Shown: piece after piece, positions 1 through 33,306 of the stretch
Layout of the letters: the number at the start of each line of letters is the position of its first letter
Numbering within the stretch: the first letter of the stretch is position 1
Source of the DNA: Schumannella sp.
Lineage (GTDB): Bacteria > Actinomycetota > Actinomycetes > Actinomycetales > Microbacteriaceae
Assembly (NCBI GenBank): GCA_025463555.1
Contig: JAODAS010000008.1
Coordinates: 1-33,306 of the forward strand
Length of the DNA stretch: 33,306 bases
Direction of reading: 5' to 3'
Notes under the pieces: model-generated
The model's input: the letters and a program-made list of their open reading frames with translations, nothing else
Told to the model about the DNA's origin: nothing
The model's database searches: none
Made by a program: the position numbers and the translations under genes

Positions 1-423
1 CGTCGAGAAACCGCGCACCCGGTGGATGAGCACGTCCTCGTAGTGCGACCGGTCGAAGACCCCGATCATCCCCGGCTCGGGGAGCTGTTTGCGCACGCGC
101 CAGAGGAAGTCGTGAGCCTTCTCTGCCGCCGTCGGCGCCTTGAACGCGTGGATGTGCGTTCCCTGCGGGTCCACCGATCCGACGACGTGCTTCACCACGC
201 CGCCCTTACCGGCGGTGTCCATCGCCTGCAGCACCAGCAGCACACTGCGCTTGTCGCCGAACCTGCTGTTCGCGAAGAGCCGCTCCTGCAACTCCTCGAG
301 CTCGGGCACCCCTGCCGCGAGCGACTTCTGGCCGTCCTTCTTGTCGCCGGTGTAGCCCGGCGTCGCCGAGGTGTCGATGGCGCCCAGATCAAGCGTCGAG
401 TCGACGCGCAGCAGTTGCTTCAT
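1..423 (-). CDS. Polyphosphate kinase 2 family protein (PPK2), 3' end outside window
   Basis: Reverse translation from ATG at 423: MKQLLRVDSTLDLGAIDTSATPGYTGDKKDGQKSLAAGVPELEELQERLFA...RSVLLVLQAMDTAGKGGVVKHVVGSVDPQGTHIHAFKAPT; PPK2 Walker-like QAMDTAGKGG. TAGCGT 6 nt upstream of ATG. Confidence 0.93.
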   Translation of the reverse strand, partial: MKQLLRVDSTLDLGAIDTSATPGYTGDKKDGQKSLAAGVPELEELQERLFANSRFGDKRSVLLVLQAMDTAGKGGVVKHVVGSVDPQGTHIHAFKAPTAAEKAHDFLWRVRKQLPEPGMIGVFDRSHYEDVLIHRVRGFST

Positions 424-427
424 GCGG

Positions 428-2092
428 TCACGCTACTCGCGGATCGCGGCGGGCGAGCGGCACCTCGATGAGGACCCTGCCGGGCGTCGGGGTCAGCGCG
501 GGGTCCAGTTCTCCGCGCGTCTCGACCCGGCGGTACTCCCAGCCGTAGGCGGATGCCAGAGCGGCCAGGTCGACCGTCTGCGGTGTGAGCAGCACGCGGT
601 CGATCAGCGCGCGGTCGGCCGTCGCGGCGACCTCGAGCGAGTCGAAGATGGTTCCCCCGCCGTCGTTTCCCACGATGACCTGCATGCGGGGCAGCGGTTC
701 CCCGTTTCCGGCCAGAAGTGATCCGGCGTCATGCAGCATCGCCAGGTCGCCCAGCAGCACGCGCGTGACGCCGGGCGTCGCCTCGCCGACTCCCTGCGAG
801 GCGAGGGCGATTCCGGTCGCGGTCGCGATGGTGCCGTCGATGCCCGCGAGCCCTCGGTTGGCGTGCACCGGGATGCGCTTGCCCGGCGCCACACGGTCGA
901 GCTCGCGGATCAGCCGCGACGCGCCCAGCACCAGCCTGTCGTGCGGCCAGCTCGAGCGCCAGACCGCCTCGACCAGCAGACGCCGGGTGACCGGTTCGCG
1001 CTGCTCGGCCAGCTGCTCGCGGGCGAACGCCGCGCGTTCGGCGTAGTCGTCGGTGAGCGCGGCGCCGAGCGGCTCCGGCTGCTCGAGCAGCTGCCGGGAC
1101 GCATGCACCCACCGCCCGACCCACGACCGGGCCGCCTCGACAGCCGCCTCGTCGTCGGCGACTGTCGCGGCATCCACGAACGCCTGAACGCGGTGCCCCG
1201 GGTTGTAGTCGTCGATGCCCGGGGACCGCACGACGATCGTCTCGACGCCGTCCCGCTCGATCAGAGCCGGGATCTCGCGGCTGAGGGTCGGGTGCCCGAA
1301 CACCACCACGCGCTCGATCCGGTCGCCGAAGTTGCCGGTGCTGAGCAGCTCGCGGTAGGCGGGCACGAGGTTCGGTCCGAAGCGGGCACCGGATGCCACC
1401 TCGGCCAGCAGAGGCGCGCCGAGTGCGCGGGCGGCGGCTTCGGCATCCGCACCCGCGCCCGCACCGGCGACCACGACGGTTCCCGGGAGGACGGGGATCG
1501 CCTGGGACTCGCGGGGTCGCGCGTCGTGCCACGTTCCGGGCTCGAGATCGGGAAGGGGCGTCGGCGCGGAGAGCGGCTCGCGGAAGGCCATGTTCACGTG
1601 AACCGGTCCCGCGATCTCGGCGAGGATGTCAGCGACGAGCCGCACGGCATCCGCGTCGTGGTCGCCTCCGTCCACCGGGGCTTCCACGTCGAGCAGACGC
1701 GCCATCGGGCCGAAGATGCCCGGCTGCACGGTCGCCTGGTTGGCCCCGATCCCCCGCAGCGCGGCGGGGCGATCCGCGGTGAGCAGCACCAGCGGCACAC
1801 CCGAGTGCGCCGCCTCCAGCACCGCGGGGTGGAGTTCGGCGACCGCGGTACCCGAGGTGGTGATCACGACCACCGGCACCCGGGTCTCGACGGCGAGACC
1901 GAGCGCGAGGAACCCCGCCGACCGCTCGTCGATCCGCACGCGGAGCCGCAGCAGTCCGGCCCGCTCGAACTGCGCGGCAGCGAGAGCGAGGGCCTGCGAG
2001 CGGGAGCCGGGGCTGAGCACGACATCGCGGATGCCGCGACGCACCAACTCACCCAGCAGCGCCGTCGCGAACGCGCTTGCCGGAGAGCTCAC
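428..2092 (-). CDS. menD: SEPHCHC synthase (2-succinyl-5-enolpyruvyl-6-hydroxy-3-cyclohexene-1-carboxylate synthase)
   Basis: 554 aa ThDP-enzyme; [50 protein letters not shown], neighbouring men genes. GTGA overlap with upstream ORF. Confidence 0.96.
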
Positions 2093-2442
2093 TCCGCCGA
2101 CTTGTCGTCGTCGATCTCGCGCAGGCGCTCTTCGAGTTGCCGGATGCGTTCCTCCTGCTGCTGCTCACGGCTGAGCTTGCGCAGGAACTCGGGGTCGTCA
2201 TCGGGCGCACGCGGCCCGCGCCGGACACCCCCGCGCCCGCCGCCCCGCTCGGAGAGACGCTCGCGGCCGAGCAGGAACCACAGCACCGCGCCGACGATCG
2301 GGATCACGACGACGATGAGGATCCAGAGGATCTTCGGCAGGCCTTTGACGCGATCCCGCTCGATCAACGCGATGTCGACGATCGAGTAGATCGTGATCGC
2401 TGCGTAGATCAGAAACGGCAGGTACCGCACGAGCGTGCCCAT
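2089..2442 (-). CDS. PLDc_N-domain small membrane protein
   Basis: 117 aa; [57 protein letters not shown] is typical of PLD nuclease N-terminal domain proteins. TAGAAT 6 nt upstream of ATG. Confidence 0.85.
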
Positions 2443-2484
2443 GCGCTGATTCTACGGCTGTGCGCCCCACGTAGACTCGATGCG

Positions 2485-2721
2485 ATGCCCGCCTGGATTC
2501 CCTACACGCTCGTGAGAGTCGGCCTGTTCGCCGTCTTCTTCACCGTTCTGTACGTGATCGGCATGGAATGGTGGCTCGCGGCGGTCCTCGCGGCGGCGCT
2601 CGGATTCCTGGTGGCGTACATCTTCTTCCGCGGACTGCGCGGCCGGGTCGCCGGTGAGCTGGCGGCGGCGCGTGCCGGCACGGACAGGCGCCCGGACGAG
2701 CTCGTCGAAGACGGCGAGTAG
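2485..2721 (+). CDS. DUF4229-like small membrane protein
   Basis: 78 aa MPAWIPYTLVRVGLFAVFFTVLYVIGMEWWLAAVLAAALGFLVAYIFFRGLRGRVA...; start re-assigned inside the 2077..2721 ORF using TAGACT at 2472-2477. Confidence 0.8.
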   Translation: MPAWIPYTLVRVGLFAVFFTVLYVIGMEWWLAAVLAAALGFLVAYIFFRGLRGRVAGELAAARAGTDRRPDELVEDGE

Positions 2722-2738
2722 CAGCGCCGGCGGCGGGC

Positions 2739-3773
2739 TCAGATCCAGAGGATCCCGCCGAAGGCGAACACCGCCGCCATCCCGATCCCGAACCCGAGGC
2801 CGGTAAGCAGCGTCAGCCGCAGGGCCAGCAGGTATTCGCGCGGCGACTTCGCGGTCGCGACGATGAGCATGGCGGGCAGCGCGGCCAGCCCGATGAAGAA
2901 CACGAACACCGTGTAGTCGTAGAACACCACGTAGAACGCGAGCGCGCCGAACGGCAGCAGCATCAGCACGATGTAGAAGACCCGCGTACCGAGGTCGCCG
3001 AGCAGCACGGCAAGGGTGCGCTTGCGCACCGCAGCGTCGCGCTCCCGGTCGCGCAGGTTGTTGACGACGAGCACGGCAGCCGCGATCGCTCCGAGTGCGG
3101 CGCCCCCGACCCACGCCTCCACGTTGACCTGGCCCACCTGCGTGAACATGGTCCCCGCGACCGGCACGGCGCCGAAGAACAGGAACACCACGATCTCGCC
3201 GAAGCCGGAGTACCCGTACGGCTTCGGCCCTCCGGTGTAGAACCAGGCGGCGGCGAGCGCCAGCACCCCTCCGGCGAACAGCCAGTACTGGCCGCTGAGG
3301 ATGATCAGGGTCGCGCCCGCGGCGGCAGCGAGCGCGAAGAAGACGAGCGCGACGATCAGCACGTGCCGCGGCTTCGCCCTGCCCGAGCCGACCAGGCGTG
3401 CCGGGCCGATGCGGTTCTTGTCGGTGCCGCGCACCCCGTCGGAGTAGTCGTTGGCGTAGTTCACGCCGATCTGCAGGGCCAGCGCGACCGCGAGCGCGAG
3501 CAGCGCCCGCACCCAGTGGTCGTACCAGTTGACGGTGACGAGGGATGCGGCGCCGGTTCCCAGCACGACGGGTGCGATCGCGAGCGCCAGCGTCTGGGGC
3601 CGCGCTCCGGAGATCCAGGTTCCGAGGGTCGCGGGTTGAACCTGCACCACACCCGGACGACCACCGGGGCGCCCGCTCTTGCCGCGCGCCTTCTGCTGGG
3701 CGCGCCGTGCGGCATCCGCCTTGGCCTTGTTGCGCTCGATGAGACGGGGATCGATCCGCTGCTGCTTCGCCAC
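2739..3773 (-). CDS. menA: 1,4-dihydroxy-2-naphthoate polyprenyltransferase
   Basis: UbiA family: ISGARPQTLALAIAPVVLGTG, GVNYANDYSDGVRGTDKNRIGPARLVGSG, NNLRDRERD. GTG at 3773 preferred over the track start 3779, because TAGGCT (3780-3785) ends 6 nt upstream of it. Confidence 0.95.
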   Translation of the reverse strand: MAKQQRIDPRLIERNKAKADAARRAQQKARGKSGRPGGRPGVVQVQPATLGTWISGARPQTLALAIAPVVLGTGAASLVTVNWYDHWVRALLALAVALALQIGVNYANDYSDGVRGTDKNRIGPARLVGSGRAKPRHVLIVALVFFALAAAAGATLIILSGQYWLFAGGVLALAAAWFYTGGPKPYGYSGFGEIVVFLFFGAVPVAGTMFTQVGQVNVEAWVGGAALGAIAAAVLVVNNLRDRERDAAVRKRTLAVLLGDLGTRVFYIVLMLLPFGALAFYVVFYDYTVFVFFIGLAALPAMLIVATAKSPREYLLALRLTLLTGLGFGIGMAAVFAFGGILWI

Positions 3774-3782
3774 GCGCACAGC

Positions 3783-4925
3783 CTAATCGGCGGCGCGGGC
3801 CGCCAGAGCCGCAAGGGTCACCCGGTCGACCTTGCCGCTGGGCAGCAGAGGCAACGCAGCGACCCGGATGACGCGGGCAGGCCGGGCGGGAGCGCCGAGT
3901 TCGCGTCCCACGGCGGCGATCGCGTCCGCGACGTCGGCGTCCGACGCGGTGATCACGACCGGCACCTCTCCCCAGCGCTGGTCGGATGCCGCCACGACCA
4001 CCGCGTCCGCCACCGACTCACGCAGCACGCGCTCGACGGCGCCGAGCGACACCTTCACGCCTCCCGACACGACCACATCGTCCCGGCGGCCGGTCACCGC
4101 GAGCCGCTCGCCGTCCCAGATTCCCGCGTCCGCGGTGCGGAACCAGTGCGCCCCGTCGGCGACGACGAAGCGCTCGGCCGTTCGCTCCGGGTCGCCGAGG
4201 TACCCATCCGCGAGCGTCGGGCCGCCGAGCCAGACCTCGTCATCCTCGACGCGCACCGCGGCCTGACCGATCGGCCGGCCGTCGTACACGCAGCCGCCGC
4301 AGGTCTCGCTGGAGCCATACGTGCGCGTCAAGCGCACCCCCGCGTCGGCCGCCCTGTCGAGCAGCGCACGCGGAGACGCCTGCCCGCCGACGAGCACGCG
4401 GGAGAAGTCGCGCAGCACCTCGACCGCGGCCACGTCGTCGAGCAGGGTCGCGAGCTGCGCCGGCACCAGGGACGTGAACCGCACCTTCTCCGTCAGGCTG
4501 CGTGCCGCCGCGACGAAGCCCTTCGCCGTGAAGCCGTCGCCGCGCACGACCGCCGGGTCGAATCCCGCCGCGATCGAGCGCGCGAGCACGTTGAGTCCGG
4601 CGATGTACTGCGTCGGCAGCGCGAGCACCCATTGCCCAGGTCCACCCAGGGCGGACTCGCTCGCCGCCGCAGACGCGAGCACCGCATCCGCGCTCAGCAT
4701 CACCCGCTTGGGCGCCCCCGTCGACCCGCTGGTCTTCACGACGAGCGCCACGCGCTGCTCCACGTTCGCGGGCAACTTCTGGCGTCGCAAACGCGCGTTC
4801 TCGCTGCCGGAAGACCCCGTTTGCGACCCCACTTCGACGAAGAGCGCGGGGCCGCCCGCGAGCGCGTCGCGCAGCGCGGCCAGGACACCGTCGCCGGGAG
4901 GCACCGCGCGCAGCTCGCGGGTCAT
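3783..4925 (-). CDS. menE: o-succinylbenzoate-CoA ligase (AMP-binding)
   Basis: 380 aa adenylating enzyme; LVVKTSGSTGAPKRVMLS, YGSSETCGGCVYDGRPIG, TGRRDDVVVSGGVKV; men neighbourhood. Confidence 0.94.
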   Translation of the reverse strand: MTRELRAVPPGDGVLAALRDALAGGPALFVEVGSQTGSSGSENARLRRQKLPANVEQRVALVVKTSGSTGAPKRVMLSADAVLASAAASESALGGPGQWVLALPTQYIAGLNVLARSIAAGFDPAVVRGDGFTAKGFVAAARSLTEKVRFTSLVPAQLATLLDDVAAVEVLRDFSRVLVGGQASPRALLDRAADAGVRLTRTYGSSETCGGCVYDGRPIGQAAVRVEDDEVWLGGPTLADGYLGDPERTAERFVVADGAHWFRTADAGIWDGERLAVTGRRDDVVVSGGVKVSLGAVERVLRESVADAVVVAASDQRWGEVPVVITASDADVADAIAAVGRELGAPARPARVIRVAALPLLPSGKVDRVTLAALAARAAD

Positions 4926-4929
4926 GCGC

Positions 4930-5805
4930 TCAGAACTGCCACGGGAACGGACCCCAGTCCGGTGCCCGCTTGCCGAGGAACGCGTCGCGCCCCTCGACGG
5001 CCTCGTCCGTGCCGTACGCGAGCCGGGTGGCTTCTCCGGCGAAGACCTGCTGGCCCACCATCCCGTCGTCGACCGCGTTCATCGCGAACTTCAGCATCCG
5101 GATCGCGGTCGGGCTCTTGCCGATGATCGTCTGCGCCCACTCGACCGCTGTGCTCTCGAGCTCGGCATGCGGCACGACCGCGTTCACCGCACCCATCTCG
5201 TGGGCCCGCTGCGCGTCGTACTCCTGCGCCAGGAAGAACACCTCGCGCGCGACCTTCTGGCCGACCTGCCGGGCGAAGTAGGCGCTGCCGTATCCACCGT
5301 CGAACGAGCCGACGTCGGCGTCGGTCTGCTTGAACCGTGCGTGCTCTGCCGAGGCGACGGTGAGGTCGCAGACGACATGCAGCGAGTGGCCGCCTCCGGC
5401 AGCCCATCCGGGAACCACGGCCACCACGACCTTGGGCATGAACCGGATGAGGCGCTGAACCTCGAGGATGTGCAGGCGGCCCGTCCCGCCGGCGTCGGCC
5501 TCGTACCCGCTCCTGCCCCGCACGCGCTGGTCGCCGCCCGAGCAGAACGCCCAGCCCCCGTCTTTCGGGCTCGGACCGTTCCCGGTCAGCAGCACGACGC
5601 CGACGCGCGGGTTCCGGTGCGCATCGTTGAGCGCGGCGAGCAGTTGATCGACCGTGCGCGGCCGGAACGCGTTGCGCAGCTCCGGCCGGTTGAACGCGAT
5701 CCGCGCGATCTGACCCCCCGTGTGCAGGTGGTACGTGATGTCGTCGAGTTCCTCGAAGCCGGGGACCTCAGCCCAGATCTTCTCGTCGAACAGTTCGGAG
5801 ATCAT
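4930..5805 (-). CDS. menB: 1,4-dihydroxy-2-naphthoyl-CoA synthase
   Basis: Crotonase-family; AFCSGGDQRVRGRSGY, PKVVVAVVPGWAAGGGHSLHVVCDLTVAS, GSFDGGYGSAYFARQVGQK typical MenB. Confidence 0.97.
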   Translation of the reverse strand: MISELFDEKIWAEVPGFEELDDITYHLHTGGQIARIAFNRPELRNAFRPRTVDQLLAALNDAHRNPRVGVVLLTGNGPSPKDGGWAFCSGGDQRVRGRSGYEADAGGTGRLHILEVQRLIRFMPKVVVAVVPGWAAGGGHSLHVVCDLTVASAEHARFKQTDADVGSFDGGYGSAYFARQVGQKVAREVFFLAQEYDAQRAHEMGAVNAVVPHAELESTAVEWAQTIIGKSPTAIRMLKFAMNAVDDGMVGQQVFAGEATRLAYGTDEAVEGRDAFLGKRAPDWGPFPWQF

Positions 5806-5822
5806 GCGGTCTGCTGTCCCAT
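5802..5822 (-). CDS. Candidate leaderless 6-codon leader ORF (MGQQTA*) overlapping the menB start
   Basis: Minus strand: TAGCCT(5829-5834)-GAGCAC-ATGGGACAGCAGACCGCATGA; its TGA overlaps menB ATG as ATGA. Confidence 0.45.
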   Translation of the reverse strand: MGQQTA

Positions 5823-5840
5823 GTGCTCAGGCTACGAGGC

Positions 5841-6287
5841 TCAGGAGAAGGCGGCCTGCAGCCAATGGATCACGATGATGTTGCCGGCCAACGCGAGCAC
5901 GATCCCCCAGAATCCGAGAGCGCGGCCGATGCCGGCGACGAACGCCACCAGGCCGAAGAACACGGCGACGACGCTGAACGCTGCGGCGACACCGAAGAAC
6001 GCGGTCAGCGAGAAGATGCCGGCGACGCCCCACAGAAGCACCACGGATGCCAGACCCAGCCAGAACGCGATGCGTCCGGCCCAGCGTGGTCCGCGCACAC
6101 CGGGGGTGCCGCGAGTGTCCGAGCGCACGTACTGCCCGAACGTCGGCGCCTGGGTGATCGGCGGCTCGATGCGCAGGTTCGGCATGATCGGCCGGTACTG
6201 ATACGCCCGGGGATCGTTGCGCGGGTCGTTCTGACGGGCCACGCCGGCGTCGTTCTGCCCTTGCTGGGGCGGCGGCGGATAGCTCAT
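5841..6287 (-). CDS. Proline-rich N-terminus, multi-TM hypothetical membrane protein
   Basis: 148 aa; SD AAGGGGAG upstream of ATG; C-terminal hydrophobic helices. Confidence 0.85.
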   Translation of the reverse strand: MSYPPPPQQGQNDAGVARQNDPRNDPRAYQYRPIMPNLRIEPPITQAPTFGQYVRSDTRGTPGVRGPRWAGRIAFWLGLASVVLLWGVAGIFSLTAFFGVAAAFSVVAVFFGLVAFVAGIGRALGFWGIVLALAGNIIVIHWLQAAFS

Positions 6288-6331
6288 CGTTCTCCCCTTC
6301 GTCGGACTTGCCGCCAGCCTAGTCTGGGCCT

Positions 6332-7312
6332 ATGAACCCGACACCCGCCGAACTGCTCGACGGGGCGTGCGTGGTCGCTCTTCCGCTGGTGACCCGGTTC
6401 CGCGGGATCGAGGTGCGCGAGGCCATGCTGCTGCGCGGCCCGAACGGCTGGACCGAGTTCTCGCCGTTCACCGAGTACGACGACGCCGAGGCGTCAGCAT
6501 GGCTGGCGGGGGCGATCGAGTTCGGATGGGGTGCCGCACCTGTGCAGGTGCGAGACAACATCCCCGTGAACGCGACCCTGCCGGCCGTCGCGCCGGGCGA
6601 GGTCGATGGCGTGCTGGCCCGGTTCCCCGGTGCACGCACCGTCAAGGTGAAGGTGGCCGAGCGGGGGCACGTGCTGGCGGATGATGTGGCCAGGGTGCGC
6701 GCGACGCGTGCGTTCCTGGGGGCGGAGGGGCGCATCCGGGTCGATGCCAACGGCGGCTGGAACGTGGACGAGGCGGAACGAGCCGCCCATGCCCTCGACC
6801 CGTACGACCTGGAGTACCTCGAGCAGCCGTGCGCCACGATCGAGGAACTGGCCGAGCTGCGCGGGCGCCTGCACGACTGGAGCCTGCCGATCGCCGCCGA
6901 CGAGAGCGTGCGCAAGGCCGACGATCCGCTCCGGGTCGCCCGCGAAGGTGCCGCCGACATCCTGGTGCTGAAAGCGCAGCCGCTGGGCGGGATCGCTGCC
7001 GCGCTGCGGATCGCCGCCGAGGCGGGGCTGCCGGTGGTGGTCTCGAGCGCCCTCGACACCTCCGTCGGCCTCTCGATGGGAGCAGCCCTCGCGGCCGCAC
7101 TCCCCGCGCTGGAGTACGACTGCGGCCTGGGCACCGCGGCCCTGCTCGCGGCCGACGTGACGGAGAACCCGCTCGTCCCGCGCGACGGCACGATCGAGGT
7201 GCGTCGCGTCGAACCCGACGCGGCCCTGCTCGTGCGCCATGCGGCTGCCCCCGAGCGGGAGACGTGGTGGCGCGAGCGCCTGCAGCGCTGCGCGACACTC
7301 CTCGGCGGTTGA
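6332..7312 (+). CDS. menC: o-succinylbenzoate synthase
   Basis: Enolase superfamily: VKVKVAERG, RIRVDANGGW, LEYLEQPC, ADESVRK, LKAQPLGG, VVSSALDTSVGLS. TAGTCT 6 nt upstream of ATG. Confidence 0.96.
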   Translation: MNPTPAELLDGACVVALPLVTRFRGIEVREAMLLRGPNGWTEFSPFTEYDDAEASAWLAGAIEFGWGAAPVQVRDNIPVNATLPAVAPGEVDGVLARFPGARTVKVKVAERGHVLADDVARVRATRAFLGAEGRIRVDANGGWNVDEAERAAHALDPYDLEYLEQPCATIEELAELRGRLHDWSLPIAADESVRKADDPLRVAREGAADILVLKAQPLGGIAAALRIAAEAGLPVVVSSALDTSVGLSMGAALAAALPALEYDCGLGTAALLAADVTENPLVPRDGTIEVRRVEPDAALLVRHAAAPERETWWRERLQRCATLLGG

Positions 7313-7338
7313 GTCGCCGCGAGCGGCGTATCGAAACC
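7307..7338. repeat. Interspersed palindromic repeat (GGTTGAGT.GCCGCG.GCGGCGTATCGAAACC family)
   Basis: ggttgagtcgccgcgagcggcgtatcgaaacc; same family as the 13323-13459 copies; includes menC stop codon. Confidence 0.8.
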
Positions 7339-7351
7339 CCTCAGCAGCCCG

Positions 7352-8317
7352 CTACTTGATCAACCCCGAGTACGCGTGGTGCCCGCTGAAGAACAGGTTC
7401 ACGACGGTGAAGTTGAACAGGACGGCCGCGAACCCGATGATGGCCAGCCACGCTGACGGGTTGCCGCGCCATCCACGGGTCGCGCGCGCGTGGACGTACC
7501 CGGCGAAGACGACCCAGATGATGAACGTCCAGACCTCTTTCGTGTCCCAGCCCCAATAGCGACCCCAGGCGCGCTCGGCCCAGATCGCGCCGGCCATCAG
7601 GGTGAAGGTCCAGAGCGCGAAGCCGACGATGACGAGGCGGTTGGCCATCTGCTCGAGCTTGTCCGAGGCGGGGAAGGTGCGCAGGAAGCGCAGGCCCGTC
7701 TTCCCGCTCTCGCGGCGCGACTGCAGCAGCTGGGCGATCGAGAGGCCACCGCCCACGGCGAAGAAGCCGGTCGCGAGAGTGGCGACGAAGACATGGATGT
7801 AGAGCCAGATCGACTGCAGGGCCGGTGGCAGCGGCGAGACCGGCACATAGAAGTTCACACTCGCGACGCCCAGAAGCAGCGCGGCCAGCCCGGTGATGTA
7901 GGCACCGAGGAATCGCACGTCGCGCCAGACCTGGACGACCAGGAACACACCGATCATGAATGCGGTGCCGAGTGCGGCGAACTCGAACATGTTCGACCAC
8001 GGCACGTGCCCGGCGGCGAGGCCGCGCAGCACGATCGAGGCGATATGGATGATCCAGGCGAGGACGGTCAGGGCGACCGCGACGCGCTGGGCGCGACCGG
8101 CGCCCGGGGTGGTTGCCGGGATCTCGCGCGTCGCCTTCTCGGCGACCAGGGTCGATCCGCCCTGCGCACGGGAGACGGCGGCCGCCGGCGCTGCGACCGC
8201 CTGCGACATCGCGGCTCGTCTGCTCAGGTCGAGCACGAACGCGATGAACGCCATCGCGTACACCGCGATCGCGGAGTAGATCGCGACGAGCGAGTAGGCG
8301 GAGAGGGTCTCGGTCAC
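7352..8317 (-). CDS. ccsB: c-type cytochrome biogenesis protein CcsB/CcsA
   Basis: WGWDTKEVWTFIIWVVFAGYVHARATRGW tryptophan-rich haem-handling motif; GTGA overlap with resB stop. Confidence 0.95.
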   Translation of the reverse strand: MTETLSAYSLVAIYSAIAVYAMAFIAFVLDLSRRAAMSQAVAAPAAAVSRAQGGSTLVAEKATREIPATTPGAGRAQRVAVALTVLAWIIHIASIVLRGLAAGHVPWSNMFEFAALGTAFMIGVFLVVQVWRDVRFLGAYITGLAALLLGVASVNFYVPVSPLPPALQSIWLYIHVFVATLATGFFAVGGGLSIAQLLQSRRESGKTGLRFLRTFPASDKLEQMANRLVIVGFALWTFTLMAGAIWAERAWGRYWGWDTKEVWTFIIWVVFAGYVHARATRGWRGNPSAWLAIIGFAAVLFNFTVVNLFFSGHHAYSGLIK

Positions 8318-9978
8318 GCGTCCATCCTAGGTTCGGTTTCGGCTTGCGGCTCGGGGTCGCCGAGGGCCTCCCGGTGCCTCCGGGCCAGGTCGGCGACGGC
8401 TGCGGCCAAGGTCGGGTCCTCGCCCCGCGCGAGCCCCGCGTACTCGAGCCGGCCACCGACCGCCTTCACCCACACCCGGCGACGCGGGACGAACAGGCTC
8501 ACGAGCAGTCCGCCGAGGATGAGCAGCGCGAAGACCAGAGCCCAGGTCGCGGTGATGTCGTGGTGGATGTCGACGCTCACGTACCGCTTGAGACCCTCGT
8601 ACTCGACCGTGCCGAGCCCGTCGGGAAGGTCGACCACGTCGCCCTCGTTCAACTGCAGCGACGACGCGTCCGCGTCCGGACCCGCGATCTGCGTCAGCGC
8701 CGACGTATCAAGCGTGTAGGCGTTCACCGGGGCGCCGGTGTCGAGGCCGAGGTCGCCGGCATAGACGTTGAGGCTGAGCAGGGATTTTCCGTGGTCGGTG
8801 GGCGAGAACGAGTCGTACATGCCGTTGGTCAGCGGCACCGGGTCCGGGTAGAAGAACCCGAACAGTGCGATCTGCTGGGAGAGCCCGTCCGGCACCTTGA
8901 CGACACCTCGGCTGGCGAGATTGGCATTCAGCTGCAGGAACGGGACCGCGCCGCTGTACACGACCTCTCCGCCCGCGTCGCGCACCGTGATGACGGGCGC
9001 GTAGCCGTTGCCGAGCAGGTAGACGTCGGTGCCGCCGATCGTGATCGGCGCGTTGATCTTGAGAGCTGCGGGGGTCCAGTCGCCGCCGGGCGTGCGGGTG
9101 CTGAGGCTGGCCGTGAAGTCCTTCGGATGCCAGACCAGCGATCCCGTCGTGACATCGGACTCGTAGCTGGCTTCGAAGTCGTCGAGCCGCATCGAGTACG
9201 GCTCGAGCGCGGACTCGGTGTAGAACCGCCCGTGTGCGAACGAGTCGTAGCTGGCACGCACATTCGTGAACGCCTCACCCTGCACGAGGATGCGCTGCCC
9301 GGTGTAGCCGAAGCCGCCGCCGACGCCCACGACCAGCAGCATCCCGACCAAGGCGGTGTGGAAGACCAGGTTGCCGGTCTCGCGCAGGTAGCCGCGCTCG
9401 GCGCTCACGCTCTCGCTGGTTGAGCCGGTCGAACCGCCATAACGCTCGGTGCGGTACCCCTGGCGTTTGAGCAGCTTGGCGGCTTCGTCGATGGCGAGTC
9501 CCGCATCCGCCCCCGTCGGTGCGGTCGTGAAGCCGACGAGTCGCTCGAGGCGGGCGGGCGTCTTCGGGGGCCGCGCGCGCATCGCGTCGAAGTGGTACTT
9601 CGTGCGGGGGATGATGCAGCCGACCAGCGAGATGAACAGCAGCAGGTAGATGGCCGAGAACCACGGCGACTCGAACGTGCTGAACAAGCCAAGCGAGTCG
9701 AGCACCTTGAACGTCTCGGGGTCGCGCTGCTGGAACTGCAGCACGCCATTGGGGTCGGAGGTGGTCTGCGGCACCAGCGAGCCGGGGATGGCAGCGAGCG
9801 CGAGCAGCAGCAGCAGGAACAGCGCCGTGCGCATGCTCGTGAGCTGGCGCCAGAAGAAGCGGAGGTAGCCGACGAATCCGAGCTTGGGCTGGCTCACGCT
9901 GTCGTCGGCCGGAGCCTCGTTGTCGATGTGATCGGAGGGCCGATCAGAGCGCACGGCGCCGTCAGAGGAAGATGCCAA
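8314..9978 (-). CDS. resB: Cytochrome c biogenesis protein ResB
   Basis: LRFFWRQLTSMRTALFLLLLLALAAIPGSLVPQ..., LVFHTALVGMLLVVG; adjacent ccsB/ccdA. TTG start overlapping ccdA; GTG at 9954 is an alternative. Confidence 0.93.
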   Translation of the reverse strand: MASSSDGAVRSDRPSDHIDNEAPADDSVSQPKLGFVGYLRFFWRQLTSMRTALFLLLLLALAAIPGSLVPQTTSDPNGVLQFQQRDPETFKVLDSLGLFSTFESPWFSAIYLLLFISLVGCIIPRTKYHFDAMRARPPKTPARLERLVGFTTAPTGADAGLAIDEAAKLLKRQGYRTERYGGSTGSTSESVSAERGYLRETGNLVFHTALVGMLLVVGVGGGFGYTGQRILVQGEAFTNVRASYDSFAHGRFYTESALEPYSMRLDDFEASYESDVTTGSLVWHPKDFTASLSTRTPGGDWTPAALKINAPITIGGTDVYLLGNGYAPVITVRDAGGEVVYSGAVPFLQLNANLASRGVVKVPDGLSQQIALFGFFYPDPVPLTNGMYDSFSPTDHGKSLLSLNVYAGDLGLDTGAPVNAYTLDTSALTQIAGPDADASSLQLNEGDVVDLPDGLGTVEYEGLKRYVSVDIHHDITATWALVFALLILGGLLVSLFVPRRRVWVKAVGGRLEYAGLARGEDPTLAAAVADLARRHREALGDPEPQAETEPRMDA

Positions 9979-10696
9979 AGTCTGCGATCACCGCCCCCAG
10001 GCTGGACATGAGCCAGCCCCACGCGCCGCTCACCATGAGCACGCCGATCACGATCAGAAGTACGCCGCCGACGATGTTGACGGCCCGGATGTGGCGCTTG
10101 ACCCAGGCGATCGACCCGCTGACCCAGCCGAATCCGAGGGCGACCAGCACGAACGGGATGCCGAGGCCGATGCAGTAGAACGCTCCGAGCAGCAGCGCCC
10201 GCGGCACGTTCCCGCCGTCGGCGGCGAGGAAGCCCACCGCGGCAAGGGTCGGCCCGATGCACGGCGCCCAGCCCAGGGCGAAGACCACCCCGAGCAACGG
10301 AGCGCCGAGAAGCCCGGTGCGGGGCTGCCAGCGTGGCTTGATCGTGCGCTGCAGCACCGTGACCTGACCGATGAACACCAGCCCGAGCAGGATGATCAGC
10401 ACGCCGCCGATGCGCAGCAGCAGGTCGCGGTACTGCACGAAGAACACCCCGAACGTGCCGGCCAGCACGAAGAACAGCATGAAGACCACGCTGAATCCGG
10501 TGATGAACAGCGCGGCGCCCGCGACCATGCGGCGACGACGGCGCTCGTCGTCGCGGGCCACCCCGCTCACATAGCCGAGGTAGCCGGGGACGAGCGGGAG
10601 CACGCACGGCGACAGGAATGAGAGCAGCCCCGCGGCCAGCGCGATCGGCAGGGCGAGCCACAGCCCGCCGCTCACGACGATATCGCCGGGGGTCAT
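9962..10696 (-). CDS. ccdA: Cytochrome c biogenesis protein CcdA
   Basis: LLSFLSPCVLPLVPGYLGYVSG and FALGWAPCIGPTLAA with paired Cys/Pro motifs. Confidence 0.96.
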   Translation of the reverse strand: MTPGDIVVSGGLWLALPIALAAGLLSFLSPCVLPLVPGYLGYVSGVARDDERRRRRMVAGAALFITGFSVVFMLFFVLAGTFGVFFVQYRDLLLRIGGVLIILLGLVFIGQVTVLQRTIKPRWQPRTGLLGAPLLGVVFALGWAPCIGPTLAAVGFLAADGGNVPRALLLGAFYCIGLGIPFVLVALGFGWVSGSIAWVKRHIRAVNIVGGVLLIVIGVLMVSGAWGWLMSSLGAVIADFGIFL

Positions 10697-11308
10697 CTAC
10701 TTCTCAGCCAGGAGGTCGTCGATCATGGCACTGACGACTGCTACTCGTGGGTCGATGGCGCTGGTGAATCGCGCAGCGACCCGGCCCTTCGTGTCGAGCA
10801 GGAACGTCGTCGGTGTCGTGCTCGGCGGAGCGGGCTGTGCGAAGGCAAGGGTCACGGCGGCGTCGGTGACGTCGAGGATCGAGTCGTATGGGACCGCATA
10901 CTTCTTCTCGAAGCTGAGGGCCTGCGCAGCGTCGTCGCGGATGTTGACGCCCACGAACGCGACCCCCTTGTCGCTGTAGTCGTCGAACAGCCCGTTCAGG
11001 TCGTCTGCCTCGCTACGGCACGGTCCACAACTCGCGTACCAGAAATTGACCAGCACGATCTTGCCGTCGAGGTCGTCACTTGAGATCGTGGCGCCGTTCT
11101 CGGTCTTCCCATCGAAGACGATCGGATCGCCGCGGTTCTCGGGCGCATAGAACTGGGTCGTACCGTCGCCCGAGGTGTAGTCGCCGTCGCCCGACCCGTT
11201 GTACTCGGTCGAGACTCCGGGGGCGGGCGTGCAGCCGGCGAGGGCGAGTAGGGCGAGGAGCGCCAGCGCGCTGAGGCGAGCGGTTCGGGCGGTCACACGG
11301 CTCGGCAT
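10697..11308 (-). CDS. TlpA/ResA-family thiol-disulfide oxidoreductase lipoprotein
   Basis: Lipobox LALAGC; thioredoxin fold KIVLVNFWYASCGPCRSEADDL. Confidence 0.95.
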   Translation of the reverse strand: MPSRVTARTARLSALALLALLALAGCTPAPGVSTEYNGSGDGDYTSGDGTTQFYAPENRGDPIVFDGKTENGATISSDDLDGKIVLVNFWYASCGPCRSEADDLNGLFDDYSDKGVAFVGVNIRDDAAQALSFEKKYAVPYDSILDVTDAAVTLAFAQPAPPSTTPTTFLLDTKGRVAARFTSAIDPRVAVVSAMIDDLLAEK

Positions 11309-11956
11309 TTACACGGCACCTAGGTCGATGGAATCGGCGAGCAAGTCTTGCGCGGGTTCCTGGTAGTCCACCTCGACGAAATCGCCGAAACCCTCGGTGG
11401 TGGGCCGCCACGCGATCGTCGTGATGCTCGACAGCGAGCACCGGCGCCGGCGCGGGTCGGTCGCGAGCGGCTTGCGCTGCACGGTGCGTGCGACCATCCA
11501 GATCGGCAACTGGTGGCTGACGATCACCGCCTCGCCCCTTTCGGTGGTCGAGTGGATGTCCGCGACAGCCGCCATCATCCGGCCCTGGATCGAGATGAAG
11601 GGTTCGCCCCACGACGGCTTGCGCGGGTTCACCAGGAAGCGCGCCAGCCAGGGCCGGCGGCGCAGCTCCCGGCGGATGTTGTAGCCCTCGAACATGTTCG
11701 CCGGTTCGATCAGCCGCGCGTCGTTGTGGATCTCGAGGCCGAAGCCTTCCGCCCACGGCGCGGCGCTCTCCTGCGTGCGCTGCAGCGGGCTGGCGTGCAG
11801 GGCCGTGATCGGGTGACCACTGAGGGATGCGGCGGCCGCGGCCGCCATCCGGTGCCCGCGCTCGCTGAGATGGAAGCCCTCGATGCGTCCGTAGAGCACG
11901 CCCTCGGGGTTGTGCACCTCGCCGTGACGCACGAGGTGGATGAGGTCGGCGGGCAC
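11309..11956 (-). CDS. Histidine phosphatase (phosphoglycerate mutase-like) family protein
   Basis: LIHLVRHGEVHNPEGVLYGR; AVIVSHQLPIW. TAGACT 6 nt upstream of GTG. Confidence 0.93.
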   Translation of the reverse strand: MPADLIHLVRHGEVHNPEGVLYGRIEGFHLSERGHRMAAAAAASLSGHPITALHASPLQRTQESAAPWAEGFGLEIHNDARLIEPANMFEGYNIRRELRRRPWLARFLVNPRKPSWGEPFISIQGRMMAAVADIHSTTERGEAVIVSHQLPIWMVARTVQRKPLATDPRRRRCSLSSITTIAWRPTTEGFGDFVEVDYQEPAQDLLADSIDLGAV

Positions 11957-11997
11957 CCCAGAAGTCTACGTTCGTGCCGCCGATAGACTTTCTCCCC

Positions 11998-13320
11998 GTG
12001 ACCGACCGCACCCTCGTCAAGAACCTGTCCGCTCTTCCCGACGGGCCGGTGCGCGTCTCGGGCTGGGTCGACACCGTGCGCGACCAGAAGAAGGTGCAGT
12101 TCATCGTGCTGCGCGACGAGTCGGGTGCGGTGCAGCTCGTGCATCCGCGACTGGATGCCGGGGACGACCCCCAGCCCGATCCGATCGCCGCCGAGATCTC
12201 GGCTTTGTCGACCGGTTCGTTCGTCACGGTCGAGGGCGAGCTCAAGAAGGACGAGCGGGTGAAGCTCGGCGGGCTCGAGGTCAAGATCGGGACTCTGGAT
12301 GTGGCCTCCGTCGCCCTGGACTCACCGATCGCCGACGACTCGTCGATCGACAAGCGGCTCGACTGGCGCTTCCTCGACCTGCGGCGGCCCGAGCAGAACC
12401 TCATCTTCCGGGTGCAGACCACGTTCCTGCACGCGCTGCGCACCTGGTGGGTGGAGCACGACTTCGTCGAGATCCACACCCCGAAGCTGATGGCCTCGGC
12501 CAGCGAGTCGCGCGCCGAGCTGTTCGAGGTCGGCTACTTCGAAGGCAAGGCCTATCTGGCGCAGAGCCCGCAGTTCTTCAAGCAGATGGCGCAGCCGGCA
12601 GGGTTCGGCAAGGTCTTCGAGGTGGCGCCGGCGTTCCGCGCCGACCCGTCGTTCACGTCCCGCCACGCCACCGAGTTCATCTCGGTGGACGCCGAGATCT
12701 CCTGGATCGACACCCACGAAGACGTGATGGCCATGCACGAGCAGCTGCTGGTCGCCGGACTGACCGCCGTCAAGGAGAAGCACGGCGACCAGATCACAGA
12801 GCTCTTCGACGTCGAGGTGACGGTGCCGACGGTGCCGTTCCCGCGGATCCCGCTCGCCGAGGCGAAGAAGATCGTCGCCGAGCGCGGGTATAAGGTCCCG
12901 CGCCACGACGACGACATGGACCCGGAGGGCGAGCGTCAGATCTCGGCCTACGTCGCCGAGACGTTCGGCCACGAGTTCGTGTTCCTCACCGACTACGCCT
13001 CGAGCATCCGGCCGTTCTATCACCGCCGTCACGCGGACGACGCCGGCCTCACCAACAGCTACGACCTGATCTTCAACGGCGTCGAGATCTCGACGGGCGC
13101 CCAGCGCGAGCACCGCATCGACGTGCTCGTCGAGCAGGCGAAGGAGAAGGGCCTCGACCCGGAGGAGCTCGGCTTCTACCTCGACTTCTTCCGCTACGGC
13201 GTGCCCCCGCACGGGGGTTTCGGCATGGGGCTGTCGCGCGTCATCATGCTGCTGCTGCACCAGCCGTCGATCCGCGAGGTGACGTACCTGTTCCGAGGTC
13301 CGAACCGTCTGACCCCGTAA
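11998..13320 (+). CDS. aspS: Aspartate--tRNA(Asp/Asn) ligase, short archaeal/eukaryotic-type
   Basis: 440 aa; VRVSGWVDTVRDQKKVQFIVLRD, class II motifs, ...FGMGLSRVIMLLLHQPSIREVTYLFRGPNRLTP; lacks the bacterial GAD insertion by length. GTG start 8 nt after TAGACT. Confidence 0.95.
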   Translation: MTDRTLVKNLSALPDGPVRVSGWVDTVRDQKKVQFIVLRDESGAVQLVHPRLDAGDDPQPDPIAAEISALSTGSFVTVEGELKKDERVKLGGLEVKIGTLDVASVALDSPIADDSSIDKRLDWRFLDLRRPEQNLIFRVQTTFLHALRTWWVEHDFVEIHTPKLMASASESRAELFEVGYFEGKAYLAQSPQFFKQMAQPAGFGKVFEVAPAFRADPSFTSRHATEFISVDAEISWIDTHEDVMAMHEQLLVAGLTAVKEKHGDQITELFDVEVTVPTVPFPRIPLAEAKKIVAERGYKVPRHDDDMDPEGERQISAYVAETFGHEFVFLTDYASSIRPFYHRRHADDAGLTNSYDLIFNGVEISTGAQREHRIDVLVEQAKEKGLDPEELGFYLDFFRYGVPPHGGFGMGLSRVIMLLLHQPSIREVTYLFRGPNRLTP

Positions 13321-13322
13321 CC

Positions 13323-13361
13323 GGTGGTTGAGTAGCCGCGCAGCGGCGTATCGAAACCACC
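13323..13361 (+). repeat. Interspersed palindromic repeat, copy 1
   Basis: ggtggttgagtagccgcgcagcggcgtatcgaaaccacc. Confidence 0.9.
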
Positions 13362-13368
13362 ACGTGCC

Positions 13369-13407
13369 GGTGGTTGAGTAGCCGCGCAGCGGCGTATCGA
13401 AACCACC
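13369..13407 (+). repeat. Interspersed palindromic repeat, copy 2 (identical to copy 1, 46-bp period)
   Basis: ggtggttgagtagccgcgcagcggcgtatcgaaaccacc. Confidence 0.9.
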
Positions 13408-13423
13408 ACCAGCACGTGAACCT

Positions 13424-13459
13424 GGTTTCGATACGCGCCTGCGGCGCTACTCAACCACC
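13424..13459 (-). repeat. Interspersed palindromic repeat, copy 3, inverted
   Basis: ggtttcgatacgcgcctgcggcgctactcaaccacc. Confidence 0.88.
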
Positions 13460-14035
13460 GGAGTGCATCGCGTGCACCGGCTGCGACGCCGCGATCGCAT
13501 CGGCCAGCTGCTCGACCGCGATCTCGAGCCGCAGGTCGAGCCCGACCTCGGTCACCGTGCCGTCGGGCCGGATCCGTGACGCGGCCCGGGACACGCTGAC
13601 CGGGTCGACCAGCAGCGCATCGAGCGCGAGCAGGCTCGGGATGAGCCCCGCGAGTCCGCGTAGGCCCCCCGTCTGCCCCGGCGACGCCGACAACAGCAGC
13701 ACGGGCTTGCCGTACAACCCGGTCGACCCGGCCAGCCAGTCGAGCGCGTTCTTGGTGACGCCGGATGGGGCGTGCACGTACTCCGGCGAGGCGATCACCG
13801 CGGCCGAGCAGTTCTCGGCGAGCAGCCGGAACTCCCGCACCGCGGCGGGAAGCGAGTCGGGCCGGTCCAGGCTCGGGTCCATGAGCGGCAGCTCGCGGAT
13901 CAGCTCTGCGCCGACGAACCGGAGCCTCGGGGCTCGTTCCTGCACGGCGGTGAGCAGGGCCCGGTGCAGTGAGTCCTCGCGCAGCGAACCGCAGATCGCG
14001 AGAACCGGGCTGAGCCCGCCGAACGCCTGCTCCAT
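13451..14035 (-). CDS. NADPH-dependent FMN reductase family protein
   Basis: VLAICGSLREDSLHRALL, VIASPEYVHAPSGVTKNALDWL typical flavodoxin-like FMN reductase. TAGGCT 6 nt upstream. Confidence 0.92.
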   Translation of the reverse strand: MEQAFGGLSPVLAICGSLREDSLHRALLTAVQERAPRLRFVGAELIRELPLMDPSLDRPDSLPAAVREFRLLAENCSAAVIASPEYVHAPSGVTKNALDWLAGSTGLYGKPVLLLSASPGQTGGLRGLAGLIPSLLALDALLVDPVSVSRAASRIRPDGTVTEVGLDLRLEIAVEQLADAIAASQPVHAMHSGG

Positions 14036-14063
14036 GACCGGAGCCTACCCATGCCGGACCGGG

Positions 14064-14300
14064 TTATGCGAGGGCGGCTCGCAGACGGTTCTCGTCCACA
14101 CGCCAGATCGTGTGCACGCGGTCGTCGATGAGGACGACCGGGATCTCCTCCGCGTACGCGTCGAGCAGCTCGGGGTCGTCGAGGATCGACTTCTCCTCGA
14201 ACGACACCTCGGGATGGTCGGCCAGCACGCCCCGCACGACGGCACGTGCGTCATCGCACAGATGGCATCCCGGCTTGCCGAGGAGGGTCACAGAGGGCAC
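14064..14300 (-). CDS. Glutaredoxin-like protein (CxxC)
   Basis: 78 aa MPSVTLLGKPGCHLCDDARAVV; DUF836/glutaredoxin-like. Confidence 0.9.
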   Translation of the reverse strand: MPSVTLLGKPGCHLCDDARAVVRGVLADHPEVSFEEKSILDDPELLDAYAEEIPVVLIDDRVHTIWRVDENRLRAALA

Positions 14301-14305
14301 GCCTT

Positions 14306-14312
14306 TAGACTA
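14306..14312. promoter_or_regulatory. Shared symmetric -10 element TAGACTA for divergent leaderless genes
   Basis: + strand TAGACT (14306-14311) ends 6 nt before ATG 14318; - strand TAGTCT (14307-14312) ends 6 nt before GTG 14300. Confidence 0.6.
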
Positions 14313-14317
14313 TGACG

Positions 14318-15106
14318 ATGCCCGAGGAACTGCAGTCGCCTCCGAGCGAGCGCCCGATCCTCGCGTTCTTCGATGTCGACAACACCCTGATGCGCGGCAC
14401 AAGCCTGTTCCAGCTGGGTCGCGAGGCCTGGAAGAAGAAGGTCATCACCTGGCGCGACATCGCCCCGTTCGCGTGGCATCAGATGCGGTTCATCCGCAAG
14501 GGCGAGAACCTCGGGCACCTGAAGTCGGCGCGTGAGAAGGCACTCGAGCTCTCGTACGGCAAGAAGCAGTCGGACATCATCGAACTCGCCGAGGGCATCT
14601 GGCAGGACCGCATCCAGCGTCGCCTCTACCCCGGAACCGTGGAGTTGACGCAGGAGCACATCCGCAAAGGCCACGAGGTGTGGCTGGTGTCGGCGACGCC
14701 GTGGGAGATCGGCGACCTGATCGCGCGCAAGCTGGGGCTGACGGGGGCCCTCGGCACCCGCATCCGGGCCGTCGACGGCATTTACACCGGGGAGCTCGAC
14801 GGCGACGTGCTGCACCACGAACGCAAGGCGGAGGCCGCGCAGGACCTGGCCACCAGGGCGGGGGCCGACCTCGCCGACAGCTGGGCGTACAGCGACAGCC
14901 GCAACGACATCCCGCTGCTGGAACTGGTGGGCAACCCGGTCGTGGTGAATCCGGATGCGATTCTCGCGCATCACGCACACACCCACGGCTGGCCGGTGCT
15001 GAGGTTCACGCCGAAGAGCATCCGTGAGGCGCAGCGCCGGGTGCGCAAAGAGGCGCGGACCGTGAAACGCGAAAAGCGCCGGACCAGGTCCGACGCCTCC
15101 GAGTAG
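14318..15106 (+). CDS. HAD-IB family hydrolase (SerB1-like)
   Basis: ILAFFDVDNTLMRGTS, WLVSATPWEIG, YSDSRNDIPLLELVGNPVVVNPD. ATG 14318 chosen over 14312 from -10 spacing. Confidence 0.93.
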   Translation: MPEELQSPPSERPILAFFDVDNTLMRGTSLFQLGREAWKKKVITWRDIAPFAWHQMRFIRKGENLGHLKSAREKALELSYGKKQSDIIELAEGIWQDRIQRRLYPGTVELTQEHIRKGHEVWLVSATPWEIGDLIARKLGLTGALGTRIRAVDGIYTGELDGDVLHHERKAEAAQDLATRAGADLADSWAYSDSRNDIPLLELVGNPVVVNPDAILAHHAHTHGWPVLRFTPKSIREAQRRVRKEARTVKREKRRTRSDASE

Positions 15107-15108
15107 AT

Positions 15109-15207
15109 CTACTTCTTGTTGCGACGCTGGTGACGCGTCTTGCGAAGCAGTTTGCGGTGCTTCTTCTTCGCCATGCGCTTGCGGCGCTTCTTGATGACGG
15201 AACCCAT
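15109..15207 (-). CDS. 30S ribosomal protein bS22-like (AURKAIP1/COX24 domain), 32 aa
   Basis: Reverse translation [32 protein letters not shown]; closely resembles the mycobacterial 33-aa bS22; AGGTG SD upstream; absent from ORF track because of size. Confidence 0.93.
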
Positions 15208-15278
15208 GTTCACCTCACTCGTCGGATCGGACAGGACCGCTGTCCTTACCCGAACCGCGGAAACCTAACCTGCGGAGT

Positions 15279-15482
15279 CTACGCGATGCCCTGCTCGCTC
15301 TGCGAACCGGGCAGTTCGAGAACGGCGGCGAGCGCCGACTCGGGGATGCGGTACGAGCGGCCGAAACGCACGGCGGGCAGCTTGCCCGACTCGACCATGC
15401 GGTACACGGTCATGTTGGAGACGCGCATCATGTCGGCGACCTCGGCGACGGTCAGAAAGCGCACGTCGGACAGATCGGCCAC
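15279..15482 (-). CDS. BldC/MerR-like helix-turn-helix (excisionase-type) protein
   Basis: VADLSDVRFLTVAEVADMMRVSNMTVYRMVESGKLPAVRFGRSYRIPESALAAVLELPG...; GTG 15482 with GGGGGTG SD; syntenic with bS22 as in mycobacteria. Confidence 0.9.
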   Translation of the reverse strand: MADLSDVRFLTVAEVADMMRVSNMTVYRMVESGKLPAVRFGRSYRIPESALAAVLELPGSQSEQGIA

Positions 15483-15581
15483 GCGACACCCCCCTGATCC
15501 GCTTGTGAGTCCTGTGACTCGTGTGACTGGAGTCAACCGCCCCAGAGTATGGGGTCGCGGGCTGCCCGGGCAATCCCCCTT

Positions 15582-16064
15582 TCAGTCGCCGCGGCCCCAT
15601 CGCGGCAGCTTCTCAGAGACACGTCCGGTCACCCGCTTCTGCGCGCCCTGGAGCTTCTCTTGCGCGGCGTCGAGCGCGACTCGTGCCGAATGTGCGGTGT
15701 CCGCGGCGACGCGGCCGACGCGATCACCGACCCCGGCCCCTGCCCACGCGGCGAACACGGTCGACCCGGCCTCGGCATCCGCCCGCGTCTGCTGCCGGGG
15801 CGACTCGTCGAGGAACGGCGCGAGCCAGTCCACGAGCTCGGTCAGGGGCGCGCGGTCGAGCCGGTAGTAGCGGTGCTGCCCCTCTTCGCGCACCGTGACC
15901 AGCCCGCTCTCTCGCAGCCGGGCGAGGTGCTTGGAGACCGTCGGCTGAGGCAGACCCAGCTCGGTGACGAGCTCGGTCACGCTGACCTCCCCGGCGTGGT
16001 GCTCGAGGCGGCTGAGAAGTTCGCGACGGGTGCCGTCGGCGAGCACGTCGAAGATGTCGGCCAT
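15582..16064 (-). CDS. ArsR-family transcriptional regulator
   Basis: FDVLADGTRRELLSRLEHHAGEVSVTELVTELGLPQPTVSKHLARLRESGLVTVREEGQHRYYRL. Confidence 0.93.
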   Translation of the reverse strand: MADIFDVLADGTRRELLSRLEHHAGEVSVTELVTELGLPQPTVSKHLARLRESGLVTVREEGQHRYYRLDRAPLTELVDWLAPFLDESPRQQTRADAEAGSTVFAAWAGAGVGDRVGRVAADTAHSARVALDAAQEKLQGAQKRVTGRVSEKLPRWGRGD

Positions 16065-16113
16065 ACCCCAGGGTAACTAGGCTTCCAAGGATCGGGACAT
16101 AAGGGGATGTGAG

Positions 16114-17538
16114 ATGGCACTCAAGCCGGTGCTGCACGAGACGCTCCCCGCACGGGCACTCGATGCGGTCGGGGATTTCGCCTTCCGCACCCCGGCGCGG
16201 TTCGCGATCCTGGTGTTCGCCGGTCTGGTGGGACTGTTCACGGTCCTGTTCTCCCTGCCGGTGGCGACCACCTCGGGCGAGCAGGCTCCCTTCGTCGACT
16301 CCCTGTTCACCGCTGTCTCGGTGATCTGCGTGACCGGGCTCGCAACCGTGGACATGGCGACGTTCTGGTCGCCGGTCGGGCACCTGTTCGTCTTCATCGG
16401 GGTCGAGATCGGCGGCATCGGCGTGCTGACACTCGCCTCGATCCTGGGCCTGATCATCAGCCGCCGGCTGGGTCTGCGGCAGAAGCTGCTGGCGGCAGGG
16501 GACGCGAACCCGCTGCGGATCCGCAAGGGTCCGGTCAACGAGGGACAGGCGGTGCGGCTGGGCGAGACCGGCGGCCTGCTCGCCACCGTCGCCGTCAGCG
16601 TGCTGGCGATCGAGGCGATCGTCGCGGTGCTGCTGTTCCCGCGCATGCTGATCGAAGGGGTCGCGCCGCTCGACGCGGCGTGGCAGTCGGTCTACACGGC
16701 GGCGATGGCGTTCACGAACACGGGCTTCCTTCCCACCAGCGCCGGGCTCACCCCGTACGCCCATGACGTGTGGTTCCTATCGGTGCTCATGCTCGGCGTC
16801 ACGTTCGGGGCGATCGGCTTCCCGGTGATCTACGCGCTCAGCCGCAACCTGCGCCGGCCCAAACGCTGGTCCCTGCACGTCAAGCTCACCCTCATCACGT
16901 TCGCCCTGCTGCTGGTCGGCGGGGCGATCGCCTACTTCGCGCTCGAATTCGCCAACCCGCGGACCATGGCGGACCTCGATCCCGGCCAGCGCATCCTGCA
17001 GTCCTTCTTCATCTCGTCGATGGCGCGCTCGGGAGGCTTCGCCACGCTCGACATGGGCCAGCTCGACGGATCGAGCCTGCTCGTCACCGACATGCTCATG
17101 TTCATCGGCGGCGGGTCGGCATCGACGGCCGGCGGCATCAAGGTGACGACGCTGGCCATCCTGTTCCTCGCCGCTTTCGCCGAGGCACGCGGAAGCGAGG
17201 AGATGGAGGCGTACGACCGCCGCATCCCGTCCGACGTGCTGCGCCTCGCCGTCAGCGTGGTGCTGTGGGGCGCCACCACTGTCGCGGCGGCGAGCATCGC
17301 CCTCATGCTGATCAACGACGAGCCACTGGACTACGTGCTGTTCGATGTGATCAGCGCGTTCGCGACCTGCGGTCTTTCCACCGGCTTCACCCAGAACGCG
17401 GGCGATGCGTCGCAGTACGTGCTCGCGGCCACCATGTTCCTGGGACGCATCGGTACTGTGACTCTCGCCGCGGCACTCGCGGCGAGCACACGGCGGCAGT
17501 TGTTCCGCCGAGCAGAAGAGAGGCCCATCGTTGGTTGA
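16114..17538 (+). CDS. TrkH/KtrB-family potassium transporter
   Basis: VISVICVTGLATVD, TAAMAFTNTGFLPTSAGL, SMARSGGFATLD, GGGSASTAGGIKVTT selectivity-filter repeats; SD AAGGGG. Confidence 0.95.
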   Translation: MALKPVLHETLPARALDAVGDFAFRTPARFAILVFAGLVGLFTVLFSLPVATTSGEQAPFVDSLFTAVSVICVTGLATVDMATFWSPVGHLFVFIGVEIGGIGVLTLASILGLIISRRLGLRQKLLAAGDANPLRIRKGPVNEGQAVRLGETGGLLATVAVSVLAIEAIVAVLLFPRMLIEGVAPLDAAWQSVYTAAMAFTNTGFLPTSAGLTPYAHDVWFLSVLMLGVTFGAIGFPVIYALSRNLRRPKRWSLHVKLTLITFALLLVGGAIAYFALEFANPRTMADLDPGQRILQSFFISSMARSGGFATLDMGQLDGSSLLVTDMLMFIGGGSASTAGGIKVTTLAILFLAAFAEARGSEEMEAYDRRIPSDVLRLAVSVVLWGATTVAAASIALMLINDEPLDYVLFDVISAFATCGLSTGFTQNAGDASQYVLAATMFLGRIGTVTLAAALAASTRRQLFRRAEERPIVG

Positions 17539-18202
17539 CAAGATCGCGCACGACGCGCCCGTCCTGGTCATCGGACTCGGCCGGTTCGGCGCCGCCACCG
17601 CCGGGCAGCTCGCGCGGCTCGACCGCGACGTGCTCGCGGTCGATGAAGACCAGACGCTCGTGCAGAAGTGGTCCGAGCGCGTCACCCACGCCGTGCAGGC
17701 CGACGCGCGTTCCATCGACGCGCTGCGCCAGATCGGCGCTCAGGACTTCTCGATCGCCGTCGTCGCGGTCGGCTCCTCGATCGAAGCGTCGGTGCTGATC
17801 ACGGCCAACCTGGTCGACCTCAAGATCCCGCAGATCTGGGCGAAGGCGATCAGCCAGTCGCACGGCAAGATCCTGTCGCGCATCGGCGCGAACCACGTCA
17901 TCTATCCCGAGGCGGAGGCGGGTGAGCGTGTCGCCCATCTGGTGTCGGGCCGGATGATCGACTTCATCGAATTCGACGACGACTTCGCGATCGTCAAGAT
18001 GTACCCGCCGAAGCCGATCCGCGGCATGACGCTGGCGGAGTCGTCCGTGCGTCGCAAGTACGGCATCACGGTGGTCGGCGTGAAGAGCCCCGGCAAGGAG
18101 TTCACCTACGCGACCGCCGACACGGTGATCTCGAACCACGACCTGATCATCGCCTCGGGCAACACGAGCGACCTGGACCGCTTCGCCGCGCTCAACTCCT
18201 GA
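17531..18202 (+). CDS. TrkA/KtrA-family potassium channel regulator (RCK)
   Basis: VLVIGLGRFGAATAGQLARLDRDVLAVDEDQTLVQKWSE Rossmann; overlaps ktrB end. Confidence 0.95.
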   Translation: MVDKIAHDAPVLVIGLGRFGAATAGQLARLDRDVLAVDEDQTLVQKWSERVTHAVQADARSIDALRQIGAQDFSIAVVAVGSSIEASVLITANLVDLKIPQIWAKAISQSHGKILSRIGANHVIYPEAEAGERVAHLVSGRMIDFIEFDDDFAIVKMYPPKPIRGMTLAESSVRRKYGITVVGVKSPGKEFTYATADTVISNHDLIIASGNTSDLDRFAALNS

Positions 18203-18207
18203 TCCGG

Positions 18208-18265
18208 CTGGTTGCCCACTTCTGACGCCTCCCGCCAGGGCGAGACGTCAAATGTGGGCAAACAG
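18208..18265. terminator. Imperfect 24-bp inverted repeat (20/24), loop CCGCCAGGGC
   Basis: ctggttgcccacttctgacgcctc ... gagacgtcaaatgtgggcaaacag between convergent ktrA and proC. Confidence 0.7.
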
Positions 18266-18266
18266 C

Positions 18267-18292
18267 GGGGGCTGGGGTGGGGGGGTGGGGGG
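18267..18292 (+). other. G-quadruplex-forming tract
   Basis: GGGGG-CT-GGGG-T-GGGGGGG-T-GGGGGG, ending directly at the proC stop codon. Confidence 0.8.
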
Positions 18293-19120
18293 TCAGCGAC
18301 CCTGGGCCATCTGCTCGGCACGGGCGATCGCGGATGCCGTGGCGCGGTCGAACATGGACGTCAGGTCCGCTTCGGCCATCACGCCGATCGCTCGCTCCGT
18401 GGTCCCCTTCGGAGACGTGACCCGCCGCCGCAACTCCTCGGGGCCCACGTCCGCCTGATCCAGCAGCAGGGACGCCCCGAGGAACGTCTGCTCCACCATA
18501 AGCCGCGCCTGAGCCTCGTCGAACCCGAGATGCTGCGCCGCCTCCGTGAGCCGTTCGATCAGGAAGAACACGTACGCGGGCCCGGAGCCGGAGATCGTCG
18601 ACAGCGCATTCATCTGCTCCTCGGGCACCTCGACCACAGCCCCGACTGTCTCGAATAGCGAGCGCACGAGCGCGGCGTCCTCAGCGGAAGCACGCGAGCC
18701 CGCCGCGAGTCCGGTCACCCCGCGCCGCACGATCGACGGAGTGTTCGGCATCGCGCGGAACACCACCTGCGGCACGAGTTCCTCCATCGTCGCGATCGTG
18801 ACCCCCGCCGCGACCGACACGATGTTGGCGTCCGGCTCGAACGCGTCGTGCAGCTCGCGCAGCAGATCCGCGACCATCGCGGGTTTGACGGCGACCAGCA
18901 CCAGACGCGCGCCGATCAGCGCGGCCCGGTTGGCATCCGGATCGGTCTCGCTCGAGAGCGAGGTCACCCCCGCCAGCGACCGCAGCGGAGCCGCCTTCGC
19001 CTCGGAGCGATTGGTGACGGTGATGCCGTCGGCCGGGGCGCCGCTCTGAACCAGGCCCGACAGGATCGCGCCGCCCATCGAGCCTGCTCCGAGGATGGCG
19101 ATACGGGGAAAAGTGCTCAC
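18293..19120 (-). CDS. proC: Pyrroline-5-carboxylate reductase
   Basis: STFPRIAILGAGSMGGAILSGLVQSG, VFRAMPNTPSIVRRGVTGLAAG, ISGSGPAYVFFLIERLTEAA, VTSPKGTTERAI. Confidence 0.96.
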   Translation of the reverse strand: MSTFPRIAILGAGSMGGAILSGLVQSGAPADGITVTNRSEAKAAPLRSLAGVTSLSSETDPDANRAALIGARLVLVAVKPAMVADLLRELHDAFEPDANIVSVAAGVTIATMEELVPQVVFRAMPNTPSIVRRGVTGLAAGSRASAEDAALVRSLFETVGAVVEVPEEQMNALSTISGSGPAYVFFLIERLTEAAQHLGFDEAQARLMVEQTFLGASLLLDQADVGPEELRRRVTSPKGTTERAIGVMAEADLTSMFDRATASAIARAEQMAQGR

Positions 19121-19127
19121 AGGGGCG

Positions 19128-19137
19128 AGTGTAGTTT
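19128..19137. promoter_or_regulatory. Overlapping divergent -10 elements (proC / CDF transporter)
   Basis: - strand TACACT (19128-19133), 7 nt from GTG 19120; + strand TAGTTT (19132-19137), 7 nt from ATG 19145. Confidence 0.5.
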
Positions 19138-19144
19138 TGATGCC

Positions 19145-20098
19145 ATGAGCGCAGCCGGCGGGACCAGGGCGATCATCGCGGCCTTCGCCGCCAACCTGGG
19201 CATCGCGCTGACGAAGTTCATCGCGTTCCTGTTCTCGGGTTCCAGTTCGATGCTGGCCGAATCGGTGCACTCGGCGGCCGATTCCGGCAACCAGCTGCTG
19301 CTGCTCGGGGGTCGCAAGTCGCGCAAGGCCGCCGACGCGAAGCACCCGTTCGGCTACGGCCGGGAGCGCTACGTCTACGCGTTCGTGGTGTCGATCATCC
19401 TGTTCACCGTCGGCGGCGTCTTCTCCCTCTACGAGGGTGTCGACAAGCTCAGCCATCCGCACGAGCTCGAGAACCCCTGGCTGCCGATCATCGTGCTCAT
19501 CGTCGCGATCGGGCTCGAAGGCTTCTCGCTGCGCACCGCGGTCAAAGAGAGCAACCACATCCGCGGCACGGAGAGCTGGATCCAGTTCATCCGCCACGCC
19601 AAGCAGCCCGAACTGCCGGTGGTTCTGCTGGAGGATGTCGCTGCCCTCACCGGGCTGGTGTTCGCCTTCGGGGGCGTCGGGCTCACCATCCTGACCGGCG
19701 ACCCCGTGTGGGATGCCATCGGCACCATCGCGATCGGGGTCCTGCTGGTGGCGGTTGCGGTCGTCCTCGGAATCGAGACGAAGAGCCTGCTGGTGGGCGA
19801 GGGGGCCAGCCGCGCCGACGTCGACAAGATCCGCGACGCATTCAACGCGAGCACCCGCGTCGAGGCGCTGATCCACATGAAGACGCTGTACCTCGGACCC
19901 GACGAGTTGCTGGTCGCCGCGAAGGTGGCGTTCCCCAAGACGACCCGGGTGGCCGATGTCGCGCGGGCGATCAACGAAGTCGAGGCCGAGATCCGGGCGG
20001 CCGTGCCGGTGGCACGCGTGATCTACATCGAACCCGACATCTACCAGCCGAGCGCGACTCCCTCGACCGACGCCATCGTGATCAAGGGTGCCGACTAG
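19145..20098 (+). CDS. Cation diffusion facilitator family transporter
   Basis: KFIAFLFSGSSSMLAESVHSAADSGNQLLLLGGRKSRKAADAKHPFGYGRERYVYAF. Confidence 0.95.
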   Translation: MSAAGGTRAIIAAFAANLGIALTKFIAFLFSGSSSMLAESVHSAADSGNQLLLLGGRKSRKAADAKHPFGYGRERYVYAFVVSIILFTVGGVFSLYEGVDKLSHPHELENPWLPIIVLIVAIGLEGFSLRTAVKESNHIRGTESWIQFIRHAKQPELPVVLLEDVAALTGLVFAFGGVGLTILTGDPVWDAIGTIAIGVLLVAVAVVLGIETKSLLVGEGASRADVDKIRDAFNASTRVEALIHMKTLYLGPDELLVAAKVAFPKTTRVADVARAINEVEAEIRAAVPVARVIYIEPDIYQPSATPSTDAIVIKGAD

Positions 20099-20166
20099 AT
20101 CACGAACGGGGCGCACCGCGCGCGTCCTACAGGAACTGCTCAGATGACGCCGCTACGGTTCCCGAC

Positions 20167-21348
20167 GTGAACATCCCTGCGCGGCACGGCCGTCTCCCCC
20201 GCCGGAGCGCGGTGAAGCCCATCGTGGCTGTCATCGCCTCCGTCCTCGGCGTCGTGCTGGCCGCCACCGGATCCGTCGCGGCGATCGCCGCGTGGCAACT
20301 CGCCAACAGCTTCGGGCCCGGAGTCGTCATCGAGTCGGAGGGCGAGGCGCCGCCCGCCGTCGGCCCCATCGACGGTCCGGTCAACATCCTGCTCGTCGGC
20401 AGCGACTCCGGTGGCGGAAACGCCGACTACGGCCAGCGCGGCGAGAACCTCAACGACGTCACCATGCTCTTGCACATCTCGCCCGTCTCGCACACCGCCA
20501 TCGCGGTGAGCTTCCCGCGCGACATGTTCGTGCCCATCAGCGGCTGCAAGAGCAACCCCGGGACGCGAAAGATCAACGAGGCTCTGTTCAACGGCGGACT
20601 CGCGTGCGCGGTGTCGACGGTCGAGGCGCTCACCGGCCAGAACATCGGCTACGCGGCGCAGATCGAATTCGACGGCGTCATCGCGATGTCGGATGCCGTC
20701 GGCGGCGTCACCGTGTGCGTCGCCGAGCCCATCCACGACCTGCAGATCCACCTCGACATGGAGGTCGGCCAGCACACCATCGGCGGCTTCACCGCGCTGC
20801 AGTTCCTGCGCAGCCGTCACGGCGTCGGCGACGGCAGCGACACCGGCCGCATCGGCAACCAGCAGCTGTTCCTGTCGGCGCTCATGCGCAAGATCAAATC
20901 CGAGGGGACGCTGACGAACCCGATCACCGTCTACGCGCTGGCCAAAGCCGCCGCGTCGAACATGACCCTCAGCTCCTCCCTCAGCTCGCTCGACACGATG
21001 GCCTCCATGGCGCTGGCCGTCAAAGACATCCCGCTCAAGAACATCGCGTTCGTGACCTACCCCAGCGGGTCGGGCACATTCCAGGGTCAGGACGGCGTGC
21101 TGCCCCACACAGGCGACGCGCAGGTGCTGATGGATGCCATCGGGGCCGACGCGCAGATCGTGGTCACCGGAAAGCCGGGTGGCGGTGCCGTCGCCGGCGA
21201 CGACATCGTCGAGACTCCGACACCCGACCCCAGCGGCTCGGGCGCGCCCACCATCGCTCCGCAGACACCGGACGTGGTGAAGCTGCCCTCCACCATCAGC
21301 GGTCAGCAGGCGACAGAGCAGACCTGCACCAACGGCAACACCTTCTAG
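20167..21348 (+). CDS. LytR-CpsA-Psr (LCP) family cell-wall glycopolymer transferase
   Basis: NILLVGSDSGGGNADYGQRGENLNDVTMLLHISPVSHTAIAVSFPRDMFVPISGC; ALQFLRSRHGVGDGSDTGRIGNQQLFLSALM. GTG 7 nt after TACGGT. Confidence 0.94.
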   Translation: MNIPARHGRLPRRSAVKPIVAVIASVLGVVLAATGSVAAIAAWQLANSFGPGVVIESEGEAPPAVGPIDGPVNILLVGSDSGGGNADYGQRGENLNDVTMLLHISPVSHTAIAVSFPRDMFVPISGCKSNPGTRKINEALFNGGLACAVSTVEALTGQNIGYAAQIEFDGVIAMSDAVGGVTVCVAEPIHDLQIHLDMEVGQHTIGGFTALQFLRSRHGVGDGSDTGRIGNQQLFLSALMRKIKSEGTLTNPITVYALAKAAASNMTLSSSLSSLDTMASMALAVKDIPLKNIAFVTYPSGSGTFQGQDGVLPHTGDAQVLMDAIGADAQIVVTGKPGGGAVAGDDIVETPTPDPSGSGAPTIAPQTPDVVKLPSTISGQQATEQTCTNGNTF

Positions 21349-21359
21349 CCGCCGCGCGT

Positions 21360-21824
21360 CTACGACTCCGACGCGCGCCGTTCCGCGAAGAACCGGGTGA
21401 GCAGTGCTGCGCCGTCGTCGGCCAGCACCCCCGAGGTGACCTCGACCCGGTGCGGCAGGCGTCGGTCACGCAGCAGGTCGTGCACGCTGCCGACCGCCCC
21501 CGCCTTCACATCCCACGCTCCGAACACCAGCCGCGGGATCCGGGCCGCCAGGATCGCGCCGGCACAGAGCACGCAGGGCTCCAGGGTCACGACGAGGGTG
21601 GTGTCGTCGAGATGCCATGCGCCACGGCGCTCCGCGGCGCGGCGGATGGCCAGCACCTCGGCATGCGCCGTGGGATCGTGCAGCGCCTCCCGCTCGTTGT
21701 GGGCGTGCGCGAGCACCGAGCCGTCTGAGTCGAGCAGAACCGCTCCCACGGGCACATCGCCCGACAGAAGAGCCAGCTCGGCTTCGGCCAGAGCTGCGCG
21801 CATCGCATGCTCGAGATCCAGCAT
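21360..21824 (-). CDS. tadA: tRNA-specific adenosine deaminase
   Basis: [80 protein letters not shown]. Confidence 0.93.
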
Positions 21825-21878
21825 CCGCTCGCCCCTTCCCTCACCGTGGGTGTCGCCCCTGGCGTTAGGGTCGAGCGT

Positions 21879-22511
21879 ATGCGAGTGCACGTGGCCGACC
21901 GCCCCCTGATCACCCACAAGCTGACGGTCCTGCGCGACGAGAAGACGCCGTCGCCCACGTTCCGGGCGCTGGCCGAAGAGCTGGTCACGCTGCTGGCGTA
22001 TGAGGCGACCCGCAACGTCCGCACGACCCCGGTCACGGTCACCACGCCGGTCGCGCAGGCGAAGGGTCTGGCCCTCGCCGAGCCGCGCCCGCTGGTGGTC
22101 CCCATCCTGCGTGCGGGGCTCGGGATGCTGGAGGGCATGGTCAAGCTGGTCCCGACCGCAGAGGTCGGCTTCCTCGGCATGGTGCGCAACGAGGAGACGC
22201 TTCAGCCCGACATCTACGCGGAGCGCCTGCCCGACGACCTGGCCAACCGGCAGTGCTTCGTGCTCGACCCCATGCTCGCCACCGGAGGGTCGCTGATCGC
22301 CGCGATCGAGTACCTCTTCGCACGCGGAGCAGTGGATGTCACCGCCGTCTGCCTCATCGGCGCGCCCGAGGGCCTCGAGGCGGTCCGGAAGGCCACCGAG
22401 GGCCGCGAGGTCACCATCGTGCTGGGCGCCCTGGACGAGAAGCTCAACGAGGTCGGCTACATCGTTCCCGGGCTCGGCGACGCCGGCGACCGGCTCTACG
22501 GGACCGTTTAG
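21879..22511 (+). CDS. upp: Uracil phosphoribosyltransferase
   Basis: [73 protein letters not shown] 7 nt upstream of ATG. Confidence 0.97.
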
Positions 22512-22522
22512 GCATCCTGCAG

Positions 22523-22556
22523 TTGCATTAATTGCGTCCGTGCAACAAAATTGCAC
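22523..22556 (+). promoter_or_regulatory. Candidate promoter with overlapping operator-like inverted repeat
   Basis: TTGCAT (22523-28) -17 nt- CAAAAT (22546-51) -7 nt- ATG 22559; perfect IR GTGCAA-CAAAA-TTGCAC at 22540-22556. Confidence 0.5.
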
Positions 22557-22558
22557 GC

Positions 22559-22660
22559 ATGACCATCCACGCGCACGCCCTGACCTCCTCTGAGGCCTTC
22601 GGGACTGCCGGCATGATGACGCCGGCGCGCTCGGTCATGTGTTGTCGAATGTGTGCGTAG
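22559..22660 (+). CDS. Candidate Cys-rich 33-aa leader peptide
   Basis: MTIHAHALTSSEAFGTAGMMTPARSVMCCRMCA*; three TGT Cys codons and one CGA next to the stop. Confidence 0.45.
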   Translation: MTIHAHALTSSEAFGTAGMMTPARSVMCCRMCA

Positions 22661-22821
22661 AAGCACCCCGGTCGAGTTCTCGCATCTCCTCGAAGCGCTG
22701 AACTCCCGCCGCCCGTCCCATTGACGTGGCCGGCTCACCTGCACATTCAGATACACCGCGAGGGCGGACTGCTGTGACCGACACCGGCATACCGCCTGCA
22801 CCCGACCAAGGATTCGACACC

Positions 22822-23532
22822 ATGTCTCTTGCAACCATCGACACCTACCGTCCCACCACCCGACCCACGGCTCCCGTGGCCCCCGCACCCGAACCGGCCG
22901 CGACATCCCGTCTGCGCGCCGTGCCCGAAGGCACCGAGGCGCGCGGATTCGCCCTCTACATCGGCCTCGACGAGCAGAAGGCTCTGGATGCCGGCACCGA
23001 CCTGAGCGCCGTCGTCAGCGCCCTGAAGCGGCTGGCATCCGAACTCGTCCCCGGAGCGGAGACCTACGCCGCCGTCGCCCTTGCACCCGTGGGAGCAGGC
23101 GGACGCGACGTCGACGTCGTGCGGCTCGCGCTGCAGGACCCGGCCGCGCTCGCCAAGCACCGCCAGGTCGTTCCGGTGGAGCCGGCCGAGCCGAAGGGTG
23201 GTGTCGTCATCGACATCTCGCGCAAGCGCGTCCAGCTCGACGGCGAGACGGCTCCGCTCACGTACAAGGAGTTCGAGTTGCTGCAGTTCCTCGTGCTGCG
23301 CGAGGGTCGCACCATCGACCGCGCCGAGATCATCTCCACCCTGTGGAGCGAAGGCGGAGACGACGACACGCCGAACGAGCGCACGATCGACGTGCACGTG
23401 CGACGCCTGCGGTCGAAGCTCGGCGCGTACGAAGACATCGTGCGCACCGTCCGCGGCGCCGGATACCGGTTCGACCGGCATGCGGATGTCGCGATCCGCT
23501 GGGCCAGCACGCCGTCTCCCGACATCTTCTGA
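22822..23532 (+). CDS. OmpR/PhoB-type winged-helix transcriptional regulator lacking a receiver domain
   Basis: C-terminal LDGETAPLTYKEFELLQFLVLREGRTIDRAEIISTLWSEG...NERTIDVHVRRLRSKLGAYEDIVRTVRGAGYRFD; start at MSLATIDTYR with AAGGA SD. Confidence 0.88.
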   Translation: MSLATIDTYRPTTRPTAPVAPAPEPAATSRLRAVPEGTEARGFALYIGLDEQKALDAGTDLSAVVSALKRLASELVPGAETYAAVALAPVGAGGRDVDVVRLALQDPAALAKHRQVVPVEPAEPKGGVVIDISRKRVQLDGETAPLTYKEFELLQFLVLREGRTIDRAEIISTLWSEGGDDDTPNERTIDVHVRRLRSKLGAYEDIVRTVRGAGYRFDRHADVAIRWASTPSPDIF

Positions 23533-23607
23533 GTCCGCCCGTCACCGCGTTCGTGCCGGACGTGTGTCCCCGGCCCGGCCGACATCCGGAGCGCCCCGCC
23601 GCCCGCC

Positions 23608-23634
23608 GCGCTCGCGGCGCTCGCGGCGCTCGCG
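23608..23634. repeat. 3 x 9-bp tandem repeat GCGCTCGCG
   Basis: gcgctcgcg gcgctcgcg gcgctcgcg. Confidence 0.85.
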
Positions 23635-23709
23635 GATCAGCAAACTGCGCCTGACACGCCGTCGTCCGTGCGCCGGGCGCGGCGTGTCGCACCGGAATTG
23701 CTGATCCGC
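23632..23709. repeat. Long imperfect inverted repeat (outer 12 bp and inner 9 bp perfect)
   Basis: gcggatcagcaa...gacacgccg ... cggcgtgtc...ttgctgatccgc. Confidence 0.85.
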
Positions 23710-23728
23710 GCCACGTCGGCGGGGCCCT

Positions 23729-23770
23729 GTGTCAAGAATACTTGACACGGTGTGAAACTTGCTTTACCTT
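23729..23770 (+). promoter_or_regulatory. Promoter with embedded palindromic operator
   Basis: GTGTCAAG-AATA-CTTGACAC (23729-23748); TTGACA (23742-47) -17- TACCTT (23765-70). Confidence 0.7.
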
Positions 23771-23806
23771 CTCCCTTGTCAAACTTTATTTACATCGGAG
23801 AAGAAC

Positions 23807-24226
23807 ATGTCTAAAGAAGAAAAGCGCGCCTGGATCCTCCTGGTCTGCGCCGTCGCCGCCTATGCGACCTACCTCGCGCTCGTCCTCACCCAGGTTCGCG
23901 GCGGCGACCTGACCTCGGTCGCCTACGGCGTCCCGCTGCTCGCGACCGTCGGCGGCTCGATCGTGCTGTCGATCCTGCTCGACATCTTCGTCGGCGGCCG
24001 GCCCGAGCCCAAGGATCAGCGCGACCGCGAGATCTCGCGATTCGGCGACGCCATGGGTCAGGCGTTCGTGATCATCGGGGCGGTGGCGGCGATGCTGCTC
24101 GCCATCGCCGATCTCGACGCGTTCTGGATCGCGAACGTCGTCTACCTGTGCTTCGTGCTTTCGGCCGTGCTCGGCTCGGTCGCCAAGATCACGGCGTACC
24201 GCTCGGGGATGCCCGCGAAATGGTGA
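23807..24226 (+). CDS. Small multi-TM membrane protein
   Basis: MSKEEKRAWILLVCAVAAYATYLALVL...; GGAG SD upstream of ATG 23807; four hydrophobic segments. Confidence 0.85.
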   Translation: MSKEEKRAWILLVCAVAAYATYLALVLTQVRGGDLTSVAYGVPLLATVGGSIVLSILLDIFVGGRPEPKDQRDREISRFGDAMGQAFVIIGAVAAMLLAIADLDAFWIANVVYLCFVLSAVLGSVAKITAYRSGMPAKW

Positions 24227-24450
24227 AACCCACCGCGGTCACCAACTCGATCCGCACACTGCGCTTCACCCACGGCGAGATGACGCAGGCCGACCTGGCC
24301 GAGCGCATCGGCGTCACGCGCCAGACCGTCATCGCGATCGAGCAGGGAAAGTATTCCCCGTCGCTCGAACTCGCGTTCCAGATCGCCCGCGTGTTCGGGG
24401 TGCCGCTCGACGACGTGTTCCAGTACCCGACCGCAGAGGATTCCCCGTGA
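24223..24450 (+). CDS. XRE-family HTH regulator
   Basis: NSIRTLRFTHGEMTQADLAERIGVTRQTVIAIEQGKYSPSLELAFQIARVFGVPLDDVFQY; GTGA overlap with upstream gene. Confidence 0.93.
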   Translation: MKPTAVTNSIRTLRFTHGEMTQADLAERIGVTRQTVIAIEQGKYSPSLELAFQIARVFGVPLDDVFQYPTAEDSP

Positions 24451-25439
24451 AAGCCATCATCCGCACCCAATACGGATCGCCCGACGTGCTCGAGCTCGTC
24501 GACATCGAGCGACCTGTACCCGCCAAGCGCGAGGTGCTGGTGCGGGTCGAGGCGGCCGGCGTCGACATCGGCGTCTGGCATCTGATGACCGGGCTGCCGA
24601 CCATGGCACGGATCGCACTGGGTGCGCGTCGTCCGCGGCTGCCGGGTCTGGGCACCGAGCTCGCCGGGGTCGTGGAGGGTGTCGGCGCCGACGTGACGCG
24701 CTTCCGCATCGGCGACTCGGTCTTCGGCGCCGGACGCGGCGCCTTCGCGGAGTACGCGATCGCCTCCGAGGACAAGCTCGCCAGCCGCCCCGCGGGCGTC
24801 ACGGCGCAGCAGGCCGCGGCATCCGCGGTCTCGGGTGTGACCGCCGTGCAGGCGCTCGATGCGGGCAGAGTCGCCGCCGGGCAGCGTGTGCTGGTGCTCG
24901 GCGCGTCGGGGGGCGTCGGTTCGTTCGTGGTGCAGATCGCGAAAGCACTCGGCGCCCACGTCACCGGCGTCGCGAGCACGTCGAAGCTCGAGTCCGTGCG
25001 CGCCCTCGGCGCAGACGAGGTGATCGACTACACGACGACGGATGCCACCGACGGGTCCCAGCGCTATGACCTGATCGTCGACATGGGCGGCAACCGCCCC
25101 CTCGCGGTCCTGCGTCGTGCTCTCGGCCCGCGCGGCCGGGCGGTGATCGTCGGCGGCGAGGATGGCGGCGGCCGGGTGCTGGGCGGGTTCCAGCGCAGCA
25201 TGTTCGCCGGCCTGGCTTCGGCGGTCCGCCGGCAGCGCGTGGTCGGGCTCGTGTCGCTCACCACGACGGCCGACCTCCTCCGGGTCGGCGAGTTGCTGGC
25301 GTCGGGCACGATGACGTCGCGCGTCGACGGGGTCTACCCGCTCACTCAGACCGCGGATGCGATCCGGCGTCTGGAGGCGCGTCACGTCCGCGGAAAACTG
25401 GTCATCGATCTCGGTCTAGGGAAACTCGCAGAAAAATAA
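24447..25439 (+). CDS. NAD(P)-dependent quinone oxidoreductase-like (MDR superfamily)
   Basis: MKAIIRTQYGSPDVLELVDIERPVPAKREVLVRVEAAGVD; RVLVLGASGGVGSFVVQIAKALGAHVTGV; GTGA overlap with XRE gene. Confidence 0.94.
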   Translation: MKAIIRTQYGSPDVLELVDIERPVPAKREVLVRVEAAGVDIGVWHLMTGLPTMARIALGARRPRLPGLGTELAGVVEGVGADVTRFRIGDSVFGAGRGAFAEYAIASEDKLASRPAGVTAQQAAASAVSGVTAVQALDAGRVAAGQRVLVLGASGGVGSFVVQIAKALGAHVTGVASTSKLESVRALGADEVIDYTTTDATDGSQRYDLIVDMGGNRPLAVLRRALGPRGRAVIVGGEDGGGRVLGGFQRSMFAGLASAVRRQRVVGLVSLTTTADLLRVGELLASGTMTSRVDGVYPLTQTADAIRRLEARHVRGKLVIDLGLGKLAEK

Positions 25440-25475
25440 CGATCAGGTAACTAGACAGCGTTACCGTTCCGTTAT
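25436..25475. promoter_or_regulatory. 16-bp arm inverted repeat (13/16), spacer TAGACAGC
   Basis: ATAACGATCAGGTAAC-tagacagc-GTTACCGTTCCGTTAT. Confidence 0.6.
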
Positions 25476-25551
25476 ACATTTCAAGTGCGGAAGTTGTTTG
25501 CTGTGGCAGCTCCCGCGGAATGTGATTGCAGGACACTCTTGGTGCAAGGGA

Positions 25552-25585
25552 GAAGGCCGGCCGCTCGCCTCTGCGGCCGGCCTTC
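25552..25585. terminator. Strong hairpin, 13-bp perfect stem
   Basis: GAAGGCCGGCCGC-tcgcctct-GCGGCCGGCCTTC. Confidence 0.85.
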
Positions 25586-25622
25586 AATCACGTTCTGGCC
25601 GGACTTCAGTCACGCTCTGGCT

Positions 25623-25657
25623 GGCCTCGATACACCGCCTCCGGCGGCACTCGACCG
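25623..25657. repeat. Degenerate copy of the interspersed palindromic repeat
   Basis: ggcctcgatacaccgcctccggcggcactcgaccggcgg resembles GGTTTCGATACGCCGC.GCGGC.ACTCAACC. Confidence 0.5.
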
Positions 25658-25683
25658 GCGGTGGCCGTCCCTAGACTCGACGG

Positions 25684-26124
25684 GTGACCGACCGAACGAC
25701 CGCCGTCGATGCCTGGGAATCGCTCTACCGTGCGCAGGTCACCGTGTTCCGGCAGCTGCGAGCCGAGTTCCCCGCCGGCGAGGTCACCCTCACGGAGTAC
25801 GACGTGCTGTTCAACCTGTACCGGCAGCCGGAGCGGCGGGCGCGCATCCGCGACCTGACACCGCAGCTGCTGCTCAGCCAGCCCAGCGTCAGCCGCCTGA
25901 TCGAGCGCCTCGCGAGCCGCGGTCTCGTCGACCGCTCCGGCGACCCGAGTGACGCACGCGGCACGATGGTCGCGCTCACGGACGCCGGGACCGAGGTGTT
26001 CCGCCGGGTGGGCGCCCAGCACAGCGCCTGGATCGCCGAGCGCATGAGCGTGCTCGAACCGGGCGAACTGCAGCAGCTCACCGAGCTCACGACGAAGCTG
26101 CGGATGCGTCCCCGGCACGCCTGA
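25684..26124 (+). CDS. MarR-family transcriptional regulator
   Basis: LTEYDVLFNLYRQPERRARIRDLTPQLLLSQPSVSRLIERLASRGLVDRSGDPSDARGTMVALTDAG; TAGACT 6 nt upstream of GTG. Confidence 0.94.
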   Translation: MTDRTTAVDAWESLYRAQVTVFRQLRAEFPAGEVTLTEYDVLFNLYRQPERRARIRDLTPQLLLSQPSVSRLIERLASRGLVDRSGDPSDARGTMVALTDAGTEVFRRVGAQHSAWIAERMSVLEPGELQQLTELTTKLRMRPRHA

Positions 26125-26137
26125 TCGCCTCGCGCCC

Positions 26138-27025
26138 CTAGATCGGCGGGCGCCCGCCCATGACCATGATGGCGCGAGCGGCGATGAAGACACCGGCCTC
26201 TGCTGCGGACACCGGATCGCGGCCGTTGACCCAGCGGTCGAGGAAGCCGGCGGCGAGCGCATCCCCCGCCCCCGTCGGATCGACGATGTGCTGGATGAGC
26301 GGCGCCGGGACCCGGGTGTGCTTCTTGCCCTCGAAGACGATCAGGCCCTCGGCGCCCATGGTCAGCACCACGACCTCGAAACGTTCGCTCAGTGCGGCTC
26401 CGATGCGCAGCGGCTCGGTCTGACCGCTGAGCAGCGCGCCCTCAGCGAGGTTCGGGAACAGGATCGTCGTTCCGGCGATCGCCGTCAGGAACGGCTCCGC
26501 ACCGAAGTCGGCGATGTAGCCCGACGAACCCGGCGTGACCGACACGGGCACCCCGGCCGCGGTCGCCCTGTCGATCAGGTCGCGGGCGCCGATCACCCCG
26601 AAGCCGTCGAGGATGCTGTAGCCGCTGATGTGCAGGACACCGGCGTGCGCCAGCAGCTCATCGGTGACCGAGCTGCTCGTCAGCCGCGAATTCGCGCCGC
26701 GCTCCGTGAGCATGGTGCGGCGTTCGCCGTCGACGAGGATCACGATGGTGCCCGTGGGCAGGCCGGTGCCGAGTTCGAGGTGCGGCTCGACGCCCGACTC
26801 GCGGAACACCCGCTCGTGGTGCGCCAGATCGTCGAGTCCCACGCATCCGACGAAGTCGACCGGCGTGCCGAGCGTGCCGAGCCAGACGGCGGTGTTCGCG
26901 GCCGAACCGCCCGGCCGCAGCCGGATCGTGGACGCCGTGTCGGTGTCGGGGCGCAGCTCACCACGGGGAACCACGACGATGTCGTTGATGACGTCGCCGA
27001 CGACGACGATGCGGTCGCCGCTCAT
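26138..27025 (-). CDS. PfkB-family carbohydrate kinase, probable pseudouridine kinase
   Basis: MSGDRIVVVGDVINDIVVVPRGEL; VDPTGAGDALAAGFLDRW; ATGA overlap with psuG. Confidence 0.88.
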   Translation of the reverse strand: MSGDRIVVVGDVINDIVVVPRGELRPDTDTASTIRLRPGGSAANTAVWLGTLGTPVDFVGCVGLDDLAHHERVFRESGVEPHLELGTGLPTGTIVILVDGERRTMLTERGANSRLTSSSVTDELLAHAGVLHISGYSILDGFGVIGARDLIDRATAAGVPVSVTPGSSGYIADFGAEPFLTAIAGTTILFPNLAEGALLSGQTEPLRIGAALSERFEVVVLTMGAEGLIVFEGKKHTRVPAPLIQHIVDPTGAGDALAAGFLDRWVNGRDPVSAAEAGVFIAARAIMVMGGRPPI

Positions 27026-27936
27026 GCGCGCGTGCGCTGCGACCACGCGGTCGCGATGTCGGCCGCGACGCTCACATTGTTGCGCGCCAGGTCGAGATTG
27101 ACTTCGAGGCTGCGGCCGCCGGAGGCGTCGACGATGAACCCGAGCAGGAACGGCGTGACCGCCTTACCGCGCACTCCCGCCGCCTCTGCGGCGGCGAAGG
27201 CCTCGGCGAGCACCCGATCGTGCTCCCGCGGGTCCCATTGCTGATCGAGAGCGATCGGGTTGGCGACGATGATGCCCGCGCGCAACCCGAGCTCATCCCG
27301 CGCCGCCATGATCGCGGCGACCTCCGCCGCGGTGTCGACGCTCCAGTCCAGCTCGTAGCCCGACTCGCGCAGCCAGAACGCCGGGAACGCGCGCGTGCGG
27401 TAGCCCACGACCGCGACACTCAGAGTCTCGAGGCGCTCGAGGGTCGCCGCGATGTCGAGCACGCTCTTCACACCGGCGCTCACGACGGTGATGGGCGTCT
27501 CGGCCAGCGTCGGGAGGTCGGCGGACTCGTCGAACGTCTCGGACGCCCCGCGGTGCACGCCCCCGAGGCCGCCGGTCGCGAACACGCGGATGCCGGCCGC
27601 CGCGGCCAGGTGCGCGGTGGCGGCGACCGTCGTGGCACCGCTCCCACCCCGGGCAGCGAGGATCGGCAGGTCGCGAACGCTCGCCTTGGCCAGTTCCTCC
27701 TCTGCGATGCGGCGCACACCGTCGCCATCCAGGCCGATCTGGGGCACGCCATCGAGCACCGCGATCGTGGCAGGGGTCACACCGCGATCCCGCAGGATCC
27801 CCTCGAACTCGCGCGCGGCATCCAGATTGCGGGGGCGCGGGAGGCCATGGGAGATGATCGTCGACTCGAGTGCGACGACGGGCCGCGACGCGGCGAGGGC
27901 GTCGGCGACCTCCGCCGAGAAGTGCATGGGGGACAT
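27022..27936 (-). CDS. psuG: Pseudouridine-5'-phosphate glycosidase
   Basis: RPVVALESTIISHGLPRPRNLDAA; VFATGGLGGVHRGASETFDESADL; AVVGYRTRAFPAFW. Confidence 0.95.
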   Translation of the reverse strand: MSPMHFSAEVADALAASRPVVALESTIISHGLPRPRNLDAAREFEGILRDRGVTPATIAVLDGVPQIGLDGDGVRRIAEEELAKASVRDLPILAARGGSGATTVAATAHLAAAAGIRVFATGGLGGVHRGASETFDESADLPTLAETPITVVSAGVKSVLDIAATLERLETLSVAVVGYRTRAFPAFWLRESGYELDWSVDTAAEVAAIMAARDELGLRAGIIVANPIALDQQWDPREHDRVLAEAFAAAEAAGVRGKAVTPFLLGFIVDASGGRSLEVNLDLARNNVSVAADIATAWSQRTRA

Positions 27937-28057
27937 ATCACCGTCAACGCTACCGGTCCCCGGGCACCGCTCCGACCGGCCGCGACGCGGTGGCCCGCGA
28001 ACGGGGGGTCACTGAACCGTCCCCTGTGAACAGCCCCGGCGCGTCCGGATGCCGGGG

Positions 28058-29845
28058 CTAGCTGGCGCTGACCTTGGCCTTCCTCGATGCGGCCGGCTTG
28101 GTCGCCGGCTTCGCCGCCGCCGGCGCGGCGGCCTTCCGCGGGGTGGCCTTCTTCGCCTGGCCGACGACTCCCGCATCCGCGATGATCTTGCGCGGGTTGA
28201 AGTTGCTGCCGGGATCGGCCGAACTCAGCAGGCCGCCGAGCACGCGCACCCCCTCGGGGGAGATGTCCTGCTCCATCCACGGCGCGTGCTCGAGCCCCAC
28301 ACCGTGGTGGTGCGACAGCGACCCGCCGTTGTCGATGAACGCCTGCTGGATCGCGCTCTTGACGACGTCGTACTCGCCCAGCGGATCCTTGTCGCCCATG
28401 ACGAACGCGAACGTGAAGTACAGGCAGGCGCCCGTGTGGTACGAGTGCGACAGGTGGCTCATGATCCAGCCTTTGACGCCGATCGCGTCGTACGCGGCCT
28501 GCGCCGCCTTCACGACCTCGTCGTGCACCTGATTGACCTTCGACCACGGCATCGACGATTCGGAGACGTCGCCGGCGGCGCCCCGGTCGAGCAGGAAGTC
28601 ACGCAGGTACGGGGTGTCGAACTTCTTCTGGTCGTAGAGCACGCCCGGGCCGGTGCCGACGCCCATGCCGCCGTGGCTCTTGACGATCTTGTCGACCAGC
28701 TTCTTCTGCAGCTCGGCGTGCCTCTCGCCGCCCTCGTATCCGATGAACGACAGGCAGATGTCGTCGAGCTTCCAGCCTTTGCTCTTCATCAGGGTCGGCA
28801 GAACTGTTCCGGCGAGGAACTTCTGCATGCCCTTGCTCTCTTTGCTCGTCGCCAGCGAGAAGCCCGTCTCCCGGGCGTCGGAGACGCGGGTGATCGAGGG
28901 TGCGGCGTCCGATTCCGAGATCTCCTGCATCGCCGCGATGCCCGACTCCCAGGTCGGGAAGAAGTAGGCGTACACGTCGCGCTTCTCCGGCACCCGGTGC
29001 ACCTGCGCCGTGACCTCGGTGATGACGCCCAGCCGGCCTTCGCTGCCGACGATCATCTCGCGGACGCTCGGTCCGGTCGACGAGCTCGGGATGGGGCGGA
29101 TGACGAGTGTCGCGCCGGGCCGCACGACACGCAGGCCGCGAGCGATCTCCGCGATGTCGCCGTACTTGTCCGACTGCATGCCGGATGAGCGCGTGGCGAC
29201 CCAGCCGCCCAGCGTCGAGTGGGTGAACGAGTCGGGGAAGTGGCCGATGGTCCAGCCTTTGGCGTTCAGCTGCGCCTCGAGGTCGGGGCCCTGGGCGCCG
29301 GCCTGGATGCGGGCGAGCCCGGATTCCTCGTCGATGTCGAGCACCTGGTTCAGACGCCCCATGTCGAGCGACATGATCACGCGCTTCTCGTCGGAGCGAG
29401 GCTCCAGGCTTCCGGCGATGTTGCTGCCCCCGCCGAACGGGATGATGACCACGTCGGCCGCGACAGCGGCGTCCACGATCTTCTGGACCTCGGCCTCGTC
29501 GGCCGGGTAGACGACCGCGTCGGGGTAGCGCTCCACCTGGTTGGCGCGGATGCGCACCAGATCGCGCAGGCTCTTGCCGTACACGTGCACGACCCGCTCC
29601 ATCGCATCCGTCGTCACATGGCCTTCGCCGACGATCGTCGCGAACTTCGACAGCAGCGCGGGGGTGGCGAGCGTCTTCGGGATCGTCATCTTGTCGAAGG
29701 ACGGCTTCTCGACGGGCGCGGCCGTGTGCAGATCGAGCCCGACCGCGTACTCGACGAACGGCGCGAAGCCGGGCTTGTCCTCCCAGTGGAAACCGGTGCC
29801 CTCATTGCCCCAGCCCCACCACTTCATGTGCTTGACGTCGGTCAC
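28058..29845 (-). CDS. FAD-binding oxidoreductase, alkyldihydroxyacetonephosphate synthase-like
   Basis: MKWWGWGNEG start, VIIPFGGGSNIAGSLE (PP loop), TGPSVREMIVGSEGRLGVITEVTAQVHRVPEKRD, MSHLSHSYHTGACLYFTFAF, LSHHHGVGLEHAPW; GTG 29845 with AGAAGGAG SD. Confidence 0.9.
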   Translation of the reverse strand: MTDVKHMKWWGWGNEGTGFHWEDKPGFAPFVEYAVGLDLHTAAPVEKPSFDKMTIPKTLATPALLSKFATIVGEGHVTTDAMERVVHVYGKSLRDLVRIRANQVERYPDAVVYPADEAEVQKIVDAAVAADVVIIPFGGGSNIAGSLEPRSDEKRVIMSLDMGRLNQVLDIDEESGLARIQAGAQGPDLEAQLNAKGWTIGHFPDSFTHSTLGGWVATRSSGMQSDKYGDIAEIARGLRVVRPGATLVIRPIPSSSTGPSVREMIVGSEGRLGVITEVTAQVHRVPEKRDVYAYFFPTWESGIAAMQEISESDAAPSITRVSDARETGFSLATSKESKGMQKFLAGTVLPTLMKSKGWKLDDICLSFIGYEGGERHAELQKKLVDKIVKSHGGMGVGTGPGVLYDQKKFDTPYLRDFLLDRGAAGDVSESSMPWSKVNQVHDEVVKAAQAAYDAIGVKGWIMSHLSHSYHTGACLYFTFAFVMGDKDPLGEYDVVKSAIQQAFIDNGGSLSHHHGVGLEHAPWMEQDISPEGVRVLGGLLSSADPGSNFNPRKIIADAGVVGQAKKATPRKAAAPAAAKPATKPAASRKAKVSAS

Positions 29846-30558
29846 TTGTTCTCCTTCTGGGCACGCCGGGGCTTGCCGGGCTTGGGGTCGAGGATACGGG
29901 CAGAGTGCTGGCCGTGCATGGCGACGACCTGGGCGCGCACCCGCGCCATGAACTCGGTGGGGTTCTCGTCCGTGTGCGCCCTCATCGGCGCCCCGAACAC
30001 GACGGCGACGGAACGCCCGGCCTTCGGCCACTTTGATCCGCGCGGATGCGACTCGTGCGCACCGATGATGGCGATCGGCACGATCGGTGCACCCGTGGAG
30101 GAGGACAGGGCGGCCGCGCCCGGCTTGAAATGCCCGGGGACGCCGTCCTTCGATCGCGTCCCCTCGGGGAACACCAGCACCGGGACGTCGTGCTCGAGCA
30201 GGGTCTTCGCACTCACATTGCGCGGGTTGCGGCCGCTGCGATCCACCGGGAACGCGTTGAAGAAGAGGGCGGTGAGCCCCCGCCGCCACCACACGTCGAA
30301 GAAGTAGTCGCCCGCGGCGCCCGCCGCGAGGTAGCGCGCCATCGGCCGGGGCAGCGCGCCCATGATGAGCGGCGCATCCAGATGACTCGAGTGATTGGCG
30401 ACGACCACGAACGGCCGCTTCACGCCTTTGAGCTTGTCGCGGTCGACGACGGTGACGTGCAGCATCCCCCAGACGACCGCCTTGAGCAGTCCGCGCTGGG
30501 CGACGAAACGAGCGTTCGCCTGTCCGCGGGACGTGAAGCGGTCACGCATTGCGGGCAT
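29842..30558 (-). CDS. PlsC-like 1-acylglycerol-3-phosphate acyltransferase
   Basis: VVANHSSHLDAPLIMGALP (NHxxxxD), VLVFPEGTRSKDGVPGHFKPGAAAL; SD GGAAGGA spaced best for ATG 30558. Confidence 0.9.
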   Translation of the reverse strand: MPAMRDRFTSRGQANARFVAQRGLLKAVVWGMLHVTVVDRDKLKGVKRPFVVVANHSSHLDAPLIMGALPRPMARYLAAGAAGDYFFDVWWRRGLTALFFNAFPVDRSGRNPRNVSAKTLLEHDVPVLVFPEGTRSKDGVPGHFKPGAAALSSSTGAPIVPIAIIGAHESHPRGSKWPKAGRSVAVVFGAPMRAHTDENPTEFMARVRAQVVAMHGQHSARILDPKPGKPRRAQKENK

Positions 30559-30597
30559 CCGCATTCCTTCCCATCCGACCGGCGCACCGGATCGGGG

Positions 30598-31377
30598 TCA
30601 TTCCGAAGCGGCTTTGCTCCGACTCAGGCTAATCCTGCGCGAGATGGTCCGCACCGTGGACCTCGGCAGATGCCGGAGCAACCAGGACAGCGGTCGGTAC
30701 CGAACACTCGGCATGGAGACCACCTTCCCGCGATCCACATCGCGCAGGCACTCGCGCACCAGGTATTCGGAGTCGAGCCACAATGCGCCGGGAATGCTGC
30801 TGCCGCGGATCGAGGCGCGCTGATGGAACTCCGTGCGCACCCAGCCCGGCATCAGCGCCGTCACCGTCACACCCGAGCCCTTCAGCTCGTTGGCGAGGCT
30901 CTCGGTGTAAGTCTGCACCCACGCCTTCATCGCGGAGTAGCCACCCATGCTCAGCTGCGACGCGATGCTGCTCACGTTGACGATCACACCGTGACCGCGC
31001 TGCTTCATGCCAGGAGCCACCGCCGCAGACAGCACCCACACCGCGCGCACCATGACCGCGTACGCGTCGTCGTGCTCCGCGACGTCCGGGTTCACCAGCT
31101 TGGTCTTCAACCCGTAGCCGGCGTTGTTGATCAGGATGTCGACGGGCTTGGCAGTGTCGGCCAGACGGGCGGCGACCCGGTCGGTGTCCTTCGGGTTCGA
31201 CAGGTCGGCGGCCATCGTCTCGACCTCACGGCCGGGCGTTCGCAACTCGGCGGCCACGGCATCCAGCCTGGCCTGATCGCGTGCGACCAGGATCAGGTCG
31301 TGCCCGCGCGCAGCGAGCTGCCTCGCGAACTCCGCTCCGATGCCCGACGAGCCACCGGTCACCAGAGCGATACCCAT
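30598..31377 (-). CDS. SDR-family oxidoreductase
   Basis: MGIALVTGGSSGIGAEFARQLAARGHDLILVARD; NNAGYG; YSAMKAW; TATCGT 7 nt upstream of ATG. Confidence 0.93.
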   Translation of the reverse strand: MGIALVTGGSSGIGAEFARQLAARGHDLILVARDQARLDAVAAELRTPGREVETMAADLSNPKDTDRVAARLADTAKPVDILINNAGYGLKTKLVNPDVAEHDDAYAVMVRAVWVLSAAVAPGMKQRGHGVIVNVSSIASQLSMGGYSAMKAWVQTYTESLANELKGSGVTVTALMPGWVRTEFHQRASIRGSSIPGALWLDSEYLVRECLRDVDRGKVVSMPSVRYRPLSWLLRHLPRSTVRTISRRISLSRSKAASE

Positions 31378-31454
31378 AGTCCTTACGATACGGTGCTAGG
31401 GAGCACCGGCACGTTCCCCGGCAGCTCCGCTCCCTCTGAGAAGGGTCTGTCCAG

Positions 31455-32291
31455 ATGACTCCGCGCAGCGCAGAACCGCCATCACGCGCTGACGTGTCTC
31501 TGGAGTCGGGCAACTTCGACATCCGCGAATTCGCGCGCACCGCGCGGGGCAGTCACCGTGCGGAGTTGCAGCTCGACGCGATCAGCGCCTCCGGGCTCGG
31601 CGCCGACGCCATCCGCCTGCTGCGCCTGCTGCGCGACCTGGAACGCACGACGATGCAGCGCATGCGCAATCTGCTCGTCACAGCGACCCACAAGGACGCG
31701 CGCGTCACCGCATTCCTCACGACCTGGGCGTACGAGAAGTTCTGGATCGCCGACGCCCTCGACGCCGTGCTCGAAGCCACCGGCGACGACCTGCACTCGT
31801 CCGAGAACGCGGGCGGGCTGCGCCGCATCGTCAAGGAGCGCGCCGAACGCCGCGGACCGGTCTCGCGTGCCATCCGCGCCAACTTCGACGGCCCGCAGAT
31901 CGTCGCGGCCCACGTCACCACCGGGCTCGCCGACGAGTGGATCACGCAGGCGGCCTACCGCCGGCTGGGCGAGATGGCGGGCGGGCTCCGCTCTGTCGTC
32001 GATCTGATCATCGGCATCAAAGACCGTCACATCCGCTTCCTCGCGGAAGAGGCTCAGCGCCGCCTGGCCGCGTCCGACCGCGCCAGCAAGCTGACCCGCC
32101 GCGCCCTGAAGCAGGCCGTCTGGCCCATCGGGGCCGTCGAGCGCAGTGACGATGACCGCAGCTTCTTCGAACGGGTCGTCTTCGGGGCTTCCGCCGGGGC
32201 TGCCGAAGCCCGGCGCATCTCCGCCCTCCTCGCTGAGCTCCCCGGCCTCGCGTCCGTCGCGCCGACCGTATCTGCGAGACTTGTGCCGTGA
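31455..32291 (+). CDS. Helical hypothetical protein, possible ferritin-like fold
   Basis: 278 aa, several helices with acidic/His residues (LLRDLERTTMQRM, TWAYEKFWIADAL, DEWITQAAYRRLGE, IKDRHIRFLAEEAQRRL). Confidence 0.7.
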   Translation: MTPRSAEPPSRADVSLESGNFDIREFARTARGSHRAELQLDAISASGLGADAIRLLRLLRDLERTTMQRMRNLLVTATHKDARVTAFLTTWAYEKFWIADALDAVLEATGDDLHSSENAGGLRRIVKERAERRGPVSRAIRANFDGPQIVAAHVTTGLADEWITQAAYRRLGEMAGGLRSVVDLIIGIKDRHIRFLAEEAQRRLAASDRASKLTRRALKQAVWPIGAVERSDDDRSFFERVVFGASAGAAEARRISALLAELPGLASVAPTVSARLVP

Positions 32292-33306
32292 CCCCCAAGC
32301 GAGCCTCGACCGATCTCGGTCGCTCGCACGTCTTTCTCACCGGAGCAACTGGTTTCGTCGGGCAGGCCGTGCTGGAGCGTCTGCTCTCCGACCATCCCGA
32401 GACCACGATCTCGATCCTCGTGCGCCCCAAGTCGGGGGCCGACACTGCAGGTCGCGTGACCGCCCTGCTGAAGAAGCCCGCCTTCGACGCCTGGCGTGAG
32501 CGCGTCGGCGCAGCAGCGGTCGAAAAGGCTGCCACCGAGCGCATCCGCGTCGTCGAGGGCGAGATGGGCGCGATCCCGCAGCTTTCCAAGGACCTCGACG
32601 TGGTGATCCACAGCGCGTCGGTCGTCTCGTTCGACCCGCCGATCGACGAGGCATTCGACACCAACGTCAACGGCGCGATGCAGCTGTACACGAACCTGCT
32701 CGCCGCCAAGGGCGACCCTCGCGTCGTGCACGTCTCGACCTGCTACGTCGGCGGGCTGCGCAAGGGCGTCGCGCCCGAGGCGAAGCTGACGCATCAGGTC
32801 GACTGGCGGGCCGAGTACGCGGCGGCCAAGAGCGCGCGCGACCGCGTCGAGCAGCTGTCCCGCGAAGCCGACCAGTTGCGGGTGTTCATGGATGCCGCGC
32901 GGGCCAAGCACGAGAAGGAGGGCCCGCAGGCGGTCGCCACGGCGAGCGAGAAGGCCCGCGTCGCCTGGGTGAGGTCAGAGCTCGTCGACATCGGCCGCAC
33001 GCGCGCCCAGTCGCTCGGCTGGACCGACGTCTATACGCTGACCAAGGCGTTCGCGGAGCGCGCCGCCGAAGAGCTGTGGGGCGAGAACGGCCACCGCCTC
33101 TCCGTGGTCCGCCCGGCCATCATCGAGAGCGCGCTGCGGCATCCGTTCCCCGGCTGGATCGACGGCTTCAAGGTCGCCGATCCGCTGATCATGGCGTACG
33201 GCCGCGGGCTGCTTCCCGAGTTCCCCGGTCTGCCCGACTCGATCCTCGACGTGATCCCCGTCGACTACGTCGTCAACGCGATTCTCGCCGCTGCCGCGAA
33301 CCCGGC
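32288..33306 (+). CDS. Fatty acyl-CoA reductase-like (male-sterility NAD-binding/SDR_e), truncated by window end
   Basis: Open frame from GTG 32288: MTPKRASTDLGRSHVFLTGATGFVGQAVLERLLSDHP...VIHSASVVSFDPPIDEAFDTNVNGAMQLY...VVHVSTCYVGG...GWTDVYTLTKAFAERAAEE...LSVVRPAIIESALRHPFPGWIDG; GTGA overlap with 31455 CDS; not in ORF track because no stop in window. Confidence 0.88.
   Translation, partial: MTPKRASTDLGRSHVFLTGATGFVGQAVLERLLSDHPETTISILVRPKSGADTAGRVTALLKKPAFDAWRERVGAAAVEKAATERIRVVEGEMGAIPQLSKDLDVVIHSASVVSFDPPIDEAFDTNVNGAMQLYTNLLAAKGDPRVVHVSTCYVGGLRKGVAPEAKLTHQVDWRAEYAAAKSARDRVEQLSREADQLRVFMDAARAKHEKEGPQAVATASEKARVAWVRSELVDIGRTRAQSLGWTDVYTLTKAFAERAAEELWGENGHRLSVVRPAIIESALRHPFPGWIDGFKVADPLIMAYGRGLLPEFPGLPDSILDVIPVDYVVNAILAAAANP

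Follow-up and report, generated by a model that had tools for sequence, protein, structure and literature searches.

A symmetric TAGACTA element as the predicted shared -10 of two divergent leaderless genes in Schumannella, an arrangement that recurs in Actinobacteria

The window analyzed here, a stretch of 33,306 nucleotides from Schumannella sp., contains a divergent gene pair encoding a HAD-IB family hydrolase on the forward strand (14318..15106; PF12710, 9.7e-30; TIGR01490 above cut-off) and a glutaredoxin-like protein of 78 amino acids on the reverse strand (14064..14300; PF05768, Glrx-like, 2.4e-18). These profile matches confirmed the identities given to both genes in the initial annotation, and both genes are predicted to be leaderless. 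Downstream of the glutaredoxin-like gene lies an NADPH-dependent FMN reductase-like gene (13451..14035, reverse strand; PF03358, 6.7e-27), which is possibly co-transcribed with it from the promoter described below. The ATG of the FMN reductase-like gene (14035) is preceded, at a distance of 6 nt, by a separate TAGGCT, so this gene may also be transcribed on its own.

The start codons of the pair, GTG at 14300 on the reverse strand and ATG at 14318 on the forward strand, are separated by only 17 bp. Read on the forward strand from 14298 to 14320, the region consists of CAC, GCCTT, TAGACTA, TGACG and ATG in succession. The central symmetric element TAGACTA (14306..14312) can be read on both strands, as TAGACT on the forward strand (14306-14311) and as TAGTCT on the reverse strand (14312-14307); the 3' end of each hexamer lies 6 nt ahead of the start codon it would serve, the HAD-IB ATG and the glutaredoxin GTG, respectively. 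The forward interval is made up of position 14312 and the spacer TGACG (14313..14317), the reverse one of position 14306 and the spacer GCCTT (14301..14305). Direct reading thereby upheld the element, the gap and the two 6-nt distances that had been reported for this site. From the positions of the -10 hexamers, the predicted transcription start sites (TSSs) are 14300 (reverse) and 14318 (forward), 18 bp apart. No -35 or extended -10 consensus was evident by eye at this promoter. The general pattern CAYNNNNNTANNNTANNNNNRTG had a single match in the window, and 100 dinucleotide shuffles gave no match at all (0/100, mean 0.00).

A congeneric genome (G001), in which the site reads TAGACTAGGCGGATG, retained an invariant TAGACTA and both 6-nt spacings, with three of the five bases of the HAD-side spacer altered (GGCGG). 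The window also has a second in-frame ATG at 14312-14314, not mentioned in the initial annotation, which overlaps the last A of TAGACTA. We considered this codon as the HAD start and rejected it, since the ATG is absent from the congener (form without the second in-frame ATG, CACGCCTTTAGACTAGGCGGATG); it is thus probably not the start by this sequence comparison, and 14318 is the better choice.

The HAD gene was present in 154 of the 400 Microbacteriaceae genomes searched, and the start region could be read in 114 HAD/glutaredoxin loci, among them a few from other families of the order. Schumannella sp. 10F1B-5-1 is one strain in which the locus is present. On the glutaredoxin side, 97 of the 105 loci had a TANNNT whose end lay exactly 6 nt upstream of an in-frame start; any other distance was found in 0-9 loci each. 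Nearly all HAD orthologues had a TANNNT 6-10 nt before the start, with 25, 37, 10, 30 and 8 loci at 6, 7, 8, 9 and 10 nt, respectively, a count in which one locus may appear at more than one distance. In the genera coded g58 and g48 the HAD ATG lies 9 nt from the element, so the HAD mRNA would there carry a leader of about 3 nt. The leaderless genes of Actinobacteria typically have a TANNNT about 12 bp upstream of the start, counted from the first T (PMC3160421), and the window itself contains 16 gene-like ORF starts with a TANNNT 6-7 nt upstream. Where the elements of the two genes are separate, each gene has its own TANNNT and so looks leaderless independently of the other. Taken together, these comparisons strongly support that both genes are leaderless, or nearly so.

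Two other divergent pairs were seen in the window. Between 19118 and 19147, a leaderless-looking pair encodes a pyrroline-5-carboxylate reductase (GTG 19120, reverse) and a cation-efflux protein (ATG 19145, forward), whose -10s, TACACT (reverse) and TAGTTT (forward), each lie 7 nt from their start and overlap only in a shared TA at 19132-19133, an overlap similar to that of published bidirectional promoters of the 23-bp class. Divergent ORFs starting at 2442 (reverse) and 2485 (forward), 42 bp apart, have TANNNT sequences 6 and 7 nt before their starts, and their -10 elements appear to be separate.

Among the 99 HAD/glutaredoxin loci in which both elements were found, two separate -10 elements occurred in 75, with intergenic regions of 33-123 bp; one fully shared TANNNTA occurred in 21, with intergenic regions of 17, 18 or 20 bp; and elements overlapping by two bases occurred in 3. 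The fully shared state was confined to four genera, namely that of the window (g1, 2/2 loci), g58 (9/9), g48 (3/5) and g111 (7/9), the last with TAGAATA as the shared element. The element, whose conservation among relatives the initial annotation had put forward as a check, is kept in the congener, and comparable fused elements occur in the three other genera. Across the 21 shared loci, positions 1-4 (TAGA) and 6-7 (TA) were invariant and the spacers varied; on the glutaredoxin side the spacer changed in sequence and kept its length in the relatives. A tree combining HAD and glutaredoxin (46 loci) required at least four changes between the shared and separate states, although, this being a quick tree with SH-aLRT support only and many weak forks, the exact number of fusions is uncertain. 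Those loci of the order's other families that could be classified all had separate elements, so fusion is most simply taken as derived and repeated. Among the 99 classified loci the intergenic lengths jumped from 25 to 33 bp, with none at 26-32 bp, and back-to-back -10s at these missing lengths are possibly disfavoured.

The geometry was then sought irrespective of gene identity. In 150 Microbacteriaceae genomes, TAGNCTA with N5/N5 spacing to the two start codons gave 53 sites versus 4 at an N11/N11 control spacing, used because the reversed-pattern control is a poor one for TAGNCTA. The unrestricted TANNNTA at N5/N5 was, by eye, no more frequent than its reversed control; only the restriction to TAGNCTA, the shifted-spacing control and the reading of both ORFs separated signal from background. 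By inspection, about 27 of 50 distinct sites were divergent pairs with both ORFs long and gene-like from those codons. Many of the remaining N5/N5 sites had a leaderless gene on one side only, and the enrichment includes such genes opposite a chance CAY (for example L174, L175, L191 and L192). The pairs named by profile or by sequence were dapD/dapE (TIGR03535; Peptidase_M20), menB/menC (ECH_1; PRK02901), pabB/pabC (Aminotran_4 for pabC, the best pabB model being just below cut-off), a prenyl diphosphate synthase with a DUF3040 protein, an SCP_3 protein opposite a PurD-like sequence, and a phosphoglyceromutase with an unknown protein. The genome of the window has a second fused site of its own, at dapD/dapE (G000:C155:3555-3577), cut by the contig end. 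In 30 dapD/dapE loci chosen by HMM rank, the element was shared in 6 (all 17 bp), separate in 20 and unresolved in 4, with elements at 6-7 nt on each side in shared and separate states alike. Across the class, more sites came from 148 genomes, one of them (L255) being menB/menC in another family. The orthologue survey and the spacing-controlled counts led us to reject a singleton coincidence, and, as far as sequence can tell, the TAGACTA layout is a recurrent design rather than a one-off.

In families f22, f27 and f35, the class-wide sites included a conserved divergent pair (L251, L252, L256, L264-L268 and L270) with one TAGGCTA or TAGCCTA between its genes, 6 nt from either start; one gene encodes a small MRWWK/MKWWK protein, the other a protein whose papain-like (YiiX) match is weak at best.

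We consider it very likely that TAGACTA acts as a single bidirectional -10, recognized by a housekeeping sigma factor, for two divergent leaderless genes, with TSSs and sigma factor deduced from the sequence. The initial proposal of one symmetric element serving two leaderless genes is thus supported by the comparisons above, at the level of predicted TSSs. If RNA polymerase melts TAGACT, transcription would begin with the A of the HAD ATG (14318), and if it melts TAGTCT, with the G of the glutaredoxin GTG (14300), so that each mRNA would begin with its own start codon. The passages of PMC10268837 and PMC12825309 on bidirectional promoters describe divergent TSSs 7-25 bp apart, 18 bp being the commonest spacing, and those of the former describe -7T and -11A as reciprocally paired on the two strands, with a -18T on each strand frequent but not essential. 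With the two transcripts starting 18 bp apart, the -11A of either promoter is paired with the -7T of its partner, and its -7T with the partner's -11A. Given the predicted TSSs, the forward promoter would use T14311 (-7) and A14307 (-11), and the reverse promoter, starting at 14300, the same two base pairs in reverse, their complements serving as -11 and -7, respectively. The A of the HAD ATG gives the glutaredoxin promoter its T at -18, while the GTG start of the glutaredoxin gene leaves the HAD promoter with a C at -18 in place of the favoured T. By the published -18T rule, the choice of start codon in one gene would therefore touch the promoter of the other.

As to its origin, the element probably arose from two ordinary leaderless promoters, each requiring a TANNNT some 6 nt ahead of its start, fused by shrinkage of the intergenic region to 17-20 bp, an event that probably occurred several times in Microbacteriaceae. 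The likely outcome is not a switch but constitutive expression at a low level, roughly coupled between the two genes, and the occurrence of same-pathway pairs (dapD/dapE, menB/menC, pabB/pabC) makes co-expression more likely. Whether selection has favoured such fusions is less certain. To the broader proposal, that the 7-bp TANNNTA fusion of two leaderless promoters is a recurrent and selected architecture of Actinobacteria, in which a 17-bp promoter and start codons providing each other's -18 tie the expression of DapD to DapE, MenB to MenC and PabB to PabC, we give slightly less than an even chance.

Its counterpart is genome compaction with no regulatory meaning, where deletions shorten the intergenic DNA and fusion is tolerated because any TAGNCT with an A after it necessarily reads as TANNNT from the opposite strand too. 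The scattered, lineage-specific distribution of the fused state, the sufficiency of a single A after the hexamer and the several pairs with no obvious functional link are in line with this account; against it stand the retention of the fused element in all nine g58 loci read and its recurrence at pairs linked by pathway, with dapD/dapE fused in several genera and menB/menC in at least two families. We regard compaction as a serious possibility, though one we lean against; it bears on the reason for the element's existence and can hold together with the shared promoter as an account of how it works.

The initial annotation had further cast the site as a minimal divergent switch, on the ground that RNA polymerase loads in one orientation at a time. 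Read in this way, expression of one gene would exclude that of the other, and the shared element would set a regulated either/or choice. The relevant passages of PMC12825309 accept that polymerases exclude one another sterically where a -10 is shared, and the overlap geometry at TAGACTA is maximal. According to the same passages, however, basal activity in E. coli was too low for RNA polymerase competition at all five tested promoters (5/5), with one output repressed only when the other was strongly activated. Moreover, no regulator or operator was identified for the HAD/glutaredoxin pair, and some of the recurrent pairs listed above consist of enzymes that share a pathway. The switch is accordingly unsupported, and we hold it to be improbable.

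Still less credence is due to the reading that only one direction is real, the other match being due to chance and its gene transcribed from a promoter inside the neighbouring coding region. Some of the genome-wide matches are indeed one-sided, as noted above, but the HAD/glutaredoxin loci with separate elements have a TANNNT on both sides, at 6 nt (glutaredoxin) and 6-10 nt (HAD). That TAGACTA is instead a palindromic operator for a transcription factor, as its symmetry and its conservation in the congener might suggest, is hardly credible, given that relatives with separate elements have one directional hexamer per gene at a fixed distance from each start and that the middle bases vary (TAGACTA, TAGAATA; TAATCTA and TAGCCTA at dapD/dapE) while TA...TA, which the search pattern itself demands, stays.

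Returning to the shared bidirectional -10, the existence of both separate and fused relatives for HAD/glutaredoxin and for dapD/dapE makes the effects of promoter sharing, namely on expression balance, noise and competition, testable on natural orthologues. The geometry also offers a simple search rule and an aid to start-codon annotation in high-GC Actinobacteria.

The predicted promoter resembles those described by Warman, Grainger and colleagues (PMC10268837, PMC12825309) in its near-symmetric single -10, predicted 18-bp TSS spacing, reciprocal -7T/-11A and, as far as the passages of these papers describe, little dependence on a -35. Their examples are enterobacterial, and the passages concerned make no mention of leaders or start codons; the HAD/glutaredoxin pair differs from the promoters they describe in that both predicted TSSs fall at start codons. 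In having a TANNNT that ends about 6 nt from an ATG or GTG start, and no Shine-Dalgarno sequence, the pair is like the leaderless genes of Actinobacteria (PMC3160421; C. glutamicum, PMC3890552; M. tuberculosis, PMC10937400), but in those studies the boxes are described gene by gene, whereas here one box would serve two divergent leaderless genes. With both predicted TSSs at start codons, the whole non-coding space between the HAD and glutaredoxin genes would be a 17-bp promoter, and both start codons would double as transcription starts. Leaderless outputs near overlapping divergent promoters occur in Streptomyces and in restriction-modification systems, as far as is known with two distinct -10 hexamers or with one leaderless output only. 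Our search of the open-access literature brought up no bacterial case of two leaderless mRNAs arising from a single -10, a result that does not establish priority. Bidirectional -10 elements and leaderless mRNAs are each already known; here the two would be combined in one element.
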